A DNA stretch of 64,000 bases from NCBI RefSeq assembly GCF_003268815.1, contig NZ_QLSV01000006.1, positions 1-64,000 of the forward strand. The letters run 5' to 3'. The DNA comes from Flavobacterium lacus (GTDB lineage: Bacteria > Bacteroidota > Bacteroidia > Flavobacteriales > Flavobacteriaceae). Each line of letters opens with the position of its first letter. Within the stretch, counting starts at the first letter, position 1. The translations under genes and the position numbers were made by a program. This document shows, piece after piece, positions 1-64,000 of the stretch. Under the pieces are notes generated by a model, which was given only the letters and a program-made list of their open reading frames with translations, made no database searches and was not told the DNA's origin.

Positions 1-180
1 ACAAATCATTCTCCGATATTCTTCAGAAAATAAATGTCTAGTTTGTGTTGTAAATAGTTTTTGATTTGATTTCATAAGTTACACTTTTGTGTAAACCTAT
101 TTTAGGACAAGACAAACAGTCAGATTCATCTTTATATAATATATGAAAACACACTTTAACAATGAGGAAAGTGTATAAAC
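1..180. other. non-coding, no gene seen
   Basis: No credible reading frame is visible. A small dyad (ACACTTT at 151-157 with AAAGTGT at 168-174) sits just beyond the tRNA terminator. Nothing else was recognised. Confidence 0.5.
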
Positions 181-212
181 AAAAAAAGCCTGACATTTCT
201 GTCAAGCTTTTT
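181..212 (-). terminator. intrinsic terminator of the tRNA-Asn unit
   Basis: Immediately downstream of the tRNA 3' end on the minus strand, a hairpin forms between AAAAAGCTTGAC and GTCAGGCTTTTT and is followed by a run of T. Stem, loop and T-tract fit a Rho-independent terminator closing the tRNA transcript. Confidence 0.75.
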
Positions 213-213
213 G

Positions 214-287
214 CTCCCCCTCTTGGGCTCGAACCAAGGACCCTCTGATTAACAGTCAGATGCTCTAACCAACTGAGCTAAGGAGGA
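214..287 (-). tRNA. tRNA-Asn (anticodon GTT)
   Basis: Read on the minus strand this is a complete 74-nt cloverleaf. The acceptor stem pairs TCCTCCT with AGGGGGA, including one G-U pair. The D-arm is GCTC/GAGC, the anticodon arm is TCTGA-CTGTTAA-TCAGA with GTT at 251-253, and the T-arm is CTTGG-TTCGAGC-CCAAG. The 3' CCA is not encoded. It is the promoter-distal and only intact member of a four-copy tRNA-Asn-like array and is followed directly by a terminator. Confidence 0.95.
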
Positions 288-337
288 ATAACCTTATAGG
301 TTACTATATTTTCAACATTTTAATTTTAGAACTTAAA

Positions 338-418
338 CTTCTTAGCTCGAACCAATCCCGATAGTTATCGGGACTCAGATTAACAGTCAGATGCTCTAAC
401 CAACTGAGCTAAGGAGGA
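338..418 (-). pseudogene. degenerate tRNA-Asn copy 1
   Basis: The 5' half matches the intact tRNA-Asn through the GTT anticodon (complement of 382-384). The 3' side of the anticodon stem then reads TCTGA instead of TCAGA, leaving a central mismatch. The variable region is replaced by a palindrome (TCCCGATA/TATCGGGA). TTGGTTCGAGC of the T-arm survives, but the 3' T-stem and acceptor strand are lost (TAAGAAG in place of CCAAGAGGGGGA). No acceptor stem can form, so charging is unlikely. Confidence 0.8.
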
Positions 419-468
419 ATAACCTTATAGGTTACTATATTTTCAACATTTTAATTTTAGAACTTAAA

Positions 469-549
469 CTTCTTAGCTCGAACCAATCCCGATAGTTATC
501 GGGACTCAGATTAACAGTCAGATGCTCTAACCAACTGAGCTAAGGAGGA
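469..549 (-). pseudogene. degenerate tRNA-Asn copy 2
   Basis: This is the same architecture as the copy 131 bp away: an intact 5' half and GTT anticodon, a palindrome in place of the variable region, a retained T-loop, and no 3' acceptor strand. It appears identical to copy 1 within the tRNA-like part. Confidence 0.8.
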
Positions 550-599
550 ATAACCTTATAGGTTACTATATTTTCAACATTTTAATTTTAGAACTTAAA

Positions 600-680
600 C
601 TTCTTAGCTCGAACCAATCCCGATAGCTATCGGGACTCAGATTAACAGTCAAATGCTCTAACCAACTGAGCTAAGGAGGA
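600..680 (-). pseudogene. degenerate tRNA-Asn copy 3 (promoter-proximal)
   Basis: This is the most promoter-proximal copy. Its palindrome is the perfect form CCCGATAGCTATCGGG. The anticodon stem has an extra change (TTTGA instead of TCTGA), so this copy is slightly more decayed. The 3' acceptor strand is missing as in the others. Confidence 0.8.
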
Positions 681-705
681 AGGTATATAACCTTTTTTGC
701 GAGTG

Positions 706-736
706 CAAATATAAAGCGAAAAATGATTTATCCAAA
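706..736 (-). promoter_or_regulatory. promoter of the tRNA-Asn array
   Basis: On the minus strand TTTG (733-736) is followed after exactly 19 nt by TATATTTG (706-713). This matches the Bacteroidetes -33/-7 consensus. The expected start point lies near 699-700, just upstream of the first degenerate copy. Copies and intact tRNA are therefore probably one transcript ending at the terminator near 181-212. Confidence 0.75.
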
Positions 737-768
737 CAAAATGTACACTTTTTTACACTTTTATTTTA

Positions 769-2091
769 TTATTTTCCGGTGACCAAATGCCAGATGTCGT
801 TACCAAACACTAATGCCATCAATGTCAGCAAAATAACAACACCAATCGTTTGAGCCACTTCTAATGTTTTTTCGGTTGGTTTTTTACGGGTAACCATTTC
901 AATCAGAATAAAGACAGCATGACCACCATCTAATCCCGGAATCGGTAACACATTTAAAAAAGCCAACCAAACTGAAAACATCGCTGTAAACGACCAGAAA
1001 AATGTCCAATCCCACGTTGGTTTAAAGATTTTAAACATTCGCAACGGACCACTGACTTGTTTGTAGGCCTCGGTTTTGGTATTAAAAATAACTTTAAATT
1101 GTTTAATTTGTCCGGTTAAAGTTGTAATCGTTTTATTAAAACCCGCCGGAATAGATTGTGCAAACGAAACTTCTTTGGTTACATACGCATTTTCTAACGT
1201 GGTAAAACGATTCAAGAAGCCAAGTTTTCCTTCTTCCGTTGTTTTAGTTTTAAGAACGAGTGTTTCGTTTCCTCTGATGACTTTTAGATTAACCGAATCG
1301 TTTTTATGTAGAGCGATAACCGTATTGTACTCATCAAAATAAGCAACATTTTTGTCATTCACACCGATAATTTTATCACCTTTTTTCAATCCGGCAAGAT
1401 CGGCTTGCATTCCGGGAACTATCGAATCAACTACCGTTTCTTCACGAGCAGACAGAAAGTTCTTTCCTGCTCTTTTAATTACGTCACGTTTGCCTTCGTC
1501 AGACAAATCAAACGTTACTTCTTTTCCATCTCTAAGCACCGTAATATCATCACCAAATAAGATTTCCAAAGGTAATTGCTCAAATTTGGCTTGTGATTTT
1601 CCATCCACTTTTAAAATTTGATCCCCGTTTTTTAATCCTAAAATTGTTCCAACCGAGTCGACTGCAATACCGTGTGTGATTTTTGAATTATCAATGAAAT
1701 TATCTCCGTGATTGATGAACAGACAGGCATAAATTATCCAAGCTAAAAAGAAATTTACGATTACACCACCCATGATGATGATTAAACGTTGCCAGGCCGG
1801 TTTGCTGCGGTATTCCCATGGTTGAGGTTCTTGTTTCAATTGTTCCTTGTCCATGCTTTCGTCAATCATTCCGGCAATTTTTACATAACCGCCCATTGGA
1901 AGCCATCCAATTCCGTATTCGGTTTCACCGATTTTTTTCTTTACCAACGAAAACCAAGGGTTAAAGAAAAGATAGAATTTTTCAATTTTTGTTTTAAAGT
2001 ATTTTGCCGGTAAAAAATGTCCTAGTTCGTGCAATATTACCAAAAAAGAAAGACACAAAATTAATTGTGCTATTTGAATTAATGTTTCCAT
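769..2091 (-). CDS. rseP: RseP-type site-2 zinc metalloprotease
   Basis: This 440-residue intramembrane protease belongs to the RseP/S2P (M50) family, which cuts membrane-anchored anti-sigma factors and remnant signal peptides in the inner membrane. Visible features are an N-terminal membrane segment with the zinc site HELGH (residues 21-25), a membrane segment near 105-125, a PDZ-containing central region (about 130-300), and a C-terminal membrane segment with the PGLDGGH motif that supplies the third metal ligand. The length fits the family. A TACTTTTG element (2121-2128, minus strand) lies about 30 nt before the ATG and suggests its own promoter. The client anti-sigma factor is not visible in this window. 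Confidence 0.93.
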   Translation of the reverse strand: METLIQIAQLILCLSFLVILHELGHFLPAKYFKTKIEKFYLFFNPWFSLVKKKIGETEYGIGWLPMGGYVKIAGMIDESMDKEQLKQEPQPWEYRSKPAWQRLIIIMGGVIVNFFLAWIIYACLFINHGDNFIDNSKITHGIAVDSVGTILGLKNGDQILKVDGKSQAKFEQLPLEILFGDDITVLRDGKEVTFDLSDEGKRDVIKRAGKNFLSAREETVVDSIVPGMQADLAGLKKGDKIIGVNDKNVAYFDEYNTVIALHKNDSVNLKVIRGNETLVLKTKTTEEGKLGFLNRFTTLENAYVTKEVSFAQSIPAGFNKTITTLTGQIKQFKVIFNTKTEAYKQVSGPLRMFKIFKPTWDWTFFWSFTAMFSVWLAFLNVLPIPGLDGGHAVFILIEMVTRKKPTEKTLEVAQTIGVVILLTLMALVFGNDIWHLVTGK

Positions 2092-2120
2092 TGATGTGTT
2101 TTAAATTTCAAAATCGAGCA

Positions 2121-2128
2121 CAAAAGTA
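2121..2128 (-). promoter_or_regulatory. -7 element upstream of rseP
   Basis: TACTTTTG on the minus strand matches TAnnTTTG. No convincing -33 element is seen at the usual spacing, so support rests on the -7 match and its position 29 nt before the start codon. Confidence 0.45.
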
Positions 2129-2169
2129 AGGTTTTCACTTTACAATTGAATTGATTTTGTTGAAAGGCA

Positions 2170-4122
2170 TTAGTTTTTTATCAATTTTTTATGAAAAGTC
2201 CCTTCGGAAGTAGTAATTGCAAGATAATAAACACCGTTAGATAATGACGATACATTCAACAACGGATTTGTAGTTTCCAAAACAAGTTGCCCTAGGTTAG
2301 AATACACTTGAATGTTTTCAAGATTGATGTTTTGAGGATAGTCCACTTTCAAAACTGCCTTCGTTGGATTTGGAAGAAGTTGAATTACATTGGCCACATC
2401 AATCGCATTTAAACCCAACGTAGCACTATTATTTCTTGCTATGATATGTCTATTGGGGTCAACATCAACATCCGTCACGATAAATGGAACATTAACGATA
2501 AATTGTTGACCATTTGTCGTGTGTTCCAACACCACATCTAACACCTGATTTCCTGATCCATAAAGTCGAATTTCAACAGGCATTTCAAAAAAACTCACAC
2601 TGGAATGCGATTGACTTTGATTTATCCTAACAGAAGCTTGACCATTGCCGATATTACTTGCCGTGACAGTATAAGTTGGATGTCCTTGCCCGTATACCCA
2701 ATCTTCAAAAAACTCCGTTAAATCCATTCCGGAAGTGGCTTCCAAGTGCATCTGTAGATCGTCTGTCACCGCATAACCAAACGCTAACAACGGATCGGCT
2801 AAGAAGTTTCTTAACCCTTGATAGAAATTTTCATCACCAATTTTCCAACGCAACATGTGCGACACCATGGCTCCTTTTTGATAACTCAAACGGTTGTTGA
2901 AAATTCGGTTAACACTTGTTGCTTCCGTGGCCGTTAAGTAAACTGCACCATTGTTAGAGGAAGTGATGTTGTTAATTAAACTGTTTTTCCAATTGACAAA
3001 ACTGATTGGGCCATCAAAATTTTCGACAACTAATCCGGATAAATAGGTGGCTAAGCCTTCGTTTAACCAAATGTCTTTCCAAGTTCCGCACGTTACTTTA
3101 TTGCCAAACCATTGGTGAGCCAACTCGTGGGCAATCAAACTTCGTCCAAAACTCCCCATAAAAGATACGGTAGTGTGTTCCATTCCGCCACCCATATTGG
3201 TTTGGGCATGGCCATATTTTTCATTGGCATAAGGATAGGGTTCAAACAATTCTTCAAATAAATCCATAATGGGAATTGTAACGGCTAAACTATTTTGTGC
3301 CGAAGTTAAATTCTCAGGATAAACATAATTCACAATTGGAAATTCATTGGGTGCCGTTCCTGCTTGTTGCGTAAAAACAGTGTAATTGGTCACTGCAATG
3401 GCTATCAAATAGGCCGGAATAAGGTAGTTGTGTTGAAAATGTGTAGTTTTTGTTCCATTCGCATTGTTAACCACACTTTGTTGTACACCATTGGCAACAC
3501 TCACATACTGTGACGGGGCTGTAATAAATATATCAATGTTGTCAATTTTGTCGTTCAAATCTTGCTTGCAAGGCCACCAATCTCTTGCTGCAAAGGGCTG
3601 CGATAATGTCCACAAAACGGGAACACCGCCATGCGTACCAATTGAAAATCCTTGTTCAGTGGTGTTTGGTGCACCTGCATAACTAACAGAAATCGAATTA
3701 GTTGTTCCCGACAGAATAGTATTTTGGAAATCAATAATTAACTCTTTAGTTGCGGAATTATGTTCAAAATCTAACGATTGTCCGTTCATCATGACTGAAC
3801 CTACTGTGATTCTGTTATTGAAATATGGATTGTTTGTATTGGTAATTCTCCCTAAATCAAACGTAATCGAATTCATGTTTTCCAACGCAACAAAATCGGT
3901 TGTCACATTTCCGCTGATAAAATAAACAGCAGGATTTACTTCAAATTCCAAACGATGGTAAATCACATCATAATTGGCGGTGTTTGGATTGGCTTGAATA
4001 TCGAAAAGAGAGGATGAGGATTTTAATTCCGCTTCAGCAATTTCATTAATTTCGCTCAAATACTCTTGTGCAGTAATCGAAAAACTTGCAAAAAGCAAGA
4101 GATATAGTAGTATTTTATTCAT
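2170..4122 (-). CDS. secreted M1 family aminopeptidase with T9SS sorting domain
   Basis: About 650 residues. The chosen start (4120-4122) gives a clean signal peptide, MNKILLYLLLFASFSITAQ. A longer frame to 4194 adds 24 residues ahead of it and overlaps a likely promoter (TACATTTG, 4143-4150, minus strand). The catalytic domain has the gluzincin zinc site HELAH at about 332-336 with the glutamate of NEGLATYL 18 residues on, and GGGMEH in place of the GAMEN exopeptidase motif. The last 80 residues are a type A Por/T9SS sorting domain (LLPNPT, then GVYYL and a lysine-rich end). It is probably an extracellular or surface peptidase that trims N-terminal residues for peptide nutrition. No other T9SS component is encoded here. 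Confidence 0.88.
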   Translation of the reverse strand: MNKILLYLLLFASFSITAQEYLSEINEIAEAELKSSSSLFDIQANPNTANYDVIYHRLEFEVNPAVYFISGNVTTDFVALENMNSITFDLGRITNTNNPYFNNRITVGSVMMNGQSLDFEHNSATKELIIDFQNTILSGTTNSISVSYAGAPNTTEQGFSIGTHGGVPVLWTLSQPFAARDWWPCKQDLNDKIDNIDIFITAPSQYVSVANGVQQSVVNNANGTKTTHFQHNYLIPAYLIAIAVTNYTVFTQQAGTAPNEFPIVNYVYPENLTSAQNSLAVTIPIMDLFEELFEPYPYANEKYGHAQTNMGGGMEHTTVSFMGSFGRSLIAHELAHQWFGNKVTCGTWKDIWLNEGLATYLSGLVVENFDGPISFVNWKNSLINNITSSNNGAVYLTATEATSVNRIFNNRLSYQKGAMVSHMLRWKIGDENFYQGLRNFLADPLLAFGYAVTDDLQMHLEATSGMDLTEFFEDWVYGQGHPTYTVTASNIGNGQASVRINQSQSHSSVSFFEMPVEIRLYGSGNQVLDVVLEHTTNGQQFIVNVPFIVTDVDVDPNRHIIARNNSATLGLNAIDVANVIQLLPNPTKAVLKVDYPQNINLENIQVYSNLGQLVLETTNPLLNVSSLSNGVYYLAITTSEGTFHKKLIKN

Positions 4123-4250
4123 TTTATTTAAAAATTGATTGCCAAATGTAGAAAATTGTATTGATTTATCATATTTCTTTCCGTTTTTTAGCATTTGTTT
4201 AAACGTATTTCATTTTTAAAATCCGTTCTTTTCGTTCCAAAACATTTATG

Positions 4251-4258
4251 TACATTTG
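4251..4258 (+). promoter_or_regulatory. -7 element upstream of serS
   Basis: TACATTTG matches TAnnTTTG and lies 23 nt before the chosen serS start. It falls inside the longer alternative frame that begins at 4195, which argues against that upstream start. The -33 region (TTTTCG near 4229-4234) is only a partial match. Confidence 0.5.
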
Positions 4259-4281
4259 CTTTCGCAAAAAAAACAATTAGT

Positions 4282-5553
4282 ATGTTACAATTAGCTGTTA
4301 TTCGTGAGAATAAGGAAAAAGTGATTAAAGCGTTGGCTAAAAGAAATTTAGACGCTAACAATTTAGTTGAAACGGTTTTAGATCTAGATGAAAAAAGAAG
4401 AGCTACGCAGGTAGAATTAGACAATATTTTGGCCGAATCCAATCTTCTTTCGAAAGAAATTGGCGAAATGATGAAATCGGGCGAAAAAGCAAAAGCTGAA
4501 ATCGTCAAGAAAAAAACAGCTCAATTAAAAGAGAAAAGTAAAGATTTATCGGAAAAATTGGAAGGATATACCACCGCTCTTTCCGAAGAATTATATAAAA
4601 TTCCAAACACGCCGGCGGACATCGTTCCCGAAGGAAAAACACCTGACGATAACGTAACGGTTCATCAAGAAGGAGCTATTCCGGTTTTGCACGAAGGTGC
4701 TTTGCCGCATTGGGATTTGGTCAAAAAATATGATATCATCGACTTTGAATTAGGTGTAAAAATCACGGGAGCAGGTTTTCCGGTTTACAAAGGAAAAGGA
4801 GCTAGACTTCAACGTGCGTTAATTGCTTATTTTTTAGATAAAAACACAGCAGCCGGTTACCAAGAATACCAAGTTCCACATTTGGTAAACGAAGCATCGG
4901 GTTTTGGAACAGGTCAGTTGCCTGATAAAGAAGGACAAATGTACCATGCAGGGGTTGATGATTTATATTTAATTCCAACTGCCGAAGTTCCGGTTACCAA
5001 TTTGTTTCGCGATGTGATTTTGAACGAAAATGAATTGCCGATTTTGTGTACGGCATACACCCCTTGTTTCCGTAGAGAAGCGGGTTCGTATGGTGCTCAC
5101 GTGCGTGGATTAAACCGTTTGCATCAATTTGACAAAGTTGAAATCGTACGCATTGAGCATCCGGACAATTCGTATGCCGCTTTGGATGGAATGGTAGAAC
5201 ATGTGAAAACCTTATTGCAAGAATTGAAATTGCCGTATCGAATTTTGCGTTTGTGTGGCGGTGATATGGGTTTTACTTCTTCGTTAACGTATGATTTTGA
5301 AGTGTTTTCAACCGCTCAAGACCGTTGGTTGGAAATTAGTTCGGTATCTAATTTTGAAACCTTTCAAGCCAATCGTTTGAAGTTGCGTTTTAGAGATAAA
5401 GACGGAAAAAACCAATTGGCACACACGTTAAACGGAAGTTCATTGGCTTTGCCAAGAGTATTGGCCGGAATCATAGAGAATTATCAAACTCCGGAAGGAA
5501 TTGTGATTCCTGAAGTATTGCGTCCGTACACCGGATTTGACCTAATCAACTAA
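4282..5553 (+). CDS. serS: seryl-tRNA synthetase
   Basis: This 423-residue class II synthetase charges tRNA-Ser with serine in the cytoplasm. The N-terminal helical arm (about residues 30-100, rich in K/E) forms the long antiparallel coiled coil that grips tRNA-Ser. The catalytic core shows class II motif 2 (TPCFRREAGSYG) and motif 3 (NGSSLALPRVLAGIIE). The start is the ATG of MLQLAVIRENKEKV, the canonical SerRS beginning. The open frame extends 29 residues further upstream but would pass through a promoter. An intrinsic terminator follows the stop. Confidence 0.96.
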   Translation: MLQLAVIRENKEKVIKALAKRNLDANNLVETVLDLDEKRRATQVELDNILAESNLLSKEIGEMMKSGEKAKAEIVKKKTAQLKEKSKDLSEKLEGYTTALSEELYKIPNTPADIVPEGKTPDDNVTVHQEGAIPVLHEGALPHWDLVKKYDIIDFELGVKITGAGFPVYKGKGARLQRALIAYFLDKNTAAGYQEYQVPHLVNEASGFGTGQLPDKEGQMYHAGVDDLYLIPTAEVPVTNLFRDVILNENELPILCTAYTPCFRREAGSYGAHVRGLNRLHQFDKVEIVRIEHPDNSYAALDGMVEHVKTLLQELKLPYRILRLCGGDMGFTSSLTYDFEVFSTAQDRWLEISSVSNFETFQANRLKLRFRDKDGKNQLAHTLNGSSLALPRVLAGIIENYQTPEGIVIPEVLRPYTGFDLIN

Positions 5554-5574
5554 AAAAGTTAATCTTTATACAAT

Positions 5575-5621
5575 CAATGTACTAATTGGCCAAAAAAAGC
5601 TATTTTAGTACATTGTTTTTT
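5575..5621 (+). terminator. intrinsic terminator after serS
   Basis: CAATGTACTAA (5575-5585) pairs perfectly with TTAGTACATTG (5605-5615) around a 19-nt loop and is followed by TTTTTT. It lies directly ahead of the next start codon at 5629, so the same DNA probably also carries the upstream region of the TPR gene. Confidence 0.7.
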
Positions 5622-5628
5622 AAACGCT

Positions 5629-7407
5629 ATGCACAAATTTATTATTCTACTCTTTTTGGTTTACTCGTCAATTGTTTCCTCACAAAATGAACAGTTGGCT
5701 CAACATTACTATGAGCGTGGTGAATTTGAAAAAGCATTGTTGAGTTACCAAGATTTATTGAAAAGTCAAGTTTCAAACGGCGTTTATTTTCTTCGTGTGA
5801 TTGATTGTTATCAACAACTGCTTCAGTTTGATAAGGCAGAAACAGCACTTCAGGAACGATTGACCAAATTTAAAATGGCCAATTTGTATGTGGAATTGGG
5901 ATACAATTATCAGTTGCAAAAGAATCAAGAAAAAGCCGATTTAAATTATAACACAGCGATTGAAAAAATAAGCGAAAACACTTCTAATGTGTATGGAATA
6001 GCCTCTTCTTTTGAAAAGAAAGTATTGTTAGAGTATGCCTTGAAAGCGTATCAAAAAGCCATTTCGTTGGATCCAAGATACAAATTTAATTATCAAATGG
6101 CTCAGCTTTACGGGCAAATGGGCAAACAAGATTTGATGATTGAGAAGTATTTGGAAGAAATGTATGAAAATCCGCAAAACAGTGTCATGGTTCAAAATCA
6201 ATTGACCCGATTTATGAACGATGAAGCGGGAGATTCTTTTAATGAAACCCTTCGAAAAGCTTTGTTGGTCAGAGTTCAAAAAAACCAAGATTTGTTTTGG
6301 AATCAAATGTTAAGCTGGTTTTTCGTACAACAAAAAGAGTACGGAAAAGCCTTCATTCAAGAAAAAGCTATTTACAAAAGAGAACCGGATTCTTTTTCTA
6401 ACATTGTCAATTTAGCTGAGTTAGCTATTGAAGAGAATGAAGATGAAATTGCTAGTGAAATCCTGACTTTTATATTACAAAACACCCAAGATTTAGATTT
6501 GCAGATTTTTGCCCAAGAGTATTTAATGCGAATTAAAATTGAGAAAGCCAAAAAAGCGGACTATTCTAAAATTGAATCAGAGATAGAACTTTTATTGAAA
6601 CAATACGGCGTTAGTCCGTATTCATTGGATTTGCAGCGTTTACAAGCAGAATTTTTAGCGTTCTATCAAAACAATCCCGAAAAAGGAAAGTTAGTTTTGG
6701 AAAAAGCGATGCAGTTGCCGTTGAATAAATTTCAATTAGCTGAAGCTAAAATGGAATTGGCGGATATTTTGTTGTACGAAGAAAAATTCAATCAAGCCTT
6801 ATTGTATTATTCACAAATTGAAGAAGATTTAAAGAACGACGTATTGGGTCACGAAGCCAGTTTGAAAGCCGCCAAAACCAGTTATTTTAAAGCTGATTTT
6901 GATTGGGCGTTAACGCAACTGAAAGTTTTAAAATCGGCTTCCACGCAACTTATTGCTAATGATGCGTTGGAATTATTTCTACTAATCAACGACAACACCG
7001 TAGCCGATTCGACACGAACCGCTTTAAAGAAATTTTCCAAAGGTGATTTTTACCTATATCAAAACAAAAACCAAGAAGCGTTAACACAATTTCAACAAAT
7101 TTTAAAAGACCATAAAGGGGAAGAAATTGAAGATGAAACGATTCTGCGAATGGGGCAAACCTATCAAGAATTAAACGATTATAACAACGCTTTGTCGTTT
7201 TACCAACAAATCATAGACAATCATCCGGAAAGCATTTACCGCGATGAAGCTTTGTTTTTCTCTGCCGAAATCTATAACAAACACCTCAATCAACCCGAAA
7301 AAGCAAAACCACTATACGAAGCCGTTCTATTTAATCACCAGGACAGCATTCATTTTGTGGAAGCTCGAAAGAATTTCAGGCAGCTTCGTGGTGATTCAAA
7401 TTTATAA
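5629..7407 (+). CDS. secreted tetratricopeptide-repeat protein
   Basis: This 592-residue protein starts with a signal peptide (MHKFIILLFLVYSSIVSSQ). The rest is almost entirely TPR-like helical pairs, for example QHYYERGEFEKALLSYQDLL near 25, AYQKAISLDPRYKFNY near 140, and a C-terminal run near 470-560 (MGQTYQELNDYNNALSFYQQ). It is predicted to be periplasmic or outer-membrane associated and to act as a scaffold. No enzymatic motif is visible. It follows serS and precedes DUF4286 and rsmA on the same strand. TPR repeats alone do not define a function. Confidence 0.8.
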   Translation: MHKFIILLFLVYSSIVSSQNEQLAQHYYERGEFEKALLSYQDLLKSQVSNGVYFLRVIDCYQQLLQFDKAETALQERLTKFKMANLYVELGYNYQLQKNQEKADLNYNTAIEKISENTSNVYGIASSFEKKVLLEYALKAYQKAISLDPRYKFNYQMAQLYGQMGKQDLMIEKYLEEMYENPQNSVMVQNQLTRFMNDEAGDSFNETLRKALLVRVQKNQDLFWNQMLSWFFVQQKEYGKAFIQEKAIYKREPDSFSNIVNLAELAIEENEDEIASEILTFILQNTQDLDLQIFAQEYLMRIKIEKAKKADYSKIESEIELLLKQYGVSPYSLDLQRLQAEFLAFYQNNPEKGKLVLEKAMQLPLNKFQLAEAKMELADILLYEEKFNQALLYYSQIEEDLKNDVLGHEASLKAAKTSYFKADFDWALTQLKVLKSASTQLIANDALELFLLINDNTVADSTRTALKKFSKGDFYLYQNKNQEALTQFQQILKDHKGEEIEDETILRMGQTYQELNDYNNALSFYQQIIDNHPESIYRDEALFFSAEIYNKHLNQPEKAKPLYEAVLFNHQDSIHFVEARKNFRQLRGDSNL

Positions 7408-7473
7408 TATAAAGTTTCTTCAGCCGTCATCTTTCGTATGAATAATAGCTGAAGATTTTCTTAAAAATAATCT

Positions 7474-7803
7474 ATGATTTTATACAACGTAACCATCAAC
7501 ATCGAACAAAGCGTCCACGACCAATGGCTTCATTGGATGCAATCTAAACACATTCAAGACGTTTTAGCCACTGGAAAATTCACTTCTGCCCGAATGGTAA
7601 AAGTATTAGTGGAAGAAGAAGGCAGTACGACCTATTCTATTCAATATACCGCAGAAAACAAAGAAAAATTAGACCGCTATTACCTCGAAGATGCTCCGCG
7701 ATTACGTCAAGAAGGACTCGCTCTTTTTGCGGATAAGATGCTCGCCTTTCGCACAGAATTGCAAGTGATCAGCGAACATTTCCCAACATCTACCTTACAG
7801 TAA
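7474..7803 (+). CDS. DUF4286 family protein
   Basis: This 109-residue cytoplasmic protein has the look of the DUF4286 family: MILYNVTINIEQ at the start, a central HWMQSKHI segment and a C-terminal LALFADKMLAFRTEL helix. The fold is probably a small alpha/beta (ferredoxin-like) domain. The function is unknown. It lies 44 nt upstream of rsmA and is likely co-transcribed with it; the gap is filled by an octamer tandem repeat. Confidence 0.75.
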   Translation: MILYNVTINIEQSVHDQWLHWMQSKHIQDVLATGKFTSARMVKVLVEEEGSTTYSIQYTAENKEKLDRYYLEDAPRLRQEGLALFADKMLAFRTELQVISEHFPTSTLQ

Positions 7804-7843
7804 CCTCAGAACCTTAGTACCTTAGTACCTTAGAACCTTAGCT
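7804..7843 (+). repeat. octamer tandem repeat (CCTTAGTA) x5
   Basis: Five consecutive 8-mers (CCTCAGAA, CCTTAGTA, CCTTAGTA, CCTTAGAA, CCTTAGCT) begin directly after the DUF4286 stop codon (7801-7803) and end 4 nt before the rsmA ATG. The repeat makes up the entire intergenic region. Confidence 0.85.
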
Positions 7844-7847
7844 TAAA

Positions 7848-8627
7848 ATGGAAAAAGTAAAAGCAAAAAAACACCTCGGACAACATTTTCTCAACGATGA
7901 AAACATCGCTCAAAAAATAGCTGATTCACTTTCCCTCGACGGGTATCAAAACATTTTGGAAATTGGCCCGGGAATGGGAGTACTCACCAAATATTTGCTT
8001 GAAAAACCGATTACTACGTATGTGATTGAGATTGATACCGAATCGGTGACGTATTTGCAAAACCATTACCCAAAATTAGACGGAAAAATCATTTCAAAAG
8101 ATTTTTTAAAATACAATCTATCCGAAGTTTTAGGAACTGAACCCTTTGCTATTATTGGAAATTTTCCCTACAACATTTCTACCCAAATAGTTTTTAAAAC
8201 GTTAGAACTAAGAAACCAAATTCCTGAATTTTCCGGCATGTTTCAAAAAGAAGTTGCTGAACGTATTTGTGAAAAAAAAGGAACAAAAGCCTACGGAATT
8301 CTGTCCGTTTTAACCCAAGCATTTTATGAGGCAGAATATCTTTTTACGGTTTCTGAGCATGTTTTTATTCCGCCTCCAAAAGTGAAATCGGGTGTTTTGC
8401 GTTTAAAACGAAAAGAAAACTATCATTTGCCTTGTGACGAAAAATTATTTTTTACGGTGGTAAAAACTGCTTTTAACCAACGTAGAAAAACACTTCGTAA
8501 CAGTTTAAAAACATACCAACTGTCTGATAATTTAAAAGAAGATAGTATCTTTGACCTCAGACCGGAGCAACTTTCGGTTGAACAATTTATTGATCTCACG
8601 CAAAAAATAGCCGCCGATGGAGTTTAA
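7848..8627 (+). CDS. rsmA: 16S rRNA dimethyladenosine transferase
   Basis: This 259-residue KsgA/RsmA methyltransferase dimethylates two adjacent adenosines near the 3' end of 16S rRNA during 30S maturation, using S-adenosylmethionine. The family-diagnostic start [14 protein letters not shown] motif I ([10 protein letters not shown]), and catalytic motif IV NFPYNIS are all present. The C-terminal helical rRNA-binding domain includes [14 protein letters not shown]. Its last 11 nt overlap the mgtE start, which indicates a translationally coupled pair. Confidence 0.96.
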
Positions 8628-9969
8628 AATCAGCAGAGAATTTCTCAGTCAAATTGAGCAATTAATTAAGGAAAATAAGGAGCAGGAACTACACGACTTG
8701 CTGCACGAAATCCACTATGCTGATATTGCCGAAATCATGGAAGAACTCGATGATTACGGAGCTATTTATATTTTTAATACGTTAGATTCTGAAAAAACAT
8801 CCGAAATTCTTCTCGAATTAGACGAAGAAGTCCGTGTAAAAATCCTTCGTAAACTTACGCCAAAAGAAATTGCCGAGGAGTTAGACGAACTTTCAACTGA
8901 TGATGCTGCCGACATTATTGCCGAACTTCCACAAGAGCGAAAAGAACAAGTAATTTCAGAGCTGGAAGATGTTGAACACGCCAAAGACATTGTCGATTTG
9001 TTGCGTTACGACGAAGATTCCGCCGGAGGTTTAATGGGAAAAGAGCTCGTGAAAGTGAACGAAAATTGGAATGTACTCACGTGTGTGAAAGAAATGCGAA
9101 TTCAAGCCGAAAACGTTTCTCGAGTTCATTCGATTTACGTTGTAGATGACGAAAATCGTCTCAAAGGCAGATTATCGCTTAAAGATTTATTAACCACATC
9201 AACTAAAACGCCCATTAGCGAGGTTTATATTCCAAAAGTAGATTCTGTAAAAGTCGATACCAAAGACGTTGAAGTGGCCCGAATCATGCAAAAATATGAC
9301 TTAGAAGCCATTCCGGTTGTAGATGAATTAGGACGATTGGTAGGCCGAATTACCATTGACGATATCATCGACGTGATCAAAGAAGAAGCCGACAAAGATT
9401 ACCAATTGGCTGCCGGTATCTCGCAAGATGTTGAGGCGGATGATAGCATTCTAGAACTTACCAAAGCTCGACTTCCTTGGCTCGTTTTGGCACTTTTAGG
9501 CGGATTCATCGCCGTAAAAGTATCCGGACAATTTGAAGGAGCCATGGAGGAATATGGTGTTTTGTTCTTTTTTACACCACTTATCGCCGCAATGGCCGGG
9601 AATGTGGGTGTTCAATCCTCTGCGATTATCGTGCAAGGTTTAGCTAACAACACGTTGGGCGGAACCATTTGGCAACGCCTTTATAAAGAAATGCGGTTGA
9701 GTCTTTTCAACGGTCTCATTCTCTCCGTCATTCTTCTTCTCGGGAGTCATTTTTTACTCGGAGTAGAATACATTATCGGCATCACTGTCGCCATCGCACT
9801 CATTTCCGTAATCGTAATCGCATCCCTCATCGGAACATTTGTGCCCATCACATTAAACAAATACGGCATCGATCCCGCACTTGCCACCGGACCGTTTATT
9901 ACCACCAGCAACGACATTTTCGGAATTTTAATCTATTTTTCCATTGCAAAAGCCATCTTGGGTTTTTAA
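8617..9969 (+). CDS. mgtE: MgtE magnesium transporter
   Basis: This 450-residue inner-membrane Mg2+ channel/transporter has an acidic N-terminal MgtE_N superhelix (about 10-120), tandem CBS domains (about 125-255; [17 protein letters not shown] and [19 protein letters not shown]), a linking plug helix, and five membrane helices from about 285. The pore-domain signatures GNVGVQSSA and [15 protein letters not shown] are intact. The cytosolic N and CBS domains are expected to sense Mg2+. The start overlaps the end of rsmA by 11 nt. Confidence 0.95.
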
Positions 9970-10065
9970 AAAGGGAAAAAACATGAACACAGATTAAAGA
10001 AATTTAAAAAATCTGAAAAAACAATCTGATTTTAGCAGATTAAAATTTGTATTTTTAGGGTGCCA

Positions 10066-10246
10066 AAACCTGCTATCCGCCGCCATCTTTTTCAGTCAGG
10101 CTTGTTTTTGTAAGCTCAAAATCCCGATAGCTATCGGGACCTTTGGTCGCTTTTTTTGAGCAACAAAAACTAAGCCCGCCTTTCAAAAGGATTCCTGCCT
10201 GCCGGCGGGCAAGGTCCGCTACTATCAGGGGCACAAACCGTAAATC
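10066..10246. repeat. long hairpin element, copy A (fills the mgtE-proC gap)
   Basis: This dispersed imperfect palindrome starts with CTGCTATCCG and ends with CTATCAGGGGC. Its arms pair GCTTGTTTTTGTAAGCTCAA with the GAGCAACAAAAACTAAGC segment. The centre carries the palindrome CCCGATAGCTATCGGG and CTTTGGTCGC. A second palindromic module (CCTGCCGGCGGGC, near 10195-10209) sits in the 3' part. Copies with different arms occur at about 47790 and 59556. A frame read through it on the minus strand has no coding character. Confidence 0.7.
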
Positions 10247-10258
10247 AATCCATAAACC

Positions 10259-11035
10259 ATGAACATTCATATCATCGGAGGAGGTAACTTAGGGGTTGCC
10301 ATTGCAGTAGGATTAGCCAATTATTCCAAAGGAAATCACATCACGATTACCCGAAGAAATACAGCTCAAATTCAGCATTTATCTCAAAACGGAATCATCG
10401 TTTCTTCCAACAACATTGAAAACATCGATCAAGCCGATTTGATTATACTTACTATCAAACCCTATCAAATCGACACGGTTTTAAACGAAATTCTACCTCA
10501 TATTTCCAACAAAATTATCGCTTCTGCAGTCAGTGGCGTTTCGTTGGAAACCTTACAACAAAAAGCAATAGGAGCACATCCTATCGTTCGAATCATGCCC
10601 AATATTGCGGCACAATTTGCCGAAAGTGCCACTTGTATTTCGTTTTCAGAACAAAACAAAGAAGCGGGTGAACACGTTGTTTCCCTATTTAACTACCTTG
10701 GCACCGCTATCGTCATTGAAGAAAAATTGATGGATGCTGCCACGGTTCTTGGTGCGTGCGGAACTGCGTATGCGTTGCGATACATCCGTGCTTCCATGCA
10801 AGCCGGTATTGAAATCGGTTTTGATGCTCAAACGGCTTTAGCCATCGCTTCCCAAACTGCCAAAGGTGCAGCCAAAATGGCTTTGGAAGAAAAAATTCAT
10901 CCTGAACAATTAATTGACCGAGTTACTACGCCACAAGGGTGCACCATTGTTGGCTTAAATGAAATGGAACATCGCGGGTTTAGTTCGGCGTTGATTCGGG
11001 GGATCAAAACGTCGTTGCAGAAGATTAAGGAGTAA
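10259..11035 (+). CDS. proC: pyrroline-5-carboxylate reductase
   Basis: This 258-residue enzyme reduces 1-pyrroline-5-carboxylate to proline with NAD(P)H, the last step of proline synthesis. A Rossmann domain begins at once with MNIHIIGGGNLG, followed by ILTIKPYQ and VRIMPNIAAQ. The C-terminal dimerisation helices carry the P5CR signature (DRVTTPQGCTIVGLNEME). Length is near the lower end for the family, but all motifs are present. It is monocistronic between a repeat element and a convergent hypothetical gene, with 3 nt between the two stop codons. Confidence 0.94.
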   Translation: MNIHIIGGGNLGVAIAVGLANYSKGNHITITRRNTAQIQHLSQNGIIVSSNNIENIDQADLIILTIKPYQIDTVLNEILPHISNKIIASAVSGVSLETLQQKAIGAHPIVRIMPNIAAQFAESATCISFSEQNKEAGEHVVSLFNYLGTAIVIEEKLMDAATVLGACGTAYALRYIRASMQAGIEIGFDAQTALAIASQTAKGAAKMALEEKIHPEQLIDRVTTPQGCTIVGLNEMEHRGFSSALIRGIKTSLQKIKE

Positions 11036-11038
11036 AAT

Positions 11039-11737
11039 TTAAATCTTAGTATAATCACATTCATCCGGAACAGTAAAATAACGATCAATTTTAACCGCAT
11101 TTTCCAATTGCATTTTAAAGGTAATCTCCCCTTTATAATTTTCATGATAAATAATGAAGGGTTTACCATTTGGAATGTTTCGCTCTTTTTTCCATTCTTC
11201 ATAACAAGTAGGTTCGATAAAAAAAGGGGAAAAGTCAGGGCTATTCTTATCAACGATATAATGAATGGAAACAATTTTTTTCCTTTTTTGGTATTTTAAA
11301 CCGCGATTGGTTTTTATGGTATAATGATAGTAGGATGTATTGTTAACCAAAGTATCACTCAAATTGATAAATTCATAATTATCCACTTGAAATTTATAAG
11401 GGTTTGATGATCTTCGAACACTTTCACATTCATTGTTGATGGTTTCAGCTTTAGAAAACAGATTTTTATCAACTGATGAATTGACGAATAAACCTTCTTT
11501 GTCGCTAAAAAACAGATTATAATTCTTTCCTCCATCTTCGTTTATAAACAAAATAAAATTGTTCTCCTTAGCATTAACTATGTAAAACCGAGTTGAATCT
11601 TTTTTGATTTTTTGATTTTTAATTTTGTGTGTATTGATTTTTATTTCAAACTCCAAAGCATAATCCAGATGATATTTCTTTTGAGCAAACCCCATTTGAC
11701 TCAGAGCAATTAAGAAACAAACTAAAAAGTTTTTCAT
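11039..11737 (-). CDS. hypothetical exported protein
   Basis: This protein of about 232 residues is not recognised. The chosen ATG (11735-11737) gives a standard signal peptide (MKNFLVCFLIALSQMGFAQ). A longer frame to 11815 has no signal and looks like read-through of the upstream region. The body is lysine-rich with alternating beta-like segments (YHLDYALEFEI, RFYIVNAKENNFILFIN, YYHYTIKT), suggesting a beta-sandwich or barrel-like secreted domain similar in style to GLPGLI-type proteins, but no signature is clear. It converges on proC. Confidence 0.6.
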   Translation of the reverse strand: MKNFLVCFLIALSQMGFAQKKYHLDYALEFEIKINTHKIKNQKIKKDSTRFYIVNAKENNFILFINEDGGKNYNLFFSDKEGLFVNSSVDKNLFSKAETINNECESVRRSSNPYKFQVDNYEFINLSDTLVNNTSYYHYTIKTNRGLKYQKRKKIVSIHYIVDKNSPDFSPFFIEPTCYEEWKKERNIPNGKPFIIYHENYKGEITFKMQLENAVKIDRYFTVPDECDYTKI

Positions 11738-11805
11738 GACTTTGTTTGGATTAGAATTTAAATTCAAAAAGATTACCTTATTTTTGATTATAAATTTATA
11801 AAAAA

Positions 11806-13158
11806 TTGAACACAAAAAATATAAAAATCCTTCACCTCGATTCCAATCATCCGCTTTTGTGGGAGCAATTGGAAAAGTTAGGTTTTGAAAATCACCAAGA
11901 TTATACTTCTTCCAAAGAAGAAATTGAAGCCAAAATTTACGATTATCAAGGCATCGTGATTCGTAGCCGCTTTAAAATTAATCAAACTTTTTTAGATAAA
12001 GCTACCAATTTGCAATTTATTGCTAGAGTAGGAGCGGGCTTGGAAAGTATTGACTGTGAATACGCTATTTCAAAAAATATCCATCTTATTGCCGCTCCCG
12101 AGGGCAACAGTAATGCGGTGGGCGAACACGCAGTGGGAATGTTGCTTTCGCTCATGAATAAGTTGAACCAAGCCAATCAATCCGTAAAAAACGGAAACTG
12201 GCTTCGCGAAGGGCATCGTGGTCATGAATTGGAAGGAAAAACCGTCGGCATCATCGGTTATGGAAACATGGGAAAATCATTCGCTAAAAAGTTGAAAGGA
12301 TTTGATGTAAAAGTGCTTTGTTGTGATATTCTTCCCAACGTTGGTGACCAAAACGCCAAACAAGTTACGCTTGAAGAACTGCAACAAAAAACAGACGTGC
12401 TGTCGCTTCATATTCCTTGGACACCCGAAACGGATAAAATGGTGAATGAACAATTTATCAATGCATTTGTCAAACCGTTTTGGTTTATTAATACAGCCAG
12501 AGGAAAATCGGTTATAACAGCTGATTTGGTTAAAGCCCTTCAATCCGGAAAAATTTTAGGAGCGGGGTTAGATGTGCTGGAATACGAAAAGCTCTCTTTC
12601 GAAAAATTATTCGAAGGAGAAAAACCGGAAGCGTTCACCTATTTATTAGAAGCTGAAAACGTTTTGCTTTCGCCACACATTGCCGGTTGGACGTTTGAAA
12701 GTCATCAAAAATTAGCGCAAGTGATCGTCGATAAAATCAAAAAAATCTATTTCCCAATAGATGAAACGGCGGAACTAAAAAGAGTAACCGGAATTGGCGG
12801 CTTCTTTTTTAAAGCAAACGATTCCAAAAGATTAGTGGAATGGTATGGGAAACATTTAGGGTTAAAAACTGATCAATACGGCTCTACTTTTTGGTGGAAA
12901 GATAAAGAAGGTAATGATTGTTCAACCCAATGGTCGCCGTTCGCAGCAGACACAACCTATTTTTCTCCATCCGAAAAACAATTTATGCAAAATTTCCGTG
13001 TAGAAAATTTAGAAGCACTTTTAGAAAAATTAAAACAAGAAGGTGTTACAATTGTTGGTGATTTTGAGACTTATGATTATGGAAAGTTTGGATGGATTTT
13101 AGACCCCGAAGGAAATAAAATTGAACTTTGGGAGCCAATTGATAGTGCATTTCAATAA
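11806..13158 (+). CDS. 2-hydroxyacid dehydrogenase fused to a glyoxalase-like (VOC) domain
   Basis: 450 residues. Residues 1-315 form a complete D-isomer-specific 2-hydroxyacid dehydrogenase, close to phosphoglycerate dehydrogenase. It has the NAD site VGIIGYGNMG, the substrate arginine in NTARGKSV, GAGLDVLEYE, and the catalytic histidine in LLSPHIAGWT. From about 325 a second domain begins (VTGIGGFFFKANDSKRLVEW) and runs to KIELWEP, the pattern of a vicinal-oxygen-chelate/glyoxalase-fold protein that usually stands alone. The frame is continuous across the junction near 12750-12800. The start must be TTG at 11806: an in-frame stop lies 12 nt upstream and no ATG or GTG precedes conserved sequence. 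The dehydrogenase substrate may be 3-phosphoglycerate (serine synthesis) or another 2-hydroxyacid; the VOC substrate is unknown. Confidence 0.85.
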   Translation: MNTKNIKILHLDSNHPLLWEQLEKLGFENHQDYTSSKEEIEAKIYDYQGIVIRSRFKINQTFLDKATNLQFIARVGAGLESIDCEYAISKNIHLIAAPEGNSNAVGEHAVGMLLSLMNKLNQANQSVKNGNWLREGHRGHELEGKTVGIIGYGNMGKSFAKKLKGFDVKVLCCDILPNVGDQNAKQVTLEELQQKTDVLSLHIPWTPETDKMVNEQFINAFVKPFWFINTARGKSVITADLVKALQSGKILGAGLDVLEYEKLSFEKLFEGEKPEAFTYLLEAENVLLSPHIAGWTFESHQKLAQVIVDKIKKIYFPIDETAELKRVTGIGGFFFKANDSKRLVEWYGKHLGLKTDQYGSTFWWKDKEGNDCSTQWSPFAADTTYFSPSEKQFMQNFRVENLEALLEKLKQEGVTIVGDFETYDYGKFGWILDPEGNKIELWEPIDSAFQ

Positions 13159-13204
13159 TTTTTATATTTTTATACTTATTTTTAACTTAATCAATCAAAA
13201 TTTT

Positions 13205-13492
13205 ATGGAGACAACACGACCAACAGAAGACTGGAATAACCCAAATCCAAATGTTCCAAAGGAGGAAAACAAAAAAATTTTAGCAGGTGTTTTGGCCCTG
13301 TTACTGGGAAGTATAGGCGTTCATAAATTTATTTTGGGCTATACTAAAGAAGGGATTATTCAGATTATACTTTCGGTTGTTACATGTGGAATTGCGGGTA
13401 TTGTTCCTTTCATAGAGGGAATAATCTACCTAACTAAATCAGATGAAGAGTTTTACAATACGTATCAATTAAACAAAAGAGCTTGGTTTTAA
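13205..13492 (+). CDS. TM2 domain membrane protein
   Basis: 95 residues from the chosen ATG at 13205; an upstream in-frame ATG at 13121 would overlap the preceding gene and adds a non-conserved tail. A polar proline/asparagine-rich N-terminus leads into a TM2 domain of two membrane helices (ILAGVLALLLGSIGVHKFIL and IIQIILSVVTCGIAGIVPFI) with the family motif GxxGVHKFxLG and a charged turn (TKEG). Such small proteins are common in Bacteroidetes. The function is unknown. Confidence 0.75.
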   Translation: METTRPTEDWNNPNPNVPKEENKKILAGVLALLLGSIGVHKFILGYTKEGIIQIILSVVTCGIAGIVPFIEGIIYLTKSDEEFYNTYQLNKRAWF

Positions 13493-13496
13493 GTTA

Positions 13497-13525
13497 AAAA
13501 AAAGTCCCTACAGGGACTTTTTTTA
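13497..13525. terminator. bidirectional terminator
   Basis: AAAAGTCCCTA and CAGGGACTTTT form a compact hairpin flanked by A- and T-runs on either side. It lies between the convergent TM2 and DUF805 genes and can stop transcription in both directions. Confidence 0.8.
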
Positions 13526-13876
13526 TTCTTGACCAATCTCATTAATTTCAAGATTCGTATTTTTTGGATCAGAACCATATTTATTTTGACCATAATCACC
13601 TTCTGTACAAGCTAAGATAAAACTGTAAATTGGAATTAAAAGATACCAACCACTTTTTCCAACATCATGCATTCTTCTTACTCCAACAGATATAGATGGA
13701 ATTAAAACTGCTAAAATATAAATAGTGTTAAGAAAAACTGTTTCTAAATAAACATCAACAAAGATGAGGAAATAATAGAAAATCAAATGAAATAATGTGA
13801 ACATCCAATATTCTTTTCTTCTAGCCCTACCGTTAAAAACAGCATACTTTTTTAATACTTCTAAATAATACTTCAT
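13523..13876 (-). CDS. DUF805 family inner-membrane protein
   Basis: This 117-residue protein has the DUF805 pattern: an N-terminal cytosolic segment YAVFNGRARRKEYWMF, three or four membrane helices, VGVRRMHDVGKSGWYLLIP before the last helix, and a polar tail (GDYGQNKYGSDP). Members are widespread small membrane proteins of unknown function, often present in several copies per genome. The gene lies 38 nt downstream of the acyltransferase gene on the same strand and may be co-transcribed. Confidence 0.8.
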   Translation of the reverse strand: MKYYLEVLKKYAVFNGRARRKEYWMFTLFHLIFYYFLIFVDVYLETVFLNTIYILAVLIPSISVGVRRMHDVGKSGWYLLIPIYSFILACTEGDYGQNKYGSDPKNTNLEINEIGQE

Positions 13877-13914
13877 ACTTTTTTTGGTTTTTGGTTAATA
13901 TAAATTGGTTAGTT

Positions 13915-15711
13915 TTATCCTTTATCTTTTTTTTCCAATTCGGCTTGAAATTCTTCCATCACCGGCTTCACAGTACTTTCCGGAATATCGGAAATTCGAA
14001 TGTACATTAATCCATCCACGGCATTGTTAAATAGCGGGTCCACGTTAAACGCCACCACACGAGCATTTTGTTTGATGTATTTTTTAATCAAAACCGGTAA
14101 ACGCAAATTGCCCGGTTCTACTTCGTCAATAATTTTATCAAATTTATTCAAATCGGCTTCCGTTTCATTGAATACAAAATCCTTGTCGGCATCTTTCAGT
14201 TTCACTTTATATTCTTTTTTCGGATGAATGTATTGCGCAATGTACGGATCATAATAATGTGATTTCATAAACTCAATCATCAACGATTTCGAGAAGTCTG
14301 AAAATTGATTACTGATACTCACGCCGCCAATCAAAAATTTGTGTTCCGGGTAGCGAAGCGTGGTGTGCACAATTCCTTTCCATAACAAAAATAATGGCAT
14401 TGGTTTTTGTTGATAGGCTTCGATAATGAATGCGCGACCCATTTCGATGGATTTGCTCATCATATCATATAGCTCCGGTTCAAAACGGAATAATTCATGT
14501 AAATAGAATCCGTCTATACCATATTTTGCATAAATCTTTGAGCCAAATCCCATTCGATACGCTCCGGCAATCATTTGAGCATCATCATCCCATAAAAACA
14601 TATGGTGATAGTATTTGTCGTATTGGTCTAAATCGAGCGATTCATTCGTTCCTTCGCCAATGGCTCTAAACGTAATTTCACGCAACCGACCAATTTCATG
14701 TAAAATATTGGGAATTTGATCGGCGGTTACCAAGTAAACCTGGTAGTTCTTACTTTGCAACAATCGGCATTCGCTATTGCTTTTGATAACAGCCATTTCT
14801 TCCAGAATTTTATCTTGATTGGCTGGTTTGGCAATTTCTTTTGGGCTTTTTGGAAATTTTAAATTTGGTGCAGCCAATAGTTTGTTGCCTTTTTGAAAAG
14901 CATTGGCCAACATATAGGTTTTCTTGCGTAAAAATTCAGAATACGCATCCAAATTTTCATACTCATTTTGTTCGGCAACAGAAATTGGTTTTCCAATACG
15001 AACTTTTATCACACGTTTTTTCTGCGTTAATAATTCTGATGGTAATTTTGCTGTTCTTAACGTATCACTTAAACTTGACAAAAAGTAAAACAACCGACTG
15101 TTTTTTGCATGAAAATAAATTGGCACAACCGGTACTTGGGCTTTTCGAATGACTTTGATCGCTCCTTCCTCCCAAGGTTTATCCACCATTAAAACACCAT
15201 CTTTGTAGGTAGAAACTTCTCCAGCCGGAAACATTCCGAGTGGTTTTCCATCGCTCAAATGACGAAGCGTTTCTTTGATTCCGACTACACTTGACTTCGC
15301 ATCTTTGTGATTTTCAAACGGATTTACCGGCATAATATACGGTTTCATCGGTTCGATTCGATGCAATAAAAAATTGGCAATGATTTTGAAATTGGGTTCG
15401 CGTTCCAGCATTAATTTCAACAATAAAATACCGTCAATACCACCCAGCGGATGATTGGACACGGTGATGTATGGTCCTTCTTTTGGGAGGCGTTTTAAAT
15501 CTTCTTCGGGGATTTCAAACTTAATAGAATACTCATCTAAAATAGCATTTAAAAAAGGCAGGTCAGACAAATGCTTATGCCGATTGTATACTTTGTTAAG
15601 CATCGAAATCCTTAACACTTTCATTAATAGCCATCCAATAAAAGTGCCAATAAAGCCGTATTTATCAACATTTATTGCTTTGGCAACTTCTTTCGCGGTA
15701 ACTAAACCCAT
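13915..15711 (-). CDS. olsF: OlsF-like bifunctional acyltransferase (aminolipid synthesis)
   Basis: 598 residues with two acyltransferase modules. The N-terminal part (about 60-280) is a PlsC/OlsA-like O-acyltransferase with SNHPLGGIDG (His87 and Asp93, five residues apart rather than the usual four) and FPAGEVS. The C-terminal part (about 310-560) resembles the OlsB/hemolysin-type GNAT N-acyltransferase (REITFRAIGEGTNES, IAGAYRMGFG, FYLHELFRF). This fused order is that of OlsF, described as making ornithine lipids by two successive acylations and known from Flavobacterium-type genomes. It should act at the inner face of the inner membrane and make ornithine or related amino-acid lipids. A TATATTTG -7 element lies at 15749-15756 (minus strand). 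The exact amino-acid headgroup cannot be read from sequence. Confidence 0.78.
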   Translation of the reverse strand: MGLVTAKEVAKAINVDKYGFIGTFIGWLLMKVLRISMLNKVYNRHKHLSDLPFLNAILDEYSIKFEIPEEDLKRLPKEGPYITVSNHPLGGIDGILLLKLMLEREPNFKIIANFLLHRIEPMKPYIMPVNPFENHKDAKSSVVGIKETLRHLSDGKPLGMFPAGEVSTYKDGVLMVDKPWEEGAIKVIRKAQVPVVPIYFHAKNSRLFYFLSSLSDTLRTAKLPSELLTQKKRVIKVRIGKPISVAEQNEYENLDAYSEFLRKKTYMLANAFQKGNKLLAAPNLKFPKSPKEIAKPANQDKILEEMAVIKSNSECRLLQSKNYQVYLVTADQIPNILHEIGRLREITFRAIGEGTNESLDLDQYDKYYHHMFLWDDDAQMIAGAYRMGFGSKIYAKYGIDGFYLHELFRFEPELYDMMSKSIEMGRAFIIEAYQQKPMPLFLLWKGIVHTTLRYPEHKFLIGGVSISNQFSDFSKSLMIEFMKSHYYDPYIAQYIHPKKEYKVKLKDADKDFVFNETEADLNKFDKIIDEVEPGNLRLPVLIKKYIKQNARVVAFNVDPLFNNAVDGLMYIRISDIPESTVKPVMEEFQAELEKKDKG

Positions 15712-15860
15712 TCGTTATTTATTGTTTGTTTGGTTTTTGAGCAAGTAACAAATATAGTAATTCTAATAGAATCAATTTCAGAAAATTTTACTAATACCAA
15801 AAGTTGTTAAACATTTATTATATTATGCGGAAAGGGTTTTAAAACTCATCGTTTTTTCCC

Positions 15861-15868
15861 TATTTTTG
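15861..15868 (+). promoter_or_regulatory. -7 element upstream of the exonuclease III gene
   Basis: TATTTTTG matches TAnnTTTG and lies 22 nt before the ATG at 15891. The -33 region (GGGTTTTAAA near 15834-15843) is T-rich but not a clear match. Confidence 0.5.
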
Positions 15869-15890
15869 AAAAACTTTAGATTAGAAATTA

Positions 15891-16652
15891 ATGAAGATTA
15901 TTTCCTATAATGTAAACGGAATTCGGGCCGCCATCACCAAAGGGTTTTTAGATTGGCTCCAACAAGCAAATCCTGATGTTATCTGTTTACAAGAAATAAA
16001 AGCGACTGAAGATCAAATTCCTACAGCAGCTATTGCCGAAGCGGGTTATCCTTATCAATATTATTTTTCGGCTCAAAAGAAAGGGTACAGCGGTGTAGCC
16101 ATTCTTTCTAAAACAGAACCAAAAAATGTAGTTTTTGGCACCGGAATTCCTGAAATGGATTTTGAAGGTAGAAATTTAAGAGCCGATTTTGACGATTTCT
16201 CAGTCATGAGTTTATACCTTCCATCGGGGACAAACATTGATAGATTGGAGCATAAATTCAAATTTATGGATGATTTTCAAGTGTATATTAATGCACTGAA
16301 AGTTGACATTCCAAACTTAATTATTGGTGGAGACTATAATATTTGTCACGAAGCGATTGATATTCATGACCCGATTAGGAACGCAACTGTTTCCGGATTT
16401 TTGCCGTCTGAACGAAAATGGATTGATGGTTTTATGAAAAGCGGATTCATTGACAGTTTTCGTCATTTTAACAAAGAACCACACCAGTATTCGTGGTGGA
16501 GTTACCGTGCCAATGCTCGAAATAACAACAAAGGTTGGCGTATTGATTATCACTTGGTGAGCGAGCCCCTGCGAGACCGGTTAAAAAGAGCAGTCATTCT
16601 TCCGGAAGCCAAACATTCCGATCATTGCCCGATTTTAGTAGAAATTGATTAA
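15891..16652 (+). CDS. xth: exodeoxyribonuclease III / AP endonuclease
   Basis: This 253-residue enzyme of the ExoIII/APE1 endonuclease-phosphatase fold cuts DNA at abasic sites and removes 3' blocks during base-excision repair. Motifs are complete: SYNVNGIRAA at the start, LQEIKA (metal glutamate), YSGVAILSK, GGDYNICH (Asp and Asn), WIDGFM, YSWWSYRANARNNNKGWRIDY, and SDHCPI with the catalytic histidine. The length is standard. The OmpA-family lipoprotein gene follows after 24 nt, so the two may share a transcript despite unrelated roles. Confidence 0.94.
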   Translation: MKIISYNVNGIRAAITKGFLDWLQQANPDVICLQEIKATEDQIPTAAIAEAGYPYQYYFSAQKKGYSGVAILSKTEPKNVVFGTGIPEMDFEGRNLRADFDDFSVMSLYLPSGTNIDRLEHKFKFMDDFQVYINALKVDIPNLIIGGDYNICHEAIDIHDPIRNATVSGFLPSERKWIDGFMKSGFIDSFRHFNKEPHQYSWWSYRANARNNNKGWRIDYHLVSEPLRDRLKRAVILPEAKHSDHCPILVEID

Positions 16653-16676
16653 CAAAAACCTCAAATAAATAACAAA

Positions 16677-17642
16677 ATGATTAAAAAAGTTTCATTACTC
16701 TTATTAGTTGCAGCCTTGTCTGCCTCATGTGTTTCCAAAAAAGTGTTCAATGAATTGGAAGGAAAATATGCCACTTTAAAAAAACAACAGCGTGAATTAT
16801 CGGATGAAAATCACGACTTGGAAAAAACAAAAAATCAATTAGAAAATGATTTAAAATTAAATCAAGATGAATTAGCAAAAGTGAAGGCCGAACGCGATAA
16901 ACTGCAAAATGATTACACGGCTGCTTCCAATAATTTAAAAACATTGCAATCGTCTTATAATGCATTAGAAAAAAATTCGGATGAGGCGTTGCAAGCCAAC
17001 ATGAAGAAAAACAGAGAGTTATTGGCTCAATTGGATGCCAAAGAAAAAGCCTTGGCCGCTGAGCAAGAGCGTTTGAATAAATTGCAAGCCGATTTAAAAG
17101 ACCGTTCGCAACGGGTAACCGATTTAGAAAACATGATTTCTGCCAAAGAAGAAAACATGCGAAAATTAAAAGAAACCCTTTCTAAAGCCTTGAATAGTTT
17201 TGAAGGGAAAGGCCTTACTGTGGAACAAAAAAACGGTAAAGTCTATGTTTCAATGGAAAACAAATTACTCTTCCAAACCGGAAGTTGGGCCGTTGGAACC
17301 GAAGGAAAAAGAGCTGTTGTTGAAGTGGGTAAAGTACTCGCTCAAAACCCAGATATCACCGTTTTAATTGAAGGTCATACCGACAATGATAAAATTTTAG
17401 GTTCTATTGGTGGCGGAATTGAAAACAATTGGGATTTATCAACCAAAAGAGCAACTGCCATTGTGAACATTTTAGCCGAAAACAAAGGAATTCAGAAAGA
17501 AAACCTAACCGCTGCCGGTCGTGGCGAATTTGCTCCGCTAGCAACAAATGAAACAGCCGAAGGCAAAGCTAAAAACCGTAGAATAGAAATTATTTTGACT
17601 CCGAAATTGGATGAAATTTCTAAAATGTTGAATGATTTGTAG
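16677..17642 (+). CDS. OmpA-family lipoprotein with coiled coil
   Basis: 321 residues. A lipoprotein signal ends at Cys18 (AALSASC). Residues about 25-180 are a long heptad-rich coiled coil (KLQNDYTAASNNLKTLQSSY and LNKLQADLKDRSQRVTDLEN). Residues about 195-310 form an OmpA/MotB peptidoglycan-binding domain (LIEGHTDNDKI, WDLSTKRATAIVNIL, GRGEFAPLATNETAEGKAKN, RRIEI). It is likely anchored in the outer membrane, with the coiled coil spanning the periplasm so that the C-terminal domain reaches the cell wall. It is a structural envelope tether rather than a porin, as no beta-barrel is present. Confidence 0.88.
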   Translation: MIKKVSLLLLVAALSASCVSKKVFNELEGKYATLKKQQRELSDENHDLEKTKNQLENDLKLNQDELAKVKAERDKLQNDYTAASNNLKTLQSSYNALEKNSDEALQANMKKNRELLAQLDAKEKALAAEQERLNKLQADLKDRSQRVTDLENMISAKEENMRKLKETLSKALNSFEGKGLTVEQKNGKVYVSMENKLLFQTGSWAVGTEGKRAVVEVGKVLAQNPDITVLIEGHTDNDKILGSIGGGIENNWDLSTKRATAIVNILAENKGIQKENLTAAGRGEFAPLATNETAEGKAKNRRIEIILTPKLDEISKMLNDL

Positions 17643-17648
17643 GGAGGG

Positions 17649-17688
17649 GCTGAGTTGCTGAGTTACTGAGAGGCTGAGGGGCTGAGTT
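17649..17688 (+). repeat. octamer tandem repeat (GCTGAGTT) x5
   Basis: Five consecutive 8-mers (GCTGAGTT, GCTGAGTT, ACTGAGAG, GCTGAGGG, GCTGAGTT) begin 7 nt after the stop codon of the OmpA-family gene. The period and copy number match the octamer array at 7804-7843, but the unit is unrelated in sequence. Confidence 0.8.
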
Positions 17689-17763
17689 TAACATAGCTCA
17701 CTTTGAATATAATATTTAATTTTAGCTCACTGAAACGCTCAGTCAATTGCTGATTGAAAAAAG

Positions 17764-17800
17764 AAAACAGGCTCTACAACTTGTAAAGCCTGTTTTTTTT
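17764..17800. terminator. bidirectional terminator
   Basis: The AAACAGGCT...TACAA and TTGTA...AGCCTGTTT strands form a strong hairpin with A-rich and T-rich flanks. It lies between the convergent OmpA-family gene and the minus-strand hypothetical gene, whose stop codon it touches. Confidence 0.8.
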
Positions 17801-18350
17801 AATATTTTAATTCAGAAATTAATATAGTTTTGTATGTATCACAATCTAAATTGTCTCTTTTTTCAGGATCTATTATGCACTTTGGATCTTTAGAGCATCC
17901 CCAATTTCTTTGGTTGTCAAACACAAAAACTTCAGGATAGCAATCACTCTTGCCTACGCAAATAAGATAGGTTTGTTCAAACGAATCATTTTGATTGGTT
18001 TTGTTGTTAAAATACAATGCGTCTCCAATTAAATTAAGCCATCTTGCAATTCTAACTTTAGAATGATTATCTCTTATTAAAACAAAATAATATTCTTCTT
18101 GCAAATCTCCTAAGGTTTTTTGTTTTACTATTTCAACACTATTAAAATGGATAGGTTTGTCAAATGAAATATTTTCTTTTAATTTTTCTTTTAAAAGAGT
18201 TGTGTCTTGAATAATCTTTAATTCACCATTTATAATTTTCGCAAATGGTATTTCTAACCCAATATCTTCGTTATGATTTTTAAAAAACGAATAATACGAG
18301 CTGAGGATAACAAAAAGGGCGAATGAAATTTTAACACTTTTAATAACCAT
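17799..18350 (-). CDS. hypothetical membrane-anchored protein
   Basis: This 183-residue protein is not recognised. A single N-terminal hydrophobic stretch (about 5-22) may be a signal or an anchor. The rest is hydrophilic with a cysteine-rich C-terminal third (ICVGKSDCYPEV, WGCSKDPKCIID, NLDCDTYK), which suggests disulphides outside the cytoplasm. It ends directly at a bidirectional terminator and appears monocistronic. Confidence 0.55.
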   Translation of the reverse strand: MVIKSVKISFALFVILSSYYSFFKNHNEDIGLEIPFAKIINGELKIIQDTTLLKEKLKENISFDKPIHFNSVEIVKQKTLGDLQEEYYFVLIRDNHSKVRIARWLNLIGDALYFNNKTNQNDSFEQTYLICVGKSDCYPEVFVFDNQRNWGCSKDPKCIIDPEKRDNLDCDTYKTILISELKY

Positions 18351-18684
18351 AAGATTATGTTTTATGTTTGGTATGGTCTTAATTCTATTGCTTTAAATAG
18401 GAAAAAAACAAAAAAATAAAGTGCTAAATTACGTTAAAAGTTATAAATTAAACAATAATTTTGTGAGATAAAATGTAGAACAGAGTTTTTTAGTAATATT
18501 TTGATAGGTACCTATTTACAGAAACAGAATCAATTTCAATTAAGTTGGATGAGCAATAGAAAGACAAGAGAAATTAAATGAGCGTATTTTGAAAAAAAAG
18601 CTTAACATAATAAAGATCAATCGTTAAGTTAAAGTTGCTGCCGAGTTTAATTATTTACAAACTAAATTTAAACCAAAAATAATC
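18351..18684. other. AT-rich intergenic region, no gene seen
   Basis: 334 bp between divergent genes. It contains a perfect 12-bp palindrome ATAGGTACCTAT (18504-18515) and a near-match to the -7 consensus (TATTTTGA near 18582), but no full TAnnTTTG at good spacing for either gene. No reading frame or RNA gene was recognised. Confidence 0.4.
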
Positions 18685-21600
18685 TTGACAAAAGCCAAAA
18701 TAAAAAAATGGAAAAAAGTGCTAGCGGGGTTTTTACTAATCCCTCTGCTTTTTTTTGCCATTATATCAGTAGTTTTAGTGACAAAAAAAGATACACTAGT
18801 TGCCGAATTATTAGAAACACTAAACGAAGATTTTAAAGGCGAAATTAGCATAAAAAGTACAAAAATTTCTCCGTTCGAAAATTTTCCATACATCTCGATT
18901 GACTTACAGGGACTTAAAGTTTTTGAAACAAAAGACAACACCATTCAACCGATTATTAGTTTGGAAGATGTGTATGTTGGTTTTGATTTATGGACTATTC
19001 TGGAAGGAAAATATGATGTAAAAACCATTAAGTTAAAAGGTGGTTTTATCCATGTTGTTCAAGAATTAGACAATTCCTATAACCTTGTCAAAGCGTTTGA
19101 ATCGCAAAAAGAGATTGACGATTTGGAAGAAGAATTTCATTTAGACCTACAAAAAATTCTTTTGGATAAAGTTGAGATTACCAAAACAAACAAAACGGAT
19201 AGTGTTTCCATTTATGCTAAATTGGACAAAGCAGTTGTTCAATTTGAAAAAAATCCAACACATATTAATATGGGTTTGGATGCCGATTTCAGGCTCAATA
19301 TTCTCAAACACAACGACACCACATTTTTCAAAAACAAACATTTTGACGTTAAAACGTCCTTCACTTTTAACAAAGATGATCACAAAATTAAATTTGCCCC
19401 TTCAGAAATTCAATTTGAAAATGGCTTGTTTGGTATGGAAGGCGAAATTGATTTTGATGATGATTTTGATGTAAATTTAACATTTGACGGTAAAAAACCC
19501 AATTTCGATTTGTTGATAGCGTTCGCTCCAACCGATTTAGCAGAAACCTTAAATACCTACGACAACAGAGGTGATATTTATTTTGAAGCTTCTGTCAAAG
19601 GTAAATCCATCAACGGACACAACCCCGCTGTTGAAGCAAAATTTGGTTGCAAATCCGGTTTTTTTGACAATAAAGAAACCAATAAAAAATTAGATCAACT
19701 ATTTTTTAATGCTTACTTCAGCAATGGAGAAACACAGAATCTATCGTCCAGTATTTTTAAATTAACCGATTTTACAGCCAAACCCGAAGCCGGAATTTTT
19801 AAAGCAAACCTTATCGTAAAAAACTTCCTTTCGCCGGAAATTGACATGAAAATTGACTCCGATTTTGATTTGGATTTTCTTACTAAATTCTTCAATTTAA
19901 AAGATTTAAGCAATTTGACCGGGAAAGTAGACTTAGCGATGAATTTTCACGACATCATCGATTTGGCTCATCCCGAAAGAAGTTTGGAGAAACTAAATCA
20001 AGCTTATTATTCTGAATTGGTAATTTCAAATTTAAACTTTAAATCAGACAGTTATCATCTTTCCATTCGTGATTTAAACCTAAAAGCGACGATGGATGGT
20101 AATGATATTATGATGGATTATTGTCGACTAAAAGTAGGTAATTCCGATTTGTCTTTGTCCGGTTTTATCAGCAACATTCCTGCAATTCTTCACAAAACCA
20201 ATGATGAAGTAAAGGCGAACGTGCAAATTGAATCGAAGCAATTTGACATTAAACAATTGACTTCTTTTGACACCACTAAACTAAAGCCCATTGATGAAAA
20301 CATCAAAAATCTGCGTTTAGGGTTGCGGTTTCAAGGTGAAGCCAATACCTTTATTCAATCTAAATCGCTTCCGTTGGGTAACTTTTTCATCGAAGATTTT
20401 TACGGGAAATTGAGCCATTACCCACATACTTTTCACGACTTTGATGCAAAAGTTTTTATTCATGACAATCATATCAACATTAAAAACTTTGATGGAATGA
20501 TTGATGATACAGATTTTCATCTCACCGGATCGGTAGAAAACTACAATCTTTGGTTGGCCGATGAAAAAATTGGCGATACCAAATTTGAATTTGATTTAAC
20601 CTCCAATTTACTCAAATTAAAAGACCTCTTTTCATACAAAGGAGAAAATCATGTCCCCGTAGATTATCGTCAAGAAGAAATTAGGGACTTGAAAATTCAC
20701 GGAACGCTTGCTCTTCATTATGACAAGGTTTTAAAATCAACCGACCTTGATTTGCAACAATTCAAAGGGAATTTGAAAAAACACCCCATAAAATTGGAGT
20801 ACGGCAAGGGAAATCTTCATTTTGAAAAGGATCTGCTTACTTTCAATCAATTGAATGCCAAAATTGGTTCGAGCGATTTTGGGTTAAACGGCACTTATTA
20901 TATTGGATCAAATCCGGAACTTAAAAAAAAGGATGCGTTGATAAAATTCAAATCAAACAACCTTGATTTTGACGAATTGTTTAGTTATTCGCCAACTAAT
21001 CCAAGTAACGGAAAATCTATTGATCACGATGATGTGTTTAATATTTTTGAAATTCCGTTTCGAAACATGAAAATTCAAACCGACATCAAAAAACTCAATT
21101 ATCACCGCTATCAAATTGCCAATTTAAAAGGAGATCTTAGGCTTCAAGAGAACCACATGGTTTTTCTGGATAATCTTCAATTAAATGCTGCCGGAGGAAT
21201 TGTTGACTTAAAAGGTTATTTTAATGGTTCCAATCCAAAACACATTTATTTTAGTCCCGATTTAAAAATTCAAAAAGTAAATTTAGATGAAGTACTTTTT
21301 AAATTTGATAATTTTGGTCAAGATCAGTTAGTTTCTGAAAATTTACACGGCATTTTTACCGGAAGAATTACCGGAAAAATATTGATGCATACCGATCTTA
21401 CTCCTATTATTAACGAATCAGATTTATCGATTGATGTTTCGGTGGTGAATGGAAGACTCGAAAAATTTGGTCCGATGGATGCTTTGTCCGACTTTTTTAA
21501 AGATAAAAACCTTTCAAAAGTTCTATTTGATAAATTAGAAAATCGCCTACAAGTAAAAAACGGAACGATGGTTTTACCGAATATGCTTATCAATTCTTCA

Positions 21601-21957
21601 CTTGGATTTATTGAAGTTTCCGGCAAACAAGATGCCGATTTGACTATGGAATATTACGTTCGTGTTCCGTTGAAATTGGTTACTAAAGTTGCTTCTCAAA
21701 AATTATTTGGCAAGAAAAAAGAAGAAATTGATCCCGATCAAGAAGACCAAATAATCTACAAAGACCCAACTAAAAAAGTGAGTTATGTGAACTTAAAAAT
21801 TTCAGGAACGCCTTCTAACTATAAAATTTCTTTGCAAAAAAACAAGGAGTTAAAACAAGGAAAAGGATTTGAAAAAGACGAATCATTTTTATTCGAATCT
21901 TTGGAAACCGATAGTTTACATGTTCAGGAACAGGATTCACTAAATTCGTCACACTAA
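18685..21957 (+). CDS. AsmA-like inner-membrane-anchored envelope protein
   Basis: 1090 residues with one N-terminal membrane helix (about 10-33) and a very long periplasmic region of repeated beta-strand-rich segments (for example DDTDFHLTGSVENYNLW, KIGSSDFGLNGTYYIGSNPE, LNAAGGIVDLKGYFNGSNPK). The start region (FKGEISIKSTKISPFENFPY) and C-terminal part (LSIDVSVVNGRLEKFGPMDA, LINSSLGFIEVSGKQDADLT) match the AsmA/AsmA-like group of large bridge-type proteins. Family members are thought to help move phospholipids between membranes. The start is probably TTG at 18685, as no ATG lies upstream in frame; a GTG at 18718 is an alternative but sits at the edge of the membrane helix. The aldo/keto reductase gene follows after 6 nt. 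Confidence 0.82.
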   Translation: MTKAKIKKWKKVLAGFLLIPLLFFAIISVVLVTKKDTLVAELLETLNEDFKGEISIKSTKISPFENFPYISIDLQGLKVFETKDNTIQPIISLEDVYVGFDLWTILEGKYDVKTIKLKGGFIHVVQELDNSYNLVKAFESQKEIDDLEEEFHLDLQKILLDKVEITKTNKTDSVSIYAKLDKAVVQFEKNPTHINMGLDADFRLNILKHNDTTFFKNKHFDVKTSFTFNKDDHKIKFAPSEIQFENGLFGMEGEIDFDDDFDVNLTFDGKKPNFDLLIAFAPTDLAETLNTYDNRGDIYFEASVKGKSINGHNPAVEAKFGCKSGFFDNKETNKKLDQLFFNAYFSNGETQNLSSSIFKLTDFTAKPEAGIFKANLIVKNFLSPEIDMKIDSDFDLDFLTKFFNLKDLSNLTGKVDLAMNFHDIIDLAHPERSLEKLNQAYYSELVISNLNFKSDSYHLSIRDLNLKATMDGNDIMMDYCRLKVGNSDLSLSGFISNIPAILHKTNDEVKANVQIESKQFDIKQLTSFDTTKLKPIDENIKNLRLGLRFQGEANTFIQSKSLPLGNFFIEDFYGKLSHYPHTFHDFDAKVFIHDNHINIKNFDGMIDDTDFHLTGSVENYNLWLADEKIGDTKFEFDLTSNLLKLKDLFSYKGENHVPVDYRQEEIRDLKIHGTLALHYDKVLKSTDLDLQQFKGNLKKHPIKLEYGKGNLHFEKDLLTFNQLNAKIGSSDFGLNGTYYIGSNPELKKKDALIKFKSNNLDFDELFSYSPTNPSNGKSIDHDDVFNIFEIPFRNMKIQTDIKKLNYHRYQIANLKGDLRLQENHMVFLDNLQLNAAGGIVDLKGYFNGSNPKHIYFSPDLKIQKVNLDEVLFKFDNFGQDQLVSENLHGIFTGRITGKILMHTDLTPIINESDLSIDVSVVNGRLEKFGPMDALSDFFKDKNLSKVLFDKLENRLQVKNGTMVLPNMLINSSLGFIEVSGKQDADLTMEYYVRVPLKLVTKVASQKLFGKKKEEIDPDQEDQIIYKDPTKKVSYVNLKISGTPSNYKISLQKNKELKQGKGFEKDESFLFESLETDSLHVQEQDSLNSSH

Positions 21958-21963
21958 ATTAAA

Positions 21964-22998
21964 ATGAACTATACTTTTATTCCACAAACCAACTTAAAAA
22001 TTAGTAAAATCTGTTTAGGAACTATGACTTTTGGCGAGCAAAACTCCGAAAGTGAAGCCCATGAACAGTTGAATTATGCCGTTTCTAACGGAATTAATTT
22101 TATTGATACAGCCGAAATGTATCCCATTGCTGCCCGAAAAGAAACCTTGGGTAGTACCGAGCGTTTCATAGGGAGTTGGTTAAACAAAAGAGGTAAGCGT
22201 GACGATTTGGTGATTGCCACTAAAATTGCCGGACCTAATCGCGGAATGGAGTACATTCGGAAACCACTTGATTTTTCTGCCAAAAGCATCAATGAAGCCG
22301 TTGAGTTAAGTTTAAAAAATCTACAAACTGATTATATCGATTTATACCAAATGCATTGGCCGGAACGCGTGATGAATATGTTTGGGAAAAGAGGTCTGAC
22401 CGAAATTGACACTCATTGGAAAGAAAATATAGCCGAAGTTTTATCTGTATATGATAAACTAATCAAAGCCGGAAAGATTCGGCACATCGGTGTTTCAAAC
22501 GAAGCACCCTGGGCAGTGATGAAGTTTATCAGCGAAAGCGAAAAACACAATCTACCCCGAATTGCAACCATTCAAAATCCGTATTCGTTGCTAAACAGAT
22601 TATTTGAAGTAGGTTTAACCGAAGTTTGTATGCGAGAAAATATTGGTCTAATGGCCTATTCGCCCTTGGGTTTTGGTATTTTATCCGGCAAACACTTAAA
22701 CGGAACCAAATCTAATTCGCGAATTGACTTGTTTCCGCAATTTATTCGCTACACCAATGAAAATGCGACCAAAGCTACGCAATTGCACCAAGAATTGGCA
22801 GGTGATTTTGGGTTAACCTTAACTCAAATGGCTTTGGCTTTTGTACAACAGCAACAATTTGTGATGAGCACGATTATTGGAGCCACCTCTTTAGAACAAC
22901 TGAAAGAGAACATTGATACGCACAGCATTATTCTTGCAGAGGAGATTTTGAAAGAAATTGAAAAAATTCATGAAATGATTCCGAATCCGGCTCCTTGA
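21964..22998 (+). CDS. aldo/keto reductase, Tas-like
   Basis: This 344-residue NADP(H)-dependent aldo/keto reductase is of the Tas/YajO-like group. Motifs visible are ICLGTMTFGEQNSE, INFIDTAEMYP (catalytic Asp and Tyr), IATKIAGP (Lys), LYQMHWPER (His), and the cofactor-binding end STIIGATSLEQLKENI. It probably reduces a small aldehyde or ketone in the cytoplasm; the substrate cannot be predicted. It is coupled to the preceding AsmA-like gene by a 6-nt gap, although no functional link is known. Confidence 0.88.
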   Translation: MNYTFIPQTNLKISKICLGTMTFGEQNSESEAHEQLNYAVSNGINFIDTAEMYPIAARKETLGSTERFIGSWLNKRGKRDDLVIATKIAGPNRGMEYIRKPLDFSAKSINEAVELSLKNLQTDYIDLYQMHWPERVMNMFGKRGLTEIDTHWKENIAEVLSVYDKLIKAGKIRHIGVSNEAPWAVMKFISESEKHNLPRIATIQNPYSLLNRLFEVGLTEVCMRENIGLMAYSPLGFGILSGKHLNGTKSNSRIDLFPQFIRYTNENATKATQLHQELAGDFGLTLTQMALAFVQQQQFVMSTIIGATSLEQLKENIDTHSIILAEEILKEIEKIHEMIPNPAP

Positions 22999-23008
22999 GT
23001 TGTTGTTG

Positions 23009-23078
23009 GTTGTCTGTTGTCTGTTGTCTGTTGTCTGTTGTCTGTTGTCTGTTGTCTGTTGTCTGTTGTCTGTTGTCT
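23009..23078 (+). repeat. heptamer tandem repeat (GTTGTCT) x10
   Basis: Ten perfect copies of GTTGTCT begin 10 nt after the aldo/keto reductase stop codon. Perfect identity suggests a recent, length-variable array. A frame through it gives a repetitive cysteine/leucine/serine peptide that is not a plausible protein. Confidence 0.95.
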
Positions 23079-23327
23079 GTTTTCCAACAATCCTATAAAG
23101 ATAATCATAGGCTTTGTGTCTTAACGTCTTTGTGGCTAAAAATACGTCACCACAGCCCTCTCCGAAGGAGAGGGAGACAGGGCGTAGTACTATTGCACTT
23201 AAGTAGTAGTAACAAATCTGCTTTAATCCATTATAGCGAAGCTATCAAAATCTGTTTAAACTCGCGTTTTGCAAAGCAAATCCGTTCAACCTGCCGGCAG
23301 GCAGGTCCGTGTTCCATTTCCGAGATG
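23079..23327. repeat. intergenic dispersed-repeat remnants, no gene
   Basis: This stretch holds a perfect hairpin CCCTCTCC-GAA-GGAGAGGG (23156-23174) and the palindrome CCTGCCGGCAGG (23290-23301), which is followed by GCAGGTCCG. A near-identical module occurs inside element A at about 10195-10216. No coding sequence was recognised between the heptamer array and the sugar dehydrogenase gene. Confidence 0.6.
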
Positions 23328-24701
23328 TTATTTCACAACCAATTTACTCGTAAAACTACCGCCATTTAGTTCTTCCACCGAAACAAAATATAATCCCGGA
23401 GAAAGGTTATCTATGCTAACCGTAGTCGACTCTAAATTATCCATTTTTTTGATGGTCACTCTTTTTCCCATCGAATCATAAATAGATAGTTCATATAAAT
23501 TCAACAGATTAGCGTTTTTGATGGTAAATGAATTTTCAGCCGGATTAGGGTATATACTCAACCCATTTTGCTCAAAATCATTAGTGCTCAAGCTTGTGTC
23601 AATAATTCTAGAAACAATTCCGTTTGAAATTCCGGCCACATATAATTCGCCGTTTATATCTTCTCCAAAACTGGTAAAGTTTCCGCCGAAAGCACTTGTC
23701 CAAGTAATGGTTCCTCCATTATTTCCCACCCAGCCAATTCGGTTGGAGCAATAGTCTGCAAAAAAATATTTTCCCACCATATTTGAATACGTAGTACCAC
23801 GATAAACATAGCCTCCTGTAATCGAACAATTACCACTTCCCAGATTATAGTTGGCTACCGGCATGAAATAATTTGATGCACTTTGACACCCATTTGTATT
23901 GTAGGGGATATTAGCCTCATAACAACGCCATCCAAAGTTCAGTCCAGCGGTAAGTGGAGCACTAACTTTATTGATTTCTTCACGTTCATTTTGACCAACA
24001 TCGGCAATCCATAAATCGCCTGTTTGGGTATCAAAAGAAAATTTCCAAGGATTTCTCATTCCCACACCCCAAATTTCATCTGCACCGGCTACACCCACGT
24101 ACGGATTATCTGCTGGAATTGCATAGCCTGATTCAACATCCACATCAATACGAAGCATTTTTCCTAACAAAGAGTTGATGTTTTGACCGTAATTATCCGG
24201 GTCGCCACCACTTCCGCCGTCGCCCATTCCAATATATAAATAACCATCGGGACCAAAATTAAGTGAACCGCCATTGTGATTAGAAAAAGGCTGAGCAATA
24301 GTTAATAAAACTTCTGCACTTGCAGGATTGGCTATGTTAGGGTCGGTGGTGCTTACGGTGTATTTTGCAATCACGGTAGCACCATCACCAGAGCGTGTAT
24401 AGTTAACATAAAAACGACCATTCGTGGCATAATCAGGGTGAAAAGCCAAGCCCAACAAACCGCGTTCTCCGCCTGCTGTAATGATAGATGATAAGGATAA
24501 AAATGGCGTGGTGTTGATGGTTCCGTTTGCATTGACAATACGGATTAAACCGCCTCGTTGCACCACAAATAAACGGGAATCACCTGCATTCACAATAGCA
24601 ACCGGACTCGAAAAACCGGAAGCAAATGTTTGCAGAGCAATTGTTTGCGAGAAAACACTCGACGCAAACAGTAAAACACCTAATTGTAGAATTTTTTTCA
24701 T
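23328..24701 (-). CDS. secreted PQQ-type sugar dehydrogenase (GSDH fold) with T9SS sorting domain
   Basis: 457 residues. A signal peptide (MKKILQLGVLLFASSVFSQ) is followed by a glucose/sorbosone dehydrogenase beta-propeller (about 25-365) with GGERGLLGLAFHPDYATNGR, YLYIGMGDGGSGGDPDNYGQ, DEIWGVGMRNPWKFSFD, DVGQNEREEI and GGYVYRG. The final 80 residues are a type A Por sorting domain (LSIYPNPAENSF, SPGLYFVSV, KLVVK). It should be exported across the outer membrane by T9SS and oxidise extracellular sugars or related alcohols. PQQ dependence is inferred from family only. The gene stands alone. Confidence 0.87.
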   Translation of the reverse strand: MKKILQLGVLLFASSVFSQTIALQTFASGFSSPVAIVNAGDSRLFVVQRGGLIRIVNANGTINTTPFLSLSSIITAGGERGLLGLAFHPDYATNGRFYVNYTRSGDGATVIAKYTVSTTDPNIANPASAEVLLTIAQPFSNHNGGSLNFGPDGYLYIGMGDGGSGGDPDNYGQNINSLLGKMLRIDVDVESGYAIPADNPYVGVAGADEIWGVGMRNPWKFSFDTQTGDLWIADVGQNEREEINKVSAPLTAGLNFGWRCYEANIPYNTNGCQSASNYFMPVANYNLGSGNCSITGGYVYRGTTYSNMVGKYFFADYCSNRIGWVGNNGGTITWTSAFGGNFTSFGEDINGELYVAGISNGIVSRIIDTSLSTNDFEQNGLSIYPNPAENSFTIKNANLLNLYELSIYDSMGKRVTIKKMDNLESTTVSIDNLSPGLYFVSVEELNGGSFTSKLVVK

Positions 24702-24772
24702 AGTATTTTTGTTTTTGGATTACGTAAAAATAGTAATTTTTTTTTAAATAGTTTTCATTATTAACAGGTTAC

Positions 24773-24807
24773 AAAAAAAACCACCCCAAATTACTTCAAG
24801 GTGGTTT
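24773..24807 (-). terminator. intrinsic terminator of the vWA/toroid unit
   Basis: On the minus strand AAACCACC pairs with GGTGGTTT around a 14-nt loop and is followed by a run of eight T. It lies 20 nt after the stop codon of the vWA gene. Confidence 0.8.
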
Positions 24808-24826
24808 AACTACAATCCAACTAAAA

Positions 24827-25990
24827 TTAATTCACCACTTTATAGCCTTTTGCTTTGGCAAAACTGTGAATAGAACTTGCCATGGCATTGCCTAAATCGT
24901 CTTGCGAGGCGGTATTTTTAGATTCGTTGTCAATAAATTCTTGTCGCTTTTTGGCCAGTTCCGCCATTTCTTTCTGAATGGTTTCGCGTTCTTTTGCCTT
25001 TTGAGTCACAATGGTTTTTATTTCTTCTTTCGATTTGTTTTTAAGCTCCGCCGGAAGTTCTTCGGGTTTAAGTTTTTCAATTGCTTTATCGTCTTTTTTG
25101 GCTTTATCCACTAAATCCCAACTGTCGTTTTTATATACTTCTTTCGATTTACTCACGGAACGCTCGGCATAATTGGCTCCGGATATCGATTGAGCATTGG
25201 CATCTTGCACTTCTTGGCTTCTTTTTTTCTCGATTCCTTTCGAACCGTAGCCAATGTAGGTGGTGTTTAACCGCACATTGCATTGCGAAATCTGATCGTC
25301 ATACGGCGTCACGATGTAACGAACTTTGGCGTTGTAATCAATGTTGAAGTATTTTCCTTTGCCAACATCGGCACCGTCTTTCCAAAAAGTAGCAATGCCT
25401 TCGGCGGCGTTGCCACAGAAAATGGTATTGATAAAAATGTCTTTTTTCGAGGCATCGGCAATGGCTTCTTTATAGTTAACGCCACCTTGATTAAAGGGTT
25501 CGTTACCGGCAATATACACGAGTTTCATGCTTTTTTGATTATCGTCCCAGGTCAATTTATCAGAAGCTTCTTTAATTACGGCTCCGCAGTATTCGCTTCC
25601 GCCATTGGTTCGCAGGGCAAATAATTGTTCTGAAATTAAATCTAAATCAGTAGTTAACGGCGTGATTTGTCGAATGTAATTGGATTGCAGACTCAATCCG
25701 CTGTTGCCGTATTCGTATAATGCAATTTGAATTTCGGGACTTTTGCCTTCGTATTTTAATGTGGTTAATGTGTTGACGATGTTCCATAAACGCGATTTGG
25801 CTTGTTCGATCAAACCATCCATACTGGAGGACGTGTCTAACAATAAAGCGACTTGAATTTTGGTGTCGGTTGTTGCAACCATCGTTGGTTCCGGTTGTTG
25901 ATTGATCGCTAAAGTTTCTTTTTTGTTCTCGCAATTGCTAAACAGCAAGCAAGACGATAAAAGGGTTAAGGTTAAAATTAGATTTTTCAT
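24827..25990 (-). CDS. vWA-domain lipoprotein
   Basis: 387 residues. A lipoprotein signal ends at Cys14 (LLSSC) or, more likely, Cys20 (LFSNC followed by ENKKE). Residues about 45-240 form a von Willebrand factor A domain with an intact metal site: DTSSSMDG, the threonine of LRTNGGSEYCGAV, and YIAGNEPFNQGG. Residues about 290-385 are a charged helical, probably coiled-coil tail (KLKPEELPAELKNKSKEEIK). The protein is anchored to a membrane and probably binds another protein through a bound metal ion. It is the second gene of a two-gene operon, 27 nt after the toroid gene. The partner and the process are unknown. Confidence 0.82.
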   Translation of the reverse strand: MKNLILTLTLLSSCLLFSNCENKKETLAINQQPEPTMVATTDTKIQVALLLDTSSSMDGLIEQAKSRLWNIVNTLTTLKYEGKSPEIQIALYEYGNSGLSLQSNYIRQITPLTTDLDLISEQLFALRTNGGSEYCGAVIKEASDKLTWDDNQKSMKLVYIAGNEPFNQGGVNYKEAIADASKKDIFINTIFCGNAAEGIATFWKDGADVGKGKYFNIDYNAKVRYIVTPYDDQISQCNVRLNTTYIGYGSKGIEKKRSQEVQDANAQSISGANYAERSVSKSKEVYKNDSWDLVDKAKKDDKAIEKLKPEELPAELKNKSKEEIKTIVTQKAKERETIQKEMAELAKKRQEFIDNESKNTASQDDLGNAMASSIHSFAKAKGYKVVN

Positions 25991-26017
25991 ACTGTTGGAT
26001 TTATAAGTTAATTAAAA

Positions 26018-27340
26018 TTATTTTTGAAGTGTGTTGATTTCGTTTTCCACCGAAAGAATCATCAAACACGTAGCCGTGCAAAACGCAGGACTGGTGATGC
26101 AGTGATGACCGTTCCAGCTGCCGTCTGCATTTTGAATTTGCATCATTCGCCCACCGATATTGTCGTACCATTTTTTCCAATCGTCGTCTTGGTTCACAAT
26201 CATTGACTCGCCGGTTTGAAGGAAGCTTAGGAATTCTTCGCCGCCGTTGTTGCCAAAACCGGATAACACATCTTCTTTCATGGCGGTTACTTTTGCCGAT
26301 TGATAGACTTTGTTGGCCACATCATACGACTTTGCTTTTTCTTTTGAATAGCCTAAACGTTCTAAATTTTGTTCGTTTAAAACCGCATCGCGTTCAATTT
26401 TACCTTCTGCTTTGGCTTTTTTAAAGAGTTGATCGGCTTCTTTGGCTTCTTCGGCACTGTTTCTCACCGAACTGCTCACGGCATAGAGCATGATTCCGGC
26501 TCCGTCTTCGGTTTTAGCTGATTCGCTCTGCGGGTTGTAATTGCTTTTTTGATATTCTCTGGCTTGCTGAATTTTTGCTTTATCTACTTTGATGTCTTTA
26601 TTTTTAGATGCCATTTCTAAACCCGAATTCGCAAAAGACGATTGCAAAACGCCTGCCCAACCGGATCCTCCCACTTTGCCGGAATCGCCCATTGATTTTT
26701 CAATCTTATCAACACAAACTTGAATGCCGTCTTTCACTCTTGTTTTCATTGATTCGTCTTTTATTGTTGGAAGCAATTGATTAAAGAATTGCAAGGTGAG
26801 AATGGCATCAATGTGTTCGCCTAATTTTCCCTGAATTTGTGTTCCTCTTATTTGTGTGATGTAAGGGGAGTTTTGGTTTTTATCGATTTCATTCAATAGA
26901 AATAAAACCGATTTTTTAAGGGTTTCTTTGTGCTCGCCTTTTTCCATTGAAAAACCACAACGGTACAACGCCATCGCCGACATAGCTGTAGTGGCAGGAT
27001 CGGAAGATACAGCGTGCGGATTTCTTTCTTTTTGATTGTTTCGGGAACCGGCTCCCCAACCGCCATCGGGATTTTGGGCTTGAATGAGCCATAATTCGCC
27101 TTTGGAGATGGTTTCTTCAAATTTCTTGCTTGATTTTACAACGGCAGCACCTTCAACGGATTGTTCGCCCATTAAGGACATAAAAACACAGGGTTTTTCA
27201 TCGTCTTCCACAATTTTCCGTTGAGCGATTTCTTTTTTGGGAAGCAATTCTTTTGTTGGTTCAGAATCATTTCCCAACAAATAAATAAACGGAACACAAC
27301 TTACTAAAGCAGATATTCCTAGCATGATTTTTGTTTTCAT
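26018..27340 (-). CDS. alpha/alpha-toroid (prenyltransferase/squalene-cyclase-like repeat) protein
   Basis: 440 residues with an N-terminal hydrophobic segment (LVSC at residues 12-15 could be a lipobox, or it is a membrane anchor). The rest shows terpenoid-cyclase-like toroid repeats: LIQAQNPDGGWGAGSR near 80-95, a DPATTAMSAMALYRCGF helix, and MQIQNADGSWNGHHCITSPA with FCTATCLMIL near the end. The DxDD or DCTAE catalytic motifs of squalene-hopene cyclases are not seen, so a non-terpene role is likely. A lysine/glutamate-rich insert occupies about 255-330. It is the first gene of a pair with the vWA lipoprotein and is divergent from a two-component system. Confidence 0.75.
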   Translation of the reverse strand: MKTKIMLGISALVSCVPFIYLLGNDSEPTKELLPKKEIAQRKIVEDDEKPCVFMSLMGEQSVEGAAVVKSSKKFEETISKGELWLIQAQNPDGGWGAGSRNNQKERNPHAVSSDPATTAMSAMALYRCGFSMEKGEHKETLKKSVLFLLNEIDKNQNSPYITQIRGTQIQGKLGEHIDAILTLQFFNQLLPTIKDESMKTRVKDGIQVCVDKIEKSMGDSGKVGGSGWAGVLQSSFANSGLEMASKNKDIKVDKAKIQQAREYQKSNYNPQSESAKTEDGAGIMLYAVSSSVRNSAEEAKEADQLFKKAKAEGKIERDAVLNEQNLERLGYSKEKAKSYDVANKVYQSAKVTAMKEDVLSGFGNNGGEEFLSFLQTGESMIVNQDDDWKKWYDNIGGRMMQIQNADGSWNGHHCITSPAFCTATCLMILSVENEINTLQK

Positions 27341-27374
27341 ATTGTATTGATTTTGATTGTTATTAATTTTTTTG

Positions 27375-27431
27375 GCCGCTGATTCGCTGATTATTTTTGA
27401 TGATATGCTAAAAAATCAGTGAATCAGTGGC
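27375..27431. repeat. inverted repeat in the divergent promoter region
   Basis: GCCGCTGATTCGCTGATT (27375-27392) and AATCAGTGAATCAGTGGC (27414-27431) are inverted copies differing at two positions. Each arm contains two CTGATTC-like octamers. It may be a dyad operator, a hairpin in the leader of the minus-strand gene, or a repeat element. Confidence 0.6.
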
Positions 27432-27510
27432 TATTTTTATCATCTGTAAAAAATGATTTTGTTTTTATTTTTTGATAAAATTACTTGACAAGACAATTCA
27501 ACTTTGATCC

Positions 27511-27542
27511 ACTTGGTGAAACCCATTTCTGACTTGGTGAAA
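27511..27542 (+). promoter_or_regulatory. paired direct repeats, candidate LytTR operator
   Basis: ACTTGGTGAAA occurs at 27511-27521 and again at 27532-27542, a start-to-start distance of 21 bp, or two helical turns. LytTR-type regulators typically bind two short direct repeats with this phasing. The site lies about 55 bp upstream of the sensor kinase start. It is shared with the divergent toroid/vWA unit, so autoregulation and control of that unit are both possible. Confidence 0.5.
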
Positions 27543-27595
27543 TCGTTTTTTAAACCCGATTTTATTTTCGTACTTTACACTATAATATAAATGAG

Positions 27596-29395
27596 ATGTA
27601 TAATCGACTGAAAATAATACTGTTTGCTTTGCTTTTTCCTTTGGTGATGGTGGCTCAAGACACTACTAAAACCAAATTGGGAAAAACTTCGGTGAGCAAA
27701 AAAGCCATTGAACTGAAGGAAACTTTATCAGAAAGTAATCCTACTGCCACAGCGGATAAATATGTGGAATTGGCTAACGAGTTGGATAAAAAAGGTGATT
27801 ACGCTAAAGCAGAAGATTATCTGAAAAGAGCTTTGCCGATTTATCAAAAGCAAAAGAATAAAGATAAAATAGCGAGTACAACACGTTCGATTGCTCAAAT
27901 TCAGGAGAGGCAGAATAAAGTAAAAGAAGCCATTGTTAGTTATCAATCGGCGAGTGAAGAAGCGGTGGAAGTGGGTTATTCGAGGGTAAATTCGAATGAT
28001 GCGAGTCGTTTGCAGAACACCAATCCACGAGTTCAAGCGGATTATTTAGATTCCAATATTAAAATTTTAGAGAAGGAAGGTAAAAAGGAGGAAGCTGCCG
28101 AAGTCTATAAACAAAAAGCAGAAGTCGATTTAAAATCGGAAAACAAAGGCATGGCGATTGAAAATTATGAAAAAGCAATTGCCGTTTCTAAAGATAAACC
28201 GGAAGAAGTGCTAAAATTGAAAAGCGAGATTTCGAAAGTGTATGCTTCTGAAAACAATTTAGATAAAGCCATTGAAATTACGAAAAGCACGATTACCGAG
28301 GCAGAGAAACTAGGAAGTGTTTCACAACAAATTGAGCAACAGCAAACGTTGGCGGGTTTATATTTTAAAAATGAAAATCAAGACGATGCGATTGTTTTGT
28401 TGGAAGAAACGTATAATTTGGCATTAAAAAACGGGCGGACATTTGATGCGAAGAAAGCGATGTTGGCTCTTTCGGATTATTACAGACAACAAGGCAATCA
28501 AACGAAAGCGATTGAATTGTATGATAAATTTCTGAATGATTTTGATCGGATGGTGCAAGCGGATAGTTCATTGGTGGATTCAAAGATTTTTCAAGTTACC
28601 GAAGAAAAAATCAAACAATTGGAAAAAGAACGGGCTTTAAAAGATGAGTTGATTACCAAGAAAAATAAGTTCAATTATGTCTTGATTGGTTCGGTGATTT
28701 TGATGTTGATTTTATTGGGATTGATTGCAAAAGCGTTGTTTTCCATCAAAACCAAGAATAAAAAAATTGCTTTGCAATCGTTGCGGAGGGAAATGAATCC
28801 GCATTTTATTTTTAACAGTTTGAATAGTGTGAACCAATTTATTGCTCAAAATAATGAGTTGGAAGCCAATAAATATTTGACTTCGTATTCTAATTTGATG
28901 CGTAATATGATGGAAACATCGAACAAAGATTTTATTTCGTTATACAGCGAATTAGAGCAGATTAAGAAGTATTTGGATTTGGAACATTTGCGTTTTCAGG
29001 ACAAATTTGTTTATGAAATTGTGGTGGATGAAAAGTTGGATTCGGATGCGATTTTAGTCCCGAATATGTTGATTCAGCCGCATTTAGAAAACGCCATTTG
29101 GCACGGTTTGCGTTACCGAGAAACCATAGGAAAGTTGAAAGTAACTTTTGCGGAAGAAAATCAATTGATCAAAGTTTCAATTGAAGATGACGGTATTGGT
29201 GTCGAAAAAAGTCGCGAACTGAAAACACAAAATCAAAAAGTGCACGAATCCAGAGGCTTGAACAATGTGGAAGAACGGATTAATTTGCTGAACGATTTGT
29301 ATCATCAACAGATTTCGTATACCATTTCGTCGGGAACAGATGGAAACGGAACATTAGTCACGCTTTATTTTTCTAAAACCACTAAGCCAGCATGA
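27596..29395 (+). CDS. TPR-containing LytS-type sensor histidine kinase
   Basis: 599 residues: a signal peptide (1-21), an extracytoplasmic TPR array (about 45-335; YAKAEDYLKRALPIYQKQKN and QTKAIELYDKFLNDF), one membrane helix near 358-382, and a His_kinase (LytS-type) domain. The phospho-acceptor is His403 in REMNPHFIFNSLNSVNQFIA. The ATPase part follows with QPHLENAIWHGL and EDDGIGV. The TPR domain suggests sensing through protein contact rather than a small ligand. The stop overlaps the response regulator start by 4 nt (ATGA). It is divergent from the toroid/vWA pair. Confidence 0.9.
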   Translation: MYNRLKIILFALLFPLVMVAQDTTKTKLGKTSVSKKAIELKETLSESNPTATADKYVELANELDKKGDYAKAEDYLKRALPIYQKQKNKDKIASTTRSIAQIQERQNKVKEAIVSYQSASEEAVEVGYSRVNSNDASRLQNTNPRVQADYLDSNIKILEKEGKKEEAAEVYKQKAEVDLKSENKGMAIENYEKAIAVSKDKPEEVLKLKSEISKVYASENNLDKAIEITKSTITEAEKLGSVSQQIEQQQTLAGLYFKNENQDDAIVLLEETYNLALKNGRTFDAKKAMLALSDYYRQQGNQTKAIELYDKFLNDFDRMVQADSSLVDSKIFQVTEEKIKQLEKERALKDELITKKNKFNYVLIGSVILMLILLGLIAKALFSIKTKNKKIALQSLRREMNPHFIFNSLNSVNQFIAQNNELEANKYLTSYSNLMRNMMETSNKDFISLYSELEQIKKYLDLEHLRFQDKFVYEIVVDEKLDSDAILVPNMLIQPHLENAIWHGLRYRETIGKLKVTFAEENQLIKVSIEDDGIGVEKSRELKTQNQKVHESRGLNNVEERINLLNDLYHQQISYTISSGTDGNGTLVTLYFSKTTKPA

Positions 29396-30147
29396 ACGAT
29401 TTTCAAAAAATAAAAAGTGTCATTGTCGAAGATGAATCGGCTGCTCGCGAAGCGTTGAAAAATTACTTGGCCAAATATTGTCCGCAAATCGAAATCATTG
29501 GCGAAGCACAAAATAGTCGGGAAGCGATTCCGCTGTTGCACGAACTACAACCGCAATTGGTTTTTTTGGATGTAGAAATGCCGTTTGGCAATGCGTTTGA
29601 TGTGTTGGAAGGCTGCAAAGACTTGCATTTTGAAACCATTTTTGTCACCGCTTTTTCCGAATATTCGTTGAAAGCGTTGAACCAAAGTGCGGCGTATTAT
29701 TTGTTGAAACCCATCAGCATTGAAGAATTGATTTTGGCTGTAAACAAAGTCCAACAACAATTAATGAAGCAGGATTTGTTTAACCGAAATCAAATCATCG
29801 TACAAAACTTTCGCGAACCCAAAATCGAGAAGCAACAAGTCATTTTACCCACGTTAGAAGGATTTGAAGTGGTGAAAATGGAAGAAATCGTTCGTTTGCG
29901 TGGCAATGGCAACTTTACCGACATTCATCTGTCTGATGGAACCAAAAAAATGGTTTGTCGTTTTTTGAAACACTTTGATGAAATGTTAGATTTTCCGTTT
30001 ATGCGAGTGCATAAATCGCACATCATCAATTTGAATTTTGTGAAATCGTATCACAAATCGCTGGGCGGTTATGTCACGCTTTTTGATGAAACAGAGATTG
30101 AGATTTCGGTGGGTTATAAGGAGGAGTTTTTGAAGATGTTTAAATAA
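29392..30147 (+). CDS. LytTR-family response regulator
   Basis: 251 residues. The receiver domain (about 8-125) has acidic residues in IVEDES, phospho-acceptor Asp60 in VFLDVEMP, Thr/Ser in FVTAFSEYSL, and Lys in YLLKPIS. The C-terminal LytTR DNA-binding domain (about 150-250) shows VVKMEEIVRLRGNGNFTDIH and MRVHKSHIINLNFVKSY. It is translationally coupled to the kinase and is the obvious partner for the 21-bp-phased direct repeats upstream of the kinase gene. Confidence 0.92.
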   Translation: MNDFQKIKSVIVEDESAAREALKNYLAKYCPQIEIIGEAQNSREAIPLLHELQPQLVFLDVEMPFGNAFDVLEGCKDLHFETIFVTAFSEYSLKALNQSAAYYLLKPISIEELILAVNKVQQQLMKQDLFNRNQIIVQNFREPKIEKQQVILPTLEGFEVVKMEEIVRLRGNGNFTDIHLSDGTKKMVCRFLKHFDEMLDFPFMRVHKSHIINLNFVKSYHKSLGGYVTLFDETEIEISVGYKEEFLKMFK

Positions 30148-30207
30148 ATACCATTAAATTAGTATATTTATTCAAAAACTACTATTTTTGAATAATATAA
30201 TGGTATT
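30147..30207. promoter_or_regulatory. HipB-type operator/promoter with nested inverted repeats
   Basis: AATACCATT (30147-30155) is inverted as AATGGTATT (30199-30207). Inside it, TATTCAAAAA (30169-30178) is inverted as TTTTTGAATA (30185-30194). A -7 element TATTTTTG (30183-30190) overlaps the inner right arm. HipB-like repressors bind such dyads, so binding here would block the promoter and give autoregulation of the pair that follows. Confidence 0.65.
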
Positions 30208-30210
30208 TTT

Positions 30211-30477
30211 ATGATTAACTCCATATCCATAAAAGAAGTCAAAATCCAAATCGGACAACTTTGTAAGGCCAAAAGAAAGGAATTTAACCTTACCCGAGAA
30301 CAATTGGCAGATGCTTTGCAAATGTCGAGAGCTACCATTCAAAACATTGAAAGCGGCAAAAATGTAACTTTAGATAATTTACTCAAAATGGCCAATCATT
30401 TTCATTTGTTGGAAACTATTTTTGAAGGTGTTCAATCCTTAAAGCATTCTTCATCAGATCCACTTTCACTTTACTAA
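30211..30477 (+). CDS. hipB: HipB-like XRE antitoxin/repressor
   Basis: This 88-residue protein has a Cro/C1-type helix-turn-helix (LTREQLADALQMSRATIQNI, about 28-47, continuing ESGKNVTLDNLLKMANHF). Position directly ahead of a HipA-type kinase gene, a 2-nt gap, and an upstream nested dyad all fit the antitoxin that neutralises HipA and represses the operon. The C-terminal tail is short. Confidence 0.85.
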   Translation: MINSISIKEVKIQIGQLCKAKRKEFNLTREQLADALQMSRATIQNIESGKNVTLDNLLKMANHFHLLETIFEGVQSLKHSSSDPLSLY

Positions 30478-30479
30478 TT

Positions 30480-31742
30480 ATGGCAGCAACACCTTTAATA
30501 GCAGTAGATTTTTTTGGAATAGAAATTGGTAAATTGGGGTATGATGCTGATCAAAAAAAATGTTATTTTCAGTACAATGCTGAATTTTTAGATTCCGGAA
30601 AGTTTTCAAACGTATTTCCTTTTATTTTCAAACGCATTAAGCCCGTTCAGGTTTTTACCCAATTTGAAGGCGAAACATTTCGTGGGCTTCCACCGATGAT
30701 TGCCGATTCGTTACCCGATGTTTTTGGTAATATTATTTTTCAAGAATGGTTTTCGAGGAAAGAACCCAACAAAAAGATTTCGCCATTGGAGCAATTGACC
30801 TATGTTGCCAATCGAGGAATGGGAGCACTAGAATATCGTCCGATTCAAGATTTACCTGATTCAGCGGCTATTGATATCAACGAAATGGTGCAGGTACTTG
30901 AAAAAATAATGCAATTAAAAGAAGAAACTACTGAAAATGTGTTGAATGATTTAGCTTTGTTAAATATCTTCAAAATTGGAACTTCAGCGGGTGGAGCTAG
31001 ACCAAAAATTTTAATTGCAGAACATAAAAAAACGGGGCAAATCGTAGCAGGGGATAAACATTTTTCAACTGATTATTTTCATTATTTGGTTAAATTGCAT
31101 TTGCCTGAACAAGCTCCTTATCATCAGGAAAAGGTGGAATATGCTTATTATTTACTGGCTCAAAAGGCCGGAATAGAAATGATGCCTTCTAAATTGATTG
31201 ATAACAAACATTTTGCAACCCTTCGCTATGACAGAGAAAAAGGCGAAAAGCAACACGTATTAACTGCTTCCGGTTTAACCGGTTGGGATTTTACAAAACC
31301 GGAACAATCCAGTTATGAAAACGTGTTTAAATTGGCTGCTTCTTTAAAGGTGCCACACAAAGATTTACAAGAACTTTTTAAACGAATGGTTTTTAATTTG
31401 GTCTTTCAAAATATAGACGACCATTTAAAAAATCACAGTTTTATCTACAATAAAGAGGAGAATAATTGGCATTTAGCTCCGGCTTATGATGTGACGTTTG
31501 CTTTAAATCCGCTATTAAATTACACTTCTGTTTCAAGAGCGTTATCCATCAATAACAAACGTCAAAATATCAATTTAAAAGATGTTTTACTGATTGCAGA
31601 AGAATATGCGATTAAAAATCCAAAAGGAATTGTTGAAGAAATTGAAAAAGTCACTTCACATTGGCAATTGATTGCAAAAGAAGTAGAAATTTCAGAAAAA
31701 ATCATAACTAGGATTGAAAATGACTTTGTCAATTTGAGCTGA
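30480..31742 (+). CDS. hipA: HipA-family Ser/Thr kinase toxin
   Basis: This 420-residue full-length HipA-like kinase has the N1 domain (FGIEIGKLGYD; GLPPMIADSLPDVFGN), the conserved loop GTSAGGARPKILIAE, and kinase motifs FQNIDDHLKNHSFIY (catalytic Asp, about 308-322) and APAYDVTFALNP (metal Asp). E. coli HipA phosphorylates glutamyl-tRNA synthetase and halts translation; the target here is unknown. It forms a two-gene cassette with the HTH gene and ends 1 nt from the convergent radA stop codon. Confidence 0.88.
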   Translation: MAATPLIAVDFFGIEIGKLGYDADQKKCYFQYNAEFLDSGKFSNVFPFIFKRIKPVQVFTQFEGETFRGLPPMIADSLPDVFGNIIFQEWFSRKEPNKKISPLEQLTYVANRGMGALEYRPIQDLPDSAAIDINEMVQVLEKIMQLKEETTENVLNDLALLNIFKIGTSAGGARPKILIAEHKKTGQIVAGDKHFSTDYFHYLVKLHLPEQAPYHQEKVEYAYYLLAQKAGIEMMPSKLIDNKHFATLRYDREKGEKQHVLTASGLTGWDFTKPEQSSYENVFKLAASLKVPHKDLQELFKRMVFNLVFQNIDDHLKNHSFIYNKEENNWHLAPAYDVTFALNPLLNYTSVSRALSINNKRQNINLKDVLLIAEEYAIKNPKGIVEEIEKVTSHWQLIAKEVEISEKIITRIENDFVNLS

Positions 31743-31743
31743 T

Positions 31744-33105
31744 TTACCCAAACAATTCCCCCACCACATCTTCAATTTTCGCCACTAATTTCACTTGAAT
31801 CAACGTTTCTTTTAACGAAATTTTATTGTATTTCGAGACAAAAATCGTCGAAAAACCTAATTTTTCCGCTTCCAAAATGCGTTGTTCTACTCGGTTCACG
31901 GGACGAATTTCGCCGGCTAAGCCTACTTCTCCGGCAAAGCAAAAATCCTTTCCAACCGGAATATCTTCGTTTGAAGATAAAATTGCTGCTACTACTGCCA
32001 AATCAATCGCTGGGTCATCCACAGAAATTCCACCTGTCACATTTAAAAAAACGTCTTTTGCTCCCAAACGAAATCCGGCACGTTTTTCTAAAACCGCCAA
32101 AATCATATTGAGTCGTTTGGCATTGTAACCGGTGGTGCTGCGTTGCGGCGTTCCGTAAACTGCGGTGCTGACTAAGGCTTGAATTTCTATCATCAATGGT
32201 CGCATGCCTTCTAAAGTTGATGCAATGGCCGTTCCGGAAAGTTCTTCGTCTTTATGCGAAATCAGTATTTCAGATGGATTGGCCACTTCGCGTAAGCCTG
32301 AACCTTGCATTTCATAAATTCCAATTTCTGCTGTAGAACCAAAACGGTTTTTGAGTGAACGAAGGATTCGGTACACATGATTTCGATCACCTTCAAATTG
32401 CAAAACGGTATCCACCATGTGTTCCAGAATTTTGGGGCCTGCAATCGTTCCGTCTTTCGTAATGTGACCAATTAAAAGTACCGGAACATTCGTTTCTTTG
32501 GCAAATTTGATCAGTTCTGCCGAGCATTCCCGAATTTGGGAAATACTTCCGGCAGTCGATTCAATATAATCGGTATGCAACGTTTGAATGGAGTCAATAA
32601 TTACAATTTCAGGTTCAATTTCCTGAATTTGTTTAAAGATATTTTGCGTTTTGGTTTCGGTTAGAATAAAACAATTATCGCCGTTTGGTGTAATCCGTTC
32701 GGCACGCATTTTTATCTGTTTCTGACTTTCTTCGCCTGAAACATATAAGGTTTTATATGGTAATTTTAAGGATATTTGCAACAAAAGCGTACTTTTTCCA
32801 ATGCCGGGTTCGCCGCCTAAAAGGGTTAGTGAGCCTGGGACTAATCCGCCACCAAGCACTCGGTTTAATTCGCCATCTGTGGTATCTAAACGAATTTCTT
32901 GTGTGGAATCAATGTCGCTGATTCGGAGTGGTTTAGGCGCTTTTTTAGTTTCGGTTGATGAAGGTTTCCAAGATGACTTTTCTTCTTTTTGAATTACTTC
33001 TTCTACAATGGTGTTCCATTCATTACACGCATGACATTGGCCTTGCCATTTAGAATATTGGGTGCCGCAATTTTGGCAAAAAAAAGAGGTTTTAACTTTC
33101 GCCAT
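31744..33105 (-). CDS. radA: DNA repair protein RadA
   Basis: 453 residues. An N-terminal zinc finger (FFCQNCGTQY and CHACNEW), a RecA-like ATPase with Walker A GGEPGIGKST (about 97-106), the RadA-specific KNRFGST motif, and a C-terminal Lon-like domain (VFLNVTGGISVDDPAIDLAV) are all present. RadA is a branch-migration helicase acting in recombinational repair. The ATG overlaps the stop of the upstream esterase-like gene by one base (TAATG), so it is probably the last gene of the panC operon. Confidence 0.95.
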   Translation of the reverse strand: MAKVKTSFFCQNCGTQYSKWQGQCHACNEWNTIVEEVIQKEEKSSWKPSSTETKKAPKPLRISDIDSTQEIRLDTTDGELNRVLGGGLVPGSLTLLGGEPGIGKSTLLLQISLKLPYKTLYVSGEESQKQIKMRAERITPNGDNCFILTETKTQNIFKQIQEIEPEIVIIDSIQTLHTDYIESTAGSISQIRECSAELIKFAKETNVPVLLIGHITKDGTIAGPKILEHMVDTVLQFEGDRNHVYRILRSLKNRFGSTAEIGIYEMQGSGLREVANPSEILISHKDEELSGTAIASTLEGMRPLMIEIQALVSTAVYGTPQRSTTGYNAKRLNMILAVLEKRAGFRLGAKDVFLNVTGGISVDDPAIDLAVVAAILSSNEDIPVGKDFCFAGEVGLAGEIRPVNRVEQRILEAEKLGFSTIFVSKYNKISLKETLIQVKLVAKIEDVVGELFG

Positions 33106-34253
33106 TATTTCAATAGTTTCTTCATTTCTTCCGATTTATCATACATCATATCTTTGTCTAAATCGCCTATGGGTTCTTTTTGAAAAGCACTTAGATAGTA
33201 TTTTTGTGCTCTTTTATAATCCTCTTTTTTCTCATACATCAACGCCATGTGATAATCGGGAAGCATTGTTTTTTTATAATATTTATCGGCCAAAATAGAA
33301 AGTTCATCAAATTCATTATAGGCTTTATTTTTTAAAATTGCCGCCTCAACGGCTTTAAAATCATTTAAACGAATGGGCATTTTTATGTTTAATGATTTTT
33401 CCAAAGCATCATATTTTTGTTTTAGGTACTCGACATAACCTGATTCTAATTTCACAATTTTTTCATTAAATTCATATACTGTAATGGGTTGATAAACCGC
33501 AAAAAATTGATACAATGCATTTGGAATCGAGTGTAAAACCAATGAATAATGTGAAGCTCCCAAAAATTCATCAAACTTATAATTCAACGTTTCTTTTTTG
33601 ATAGCTTTTACTTTTTCATCGAGCTCTTTGATGCGTTTTTGAATTTTATTCAAATCACCATCCGCGGTAGATTGATAGTAATAAATTGGTTTAGTAATTG
33701 CATTTAATCGTTCAGGAATTCTGTTTTCCATGTCTAAAGCAAATTCCGGACTCAGAGAGATATAGGCGTCAAAAAGCGGATTTTCTTTATATAAAAAGAA
33801 ATTTAAAAAACCTGCCGTTGTATCGTGTCCGGCAATAATTTTGAAAGGTGCAATTCGGTATGTTTTTTGCAAATAAGGCATTAATTCAGTACCTATAAAA
33901 TCAAAAAAATTGGCTCCGGTTTCAATTGGCAAACCACTTTCTTCATCATATTCACTGTCGGCATAACGTTCATCTTGTTTATTTTGTGAAATCCCTACTA
34001 AAATTACTTCCGGTAAATCATCCCAATAATTTCCAAATTTCAGAGCTCCTTGAAAAGGATCAAACAAATATTCGCCATCCAAAACGAGCAATAAAGGAAA
34101 TTTTTGATTTTTATCTTTTTCATAAGAGGGAGGAAGTGTGATGTAAATGTCTCTGTCTCCGCCTAATTTTTGAGAAGAAAAGGACTCAACGGTTTTTTGA
34201 GCATAAAAACTCAAAGAGCACAGTAAAACGGCAAGAATTTGTGGTAATTTCAT
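33105..34253 (-). CDS. secreted esterase-like alpha/beta hydrolase lacking the serine nucleophile
   Basis: 382 residues. A signal peptide (MKLPQILAVLLCSLSFYAQ) is followed by an esterase-D/enterochelin-esterase-like fold (about 25-260): RDIYITLPPSYEKDK, FPLLLVLDGEYLFDP and VILVGISQ. The nucleophile elbow, normally GHSxGG, reads GHDTTAG, with Asp144 where serine is expected. A candidate histidine remains in GASHYSLVLH. A helical C-terminal part with a TPR-like pair (MYEKKEDYKRAQKYYLSAFQ) follows. It may be non-catalytic, or use aspartate as nucleophile in the manner of dehalogenases and epoxide hydrolases. It is coupled to radA by a one-base overlap. Confidence 0.75.
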   Translation of the reverse strand: MKLPQILAVLLCSLSFYAQKTVESFSSQKLGGDRDIYITLPPSYEKDKNQKFPLLLVLDGEYLFDPFQGALKFGNYWDDLPEVILVGISQNKQDERYADSEYDEESGLPIETGANFFDFIGTELMPYLQKTYRIAPFKIIAGHDTTAGFLNFFLYKENPLFDAYISLSPEFALDMENRIPERLNAITKPIYYYQSTADGDLNKIQKRIKELDEKVKAIKKETLNYKFDEFLGASHYSLVLHSIPNALYQFFAVYQPITVYEFNEKIVKLESGYVEYLKQKYDALEKSLNIKMPIRLNDFKAVEAAILKNKAYNEFDELSILADKYYKKTMLPDYHMALMYEKKEDYKRAQKYYLSAFQKEPIGDLDKDMMYDKSEEMKKLLK

Positions 34254-34314
34254 CTGTTTTCGGTTTTGGAAATTAAGTAAATAACCTAATTTTATTCGAA
34301 AGCAAGATAGTAAA

Positions 34315-35277
34315 TTATTTGTTTTTGTTTAAAATGGGAAGCAATAAAAATGAAAGAGTTCCTAAAATCACCACCATCAAGGTTTGTGAAGTCCATACCA
34401 ACCAACCAAAAGCAGTTCCGGCAGTTTCGGGAACATTGTAAAGTAGAAGAATTTCTGCCATCAAAAATGGATAGGCTCCGAAACCCGAATTGGTCAGAGT
34501 AATGGCAATTCCGCCCACGATAAACGAAATGACAACTGTGCTTAAACTTAAGTTACTCGTTTCCGGCAGGGCAAAAATGGTAATGTAAAACATAAAAAAG
34601 TAACTTGCCCAAATCAATAAAGAATGAAATAGAAAAGCCCATTTTTTCTCCATTTTCCATATACTGAAGACACCATCAATTAAACCGGAAATTTTTTGTT
34701 TGATTGTTTGTATTACTTTAAACTTAGAATAACGGAACAGCAAAATGACACCAATCATTAAAGTTGTTGCAATTCCTAACATCACTATTAATTTTTGAAA
34801 TGGAATTTTATCCAACACAAATGCTTTTAAAACATCAAATTCCAGAAAAAAAGCTAAACCAATGAATGATAATAGGAAAAAAGTATCTACCACTCTTTCG
34901 GCAATGATGGTTCCGAAAGCCTTGTCAAACGGAACATCTTCGTATTTTTTGAGAATCAAAGCACGTGAAACTTCGCCAGAACGCGGAATAGACATGTTGA
35001 TGAAATAGCCAATACAAACCGCCATGACATTGGTGGAAATTTTTGGTTTATAGCCTAAATGTTCTAAGGTATATCTCCAACGATAACCTCTTGACCACAA
35101 AGCCACGGCACTAATTAACAGGGAAATTAGAATGTAGAAATAATCCGCATTTTTAAACTGTAGTTTAATTTCTTCTACTTGTTTGGGTGTAAACTTATTG
35201 TAGGTATAAATAACCAACGCCAATCCCAACAAAATTGGAAGTAAAATAGAAAGCCATTTACCAATTTTCTGTTTCAA
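34315..35277 (-). CDS. flippase-like membrane protein (LPG synthase TM region family)
   Basis: This 320-residue polytopic protein has about eight membrane helices. It matches the lysylphosphatidylglycerol synthetase transmembrane/UPF0104 group, with ISALISAVALWSRGYRWRYT-like and SIPRSGEVSRALILKKYEDV segments and a TNSGFGAYPFLMAEILLL segment near the end. Without the aminoacyl-transferase domain of MprF, members of this family are thought to move lipids across the inner membrane. It starts 2 nt after panD, so it is in the same operon. Confidence 0.78.
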   Translation of the reverse strand: MKQKIGKWLSILLPILLGLALVIYTYNKFTPKQVEEIKLQFKNADYFYILISLLISAVALWSRGYRWRYTLEHLGYKPKISTNVMAVCIGYFINMSIPRSGEVSRALILKKYEDVPFDKAFGTIIAERVVDTFFLLSFIGLAFFLEFDVLKAFVLDKIPFQKLIVMLGIATTLMIGVILLFRYSKFKVIQTIKQKISGLIDGVFSIWKMEKKWAFLFHSLLIWASYFFMFYITIFALPETSNLSLSTVVISFIVGGIAITLTNSGFGAYPFLMAEILLLYNVPETAGTAFGWLVWTSQTLMVVILGTLSFLLLPILNKNK

Positions 35278-35279
35278 GA

Positions 35280-35630
35280 TTAGGTTAACGAATTGTCGTT
35301 TTCATTCGGAAATACTAAGGAAGGTTTGAAGGTTTTGGCTTCTTCAAAATCTAAAATTCCATAAGCGATAATGATAATAATATCACCTTTTTGAACTTTT
35401 CGTGCAGCCGGTCCATTCAAAGTAATTTCGCCGCTATTGCGATTTCCTTTAATCACATACGTTTCTAAACGTTCACCGTTATTGATGTTTACGATTGAAA
35501 CTTTTTCCCCTTCTACAAGGTTTGAAGCTTCCATTAGGGCTTCGTCGATAGTAATGCTACCGATATAATTTAAATCTGCTCCAGTCACCTTCACGCGGTG
35601 AATCTTGGATTTTACAACTTGAATTTGCAT
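35280..35630 (-). CDS. panD: aspartate 1-decarboxylase
   Basis: This 116-residue pyruvoyl enzyme decarboxylates L-aspartate to beta-alanine for pantothenate synthesis. The self-cleavage site is Gly24-Ser25 in [10 protein letters not shown]; cleavage converts Ser25 to the pyruvoyl group. Other family segments are [12 protein letters not shown] and [20 protein letters not shown]. It follows panC by 13 nt, and together they supply both immediate steps to pantothenate. Confidence 0.95.
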
Positions 35631-35643
35631 GGTGCAAAGGTAA

Positions 35644-36492
35644 TTAATTTAATGAAATAGTATCAATCAATCGAATGTTGTTGATAAAAACAGCGATAAA
35701 AGCACGGTATTTTTTGTTTTTCACTCTACGTAAACAAGGTTTTAGTGTGGCTTCATCGGCAATTTGAAAATATTCTAATGAAAATTGAGGATGCATTTCA
35801 AATGTTTTTTTAACAAAATCCGAAACTTCATTAGCAGATTTTGTACCAAATATTTTTTTGGCAGTAGTTAATGTTTTGAAAATTAAAGCAGACTCTTCTT
35901 TTTCGGCTTCAGAAAGGCGTTCGTTGCGGGAACTCATCGCTAAGCCATTTTTTTCACGATGGATGGGGCAGCCGACTACATTTACCGGAATGTTGTACTT
36001 TTGAGCCAATTTTTTAATAATTTGTAATTGTTGAAAATCTTTTTCCCCAAAATAGGCATTTTTTGGTTGTACGATTTCAAAAAGTCGCTTTACAATTGTT
36101 CCTACTCCGTCAAAATGTCCGGGACGATGTTTTCCTTCCATTTGATGTTCTAAGCCATCATAGTTAAAGGACTGTGAAACGGTTTTTCCGTTATAAATAT
36201 CATCCACAGTAGGAGCATAAATAACAACTTTATCACTCAATGTAGCTATTTTCTGAACATCTCTATCAAGGGTTCTTGGATAATTTTCCAAATCTTCAGG
36301 ATTATTGAATTGCGTTGGGTTTACAAAAATACTTATCATCACCAACTTGTTTTCTTGTAGTGCTTTTCTTAGCAAAGACAGGTGGCCCTCGTGCAAGGCA
36401 CCCATGGTTGGCACAAATCCGATACTGGTTTGATCTGTCCAAAAAGGTAACATATAGGCTTTAAGGTCGCTTTGTTTATTGAAAATGAGCAT
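35644..36492 (-). CDS. panC: pantothenate synthetase
   Basis: This 282-residue ligase joins pantoate and beta-alanine with ATP. The HIGH-like motif is in [16 protein letters not shown], with [11 protein letters not shown]-like, GEKDFQQL and AMSSRNERL (KMSKS-like) segments. The start is the ATG at 36490-36492 (MLIFNKQ). An in-frame TTG at 36516 lies inside a TAAGTTTG promoter element and is rejected. It is the first gene of panC-panD-flippase-esterase-radA. Confidence 0.95.
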
Positions 36493-36513
36493 GTAAATTT
36501 GATTAGTTCGTTG

Positions 36514-36521
36514 CAAACTTA
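36514..36521 (-). promoter_or_regulatory. -7 element of the panC operon
   Basis: TAAGTTTG on the minus strand matches TAnnTTTG. The predicted start point near 36507 gives a leader of about 15 nt to the panC ATG and excludes the longer TTG start. Confidence 0.6.
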
Positions 36522-36553
36522 CTATTTTACTTAAATATCTGCATTAATTTTTG

Positions 36554-36561
36554 TAATTTTG
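36554..36561 (+). promoter_or_regulatory. -7 element of the glgA-like/DUF4270/glmS unit
   Basis: TAATTTTG matches TAnnTTTG, 37 nt before the start of the GT5-like gene and back to back with the panC promoter. The -33 region is not convincing. Confidence 0.5.
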
Positions 36562-36598
36562 CATGTTTTTATAACCTAATAAATAAAGTTCAAAACGT

Positions 36599-37405
36599 AT
36601 GGAGGATAAGAGGATATTGTATGTATCATCTGAGGTAGTGCCTTATTTAGCAGAAAATGAAGTTTCGATTATGTCTTATGACGTTCCAAAAATGATTAAT
36701 GATCAGGGTGGACAAATAAGGATTTTTATGCCACGGTACGGAAATATCAATGAGAGAAGACATCAATTGCATGAGGTAATACGATTGTCTGGAATGAATT
36801 TGGTGGTGAATGATTTAGACATGCCGTTGATTATAAAAGTAGCATCCATACCAAAAGAACGAATTCAAGTCTATTTTATTGATAATGACGAATACTTTAA
36901 ACGCAAAGCAACTTTTACGGATGAAGAAGGAAAAATGTATGCCGATAATGATGAAAGGGCCATCTTTTTTGCTAAAGGAGTTGTAGAAACAGTAAAAAAA
37001 TTAAATTGGGTTCCGGATATCATTCATGTGCATGGTTGGTTGGCATCGCTTTTGCCGGTTTATATGAAACATTATTATAAAGATGAAGCTCTTTTTTCGG
37101 ATACAAAAATTGTAACTTCTGTTTATGCTCAATCTTTTGACGGGAATTTAGATTTAGAATTAATCAATAAAATAAAATTTGATGGCGTTCCACACGAATC
37201 TATTTCCGTTTTAGAACAACCAAATTATGAAAATCTAATTAAAGCGGCTATAGAACACTCTGATGCAGTGATAGTTGCTTCTGAAAACGTGTCTTCAAGT
37301 TTAACAAAATTTATAGAAGCAACAGGAAAACCTTTTTTACCTTTCGTCCCGAAAGAGGACTATCCTGAGCATTACACAAATTTCTATAAAAACAAGGTTC
37401 TTTAA
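36599..37405 (+). CDS. glycogen synthase N-terminal-domain protein (GT5-like, no C-terminal half)
   Basis: 268 residues that match only the N-terminal Rossmann domain of bacterial glycogen/starch synthase (GT5): LYVSSEVVPY near the start, DQGGQIRIFMPRYGNI, and DIIHVHGWLASLLPVYMKHY. The nucleotide-sugar-binding C-terminal half of about 200 residues is absent, and the protein ends normally with a stop followed closely by the next gene. The acceptor-site lysine motif KTGGL is not seen at the start (YLAENEVSIM instead). It is therefore unlikely to be an active synthase alone. Similar short forms sit beside panC in related genomes by my recollection. A binding or regulatory role is possible. Confidence 0.75.
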   Translation: MEDKRILYVSSEVVPYLAENEVSIMSYDVPKMINDQGGQIRIFMPRYGNINERRHQLHEVIRLSGMNLVVNDLDMPLIIKVASIPKERIQVYFIDNDEYFKRKATFTDEEGKMYADNDERAIFFAKGVVETVKKLNWVPDIIHVHGWLASLLPVYMKHYYKDEALFSDTKIVTSVYAQSFDGNLDLELINKIKFDGVPHESISVLEQPNYENLIKAAIEHSDAVIVASENVSSSLTKFIEATGKPFLPFVPKEDYPEHYTNFYKNKVL

Positions 37406-37421
37406 ATTTTATTTATTTTAT

Positions 37422-39047
37422 ATGATTTCAAAAAAATTAACACAATATACATCTATTGCAGCACTTGCTTTGTTGCTTTTTTCTTGTGATAAAGATTTTA
37501 ATACAATTGGAGGAAGCGTAATTGGTGACGACCATTTTCAATTTGGGATAAAAGATATTGATGCTACTGTGGTTGCTTATAATCAAGATTTAGGGGCTGC
37601 ACAGACCAATAATCTTGTTATAAACCCCTTGGGAATTTATAATAATACAGCGTTTGGCAAAACTACCGCCCATTTTGTAACACAAGTTTCATTACCAGGT
37701 ACTACTGCTCAAACGTTTAACCCAAACCCGGTAATTGAGGAAGTAATTCTTTATATTCCTTATTTTAGCAGAAAAGGCACAACCGATTCTGAAGGAGTTG
37801 CGACCTACGAGTTAGATTCTGTTTATGGTGCGTCTAAGTTAAAACTTAGTGTCTTTGAAAATGGCTATTTTTTAAGAGATTTTGATCCAAATACCCAATT
37901 TACTGAAGCACAACGATATTATTCGGATCAGATGTCCGATTTTGAAAACAACAAAAGAGGAGCTGCGTCAGATGGAACATCTATTCCAAATGGAGAACGT
38001 CTCAATAATTCTACGAACGTTGCAGAAAACGACCAATTTTTCTTTAATCCAGCGGAAATTTCAGTAACAACAGGAGAGGGTGATGACGAAACGACAACAA
38101 AATCGGCACCCGGTATTTATTTGACATTAAATAAAGATTTCTTTCAAAAGAAAATTATTGGCGGGTATAACCAAAATAAGTTGGTGACAAATAACGTTTT
38201 TAGCGAATATTTCCGAGGCCTTTATTTTAAAGTTGAAGCCTCAGAGGTTGAGCCGAATGGAAATAGTCTTGCCATGATTAATTTTACCGGGGGAAAAATT
38301 ACTATAAAATACGAGCAAGATGACGACAATCTTCCAGAAACTGATGGTAGGGAAAAGAAAACGTTAGAACTTTCTCTTACCGGAAATACGGTTTGTTTAA
38401 CAAATCAAGAAAGAAGCACAAATTATTCTAATGCATTAGCTGCTGCTGATGCGGTGCAAGGCGATGAAAAATTATATATAAATGGGGGAGCAGGTTCGAT
38501 GGCCGTGATTAACTTATTTAATCGCGATGAAGATGGAGAGTCTGCAGAGTTAGAACAGTATAGAGCCAACGGATGGTTGATTAACGAGGCTAATTTAACC
38601 TTTAGAATTGATCGCGATGCAATGGGCAACAATGTCGAACCAAATAGAATTTACCTGTATGATTTAGACAACAAAATTCCTTTGATCGATTATACTAATG
38701 ATTTCACAACCAATTCTACAAAACCAAAATTTGGAAAATCAATTCACGGCGGAATCATTAGACTGGAGGATGGTAAAGGAGTGTCCTACAAAATTAGAAT
38801 CACTAACCATATTGCTAATCTGCTTAAGAACCCTGATTTTAAGAATGTTAGATTAGGTTTGGTTGTTACCGAAGCAATTGGAAATGTTGGAAATTATAAA
38901 TTAAAAAATCAAACAACAACGGGCATTAAAGAGGTGCCAATTGCATCGATAATGAATCCCTTGGGCACTGTGTTGTACGGAAGTAAATCTTCTGTATCTT
39001 TGGAGCAAAGATTGAAATTAGAAATTTACTATACTAAACCTGACTAA
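37422..39047 (+). CDS. DUF4270 family lipoprotein
   Basis: 541 residues. A lipoprotein signal ends at Cys22 (ALLLFSC, then DKDFNTIGG). DUF4270 features include the conserved start IGGSVIGDD, long beta-rich segments (VEEVILYIPYFSRKG, LRFRID-like YIEANLTF strands) and a C-terminal RLKLEIYYTKP. It is likely in the outer membrane. The function is not established. It is flanked by the GT5-like gene (16-nt gap) and glmS (12-nt gap), suggesting co-transcription with the amino-sugar gene. Confidence 0.8.
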   Translation: MISKKLTQYTSIAALALLLFSCDKDFNTIGGSVIGDDHFQFGIKDIDATVVAYNQDLGAAQTNNLVINPLGIYNNTAFGKTTAHFVTQVSLPGTTAQTFNPNPVIEEVILYIPYFSRKGTTDSEGVATYELDSVYGASKLKLSVFENGYFLRDFDPNTQFTEAQRYYSDQMSDFENNKRGAASDGTSIPNGERLNNSTNVAENDQFFFNPAEISVTTGEGDDETTTKSAPGIYLTLNKDFFQKKIIGGYNQNKLVTNNVFSEYFRGLYFKVEASEVEPNGNSLAMINFTGGKITIKYEQDDDNLPETDGREKKTLELSLTGNTVCLTNQERSTNYSNALAAADAVQGDEKLYINGGAGSMAVINLFNRDEDGESAELEQYRANGWLINEANLTFRIDRDAMGNNVEPNRIYLYDLDNKIPLIDYTNDFTTNSTKPKFGKSIHGGIIRLEDGKGVSYKIRITNHIANLLKNPDFKNVRLGLVVTEAIGNVGNYKLKNQTTTGIKEVPIASIMNPLGTVLYGSKSSVSLEQRLKLEIYYTKPD

Positions 39048-39059
39048 ATAGTTAAACAT

Positions 39060-40907
39060 ATGTGTGGAATTGTTGGATATATTGGAAAAAGAGACGCTTA
39101 TTCAATTGTAATTAAAGGATTAAAGCGTTTAGAATATAGAGGTTACGACAGTGCCGGAATCATGCTTCATGACGGCAACGACCTTAAAATTTCGAAAACA
39201 AAAGGAAAAGTAACAGACTTAGAAGAAGTTTCAGCAAAAGACAATAATTTTTTTGGTTCTATCGGAATGGGTCACACCCGTTGGGCAACTCACGGCGTGC
39301 CAAATGATGTGAATTCTCATCCACATTTATCAAATTCTGGAAATATTGCCATTATTCACAACGGAATTATTGAAAATTATGAACCGCTAAAAAAGGAATT
39401 AATCAAAAGAGGTTTCGTTTTTCATTCTGATACTGATACAGAGGTTTTAGTAAACCTTATTGAAGACGTTCAGAAAAAAGAAAATCTAAAATTAGGAAAA
39501 GCAGTTCAAGTTGCCTTAAACCAAGTTGTTGGAGCCTATGCAATTGCTGTTTTTGATAAAAATAAACCAGATGAGATTGTAGTAGCTCGTTTAGGTAGTC
39601 CGTTAGCGATTGGAATAGGTGATGGCGAATTTTTTGTTGCTTCTGATGCCTCACCATTTATCGAATATACTTCGAATGCTATTTATTTGGAAGATGAAGA
39701 AATGGCGATTGTTCGTTTACACAAACCAATCAAAGTTCGTAAAATTAAGGATGATACCTTAGTAGATCCGTATGTTCAAGAGTTAAAAATGAACTTGGAA
39801 CAAATCGAAAAAGGAGGCTACGATCATTTTATGCTTAAAGAAATCTATGAGCAACCAAGTGTTATAAAAGATACCTACCGAGGAAGATTACTTTCTAACA
39901 AAGGAATCATTCAAATGGCCGGAATTGAAGATAATTTAGAAAAATTCCTCAATGCGGAGCGTATTATAATCGTTGCCTGTGGAACTTCATGGCATGCCGG
40001 TTTGGTTGCCGAATACATTTTTGAAGAATTTGCAAGAATTCCCGTGGAAGTAGAATATGCTTCAGAATTTAGATATAGAAATCCAATTATCAATAAAAAA
40101 GACATTGTTGTGGCTATTTCGCAATCCGGTGAAACAGCCGATACATTAGCCGCAATCAAGTTGGCCAAAGAAAACGGTGCATTTGTTTTTGGTGTTTGTA
40201 ATGTGGTTGGTTCTTCCATTTCAAGAGAAACCGATGCGGGTGCATATACGCATGCCGGTCCGGAAATTGGCGTAGCTTCAACTAAAGCCTTTACAACGCA
40301 AATCACCGTTTTAACGCTGATAGCTTTACGTTTAGCAAAAGCAAAAGGAACGATGTCAAATTCTGACTATCACCGTTATTTACTAGAATTAGAAATGATA
40401 CCGGACAAAGTAGCTGAAGCTCTTGAAACCAACGATATCGCCAAAGAAATTGCAGGAATTTATAAAGATTCTCCAAATTGTTTATATTTAGGTAGAGGAT
40501 ATAATTTTCCGGTTGCATTAGAAGGAGCATTGAAATTAAAAGAGATATCTTATATTCATGCTGAAGGTTATCCTGCCGCAGAAATGAAACACGGACCAAT
40601 CGCCTTAATTGATGAATCGATGCCGGTGGTTGTTATTGCCCCAAAAATGGGACATTATGATAAAGTTGTCAGTAATATCCAGGAAATAAAATCCAGAAGT
40701 GGAAAAATTATTGCAGTAGTTACAAAAGGAGATACACAAGTACGAGAATTAGCCGATCACGTGATCGAAATTCCTGAGACGTCTGATGCCCTTTCTCCAT
40801 TATTAACGACCATTCCGTTGCAACTACTATCGTATCACATTGCAGTAATGAGAGGTTGTAATGTGGATCAACCAAGAAATTTAGCCAAATCGGTTACGGT
40901 AGAATAA
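39060..40907 (+). CDS. glmS: glutamine-fructose-6-phosphate aminotransferase (isomerizing)
   Basis: 615 residues. This enzyme makes glucosamine-6-phosphate from fructose-6-phosphate and glutamine, the first step to UDP-GlcNAc for peptidoglycan and lipid A. The N-terminal class II glutaminase starts with the nucleophile Cys2 (MCGIVGYIG), with RLEYRGYDSAG and GHTRWATHG. Two SIS domains follow (about 285-430 and 455-600; CGTSWHAG, SQSGETADTL, EGALKLKEISYIHAEGY), ending with the conserved NLAKSVTVE. The 12-nt upstream gap leaves no room for a glmS ribozyme. Confidence 0.97.
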   Translation: MCGIVGYIGKRDAYSIVIKGLKRLEYRGYDSAGIMLHDGNDLKISKTKGKVTDLEEVSAKDNNFFGSIGMGHTRWATHGVPNDVNSHPHLSNSGNIAIIHNGIIENYEPLKKELIKRGFVFHSDTDTEVLVNLIEDVQKKENLKLGKAVQVALNQVVGAYAIAVFDKNKPDEIVVARLGSPLAIGIGDGEFFVASDASPFIEYTSNAIYLEDEEMAIVRLHKPIKVRKIKDDTLVDPYVQELKMNLEQIEKGGYDHFMLKEIYEQPSVIKDTYRGRLLSNKGIIQMAGIEDNLEKFLNAERIIIVACGTSWHAGLVAEYIFEEFARIPVEVEYASEFRYRNPIINKKDIVVAISQSGETADTLAAIKLAKENGAFVFGVCNVVGSSISRETDAGAYTHAGPEIGVASTKAFTTQITVLTLIALRLAKAKGTMSNSDYHRYLLELEMIPDKVAEALETNDIAKEIAGIYKDSPNCLYLGRGYNFPVALEGALKLKEISYIHAEGYPAAEMKHGPIALIDESMPVVVIAPKMGHYDKVVSNIQEIKSRSGKIIAVVTKGDTQVRELADHVIEIPETSDALSPLLTTIPLQLLSYHIAVMRGCNVDQPRNLAKSVTVE

Positions 40908-40931
40908 CCAATTTTACACTGTTTTAAAGCG

Positions 40932-40961
40932 AAGCGAGCATATTTATGTTCGCTTTTTTTT
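40932..40961 (+). terminator. intrinsic terminator after glmS
   Basis: AGCGAGCAT pairs with ATGTTCGCT (one G-U pair) around a 4-nt loop and is followed by eight T, 25 nt after the glmS stop codon. The remaining 240 bp up to the receptor gene are AT-rich with no other feature recognised. Confidence 0.8.
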
Positions 40962-41201
40962 ATTTTCTTATTTCCGTAATAAAGTTGCTAAATTGTTAAC
41001 AAAAGCTTAAAAAATTATATGAACGCATAGTAAATAGTGTTCGTTTTATTAAATTTTTAAAAATAATTCAACAATTGCAGTTGCGGATAATTTAAAAATG
41101 GCAATAAAAAAATAGTAATTATGATAAATTAGCTTCAATTTTTTAATAATATCAAAAATATTTGTACTTTGGTAGCGTAAACTAACAAAAACTCTAACTT
41201 T

Positions 41202-44081
41202 ATGAAAGTGAAATTAATTCTTCTCACATTGTTTTTTTGTAGCATTTCTTTTGCTCAAACAACAATAACAGGAAAGGTGGTTGACAACACCAATCAGCCC
41301 ATTCCGGGAGCCAACATCAAAATTGCTGGCGAAGCCATAGGTACTACATCCGATTTTGACGGAAATTTTACCTTAACAACACAAAAAAAACCGCCTTTTA
41401 AAATCGAAATTTCTTCCATTGGTTTCTCACCCAAAACCGAAGATATCAGATCAAACAACCAAAAAGTAAATGCTGTTCTGGCAGAAGAAGAAACAAGATT
41501 GGATGAAATTGTTGTCTCAGCCTCTAGATCTCCTGAAAGGGTTAGAGAGTCTCCGGTTACAATTGAAAGAATGAGTATAAAAGACATCAAAAAATCAGCG
41601 TCAGTCTCTTTCTATGATGGTCTTGAAAACTTAAAAGAAGTACATATGAACACAAGTAGTATGTCTTTCAAATCAATCAATACCAGAGGATTTGCCACAG
41701 TAGCGAATACGCGTTTTATGCAATTGGTTGACGGTATGGATAATTCATCACCTTTATTAAACTTTGTGTTAGGAAACTTAATTGGTGTTTCTGAAATTGA
41801 TGTTCAAAGTGTTGAATTGTTACCGGGAGCCTCTTCTGCATTATATGGTGCAAATGCATTTAATGGTATTTTGTTCATGACCAGTAAAAGCCCATTCACT
41901 CACCAAGGAATTAGTGCGTATGCAAAAGTAGGCCAAACGAGTCAAGAAGCGGCAGGAAATAATTTGTATTATGATTATGGAGTACGTGTTGCTAAAGCTT
42001 TTTCGCCACATTTTGCTGCTAAAGCAAACTTTACCTTTATGAGTGGAACGGATTGGTTTGCCACCGACTATAGAGACAAGGATTTAGTTAATAATGTAGG
42101 AATTGATAGAACAAATCCTAATTATGATGGTATTAATGTTTATGGAGATGTAGTGTCTACCAATATTAGAAGTGTTGCATCAGGGTTGTTGAATGCTGGA
42201 GCAATTACACCGGCACAATTTACAGTTTTCAATGCAATTCTACCAAATCAAAATGTTTCCAGAACGGGTTACAATGAAGTTGATATCACTGACAACCAAG
42301 TAAGAAACGCTAAAATTGATTTTTCTTTACACTTGAAGCCATGGGCAACTGGTAGTACAGAGTGGGCAAAAGATATTGAGTTCATCTGGCAAAGTAAGTA
42401 TGGATTTGGTAACACGGTTTACCAAGGAGCAAACAGATACTACCTAAATGGCTTTGAAATGCAACAACATAAACTTGAAGTAGTTGGTAAAAATTTCTTT
42501 GCAAGAGGATATGTAACTTCTGAAGATGGTGGTAATTCTTACGATATGGAGTTTACTGCGGTAAATGTAAATAGACAGTGGAAACCAGATGCGACTTGGT
42601 TTGGTCAATATGCGGGAGCTTATGTGCAGTCTACTTTAGGAGGTGCTACACCGGCACAAGCCCATGCATCAGCAAGAACTACTGCAGATACGGGCAGATT
42701 CTTACCAGGAACACCTGAATTTATTAACGCATTTAATCAAGTAATTGCTGATCCGGATGTGTTAACAGGATCTAAGTTAGTGGATAATTCTAAAATTTAC
42801 CACGCCGATGCTAATTATAATTTTAGAGATGTTGTGAAATTTGCAGAAATTCAGGTTGGAGGTTCTTATCGTATTTATGATTTGAATTCATTTGGAAGAA
42901 TTTATACTGATACACCGGAATTTGGTGGAATTGATTATGAAGAGTATGGTGTTTATACCCAAATTCAAAAGAAATTTTTAGAAGATAAATTGAAATTTAC
43001 AGGTTCTGTGCGTTATGATAAGAGTCAAAATTTTGATGGAAATTATTCACCAAGAGTGTCACTTGTATTCTCGCCGGACGAAAAGAAAAACCACAATTTC
43101 AGAGCGTCATTTCAAACAGGATTCCGTAACCCAACAACGCAAGATCAATACATTGGATTCAATGTTGGTAATGCGGTGTTGATTGGTTCTGCACCGGATA
43201 ACTTGGATCGTTACAGGGAAACATTGCCAGTAACAACTGCTACGGGTCAATTTTTTGCCGGAGGTGATTCAGTTGTTTTAACCGGTCAAAATGCATATTT
43301 TAATTCTTATACCGCAACATCTGTGAGACAATTTGCAGCATTGGCTGGTACAGATCCGGTAGCTGCGGCTGCTTTATTAAGAAGAACCGATGTTGATTTA
43401 GTTAAGCCTGAAACTGTAAAAGCGTTTGAATTAGGGTACAGAGGTCAGTTCGAAAATTTTTCTTACGACATCAACGGTTACTATAATATCTACAATGATT
43501 TTATTGGAAACTTAAACGTAGTTGCTCCTTTATATGGAACAGCTCAAGATGCTCCAAATCCTGGAGCAGGACCAACGGATGCAGGTTTCCAAACATTACA
43601 TGCAATCCAAACAGGAAACATAAGAGCTTATCAGTTGTATACAAATACAGATATTGAAATCAAATCTTTGGGTTTTGGTTTAGGACTTTCAACAAAAATT
43701 TACAAAGACTTTGAGTTAGGAGCAAATTATAATTTTGCAGAGTTTAGCTTCGATCAAGCATTAGATCCAAGTTTTGAAGCTGGTTTCAACACCCCAAAAC
43801 ACAGAGTGAAAGGATCCATTAGTAATGACAAATTATTTAAAAACTTTGGCTTTAATGTAAGTGCACGGTGGAACTCAGAATACTTATGGCAATCCACCTT
43901 TGTTGATGGTATAATTGAAGAGGCAACTGTTATTGATGCTCAAATTAATTATTCTATTCCTAAATTAAAAACAATTGTAAAAGTAGGTGCAACTAATCTT
44001 GGTATGAGAGAGTACATTCAAGTTTTAGGAGCAGGAGCAATCGGACAACAATTTTTTGTTGGATTAACTATTAACCAATAA
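41202..44081 (+). CDS. TonB-dependent outer-membrane receptor
   Basis: 959 residues. A signal peptide (MKVKLILLTLFFCSISFAQ) is followed by a carboxypeptidase-regulatory-like domain (about 21-95; TGKVVDNTNQPIPGANIKI), a TonB-box-like segment (LDEIVVSASRSPE), a plug domain (to about 230; INTRGFATVANTRFMQLVDG, VELLPGASSALYGANAFNGI), and a 22-stranded barrel ending in an aromatic-rich terminus (GQQFFVGLTINQ). There is no SusD gene beside it. Instead an SGNH-hydrolase lipoprotein follows after 18 nt, so the substrate may be an ester or lipid-like compound rather than a glycan. Confidence 0.9.
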   Translation: MKVKLILLTLFFCSISFAQTTITGKVVDNTNQPIPGANIKIAGEAIGTTSDFDGNFTLTTQKKPPFKIEISSIGFSPKTEDIRSNNQKVNAVLAEEETRLDEIVVSASRSPERVRESPVTIERMSIKDIKKSASVSFYDGLENLKEVHMNTSSMSFKSINTRGFATVANTRFMQLVDGMDNSSPLLNFVLGNLIGVSEIDVQSVELLPGASSALYGANAFNGILFMTSKSPFTHQGISAYAKVGQTSQEAAGNNLYYDYGVRVAKAFSPHFAAKANFTFMSGTDWFATDYRDKDLVNNVGIDRTNPNYDGINVYGDVVSTNIRSVASGLLNAGAITPAQFTVFNAILPNQNVSRTGYNEVDITDNQVRNAKIDFSLHLKPWATGSTEWAKDIEFIWQSKYGFGNTVYQGANRYYLNGFEMQQHKLEVVGKNFFARGYVTSEDGGNSYDMEFTAVNVNRQWKPDATWFGQYAGAYVQSTLGGATPAQAHASARTTADTGRFLPGTPEFINAFNQVIADPDVLTGSKLVDNSKIYHADANYNFRDVVKFAEIQVGGSYRIYDLNSFGRIYTDTPEFGGIDYEEYGVYTQIQKKFLEDKLKFTGSVRYDKSQNFDGNYSPRVSLVFSPDEKKNHNFRASFQTGFRNPTTQDQYIGFNVGNAVLIGSAPDNLDRYRETLPVTTATGQFFAGGDSVVLTGQNAYFNSYTATSVRQFAALAGTDPVAAAALLRRTDVDLVKPETVKAFELGYRGQFENFSYDINGYYNIYNDFIGNLNVVAPLYGTAQDAPNPGAGPTDAGFQTLHAIQTGNIRAYQLYTNTDIEIKSLGFGLGLSTKIYKDFELGANYNFAEFSFDQALDPSFEAGFNTPKHRVKGSISNDKLFKNFGFNVSARWNSEYLWQSTFVDGIIEEATVIDAQINYSIPKLKTIVKVGATNLGMREYIQVLGAGAIGQQFFVGLTINQ

Positions 44082-44099
44082 TCAACGAATTTAAAAGAT

Positions 44100-45656
44100 A
44101 TGAAAATGATAAAAAATAATAAATGGCTGTTATTGGTTGCGTTAACCATGATAGCTTGTAGTGATGATGACGCAGTAATTGTAAACGATACTGCTGATGG
44201 ATTGCCTTTAACCGCTGGCAGTGCTGATTTTTCTAAATTTGTTTCCGTAGGAAATTCTTTAACCGCAGGGTTTAGCGATAATGCCCTATTTATTGAAGGC
44301 CAAGTAAATGCTTATCCTGCTATTTTAGCAAGTCAATTTGCTTTAGTTGGTGGTGGAGAATTTAGAACTCCATTAATGAATGATAATGTGGGAGGATTAC
44401 TTTTAGGCGGGAATATTATTTCAGGGCCGAGATTGTTTTTTAATGGAACCGGACCTGCTCCTGTTTCAGGTTTACCAACAACAGAGGTTTCTACTGTTCT
44501 TACTGGTCCTTTCAATAATATGGGTGTCCCTGGAGCAAAGAGTTTTCATTTAGTTGCGTCAGGATACGGAAATGTTGCCGGAGTTCCTCTAGGTCAGTCT
44601 AATCCTTATTATGTTCGATTCGCTTCATCGCCATCAGCGACTATATTAGGAGATGCTGTAGCTCAAAACCCCACCTTTTTCTCTCTGTGGATAGGCAATA
44701 ATGATGTATTAAGCTATGCTACATCTGGGGGCATTGGTACAAATCAGACAGGAAACTTAAACCCAGCAACCTACGGCGGAAATGACATTACAGATCCAAA
44801 TGTGTTTGCGAGCGTTTACTCGTCATTGTTAGATGGTTTAACTGCTGGTGGAGCAAAAGGTGTTGTAGCTAATATTCCTAATGTAACTTCAGTGCCATTT
44901 TTTACAACAGTGCCAACCAATCCAATACCGGGATTACCAGGTGCAAATGCCACTTCTTTAAATCAATTGTTTGGGGGAATTAATGCTGCTCTTGCCGGTG
45001 CCGGTTTGCCAGCTCGTTACGTTACCTTATTAGCAGATGATGGAAATCCTGCTACTGTTGAGGCAAATCCGTTGTTAATTGTAGATGAGTCTTTAGTTAA
45101 TATTTCTGCTCAAATTACGGCAGCACTTACTCCTATTTATGGAGCTCCAACAGCGACATTTTTAGGTAATTTATATGGACAAACAAGACACGCAAGTAAT
45201 GCTGCAGGTTCAAGAGACTATATCTTGTTAACAGCAAGTGGAATTATAGGAACAACTACAGCTTCTGCTCCAGCCCCTTTTAATACAGTGGGTGTTTCTT
45301 TTCCAATGCAAGATAATGCAGTGCTTACTGCAGATGAAACGGCTCAAGTTAAAACAGCAACCGATGCATATAATGCAACGATTCAATCGTTGGCAACTGC
45401 TAAAGGCTTAGCTTTTGTAGATGCCAATGCAACATTAAATCAAGTTGCTAGTGGAGGAATTAATGCTAATAATTTTACTGTAACTTCTAATTTTGTAACG
45501 GGAGGCGGATTTTCTCTAGACGGGGTTCATCCAAGTCCTAGAGGCTATGCTTTAATAGCAAATAAATTCTTTGAAGCAATTAATGCAACTTATGGTTCAA
45601 ATTTTAAAGTTGTAAACATTGGTAATTATAGAATCTTATACCCTGCTGCTTTATAA
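44100..45656 (+). CDS. SGNH/GDSL hydrolase lipoprotein
   Basis: 518 residues. A lipoprotein signal ends at Cys20 (LTMIAC) and is followed directly by SDDD, an acidic tag of the type that directs lipoproteins to the cell surface in Bacteroidetes. The SGNH blocks are visible: block I VSVGNSLTAGF (Ser53), block III WIGNNDVL, and block V DGVHPSPRGYALIA (Asp and His near 474-477). It should be a surface esterase or lipase. Pairing with the receptor gene upstream suggests it releases a product the receptor imports. An intrinsic terminator closes the unit. Confidence 0.85.
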   Translation: MKMIKNNKWLLLVALTMIACSDDDAVIVNDTADGLPLTAGSADFSKFVSVGNSLTAGFSDNALFIEGQVNAYPAILASQFALVGGGEFRTPLMNDNVGGLLLGGNIISGPRLFFNGTGPAPVSGLPTTEVSTVLTGPFNNMGVPGAKSFHLVASGYGNVAGVPLGQSNPYYVRFASSPSATILGDAVAQNPTFFSLWIGNNDVLSYATSGGIGTNQTGNLNPATYGGNDITDPNVFASVYSSLLDGLTAGGAKGVVANIPNVTSVPFFTTVPTNPIPGLPGANATSLNQLFGGINAALAGAGLPARYVTLLADDGNPATVEANPLLIVDESLVNISAQITAALTPIYGAPTATFLGNLYGQTRHASNAAGSRDYILLTASGIIGTTTASAPAPFNTVGVSFPMQDNAVLTADETAQVKTATDAYNATIQSLATAKGLAFVDANATLNQVASGGINANNFTVTSNFVTGGGFSLDGVHPSPRGYALIANKFFEAINATYGSNFKVVNIGNYRILYPAAL

Positions 45657-45676
45657 ATTAAGTAACATACTATTTC

Positions 45677-45705
45677 AAAACCACCTCTAACCAGGTGGTT
45701 TTTTT
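45677..45705 (+). terminator. intrinsic terminator after the SGNH hydrolase gene
   Basis: AAAACCACCT pairs perfectly with AGGTGGTTTT around a 6-nt loop, followed by a T-run, 20 nt after the stop codon. Confidence 0.85.
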
Positions 45706-45786
45706 ATTTCTCTACACTATTTTTAGCTCTAGAGATGCATTAGTTCGAATACTTCAAAAAAACCTAAAAAAAACATCCGTTTGGTA

Positions 45787-45816
45787 TTGATTTTATATTT
45801 TTAAAAATTATCTTTG
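45787..45816 (+). promoter_or_regulatory. atpD promoter
   Basis: TTG (45787-45789), a 19-nt spacer and TATCTTTG (45809-45816) match the Bacteroidetes -33/-7 consensus. The leader to the atpD ATG is about 55 nt. Confidence 0.7.
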
Positions 45817-45874
45817 CACTCTGAAAAAAGACGTGTTTAAAATAAACATAAATAGCTATTAAATAAATACATAA

Positions 45875-47389
<1,515 letters not shown>

Positions 47390-47391
47390 AA

Positions 47392-47447
47392 CAATGGATA
47401 ATTGACAATGGATAATTGTCAATTGTCAATTATCAATTATCAATTAA
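47392..47447 (+). repeat. heptamer tandem repeat (CAATTRT-like) x8 between atpD and atpC
   Basis: Eight consecutive 7-mers (CAATGGA, TAATTGA, CAATGGA, TAATTGT, CAATTGT, CAATTAT, CAATTAT, CAATTAA) begin 2 nt after the atpD stop and end 3 nt before the atpC ATG. Because units of TAATTGA and CAATTAT type are complementary, the transcript can fold into a hairpin. Confidence 0.8.
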
Positions 47448-47450
47448 ATT

Positions 47451-47732
47451 ATGATTTTAGAAATAGTATCCCCGGAAGCCACTTTATTTCAAGGCGAAAT
47501 CACCTCAATCACCCTACCAGGTGTTGATGGTTCATTTCAAATTTTAAATAATCACGCACCCATCGTTTCTATTTTAAACTTCGGTACAGTTAAAATAGTA
47601 GCACCAAGTTTCAAAATTAAAAAAGATGTAGCCGGAAAGTTTACCAAACTAAACGATCATACCTACACATTGGAAATCAATTCGGGAACAGTCGAAATGA
47701 AAGACAATAAAGTAATCGTTTTAGCCGACTAA
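47451..47732 (+). CDS. atpC: ATP synthase F1 subunit epsilon (short form)
   Basis: 93 residues. Only the N-terminal beta-sandwich domain is present (MILEIVSPEATLFQGEITSI, then LPGVDGSFQILNNHAPIVSI). The C-terminal helical hairpin, which inhibits ATP hydrolysis in longer epsilon subunits, is absent. This short form is usual in Bacteroidetes. It links F1 to the rotor with gamma. It is co-transcribed with atpD and followed by a terminator. Confidence 0.93.
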   Translation: MILEIVSPEATLFQGEITSITLPGVDGSFQILNNHAPIVSILNFGTVKIVAPSFKIKKDVAGKFTKLNDHTYTLEINSGTVEMKDNKVIVLAD

Positions 47733-47754
47733 ACGTTTTCAATGCAATAAATAC

Positions 47755-47786
47755 AAAAGTCATACAGCAATGTGTGACTTTTTTTT
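47755..47786 (+). terminator. intrinsic terminator after atpC
   Basis: AAAAGTCATACA pairs with TGTGTGACTTTT around a 4-nt loop, followed by a T-run, 22 nt after the atpC stop codon. Confidence 0.8.
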
Positions 47787-47789
47787 ATG

Positions 47790-47940
47790 AGCTATTTCCC
47801 GCTATCCGTTACAAGCTTTTTTGTCTTGTTGCTTTTTTCTAAGGCAAAAAAGTAGCTCCCAAGGTCGCTCTTTTTTACCAAGAAAAAATGCAACAATCCT
47901 GCAAAAGGCTTTTCACTTCTATCGGGGCTACAACCGCCTT
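47790..47940. repeat. long hairpin element, copy B
   Basis: It begins with CCCGCTATCCGTTACAAGC and ends with CTATCGGGGCTACAA. Arms pair GCTTTTTTGTCTTGTTGC with GCAACAATCCTGCAAAAGGC (imperfect). The centre has CCCAAGGTCGC. Termini and centre match copies A and C, but the arms do not. No reading frame is supported. It lies between the atpC terminator and a convergent HTH gene. Confidence 0.7.
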
Positions 47941-47950
47941 CGAAACAACA

Positions 47951-48157
47951 TTATTCCTTCACAAATTCCATAATATCACCCGGCTGGCATTCCAATATTT
48001 CACAAATCAATTCCAACGTCGAAAACCGGATTGCTTTCGCTTTTCCGGTTTTTAATATAGAAAGATTGGCTGTTGTTATCCCAATTTTTTCGGCCAACTC
48101 ATTCGAACGCATCTTTCGTTTGGCGAGCATGACATCTAAGTTTACTATAATGGGCAT
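47951..48157 (-). CDS. small XRE-family transcriptional regulator
   Basis: This 68-residue protein is one Cro/C1-type helix-turn-helix (RKMRSNELAEKIGITTANLS, then ILKTGKAKAIRFSTLELICE), ending with ECQPGDIMEFV. This HTH type is often encoded next to a DUF2975 membrane protein, as here with a 2-nt gap. It probably represses its own operon through the TTATTG-N5-CAATAA dyad upstream of that gene. Confidence 0.85.
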   Translation of the reverse strand: MPIIVNLDVMLAKRKMRSNELAEKIGITTANLSILKTGKAKAIRFSTLELICEILECQPGDIMEFVKE

Positions 48158-48159
48158 GA

Positions 48160-48663
48160 TTAAATGGTTAATTCGTTTTCGTCTTTCATGGTTTTTCCAA
48201 TTTTAAAGACTTCGGCTAAAACTTTAAAAAATAAACCAAGTCCTAACAAATATAAAAAAGGACCGTATCCAAAGTTAATTTCTACTTTATTTACTGAACT
48301 AGAGGCAATAAAGTCAGTCAGTAAATAGACAATTGATGAAACAACCACCAAAGATCCAATTTTATCAAATAAAAATTGGTTGGTTTCTTCAAAAATTAAT
48401 CGTTTCCTGAAATTGTTCATTAATTTTCGAAAGTAGAATAAAGCAACTAAAAGAATTATAAAGTAAATATTACCAGCTACTAAAGCTATTTTTCCAAGTG
48501 GTGATGTCAAATCAATTGAGACAGAAGTAATTTTTATCGGTACATCTATTATTTCATTTGTAAAAATAAAAAAGAACGTAAGAAATAATATGATTGGATA
48601 AAACAGTAAGGACATAATCCAAATAAAATCGACAATCGTTTTTAAAATGTATAATTTTCTCAT
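48160..48663 (-). CDS. DUF2975 family membrane protein
   Basis: 167 residues from the ATG at 48661-48663; a longer frame to 48735 runs through the promoter and is rejected. Four membrane helices are visible (about 13-35, 58-82, 103-125, 135-155), with a conserved RLIFEETNQFLFDKIGSLVV segment between helices. The family function is unknown; these proteins regularly accompany a small XRE regulator. It is the first gene of that two-gene operon. Confidence 0.78.
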   Translation of the reverse strand: MRKLYILKTIVDFIWIMSLLFYPIILFLTFFFIFTNEIIDVPIKITSVSIDLTSPLGKIALVAGNIYFIILLVALFYFRKLMNNFRKRLIFEETNQFLFDKIGSLVVVSSIVYLLTDFIASSSVNKVEINFGYGPFLYLLGLGLFFKVLAEVFKIGKTMKDENELTI

Positions 48664-48686
48664 TTTTATTTGTTTTAAATTCGAGA

Positions 48687-48717
48687 CAAATATATAAAAA
48701 TTATTGATAAACAATAA
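48687..48717 (-). promoter_or_regulatory. promoter and candidate operator of the DUF2975/HTH operon
   Basis: On the minus strand TATATTTG (48687-48694) is preceded by TTG (48712-48714) with a 17-nt spacer. The dyad TTATTG (48701-48706) / CAATAA (48712-48717) overlaps the -33 region, well placed for repression by the operon's own HTH protein. Confidence 0.6.
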
Positions 48718-48842
48718 TAAATAATTAAAAAACAACTATAAATTTATATTTCCTATATCTTTGACTTTACAAAACCGGATAAGAAACTTTAAATTCAATG
48801 AACCATTTCAACCTCTTTCTTCCAAATTCAACTTTCAATTCG

Positions 48843-48850
48843 TACATTTG
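48843..48850 (+). promoter_or_regulatory. -7 element upstream of the small protein gene at 48869
   Basis: TACATTTG matches TAnnTTTG, 18 nt before the chosen ATG. It lies inside the longer frame that starts at 48761 and supports the shorter start. The dgt gene may share this transcript. Confidence 0.55.
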
Positions 48851-48868
48851 AAAATCAATTCAAAAATC

Positions 48869-49093
48869 ATGTCAAAAGATAAAAAAGGAGTTTACACCGG
48901 CATCATCGAAAAAGATGAAAACGGCAATTATTTCTGTGGCGAATATTTGCTAGATTTCAAATACACCGAAGCCAATTTCAAACTCGGGGACGAAGTAAAC
49001 ATCAAAACCGTGATCGAAAATCCAAGCGATATCAGCTATAACAAATACCCAAAAAAATCAAGAAATTTCTTTTTGGCAAACGATAAGAAATAA
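48869..49093 (+). CDS. small conserved-looking protein ahead of dgt
   Basis: 74 residues from the ATG after the TACATTTG element. The sequence (MSKDKKGVYTGIIEKDENGN, then CGEYLLDFKYTEANFKLGD) looks like a small beta-barrel or SH3-like cytosolic protein. No family was recognised with confidence. It ends 19 nt before dgt on the same strand, so co-transcription is likely. Confidence 0.65.
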   Translation: MSKDKKGVYTGIIEKDENGNYFCGEYLLDFKYTEANFKLGDEVNIKTVIENPSDISYNKYPKKSRNFFLANDKK

Positions 49094-49115
49094 ATTTAAA
49101 ACCTAGAATCTCATG

Positions 49116-50459
49116 ATGAATTGGGAACAACTTTTATCACTCAAACGACAAGGCGACACCGGCAAACGTTTACGTTCCGAACAAGACGACACCCGTTTGG
49201 GCTTTGAAGTAGATTATGACCGAATCATTTTTTCTGCCGCTTTCCGCAGTTTGCAAGATAAAACACAAGTTATTCCACTTTCTAAAACCGATTTTGTGCA
49301 CACACGTTTGACACACAGTTTGGAAGTTTCCGTTGTTGGTCGCTCGATTGGACGATTGGTGGGAAAAAAAATCATCGAAAAATATCCCTATCTCAAAGAA
49401 GCGCACGGTTTTCACATGAACGATTTTGGAGCTATCGTTGCAGCTGCTTGCTTAGCTCACGACATCGGAAATCCACCTTTCGGACATTCAGGAGAAAAAG
49501 CCATCGGCGAATATTTTAAAACCGGAAACGGTCAACAATACAAAAACCAACTTACCGCCAAAGAATGGCAAGATTTAATCGATTTTGAAGGAAATGCAAA
49601 CGGCTTTTCTGTACTCACCGGAAACCGAGCCGGCATCGAAGGCGGATTGCGAATATCTTACGCCACATTGGGAGCTTTTATGAAATATCCCAAAGAAAGT
49701 TTACCCAAAAAACCAACCAATGCCATTGCCGACAAAAAATACGGGTTCTTTCAACAAGACAAAGCATTTTTTAAAGAAGTGGCAGAGGAATTAGGTTTGA
49801 TTCCAAATAAATCAGGTGATGATTTGGGTTTCGAACGTCATCCGTTAGCCTATTTAGTGGAAGCCGCAGACGATATTTGTTATACCATCATCGACTTTGA
49901 AGACGGAATTAATTTAGGTTTGGTAGATGAGGATTTTGCCTTAGAATATTTAATTAAATTGGTAAAAGACAGCATTGATGCCTCTAAATACAATTCGTTA
50001 ACCACCAAAGAAGACCGCATCAGTTATTTGCGTGCCTTGGCCATTGGAAGTTTAATTAACGATGCCGTTCGTGTTTTTATCGAAAACGAAGAAGCCATTT
50101 TGCAAGGAAAATTTCCTTATGCGTTAACCGATAAAAGCAAGTACAAAGCTCAAATGGATGATATCATCAAATTGAGTGTAAAAAAGATTTATCAAAGTCA
50201 GGAAGTTATCCAAAAAGAAATTACGGGCTATCATATTATCAATAACTTATTGGATAAATTTATCACTGCTTTTAACAATAAACACGAAGGGAAAATGTCG
50301 AATTACGACCAATTGTTGTTGAAACTTTTACCGGAAAAATACCGTGTAGAAAAAGATAGTTTATATGAAAGATTACTGCATATATCGCATTATATTTCAC
50401 TTTTAACAGATGGAAATGCTCTTTTACTCAACAAAATTATTTCTTCAAATAATGGCTAA
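49116..50459 (+). CDS. dgt: deoxyguanosinetriphosphate triphosphohydrolase
   Basis: 447 residues (a second ATG directly upstream at 49113 adds one Met). This HD-domain dNTPase removes triphosphate from dGTP and related dNTPs. Features are RLRSEQDDTRLGFEVDYDRI near the start, DKTQVIPLSKTDFVHTRLTH, the HD motif LAHDIGNPPFGHSGEKA, and YLVEAADDICYTIIDFEDGI with the last metal ligand. It may also contribute to phage resistance or dNTP balance. The stop overlaps that of the convergent DUF3078 gene by 4 nt. Confidence 0.93.
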   Translation: MNWEQLLSLKRQGDTGKRLRSEQDDTRLGFEVDYDRIIFSAAFRSLQDKTQVIPLSKTDFVHTRLTHSLEVSVVGRSIGRLVGKKIIEKYPYLKEAHGFHMNDFGAIVAAACLAHDIGNPPFGHSGEKAIGEYFKTGNGQQYKNQLTAKEWQDLIDFEGNANGFSVLTGNRAGIEGGLRISYATLGAFMKYPKESLPKKPTNAIADKKYGFFQQDKAFFKEVAEELGLIPNKSGDDLGFERHPLAYLVEAADDICYTIIDFEDGINLGLVDEDFALEYLIKLVKDSIDASKYNSLTTKEDRISYLRALAIGSLINDAVRVFIENEEAILQGKFPYALTDKSKYKAQMDDIIKLSVKKIYQSQEVIQKEITGYHIINNLLDKFITAFNNKHEGKMSNYDQLLLKLLPEKYRVEKDSLYERLLHISHYISLLTDGNALLLNKIISSNNG

Positions 50460-51403
50460 AAAGCATAGGTAACGCCTATTCCTAAAGCTTGTTTTAATTG
50501 TAATTTTGGACCAACAGTAACTTGTTCGCCTGCAATTTCTTCTTTGGCCTTAATGTCATCATCATAAATTAGGTGCAGACCAATATTGGCTTTAACATAC
50601 TGATTTACAACTAAGTCAACGCTTAATTGCCAGTCTACATCCACATTTCCAAAGTTATTTATGTAATCGGAATATAATGAAAGGCGGTGTTCAAAAAACA
50701 TATTTTTGTAGAATTCTTTCTTCCAATAACTGTTAAAGAGCATACCAAATTCGGTTCGTGTTTTCCGACCTCTTCTCAATAAATTACCTTCTTCATCATA
50801 AATTGCTTTATCTACACCAAATGAACCCATATTGGCTAAACGTTCATCTAAAACAAGCGTTGTTTTTATAGTTAATGGTGAAAAATAAAAATTCATATTT
50901 AAATCTTTACGATTGTATTCAGAACCGGCACCTAGAAAAATATAAGCCGGAGCAAATAATCTGGAGACCGGATCATTAGTGTTTGGATAGGCATACCCAT
51001 CCGTGAATTGCGTGTTAAAATTAAAACGAGCCGAATAGTACCAATTTGAACCAGGTTCTTTTTTGTATCCGTAATTCGATAGAAATGAAAAAGCATCATC
51101 TGTTTTGCGAAGTTCCCTTCCTTCTTGTTTGTTGATACCGTATCGAAGTGACATTTCATTATTCCAAATCACGTTTCCTCTAACATATTTTCGTGCAAAA
51201 TCACCCTTGAGCAAACCTGACACGGAACTATTTCCACCGGCATTCCAATTCACAAAAGCAATTTGACTAAAATCTAAACCAGCGATATTTTTTTTGGTCC
51301 AGTAGGTGGTATCTTTCGGAATGGTATCGCTTTCTGTTACAAGTGTTTGAGAAAAAAACAATTGTGATACGGAAAGCATAAGTAATAGCTGAAAAAACCT
51401 CAT
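50456..51403 (-). CDS. DUF3078 family outer-membrane protein
   Basis: 315 residues from the ATG at 51401-51403, which gives a signal peptide (MRFFQLLLMLSVSQLFFSQ). A longer frame to 51448 overlaps the end of dxs and is rejected. The body matches DUF3078: WTKKNIAGLDFSQIAFVNWN near the start, then GGNSSVSGLLKGDFARKY and many amphipathic beta strands ending in ALGIGVTYAF, the aromatic end typical of a barrel. It lies 41 nt downstream of dxs on the same strand. Confidence 0.8.
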   Translation of the reverse strand: MRFFQLLLMLSVSQLFFSQTLVTESDTIPKDTTYWTKKNIAGLDFSQIAFVNWNAGGNSSVSGLLKGDFARKYVRGNVIWNNEMSLRYGINKQEGRELRKTDDAFSFLSNYGYKKEPGSNWYYSARFNFNTQFTDGYAYPNTNDPVSRLFAPAYIFLGAGSEYNRKDLNMNFYFSPLTIKTTLVLDERLANMGSFGVDKAIYDEEGNLLRRGRKTRTEFGMLFNSYWKKEFYKNMFFEHRLSLYSDYINNFGNVDVDWQLSVDLVVNQYVKANIGLHLIYDDDIKAKEEIAGEQVTVGPKLQLKQALGIGVTYAF

Positions 51404-51444
51404 TATTCTGTAGCGTTGATTAGGAACGGCAAAAATGACCATTT

Positions 51445-53211
51445 TCAATAAGATGACAAAATAGAAACCAAACTTTTCACATTAATTTCACTATATTGTT
51501 GTAGTTCTTCAACCGTTCCTTGTTCGATAAATTCATCAGGAACTCCTAGTAGTTGAACGTTGTTTTTGTAATTATATTTTGATTTGAATTCTACAATCGC
51601 AGAACCAAAACCACCAATGATTGTTCCGTCTTCAATTGTAATGATACTTTCGTATTCATTAAAAATGGAATGTAAAAGCGTTTCATCCATTGGTTTTACA
51701 AATGAAAAATCATAGAGTGAAAATGATTCTGAATTTGAAATTTCAGCAAATGCTAACGTTATATTTCGTCCAATAAAACCATTCGATAGAATCGCTATTC
51801 TAGCACCTTTTTTCAATAAAGTGGCTTTTCCGATTTCAATTTTATGAAACGGTTGTTGCCAATCCACAATTTCGCCTCTTCCTCTGGGATATCTAATCGC
51901 AATAGGATGATTTAATCCCAATTGAGCGGTATAAAGTATGTTTCGCAATTCAATTTCATTCCTTGGCGAAAAAATAATCATATTCGGAATGCATCGCAAA
52001 TACGCCAAATCAAAAACACCATGATGAGTGGCTCCGTCTTCGCCCACTAAACCCGCTCTGTCTAAACAAAAAATAACCGGTAAATTTTGCAACGCCACAT
52101 CATGAATCACTTGGTCATAGGCTCGTTGTAAAAAAGTAGAGTAAATATTGCAAAAAACAACCATTCCTTGTGTTGCCATTCCGGCGGATAAAGTCACGGC
52201 ATGTTGCTCGGCAATTCCAACATCAAAAGCTCTTTTCGGAAAAGCGTGCATCATAAATTTTAAGGAACTTCCCGTTGGCATCGCAGGAGTTATCCCAATA
52301 ATTTTTTCATTTTGTTGAGCTAATTCAACTATAGTTAAACCAAAAACATCTTGAAATTTAGGTGGTAAATGACCTTCTTCTTTCAAATGAATTTCCCCTG
52401 TAATTTTATCAAATTTCCCCGGAGCATGGTATTTTACCTGATCTTCTTCTGCTTTTTGAAGTCCTTTTCCTTTGGTGGTAATGACATGAAGAAACTTTGG
52501 GCCTTTTACTTTTTTCAATCGTTCCAATTCCTGAATAACTGCAAAAATATCATGTCCGTCAATCGGTCCAGAATAATCAAAATTCAGCGACTTAATCATG
52601 TTATTCACTTTCGGATTTTTGCCCTCTTTCACGGCAGTGAGGTAGTTTTTTAAAGCACCAACACTTGGGTCGATTCCAATCGCATTGTCGTTTAAAATTA
52701 CTAACAAATTAGCATCGGTTACACCGGCGTGATTCAATCCTTCAAACGCCATTCCGCTTGCAATAGAAGCATCGCCAATCACTGCAATGTGATGTTTGTT
52801 ATCACCTTTTAATTGGGAAGCAATCGCCATTCCCAACGCCGCAGAAATGGAAGTGGATGAATGTCCAACTCCAAACGTATCAAATTCACTTTCGCTTCGT
52901 TTCGGAAATCCGGAAATGCCATTTAATTGCCGATTAGTATGAAAAACAGCTTTCCTTCCGGTTAAAATTTTATGTCCGTACGCTTGATGACCCACATCCC
53001 AAACCAACAAATCTTGTGGTGTGTTGAACACATAATGCAAAGCGATTGTTAATTCTACAACACCTAAACTTGCACCTAAATGACCTTCTTTTACGGAAAC
53101 AATATCAATGATAAAGTCGCGTAATTCTTGAGCCAATTGAAGCAATTGATTCATGCTTAATTTTCGTAAATCAGATGGAAATTCGATATGTGCCAGTAAA
53201 TTTTCACGCAT
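51445..53211 (-). CDS. dxs: 1-deoxy-D-xylulose-5-phosphate synthase
   Basis: This 588-residue thiamine-diphosphate enzyme condenses pyruvate and glyceraldehyde-3-phosphate in the first step of the MEP isoprenoid pathway. Motifs are VWDVGHQAYGHKILTGR, GHSSTSISAALGMA, the ThDP site GDASIASGMAFEGLNHAG with LNDNAIGI, and the transketolase signature LDRAGLVGEDGATHHGVFDL. It is somewhat shorter than the E. coli enzyme (620), mainly in linkers. A TACATTTG element ends 4 nt before the ATG, so the mRNA is probably leaderless. Confidence 0.95.
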   Translation of the reverse strand: MRENLLAHIEFPSDLRKLSMNQLLQLAQELRDFIIDIVSVKEGHLGASLGVVELTIALHYVFNTPQDLLVWDVGHQAYGHKILTGRKAVFHTNRQLNGISGFPKRSESEFDTFGVGHSSTSISAALGMAIASQLKGDNKHHIAVIGDASIASGMAFEGLNHAGVTDANLLVILNDNAIGIDPSVGALKNYLTAVKEGKNPKVNNMIKSLNFDYSGPIDGHDIFAVIQELERLKKVKGPKFLHVITTKGKGLQKAEEDQVKYHAPGKFDKITGEIHLKEEGHLPPKFQDVFGLTIVELAQQNEKIIGITPAMPTGSSLKFMMHAFPKRAFDVGIAEQHAVTLSAGMATQGMVVFCNIYSTFLQRAYDQVIHDVALQNLPVIFCLDRAGLVGEDGATHHGVFDLAYLRCIPNMIIFSPRNEIELRNILYTAQLGLNHPIAIRYPRGRGEIVDWQQPFHKIEIGKATLLKKGARIAILSNGFIGRNITLAFAEISNSESFSLYDFSFVKPMDETLLHSIFNEYESIITIEDGTIIGGFGSAIVEFKSKYNYKNNVQLLGVPDEFIEQGTVEELQQYSEINVKSLVSILSSY

Positions 53212-53249
53212 GGTGCAAATGTACGAATTGAAATTGTATTTTTGTTTCT
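53212..53249. promoter_or_regulatory. divergent leaderless promoters of dxs and tadA
   Basis: Only 38 bp separate the two start codons. On the minus strand TACATTTG (53216-53223) ends 4 nt from the dxs ATG. On the plus strand TATTTTTG (53237-53244) ends 5 nt from the tadA ATG. Transcription starting 5-7 nt beyond the -7 element would begin at or next to each start codon. Confidence 0.7.
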
Positions 53250-53693
53250 ATGGAAAATCCTTTCACCGACGAGTATTTTATGAAAAAAGCCCTGCAAGAA
53301 GCCGAAGTTGCTTTTGAACAAGGCGAAATTCCCGTGGGAGCCATTATTGTAGTAAAAAATAAAGTCATTGCCAGAACGCATAATTTAACCGAATTACTTA
53401 AGGATGTCACTGCTCATGCCGAAATGCAAGCTATTACCTCTGCTGCCAATTTCTTAGGCGGAAAATATTTAAAAGGATGCACCTTATACGTTACTTTAGA
53501 ACCGTGTCAAATGTGTGCCGGAGCTTTGTACTGGAGTCAGATTTCAAAAATTGTCTTTGGAGCTCGTGATGAGCAAAGAGGTTTTATGACAATGGGAACC
53601 AAATTACATCCGAAAACAGAAGTCGTTTCAGGTATTTTAGCTCAAGAAGCATCCGATTTAATGCTGCGTTTTTTTGCTTCCAAACGGAAATAA
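53250..53693 (+). CDS. tadA: tRNA-specific adenosine deaminase
   Basis: This 147-residue zinc deaminase is expected to convert the wobble adenosine of tRNA-Arg(ACG) to inosine. The zinc/catalytic motifs are HAEMQAI and PCQMC (in LEPCQMCAGALYW), with NPFTDEYFMKKALQEAEVAF at the start and GEIPVGAIIV in the core. Guanine deaminase-like relatives exist, but the motif spacing favours TadA. It is divergent from dxs. Confidence 0.92.
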   Translation: MENPFTDEYFMKKALQEAEVAFEQGEIPVGAIIVVKNKVIARTHNLTELLKDVTAHAEMQAITSAANFLGGKYLKGCTLYVTLEPCQMCAGALYWSQISKIVFGARDEQRGFMTMGTKLHPKTEVVSGILAQEASDLMLRFFASKRK

Positions 53694-53813
53694 TTTATTC
53701 CAAAAATTCTTCTTAAAAATAATTATCTTTAACACAATATTTGGAATACTTTTTGTGTTATTGCAGATAAGTACCCACTCATTTCCCCGTTCCACTTTTA
53801 ATCATTTTGAACA

Positions 53814-56800
53814 ATGTCAATCAAACGTTTGATGCAACTCCTTGTTGCGGTTGTTGTGCTACACTCTTGTGGCAAAAAAGAATCTACAGAAGATTTTAAT
53901 TCTGATTTTTCATTGTTTCACGAATATATACTGAATTTCAGTTCCGGTTTGGTTTCGGCCAATTCCGATATTCGAGTAACCTTGGCATTCGATAAGCAGG
54001 AATGGCAGCCAAATCAGGAAATCGACAAAAGTTTGTTTGATATTTCGCCGAGTGTGAAAGGAAAAATGGTCGCATTAGCTTCCAACACCATTGCTTTTGT
54101 ACCCGAAAAACCATTGGAACAAGATACCGAATACCGTATTATTTTCAAATTATCCAAACTCATAAAAACTGAAAAAGGGTTAGAAGAATTCAAATTTTCT
54201 ATCAAAACTTTAAAACAAGATTTTATCGTGAATGTGATGGATTTGCAATCCTACAGTAGAGAATTAAATTACCTAAACGGAACAATTCAAACCAGCGATT
54301 TATTAGATTTTACAACAGCTTCAAAACTAGTGGAAGCCACTCAAGACGGAAAAAAATTAAAGATTAAATTTGATAAATCACTCAGCACTAAAACGGAATT
54401 CAAATTCATTATCGACAGTATTCAACGCAAAGTAGAAGATGATAAAATTGAAATTTCGTGGAACGGAAGACCCTTCAACATCGACCAAAAAGGAAGCGTA
54501 GAATATGAAATTCCCGGTAAAAATAATTTCAAAATAGTGGGAATGGAAGTAGGTGACGAAGACAATCAATCCCTATTCATCAATTTTTCTGATCCCATCA
54601 AAAAAGGACAAGATTTACAAGGTTTAGTTTCGGTTGAAACTGCTCAAACCACCAAATTTTTAATTGAAGGAAATTTATTAAAAGTCTTTTTCAGCGAACC
54701 ACTCAAAGGCGATTTGTTAGTGGAAGTTTTTCAAGGAATTACCAGTGATGAAGGCTATAAAATGAAAGAAACTTTTTCGCAAAGAGTAGCGTTCAACGAA
54801 ATGAAACCGAACATTCGCTTTGTGAAAAACGGATCAATTTTGCCAAGTTCAAACAACTTAAAAATCAATTTTGAATCGGCTAATCTAAAAGCGGTTGACG
54901 TAAAAGTGTATAAAATTTACCAAAACAACGTACTTCAGTTTTTACAAGATAATAACCTAAACGGAAATCGAAATTTGCGAAAAGTGGCTTCGCCAATCGC
55001 CAAACAAACCATCAATTTATTAGATAAAAAACTACCGAATTACAGTAAATGGAATACGTTTGCTCTTGATTTGTCAAAAATTATTACACCGGAACCTGGT
55101 GCAATTTATCGTGTAGAAATGTCTTTCAAAAAAAGTTATTCGTTATTCAAATGTTCCGAAATAACGACTGATTCCGGAGAAGATCGAGAGGATGATAATG
55201 AAGAAGTACGTTCAAACGACGATGATTATTATGATTATTATTGGTATGATGATTACGATTGGTACGACAGCCAAGATGCCTGCCAAAACGATTATTTCCG
55301 TCGTAGACCAATCGGAATGAATGTTTTAGCTTCTGATTTAGGAGTCATTGCCAAACGTGGTGAAAACGGTTCGTACACCATTGCCGTAACCAACATTGTC
55401 AATACGCAACCCATTTCCGGTGCTACCGTTGAATTGTATGATTTTCAACAACAGAAAATTGCTTCAGGAACATCTGATGCCGAAGGAATGGCTTCGTTTG
55501 AAGTAAGTAAATATGCCTATTTTGCTTTAGTTTCAAAAGATAAACAAACCACATACGTAAAATTAGACGAGGGCTATTCGCAATCGGTCAGTAATTTTGA
55601 TGTGTCCGGAGAAAAATTACAAAAAGGACTCAAAGGTTATATTTATGGTGAAAGGGGCGTTTGGCGTCCGGGCGATACATTGTTTTTGAGTTTTATATTG
55701 AATGATGCCGCCAGCAAATTAGACAAATCGCATCCCATCCAATTCAAATTGAATGATCCAACCGGAAAATTGACTTTTCAATCTGTTCAAAAATACAATG
55801 AACTCAACCATTATAAATTCATCATTCCAACCCGAGACAGTCATCCTACCGGAAGTTGGGAAGCGGTGATAAGTGTCGGCGGAGCTCGATTTTATAAAAA
55901 CATCAAAATTGAAACCATCAAACCGAATCGATTAAAAATCAAAAACAAATTCGATTCCGAAATTTTATCCACATCCAAAATAAATGTCAGCGAAGTAGAA
56001 GTAGCTTGGTTGCACGGTGCCGTTGCCAAAGATTTAAAAATGGAAATGCAAGCCAAAATAATGCAACAAAAAACCACTTTTAAAGGTTTCGCCAATTATA
56101 ATTTTGATGACCCAATTCGTCAATTTGAAACCGAAGAAACGACAATTTATAACGGAAAAGTAAATTCAGAAGGAAAAGCAACCGTGCGTTTTCAACCCAA
56201 AGTAAGCAGTCAATCTCCCGGAATGTTGAAAGCCAGTTTGATGACGAAAGTCTATGAAAACGGAGGCGATTTCAGTACCGATGTGATGGCAACAACACTT
56301 TCACCTTATCAAACGTATGTTGGTTTAAAAACGCCCGAACCAAATAAATACGGCTTATTAGAAACTGGAAAAATGAACCGCTATGACATTGTCACTGTCG
56401 ATGAAAAAGGAAATCCAAAATCAGTACAAAACCTGAAAGTGCAAGTCTATAAAGTAGAATGGCGTTGGTGGTGGGATGCTAGTTATGACAACCTTTCCAG
56501 TTATGTTTCCTCCAATTCAACCACAGCATTTAAGAATTTCAACGTTAGCACCAATTCCACAGGAAAAGCCAGCGTTCAATTTAAAAACGACGAAAATGAA
56601 TGGGGTCGTTATTTAATAAGAGTCACCGATGAACAAGGCGGACACGCTACCGGTTCAACCGTAATGATTGATTGGCCCTATTGGTCGGGAAAAACCAGAA
56701 ATACCGATGCTTCCAATGCATCCATGTTGCTATTTTCTACCGATAAAAAGAATTACGCTGTGGGCGAAAAGGCCAAAATTTCCTTCCCATCTAGTGTCGG

Positions 56801-59315
56801 CGGAAGAGCGTTAATTTCGTTAGAAAATGGTTCTCGAGTAGTCAAAACCTTCTGGGCAACCACACAAAAAGGCGAAACGAAAGTCGAAATTCCGATTACC
56901 GGCGAAATGGCTCCAAATGTATTCGTGCATATCACCTTATTGCAACCGCACGCTTCCACATTAAACGATTCACCGATTCGTATGTACGGAATTGTGCCCA
57001 TTGAAGTCATCGATAAAAACACCATTCTCGAACCCCAAATTACTATGCCGGAAGTTTTAAAACCGGAGGGAAAAGTCAACATCCGCGTAAGCGAAAAATC
57101 AGGGAAAGCGATGACTTATACGCTGGCCATTGTGGATGATGGTTTGCTCGATTTAACCCGTTTTAAAACACCAAATGCGTGGAATAGTTTCTATACTCGT
57201 GAAGCGTTGGGTGTAAAAACCTGGGATATTTTTGATGACGTTATTGGAGCGTATGGCGGAAGAATCAACCAAGTCTTCAGCATTGGTGGTGACGAAGATT
57301 TAGGCGGAAGCAAAGCCAAAAAAGCCAATCGTTTTAAACCTGTGGTGATGTATTTTGGCCCATACAAATTAGAAAAAGGAAAATCCCAAACGCATAAAAT
57401 TACGATGCCAAATTATGTCGGTTCGGTTCGAACAATGGTCGTAGCCGGAGATGTAAATTCAAGTGCTTACGGTTCAGCTGAAAAAACAACGCCGGTTAGA
57501 AAACCTTTGATGGTCTTAGCTTCGTTACCAAGAAAAATTTCTCCAACCGAAAAAGTAACGTTGCCAGTGACGATTTTTGCGATGGAACCACAAGTAAAAA
57601 ATGTTTCATTACAAATCAAAACCAACAACGGCATTCGAGTAGTAGGAAGCAGTTCGCAAAGTTTATCCTTCGCTCAACCGGATGAAAAAATGGCGTATTT
57701 TGAGTTGGAAGTAGGCAGTGCAACCGGATTGGCAAAAGTGCAAGTCATCGCCACGTCCGGAAACGAAAAAGCAACGTACGAAGTCGAACTCGACATCACT
57801 AATCCAAACCCAATTACGAATGAATTTAGCGATATTGTTTTAGAACCCAACAGTTCAAAAACGATAGCTGTTTCCACCTTCGGTGTCGCCGGAAGCAACA
57901 AAGCTCAATTGGAAGTTTCGTCTTTCCCAACCATCGATTTTAGCAGAAGATTGCAGTATTTAATCCAATATCCACACGGTTGTTTGGAGCAAACGACGTC
58001 GAGTGTTTTCCCGCAATTGTATTTGGCAGATATTTTCGATTTAGACCAAAATCGCAAAAACGAAATTCAGAAAAACATCAAAATCGGAATCCAAAAATTA
58101 GGCGGTTTCCAAATTTCAAATGGCGGATTTTCCTATTGGAGCGGACAAAATTATGCCGACGATTGGAGTTCATCCTACGTGGGTCATTTCCTCATTGAAG
58201 CAGAGAAAAAAGGCTACGTTTTACCCATAAATTTCAAATCAAAATGGATTGCCTATCAGCAAAAAGCGTCCAAAGAATGGCGATTGAACAAAGGCTATCA
58301 CAACGATTTTGCTCAAGCCTATCGTTTGTACACCTTGGCTTTAGCGGGTTCGCCCGATATGGCCTCAATGAACCGTTTGCGTGAAACTACCGGAATTTCC
58401 AACGAAAGCAAATTGCGTTTGGCGGCTGCGTATGCCTTGGCGGGACAAAAACAAGCCGCTCAAACGCTATTCAATCAAAGTAAAATTGACGAAACAAACC
58501 AAAACCATTACTACTATTACGGTTCGCCCGAACGCAATAAAGCAATGGCTTTGGAAACGTTATTGCTAACCGGAAACAAACAAAGAGCCTTCAAAATGGC
58601 GACGGATTTGGCGAAAAATATGGCTTCTGATCAATGGATGAGTACGCAAACTACGGCGTATTGCTTGTATGCGATGTCAAAATTCGCTCAACAAAATGGC
58701 GTAAAAGGAGTTGAAGTAACTTATTCATTAAATGGAAAATCACAAACTATTACCACCACAAAATCATTGGCAAACCGAAATTTAGAAATCAAAAACGGAA
58801 GCAATTTCATCACCATCAAAAACACAAAATCCAATACGTTGTATGTGCGAGTGCTCACGAGCGGCATTTTGCCAATCGGTCAGGAAAAAGCGATGCAAAG
58901 TAAATTATACACCAATCTCGTCTTTAAAAACAGAAGCGGAGCCATAGTAAACGTTTCAAAAATCGCTCAAGGAACCGAGTTTATTGCCGAAATCACCATC
59001 CGAAACCAAACCAACGAACGCGTGGAAAATCTGGCATTAACCCAAATTATCCCATCCGGTTTTGAAATTGTAAACACCCGTTTCACCGATTTTGGCAGTT
59101 TTGGCAACAACGTAGCCGACCATATTGACATTCGCGACGACCGCACGAATTTCTATTTTGGCCTCAAAGCTAACGAATCCAGAACGTTCCGAGTGCTGTT
59201 GAATGCGTCGTATTTGGGCAACTATTATCTACCCGGTATGCAAGCCGAAGCGATGTACGATAACACGTATGCGGCGAGAACATTGGGTCAATGGGTGGAA
59301 GTGGTGAAGGAGTAG
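53814..59315 (+). CDS. alpha-2-macroglobulin family lipoprotein
   Basis: 1833 residues. A lipoprotein signal ends at Cys19 (VVVLHSC). Multiple macroglobulin-like beta domains follow, with the MG2-type segment GYIYGERGVWRPGDTLFLSF and the bait-region/A2M segment TYTLAIVDDGLLDLTRFKTP. The thioester motif CLEQ (residues 1390-1393, in YPHGCLEQTTS) is intact, followed by the helical thioester domain and a C-terminal receptor-binding-like domain. Bacterial members trap invading proteases in the periplasm and normally pair with PbpC, a peptidoglycan glycosyltransferase. Here no complete pbpC follows; a short pbpC-like fragment lies 3.8 kb away. A tyrosine/aspartate-rich insert occurs near residues 453-493. 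Confidence 0.93.
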   Translation: MSIKRLMQLLVAVVVLHSCGKKESTEDFNSDFSLFHEYILNFSSGLVSANSDIRVTLAFDKQEWQPNQEIDKSLFDISPSVKGKMVALASNTIAFVPEKPLEQDTEYRIIFKLSKLIKTEKGLEEFKFSIKTLKQDFIVNVMDLQSYSRELNYLNGTIQTSDLLDFTTASKLVEATQDGKKLKIKFDKSLSTKTEFKFIIDSIQRKVEDDKIEISWNGRPFNIDQKGSVEYEIPGKNNFKIVGMEVGDEDNQSLFINFSDPIKKGQDLQGLVSVETAQTTKFLIEGNLLKVFFSEPLKGDLLVEVFQGITSDEGYKMKETFSQRVAFNEMKPNIRFVKNGSILPSSNNLKINFESANLKAVDVKVYKIYQNNVLQFLQDNNLNGNRNLRKVASPIAKQTINLLDKKLPNYSKWNTFALDLSKIITPEPGAIYRVEMSFKKSYSLFKCSEITTDSGEDREDDNEEVRSNDDDYYDYYWYDDYDWYDSQDACQNDYFRRRPIGMNVLASDLGVIAKRGENGSYTIAVTNIVNTQPISGATVELYDFQQQKIASGTSDAEGMASFEVSKYAYFALVSKDKQTTYVKLDEGYSQSVSNFDVSGEKLQKGLKGYIYGERGVWRPGDTLFLSFILNDAASKLDKSHPIQFKLNDPTGKLTFQSVQKYNELNHYKFIIPTRDSHPTGSWEAVISVGGARFYKNIKIETIKPNRLKIKNKFDSEILSTSKINVSEVEVAWLHGAVAKDLKMEMQAKIMQQKTTFKGFANYNFDDPIRQFETEETTIYNGKVNSEGKATVRFQPKVSSQSPGMLKASLMTKVYENGGDFSTDVMATTLSPYQTYVGLKTPEPNKYGLLETGKMNRYDIVTVDEKGNPKSVQNLKVQVYKVEWRWWWDASYDNLSSYVSSNSTTAFKNFNVSTNSTGKASVQFKNDENEWGRYLIRVTDEQGGHATGSTVMIDWPYWSGKTRNTDASNASMLLFSTDKKNYAVGEKAKISFPSSVGGRALISLENGSRVVKTFWATTQKGETKVEIPITGEMAPNVFVHITLLQPHASTLNDSPIRMYGIVPIEVIDKNTILEPQITMPEVLKPEGKVNIRVSEKSGKAMTYTLAIVDDGLLDLTRFKTPNAWNSFYTREALGVKTWDIFDDVIGAYGGRINQVFSIGGDEDLGGSKAKKANRFKPVVMYFGPYKLEKGKSQTHKITMPNYVGSVRTMVVAGDVNSSAYGSAEKTTPVRKPLMVLASLPRKISPTEKVTLPVTIFAMEPQVKNVSLQIKTNNGIRVVGSSSQSLSFAQPDEKMAYFELEVGSATGLAKVQVIATSGNEKATYEVELDITNPNPITNEFSDIVLEPNSSKTIAVSTFGVAGSNKAQLEVSSFPTIDFSRRLQYLIQYPHGCLEQTTSSVFPQLYLADIFDLDQNRKNEIQKNIKIGIQKLGGFQISNGGFSYWSGQNYADDWSSSYVGHFLIEAEKKGYVLPINFKSKWIAYQQKASKEWRLNKGYHNDFAQAYRLYTLALAGSPDMASMNRLRETTGISNESKLRLAAAYALAGQKQAAQTLFNQSKIDETNQNHYYYYGSPERNKAMALETLLLTGNKQRAFKMATDLAKNMASDQWMSTQTTAYCLYAMSKFAQQNGVKGVEVTYSLNGKSQTITTTKSLANRNLEIKNGSNFITIKNTKSNTLYVRVLTSGILPIGQEKAMQSKLYTNLVFKNRSGAIVNVSKIAQGTEFIAEITIRNQTNERVENLALTQIIPSGFEIVNTRFTDFGSFGNNVADHIDIRDDRTNFYFGLKANESRTFRVLLNASYLGNYYLPGMQAEAMYDNTYAARTLGQWVEVVKE

Positions 59316-59345
59316 TTTTTACACAATCTTGACATACCGCAAAGT

Positions 59346-59526
59346 GTGTCATTTCGACGATAGAGAAATCACATAAAGTAGTTTAAGACAAACTATTTCA
59401 GACGATCTTGTCATTCCGACGCAGGAGGAATCTTATAAAGTAATGAAGAAAATAATAATTAGCCAACGTTATGTGATTTGCTTCGCCTGTTCGCTTCGCT
59501 CGAGTCTCCTATCGTCGAAATGACAC
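59346..59526. repeat. MITE-like inverted repeat
   Basis: GTGTCATTTCGACGATAG (59346-59363) is perfectly inverted at 59509-59526. AAATCACATA (59366-59375) is inverted as TATGTGATTT (59470-59479). A related but degenerate copy (GTCATTCCGACG) lies between. The whole is 181 bp with no coding frame, and resembles a small non-autonomous mobile element or a composite of dispersed repeats. Confidence 0.7.
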
Positions 59527-59555
59527 AGTACCATAAAAACAGTATTAATATGAAG

Positions 59556-59706
59556 CCAATCCCGCTTTCCATTCCAAGCTTGTTTGCCAAAGCTGTTTTT
59601 TCTAAGACGCCCCAAGTCGCGATAGCTATCTGGATTGGTCGCTTTGGGTCAGCAAGGAAAAAGCAGCTTTGGCAAACAATGCTCTTGCATTGCAATCGGG
59701 GCTAGA
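59556..59706. repeat. long hairpin element, copy C
   Basis: It begins with CCAATCCCGCTTTCCATTCC and ends with AATCGGGGCTAGA. The arms pair GCTTGTTTGCCAAAGCTG with CAGCTTTGGCAAACAATGC almost perfectly. The centre has GATAGCTATC and GGTCGCTTTGGG. Its reading frames on both strands are artefacts of the palindrome. The rest of the gap to 59912 is AT-rich and shows nothing else. Confidence 0.7.
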
Positions 59707-59912
59707 GGGTTGGTTTTAAATTTAAAGATTTGAAAGAAGTTTTTCTCGTAAGAATGTTGAATAATCACAAAAATAGATACGCGTGGTCAAAGTTTGTATT
59801 TAGGGAAAACTATTAATTTCAAACATGTATCATTATTAGTAATAATTAAGTTGTTCTTATTTTTTTTGATAAAAGTTTTTAATTTTTTCTTCGCATATTT
59901 AAAATTAATTTA

Positions 59913-60503
59913 CTATTCCTTTATACATTCTAAATATTCCCAATCACCTGTATTCGCGGTAGAAACATTTCCAAGGTTCGCAGCAGGTGCATTCCCAAGA
60001 GATGCATAAATAGGTCTATTGTGAATGGCTTTAAAAGTTGTTGGCGTAAATTCTAGAATATACATTCCATATAAGCCAATTTTACCTGATGTATTACAAA
60101 TAATGCCAAGGTCAGCCCTATATTGAGAAAAATACCCTGAACTTGTTGTAAAGACACAATCTTCTGTTGGCCTCAAAACATAACTTTGATTAGTCACTCC
60201 GGCAACTAAACTACCAGAACTCATTTTAAAATGTACATATCTAAAACTATTACAATCTCCAAAGGGTTGCTGTTCAATTAAATTAGCAGTTCCATCACAA
60301 AAAGCATAACCTCGCTTTACAATTTTCCAATTACCTAATAAATCATTTAATGTTCCCGTTATAGTAAATGGAAATTGATTTGTAGTCGCTTCTTTACTAA
60401 AACAATCTTGTGAATAATTATTGTCACTATTGTCTTCGTTATTACTTGATGAGCATGCAATTATAATTAGAGCAACCGCTACAATAGTCAAAACTTTTTT
60501 CAT
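59913..60503 (-). CDS. lipocalin-like lipoprotein
   Basis: 196 residues. The signal ends at Cys17 (LIIIAC), followed by a serine/asparagine/aspartate-rich linker. The segment LNDLLGNWKIVKRGYAFCDG resembles the GxW start of lipocalin-like domains. Later strands (FRYVHFKMSSGS, LYGMYILEFTPTTFKA) support a small beta-barrel. Several cysteines are likely disulphide-bonded. Function unknown; probably an orphan envelope lipoprotein in accessory DNA. Confidence 0.6.
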   Translation of the reverse strand: MKKVLTIVAVALIIIACSSSNNEDNSDNNYSQDCFSKEATTNQFPFTITGTLNDLLGNWKIVKRGYAFCDGTANLIEQQPFGDCNSFRYVHFKMSSGSLVAGVTNQSYVLRPTEDCVFTTSSGYFSQYRADLGIICNTSGKIGLYGMYILEFTPTTFKAIHNRPIYASLGNAPAANLGNVSTANTGDWEYLECIKE

Positions 60504-60852
60504 TTACATTTGTTTAAATTAATATTTTGCAATGTACTAATATTTTTAATTTGTTGTAATAATTACATATACCGATATTTTCAGAAAATTATCAACTTCA
60601 ATATTGGTAAAACAATTAATAAACAATTAATAGATTTTAAAAAATGTAGTGTATATTTGAAATAATTTAATCTTTACAAATTATAATAAGTTTAAGAGTT
60701 AAAAAGATTTATTATTAAAGCTTTTTAGGTGTTACATTACAAAACCTATTCAATACTTTTAAGATAAAACTTAAAATGCATTTGACAAAAAGTTAAAATA
60801 ACAGAAAGAGCTAAATAAAAACCAAGAGTAAGTAACTTTAAATTAATATTTT
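60504..60852. other. AT-rich intergenic region with a candidate promoter
   Basis: 349 bp between divergent lipoprotein genes. TATATTTG (60652-60659) matches the -7 consensus on the plus strand and would give a leader of about 185 nt for the downstream gene. Such matches are easy to get by chance in this AT-rich stretch. No gene was recognised. Confidence 0.4.
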
Positions 60853-61728
60853 ATGAAAAAATTATCTATTTCAATTTTAATTACATTCATGATGTTTTCA
60901 TCTTGTAAAGAGAATAATGAAATTAAAAATACTGAAACCATAAAAAATGAAGTTTTAGAAATTGATGAATTATTTACTGTAAAAGAGAAAATATCTAAAC
61001 ATGAACAATTAAATTTCATAAAAGATTTTTATGCATTAACTGTTGTCGATACAATGTTAATGAAAGACAAATCATTGGATAGAATCGCTTTGACAAGAGC
61101 TATAAAAGAGTTAGTGAAAGATTTTGGTTTTAGTGGAACAGAAATAGATAATAATAAACTAAATGAAGCACTCAAAAATTCAAAGACAAAATACGAATTA
61201 GCAAATGCAATTTATGATAATGATATAGAAAAAAGTTTGGCCTCTGATGGATTAATTACTTACGACATTGAAAAATTGACTGATAATATTTTCAAAATAT
61301 ATAGAAAAGATAGAGCAAGCATGGGTGGAAGTGATTTACTATTCAAGTACATTGATGAAAATTTTTCACCCATTAATGAAGATATGTTAAAAAAAATAGT
61401 GGAACCTTCGCTTAATTTAGTTTCTGAAAAGTTAAATCGCAAATTTTATAGACAATCAGCTAAGTATGACACTTATACAAGTACAACTATTGATGGAGAA
61501 AAGTATTTCACTATACCATACTATGAAAATTATAACGATGAAGGAGGTGCTGGATTTCAATTTAATTTATTAATTGCCTATAATGGTAATAAATTTCATT
61601 ATTTATATGATGACCCACGAACAGACAGTGATAATTGGACATTTGATGAAGATGATTCAAAATCAGGTTTTGTTGAGTTTGGAGCAACAGGAGTTCCTTT
61701 AAACCCTAAATGGACATTGATAAAATAA
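60853..61728 (+). CDS. hypothetical lipoprotein
   Basis: This 291-residue protein is not recognised. The signal ends at Cys18 (FMMFSSC), followed by KENNE, an acidic segment compatible with surface export. A helical, lysine-rich body (about 40-210) is followed by a beta-like C-terminal part (KYFTIPYYENYNDEGGAGFQ, GVPLNPKW). Base composition is very AT-rich compared with the housekeeping genes, as expected of acquired DNA. Confidence 0.6.
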   Translation: MKKLSISILITFMMFSSCKENNEIKNTETIKNEVLEIDELFTVKEKISKHEQLNFIKDFYALTVVDTMLMKDKSLDRIALTRAIKELVKDFGFSGTEIDNNKLNEALKNSKTKYELANAIYDNDIEKSLASDGLITYDIEKLTDNIFKIYRKDRASMGGSDLLFKYIDENFSPINEDMLKKIVEPSLNLVSEKLNRKFYRQSAKYDTYTSTTIDGEKYFTIPYYENYNDEGGAGFQFNLLIAYNGNKFHYLYDDPRTDSDNWTFDEDDSKSGFVEFGATGVPLNPKWTLIK

Positions 61729-61831
61729 TCTGTGGGATGTGTTAATTTGTCAAGTTTTGGTTGTTATTAAATTTATGTAATTTTTTTAAAAAAAAAGCTC
61801 TGCGTATTCTATAAGTTCGGAGTATATTTTA

Positions 61832-62944
61832 TCACAAATACTCCCAAAAATTCCCAGAATGAATCACAATCGTTTCTTTCGGGTGATATTGTTCGGTAAA
61901 TGACTTGGTGAATCGCACTTGCTTTTTAGGATTGTATTTGATTTCATACGCTGTGATTTCGTTTTCCAATATTTCTAAAAAATCAATTTCGGCTTTTTGG
62001 GTGTTTCGCCAATAATGTGTTTTACCGTAAAAACCAGCGTAACTTAATTTTTTGATGCGTTCGCTAATGAAAAAGTTCTCAAATAACGCACCAACATCCT
62101 GTCGGTTTTGCAACGGGTTAAATTGGCCGATAATCGCATTTCGAATACCATTGTCATAAAAATAAATTTTAGGTTTGGCGGTAATTTCATTTCGTTGGTT
62201 GGTTGAATACGGATGCAATCGAAAAATCACAAAAACTTTTTCCAACAAATCAATATAATTGACAACGGTTACTCGGTCAACTCCCAATATTTTAGCTAAC
62301 TCATTATATGAAACTTCACTTCCCACTTGAAGAGCCAAAGCATTGAGTAACTTCATAAGCAAATCCGGTTTTTTGATATTAGCCAACTCCAAAATGTCTT
62401 TATACAAATAACTTCCGGCCAATTCCAGCAGAATTTTTTGCTTTTTGCTTTCAGTAACCACTTCGGGATATAAACCATAAACCAAGAATTCTTCTAAACG
62501 ATTGTGAGCTACCGCAAAACTGTAATGCTTACTCACTTCTTGCCAACTCAATGGGAAAAGTTGATGCTCCCATTTTCTTCCGGTAAGCGGTTCATTAATT
62601 TCGTTGCCTAAATCTAATGAAGAAGATCCCGTCAAAATAAATTGTTTATCTAATTTGGCATCAACCAGCATTTTTGCAGTGATGCCAATGTTTTCAATAC
62701 GTTGAGCTTCGTCAATCACAATCACATCATAATCTGCCACTGTATTTTTAAGAAACGTAAAGTTAGCATTCGAAAATTGTAAACGCGTTTGCGGGTCATC
62801 ACCGTTTAAAAACAAGACTTTTTTACCTTCTACAAGGTTTTTTATTAAGGTTGTTTTTCCCACTTGACGTGGACCAAGTAGCACAATGGCTTTCTTTTTA
62901 TCCCAATCTTCTAGGATATTTTGATGTAAATCTCTCGCTATCAT
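61832..62944 (-). CDS. AAA ATPase with DUF4143 C-terminal domain
   Basis: About 370 residues. An AAA_14-type ATPase with Walker A LLGPRQVGKTTLI, Walker B VIVIDEAQ and sensor LTGSSSLDL is followed by a winged-helix part (ILGVDRVTVVNYIDLLEKVF) and a DUF4143 nuclease-like end with KAEIDFLEI and AYEIKYNPKK. The family is abundant in accessory DNA and its role is unknown. The start is the ATG at 62942-62944; a GTG two codons earlier lies in the -7 element TACATTTG (62950-62957, minus strand), so the mRNA is probably leaderless. Confidence 0.85.
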   Translation of the reverse strand: MIARDLHQNILEDWDKKKAIVLLGPRQVGKTTLIKNLVEGKKVLFLNGDDPQTRLQFSNANFTFLKNTVADYDVIVIDEAQRIENIGITAKMLVDAKLDKQFILTGSSSLDLGNEINEPLTGRKWEHQLFPLSWQEVSKHYSFAVAHNRLEEFLVYGLYPEVVTESKKQKILLELAGSYLYKDILELANIKKPDLLMKLLNALALQVGSEVSYNELAKILGVDRVTVVNYIDLLEKVFVIFRLHPYSTNQRNEITAKPKIYFYDNGIRNAIIGQFNPLQNRQDVGALFENFFISERIKKLSYAGFYGKTHYWRNTQKAEIDFLEILENEITAYEIKYNPKKQVRFTKSFTEQYHPKETIVIHSGNFWEYL

Positions 62945-62971
62945 AATCACAAATGTAGTAAAAAAAGTTTA

Positions 62972-63062
62972 TAACCACTAAAATATTATAATTTTATATG
63001 ATTGTAACCCTAAAATATTGTAATATTTTATGATTGTAACCCTAAAATATTATATTTATTTG
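62972..63062. repeat. 32-bp direct repeats x3 upstream of the ATPase gene
   Basis: Three units start with TAACC at 62972, 63005 and 63037 (periods 33 and 32 bp; the last unit is partial). Each contains AAAATATTRTAATATTTT, itself an inverted repeat. They lie 15-105 bp upstream of the -7 element of the ATPase gene, and may be binding sites for a regulator or iterons. Confidence 0.7.
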
Positions 63063-63107
63063 TTGAAATGAAAGGATGTTAATGCAATATTTTCTGTAAT
63101 TTTACCG

Positions 63108-63299
63108 TTGTTAAAAACAAAAGTTTATTCGTTATTCGTGCTCAAACCCTTCCTCCATAAAACAAAAACCAAAATCGGCCAACACAAAATCAAATTCATT
63201 TTGATTTTGCTCTTGTTGGTTGGTTATTATTTTCGTTTACCGCGAACGCTTTTCAATAAACTAGATTCTGTTACCTTAAGTCTTTCTATTATGTTATAA
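63108..63299 (+). pseudogene. N-terminal remnant resembling pbpC
   Basis: 63 codons ending in a stop. The segment HKIKFILILLLLVGYYFRLP followed by RTLFN looks like the membrane anchor and first periplasmic residues of penicillin-binding protein 1C. After about residue 50 the similarity fades (KLDSVTLSLSIML) and the frame stops, so the transglycosylase and transpeptidase domains are missing. PbpC is the usual neighbour of the alpha-2-macroglobulin gene found upstream. A real small membrane protein cannot be excluded. Confidence 0.5.
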
Positions 63300-63327
63300 G
63301 CAATCAACACCTAACTAAAATAGCCTA

Positions 63328-63356
63328 TTTGATTGACTTTATTTTTTGTAAATTTG
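63328..63356 (+). promoter_or_regulatory. promoter of the RhuM-family gene
   Basis: TTTG (63328-63331), a 17-nt spacer and TAAATTTG (63349-63356) match the Bacteroidetes consensus, 22 nt before the ATG at 63379. Confidence 0.6.
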
Positions 63357-63378
63357 ATTAAGTAATCAACTAAAAACC

Positions 63379-64000
63379 ATGTCTGAAAGCTCTCTTATCA
63401 TTTATCAAACCGAAGACGGAAAAACCAAAATCGAAACCCGACTTGAAGACGAATCGGTTTGGCTGACGCAAGCTCAAATGGCAGAATTATTCCAAAAAGC
63501 AAGAACTACTATCACTGAACACTTAAAAAATATTTTTGAAGAGGGAGAGTTAGAGGAAGGTTCAGTATGTCGGAATTTCCGACATACTGCCACAGACGGT
63601 AAAAATTATATGACAACTTTTTACAACTTAGATGTAATTATTTCTGTTGGTTACAGAGTGAAAAGTCATCAAGGCACAAAATTCAGGCAGTGGGCAACCG
63701 CTAGATTAAAAGAATACATCGTGAAAGGATTTACTATGAACGATGAACTTTTAAAGCAAGCCGGCGGAGGCAATTATTTTGATGAATTGTTAGCTCGCAT
63801 TCGCGATATTCGTTCATCTGAAAAAGTGTTCTGGAGAAAAGTTCTTGACATTTATGCAACTAGTATTGATTACGACCCAAAATTAGAATTGTCGGTTCAC
63901 TTCTTTCAAGCAGTACAGAATAAAATGCATTGGGCAGCCCACGGAAATACAGCGGCTGAAATTATTTTTAAACGAATTGATGTTCAAAAACCAAATTTAG
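63379..64000 (+). CDS. rhuM: RhuM-family protein, partial (cut by window end)
   Basis: 207 codons are visible and the frame is still open at the window edge. The sequence matches the virulence-RhuM family: IIYQTEDGKTKIETRLEDES, VWLTQAQMAELFQKARTTIT, SVCRNFRHTATDGKNY, YNLDVIISVGYRVKSHQGTK, and FRQWATARLKEYIVKGF. The N-terminal half resembles phage-type DNA-binding regulators (Bro/KilA-like). Members sit in genomic islands and their biochemical role is unknown. A 27-nt perfect palindrome lies inside the gene. Confidence 0.85.
   Translation, partial: MSESSLIIYQTEDGKTKIETRLEDESVWLTQAQMAELFQKARTTITEHLKNIFEEGELEEGSVCRNFRHTATDGKNYMTTFYNLDVIISVGYRVKSHQGTKFRQWATARLKEYIVKGFTMNDELLKQAGGGNYFDELLARIRDIRSSEKVFWRKVLDIYATSIDYDPKLELSVHFFQAVQNKMHWAAHGNTAAEIIFKRIDVQKPNL
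63563..63589. repeat. 27-nt perfect palindrome inside the RhuM-family gene
   Basis: CAGTATGTCGGAA (63563-63575) is perfectly inverted as TTCCGACATACTG (63577-63589) around a single base. It encodes the conserved segment SVCRNFRHTA, so it is both protein-coding and able to form a very stable hairpin or cruciform. Confidence 0.85.

Follow-up and report, generated by a model that had tools for sequence, protein, structure and literature searches.

Organization of the locus

Four genes in two divergent pairs were identified in the 64-kb window (the whole stretch of DNA analysed here). The minus-strand pair encodes an alpha/alpha-toroid protein of 440 aa (26018..27340), secreted or N-terminally anchored and assigned from gene calls, Pfam and predicted structure, and a vWA-domain lipoprotein of 387 aa (24827..25990), assigned in the same way with a lipobox read from the sequence; the gap between the two genes is 27 nt. 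The plus-strand pair encodes a LytS-type sensor histidine kinase (27596..29395; gene calls, Pfam and motifs, with topology read from sequence) and a LytTR response regulator (29392..30147; gene calls, Pfam and motifs), whose genes overlap by 4 nt. Gene calls and Pfam domains agreed with the initial annotation: the TPR-LytS kinase and LytTR regulator genes diverge from the vWA and toroid genes.

The intergenic region holds a candidate LytTR operator, ACTTGGTGAAA-N10-ACTTGGTGAAA (27511..27542, plus strand), a 21-bp-phased direct repeat that reads TTTCACCAAGT on the operon strand. A predicted -7 box of the toroid-vWA promoter, TAATTTTA (27476..27483, minus strand), lies 29 bp from the repeat pair, and GTACTTTA (27570..27577, plus strand) is a predicted -7-like element of the kinase promoter; the corresponding transcription starts are placed at about 27471 and about 27582. 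The operon had been credited with its own terminator, and a sequence scan did pick out a terminator-like hairpin and its T tract 3' of the vWA gene (24778..24807, minus strand), but the region contains 6 such sites against a shuffle mean of 7.1. Beyond the hairpin lies a syntenic neighbour, a gene for a glucose/sorbosone dehydrogenase-like (GSDH) protein that carries a type IX secretion tail (23328..24701, minus strand).

Domains and folds of the four proteins

The kinase has a signal peptide and extracytoplasmic TPRs, a single TM segment and a LytS-type kinase domain, a topology read from sequence. The Pfam scan returned TPR_12 (E 1.8e-17) and His_kinase PF06580 (E 2.3e-20), with HATPase_c under the cut-off, and the NPHF (H403), N-box PHLEN and DDGIG motifs of a LytS-type kinase were all present. 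No multi-TM LytS sensor family was found among the 25 Pfam matches (E up to 1). The regulator combines a receiver (Response_reg PF00072, E 8.1e-16; phosphoacceptor D60) with a LytTR domain (PF04397, E 3.5e-11; residues 159-250), and its best NCBIfam match, the BtsR model, was below the cut-off (106 vs 246 bits). A role in anti-phage defence was rejected, as the two PADLOC matches were weak and short and fell inside the TPR and receiver parts.

The vWA fold of the lipoprotein was recognized both by Pfam (VWA PF00092, E 1.7e-6) and by a fold search, in which the model resembled integrin I-like and BatB folds. A helical insertion (about residues 231-359) lies within the fold (predicted structure, mean pLDDT 74). 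The protein had been described as metal-site-competent; this stands for DTSSS (residues 52-56) and T128, which are present, but not for the canonical TDG, which is replaced by IAGNE. The profile comparison with a canonical vWA domain covered the first part of the domain, short of the TDG region. A sequence-profile search at E up to 0.01 returned no solved relatives, and no MoxR ATPase or BatA/BatB neighbour was found among the 7 window proteins scanned.

The toroid protein gave a Pfam match to SQHop_cyclase_C (E 2e-6) and a model with mean pLDDT 81 that leaves out the first 64 residues. The model has a toroid fold (8pak: Z 21.9, rmsd 3.5, 285 aligned), and SHC and glycosidase toroids both matched it at Z about 22. 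The sequence contains two QW-like motifs, the family shares a near-invariant C-terminus, GSW-GHHCITS--FCTA, and the only PDB sequence-profile matches were SHC/terpene cyclases, covering 59 residues (best E 2e-7). DxDD is absent, in line with the earlier statement that the cyclase catalytic motifs are lacking, and we rejected a terpene cyclase on this ground; the fold search cannot tell cyclases from glycosidases and AprG. A complement-type thioester protein (alpha-2-macroglobulin/complement TED) was also rejected, with GCGEQ absent and the Pfam TED match under the cut-off (E 0.0045, 16.6 bits vs 22).

Conservation of the repeat pair

The two 11-bp repeats reported in the intergenic region were confirmed to lie exactly 21 bp apart, and this phase is kept in relatives. 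The copies at 27511 and 27532 are the only two exact ones in the window. Allowing one mismatch gave 4 matches, a number reached by 26 of 100 shuffles; since 11-mer matches are at chance level, the evidence lies in pairing and conservation and not in the single 11-mer. The whole genome contains 1 exact match to the pair and 1 further match at 3 mismatches.

We examined 43 intergenic regions, drawn from loci L008-L041, L072-L091 and L120-L139 plus the window, after dropping loci without both kinase and vWA matches. L126, L128, L129, L130 and L135, whose kinase match starts beyond residue 60, are also omitted; the first four are diverged kinases from other genera of the same family, and no repeat was reported upstream in L129 or L130, which were checked. 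L126 and L128 were taken up again in the analysis of diverged regulators below. L017 and L028 duplicate the contigs of L007 and L006. The repeat pair was present upstream of the kinase in 41/43 regions from four families, compared with 0 or 1/43 at other spacings and a shuffle mean of 0.005. The two regions missed are one-base variants with unchanged spacing, and 37 distinct operator sequences occur among the 43 regions.

Across 299 genomes of the genus, the strict repeat pattern had 46 exact matches, every one upstream of this kinase. At one mismatch or fewer, 56 of the 62 kinase genomes had a match upstream of the kinase and 6/62 had none. One-mismatch matches alone mean little, because a reversed control pattern gave about 104 matches over the same 299 genomes (hand count).

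With regulators of 39-44% identity, the 21-bp phase seems to persist while the half-sites differ. A CTCA-type 21-bp repeat was seen in 8/9 of their intergenic regions with a loose post-hoc pattern, written after the results of a blind 10-mer test that found 21-bp repeats in 4/9 (L154, L155, L156 and L159). A TAnnTTTN box lay at 29 bp in 6/9 regions; L128 had no CTCA-type repeat, and L154 and L159 had the repeat without the box.

Gene content across genomes

Among the 299 genomes, the kinase (counted at E <= 1e-120) was present in 62 and the vWA gene in 59, with both in 56, the kinase only in 6, the vWA gene only in 3 and neither in 234. This association greatly exceeds chance within the genus (Fisher 7e-50, with no phylogenetic correction here or in the other counts; the loci are related, so the counts are not independent), and all 55 same-contig pairs were divergent. 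Co-occurrence, which the initial annotation had set as its own test, held for kinase and vWA. The toroid was found in 10/59 vWA genomes, and the proposed vWA/toroid unit was not upheld: the vWA protein is the constant member. The vWA lipoprotein is the core effector and the toroid an accessory one, beside SIMPL, rhodanese, L,D-transpeptidase-like and MuiA/DUF4139 proteins (Pfam SIMPL, Rhodanese, YkuD_2 and DUF4139 in relatives). One YkuD_2 protein is encoded on another contig of this genome. A search for MuiA in this genome found none, and its five matches fell in query residues 293-399, an inserted SusC/RagA plug-like stretch.

Six kinase genomes had no vWA by profile A3, from which it follows that the two-component system can persist without this vWA protein. 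Four of them (G033, G141, G213 and G231) have lower-scoring kinases and no operon, G125 keeps SIMPL, YkuD_2 and MuiA, and G319 has another vWA protein. Outside the genus, the kinase and regulator were not among the matches listed nearby (tblastn) for 9/20 vWA loci (L127, L131-L134 and L136-L139; L127 and L134 had a distant partial regulator-like match only), so the kinase-vWA coupling weakens with distance. Many marine-type vWA loci sit at contig ends. No tRNA genes were found in 7 marine-type vWA loci, nor did a scan of three of these 7 return any Rfam family at its gathering score.

All 10 toroid genomes of the genus also had the vWA gene, as did 15/16 toroid genomes in a 159-genome family sample. 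Among the 73 vWA matches, one was weak (G828, 4.3e-19). Toroid and vWA still share genomes where their two genes lie far apart.

Discussion

The comparative genomics supports a genuine regulatory locus. We interpret it as an autoregulated two-component envelope system that would have the vWA operon as its output, activated by the regulator and serving envelope maintenance (probability roughly 0.68); our literature search found no description of such a vWA-operon/LytTR system. The extracytoplasmic TPR domain would sense the state of the envelope, and the kinase, judging by its domains, would phosphorylate the LytTR regulator. The regulator would then bind both repeats on one DNA face (21 bp being two turns), a step with strong support. 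Bound regulator would activate the operon promoter, which has its -7 box 29 bp from the repeats, as well as, probably, the promoter of the two-component genes opposite. The output would be secreted or lipid-anchored proteins, the vWA lipoprotein nearly always and partners that vary (the toroid here). The most likely job would be envelope upkeep under stress, in which the vWA protein would bind or act as a scaffold; we put envelope homeostasis at even odds, as it is read from partner families, several of which have obscure function.

An operon for nutrient acquisition or periplasmic redox chemistry (dehydrogenase, rhodanese, toroid enzyme), and not for envelope maintenance, appears unlikely. 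GSDH is syntenic in 19/19 toroid-vWA loci and in 15/20 toroid-less vWA loci of the genus, rhodanese occurs in some loci and glycosidases are among the toroid folds, all of which fit such a pathway. However, GSDH here lies beyond the terminator-like hairpin, is missing in 5/20 toroid-less loci and is displaced in L082, and we know of no catabolic route that vWA, SIMPL, YkuD_2 and DUF4139 match.

The initial annotation proposed that the regulator sets the level of the operon through the repeats. Comparative genomics predicts as much: a conserved 21-bp-phased pair tracks the kinase, and the candidate regulator very probably controls the toroid-vWA operon. It probably activates the operon, and repression is rather unlikely, as the repeat, ending some 41 bp before the inferred start, stays clear of the -33/-7 region, as in the activated LytTR promoters described in passages of PMC6193735.

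We consider it improbable that the repeats serve autoregulation only, with the operon a bystander kept by synteny. A -7-like element does lie 27-28 bp from the repeat on the kinase side in 33/43 loci, and known LytTR systems autoregulate (PMC6193735, in part). However, on the operon side 42/43 regions have a Bacteroidetes -7 box at 29-30 bp from the repeat (mononucleotide shuffles: mean 0.2, maximum 3), while the kinase-side element is weak in the window's own clade, and GTACTTTA itself does not fit the scan pattern. Moreover, 11 genomes of the genus have two repeat copies; in the three that were read (3/11; G125 was read for positions only), the second copy is directly upstream of vWA and all 6 copies have a -7 box at 29 bp. 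Finally, the three vWA genomes without the two-component genes have retained the operon but not the repeat. Use of the repeats by a different DNA-binding protein is very improbable, because the repeat tracks this two-component system across the 299 genomes and the half-site letters appear to shift with regulator divergence while the phase is constant.

Within the envelope reading, we offer as speculation that the vWA lipoprotein and the toroid might bind like the CR3 I domain and C3d, with the TPR sensor monitoring assembly and the LytTR switch feeding back. This analogy, which we think improbable, comes from the toroid almost never occurring without vWA, even with the genes far apart; the vWA fold-search list includes 4m76, the solved human CR3 I domain/C3d toroid pair. 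If true, vWA and toroid would be a bacterial receptor-ligand pair in the envelope.

For Bacteroidota, the locus is a candidate envelope-control system in which operator, phase, -7 box, starts and a second half-site specificity are all predicted at base level. It also places vWA, SIMPL, MuiA/DUF4139, YkuD_2 and toroid proteins under one candidate regulator, which invites a joint search for their functions.

Comparison with known systems

The targets of BtsS/BtsR and AgrC/AgrA are a transporter or a quorum-sensing gene. Like the present locus, these systems combine a His_kinase PF06580 kinase with a receiver-LytTR regulator and paired direct repeats in the target promoter; here, in contrast, the sensor has extracytoplasmic TPRs and one TM segment, and the divergent target is a vWA operon. 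BatA/BatB of Bacteroides share the vWA fold (BatB 3ibs: Z 17.9, rmsd 2.5 over 174 residues), whereas the vWA protein here is a lipoprotein with a helical insertion and without TDG. Squalene-hopene and terpene cyclases share the (alpha/alpha)6 toroid and QW-like motifs, but the toroid here has no DxDD and carries a C-terminal signature of its own.

In Pseudomonas, according to passages of a review (PMC10418997), osmotic shock and D-cycloserine lead to overexpression of MuiA. The SbrI-MuiA envelope response described there resembles our proposal in placing a MuiA/DUF4139 protein under a dedicated envelope regulator; it differs in that the regulator there is an ECF sigma factor and here a LytTR two-component system, in a genome without detected MuiA.

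In the sections of PMC6193735 consulted, LytTR repeats are spaced 11-13 bp apart immediately before the promoter, are autoregulatory and in many cases start with ACC. The two direct repeats here, separated by about two turns of the helix at the target promoter, have this arrangement. LytTR Regulatory Systems (HdrRM, BrsRM and the LRS-like operons of Bacteroides) are described there with the same repeat period of about 21 bp, many ACC starts, promoter-adjacent position and autoregulation; the present locus falls outside that class, having a receiver and a kinase and no membrane inhibitor. The Bacteroides LRS-like examples in the same source also use the TATCTTTG box, although the -7 box lies 45 bp from the ACC of the proximal repeat in the Bacteroides example (PMC6193735) and 34 bp from it in this locus.

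Organization of the locus and its proteins

The window is part of contig C6 of a 3.5-Mb genome, and a toroid profile scan of named genomes returned Flavobacterium species as the closest named relatives of its toroid. Re-examination of the window confirmed the gene set given by the initial annotation, including the strands and the 27-nt toroid-vWA gap: the vWA lipoprotein (24827-25990) and toroid (26018-27340) genes on the minus strand, and the TPR-LytS kinase (27596-29395) and LytTR regulator (29392-30147) genes on the plus strand. The two ACTTGGTGAAA copies spaced 21 bp (27511-27542) and the terminator-like hairpin were likewise present in the window sequence.

A domain search of the kinase showed TPRs to approximately residue 320 followed by a LytS-type kinase domain, and its sequence reads as an N-terminal signal peptide with one TM segment near residues 360-380. 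The vWA protein was modelled as an integrin I-like domain that carries a helical insertion at approximately residues 231-359 (mean pLDDT 74), and the toroid protein as an (alpha/alpha)6 toroid (mean pLDDT 81). The toroid family (26018-27340 and relatives, alignment A4) has a CVFM-GEQS-like N-terminal motif outside the folded toroid and a near-invariant C-terminal GSWNGHHCITSxxFCTA. A Pirellulaceae toroid (L041:9890-12055) shares the C-terminal motif and lacks the N-terminal one, and its next ORF is toroid-like by eye. Directly 3' of the regulator gene lies a HipB-like HTH and HipA-like pair (30211-31742), a position taken in many relatives by a transglycosylase gene or others.

Co-occurrence of kinase, vWA and toroid genes

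Among 299 genomes of the genus, the kinase (E <= 1e-120) was found in 62, vWA in 59 and the toroid in 10. Kinase and vWA were found together in 56 genomes (Fisher 7e-50, kinship ignored), and all 10 toroid genomes had both. In a family sample of 159 genomes, approximately one per genus, the toroid was present in 16 and vWA in 73, with vWA in 15/16 toroid genomes versus 58/143 others (Fisher 6e-5, kinship ignored). In the phylum sample, 48 of 395 genomes had vWA.

The scan of named genomes gave 34 toroid loci. The vWA gene followed the toroid in 19, and in 18 of these the kinase was divergent upstream, the exception (L039) being a fragmentary MAG contig. The remaining 15 loci, mostly from marine Flavobacteriaceae genera, showed no kinase or vWA homolog in the fetched flanks (ORFs read in 7/15). 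All 15 genomes had a vWA match elsewhere (weak or partial in G715, G716 and G718), and 8 of 9 such vWA loci fetched carried a related LytS-type kinase and LytTR regulator divergent from vWA or its preceding gene. Counting against linkage, the 20 vWA loci sampled beyond the genus included 9 in which neither a kinase nor a close regulator was seen in the vicinity.

Variable partners of the vWA gene

From the genus sample, 20 of the 49 vWA loci without a toroid were retrieved. The kinase was divergent beside vWA in 18 (exceptions L088 and L089), and MuiA/DUF4139 adjoined vWA in 16; in L075 the contig end falls inside the kinase gene. Further partners sit between the divergent promoters or 3' of vWA: a secreted rhodanese (L016, L020 and L037; Pfam on L037), SIMPL (L023 and L149 by Pfam; L086, L141 and L147 by similarity) and a YkuD_2 L,D-transpeptidase-like protein (L078 and L141 by Pfam; L085 and L147-L149 by similarity). 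Outside the genus, part of the loci showed the same theme: kinase and regulator were joined by SIMPL and vWA in L120-L122 and by rhodanese, MuiA, SIMPL and vWA in L123, and in L124-L126 they accompanied vWA, either on its own or preceded by another gene. In G319 (L146:8001-9410) the usual vWA is missing, and its place opposite the same kinase-regulator system and repeat is taken by another vWA protein, a canonical one of 469 aa.

Since partners vary among loci and the G319 system faces another vWA protein, the constant theme is the two-component system with a secreted vWA protein, and the toroid counts among several partners that vary. Of the vWA/toroid pair initially proposed as a unit, the association of vWA with the two-component system stood, and the toroid as a constant member did not (10 versus 59 genus genomes).

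Three further arrangements were observed. A MuiA/DUF4139 protein (L006:11121-12923) has a SusC/RagA-type TonB plug domain inserted mid-protein (approximately residues 295-398). The gene 3' of vWA in L126, L128 and L154-L160, often near a contig end, is presumably PorP/SprF-like. A rhodanese-like ORF (L133:7547-8011, by eye) adjoins a distant vWA relative with no two-component genes nearby.

Conservation of the repeat pair and promoter elements

Upstream regions of 43 kinase orthologs were compared, from the genus, three other families and MAGs, with 38-100% identity to the window's kinase. The repeat pair was present at exactly 21 bp in 41, the same half-sites at other spacings (12-30) occurred in 0 or 1 region, and shuffled controls gave a mean of 0.005 and a maximum of 1. 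The two misses (L011 and L123) showed a one-base difference with unchanged spacing. Read along the operon strand, 42/43 regions had a TAnnTTT[G/A] box that began 29 bp past the repeat in 38 loci and 30 bp past it in 4 (shuffles: mean 0.2, maximum 3), and the strict TAnnTTTG fit in 28. The -7 consensus is given as TANNTTTG for F. johnsoniae in PMC6847099 and for F. psychrophilum in PMC9723704. A weaker -7-like element on the kinase side was found at 27-28 bp in 33/43 regions; the ten loci without it were the window and its clade.

Genus-wide, all 46 exact matches to the strict pattern were upstream of the kinase on its strand, with none elsewhere. Of the one-mismatch matches, 21 lay upstream of the kinase and 26 at other places, the latter within background because the reversed control gave approximately 104 at <=1 mismatch (hand count, mismatch classes pooled). 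Six of the 62 kinase genomes had no strict match (G033, G141, G213, G219, G231 and G278); in G278 (L075) the order of the two half-site types is reversed, and G033 (L142) has a relaxed-pattern copy approximately 470 bp upstream of the kinase.

Natural experiments

Eleven genomes had two repeat pairs, separated by approximately 1.1-1.2 kb in ten of them and by 375 bp in G114. In L147 and L149, where SIMPL separates vWA from the kinase gene, one copy precedes vWA and the other lies between SIMPL and kinase; L148 (G114) keeps both copies with no gene remaining between. All six copies in L147-L149 had the operon-side -7 box 29 bp away, and the kinase-type element was at its usual distance only at the kinase-proximal copy. 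This layout is not general, as loci where rhodanese or SIMPL merely heads the operon (L016, L020, L023, L037 and L086) had a single copy.

Three genomes without a kinase ortholog (G113, G189 and G244) kept vWA-MuiA-GSDH (a glucose/sorbosone dehydrogenase-like gene) and all lacked the repeat; they may represent one event. Where regulators were 39-44% identical, a blind repeat test showed a CTCATT-like 21-bp repeat in place of ACCAAGT in 4/9 loci (8/9 with a loose pattern devised after that test), and a TAnnTTTN box was again at 29 bp in 6/9. L153, with a 70% identical regulator, had the original repeat type.

Regulation, function and comparison with known systems

Taken together, repeat conservation and the natural experiments make it very probable that the LytTR regulator acts on the vWA operon at the candidate operator. 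It perhaps acts on its own genes too. We favour envelope maintenance as the module's job because the effectors, judged from their sequences, seem to be secreted or lipid-anchored, because transpeptidase-like and SIMPL partners occur, and because osmotic and cell-wall stress lead to MuiA overexpression in Pseudomonas (PMC10418997).

No publication on the vWA two-component locus was found in literature judged by titles and abstract starts, with few subscription journals covered. PMC5552118 treats BtsR motifs, with no motif letters given in its passages, and PMC10197871 a Flavobacterium LytTR mutation of unknown effect. The arrangement resembles the activated LytTR promoters described in PMC6193735, with ACC-type repeats two turns apart that end approximately 41 bp before the inferred start (~27471).
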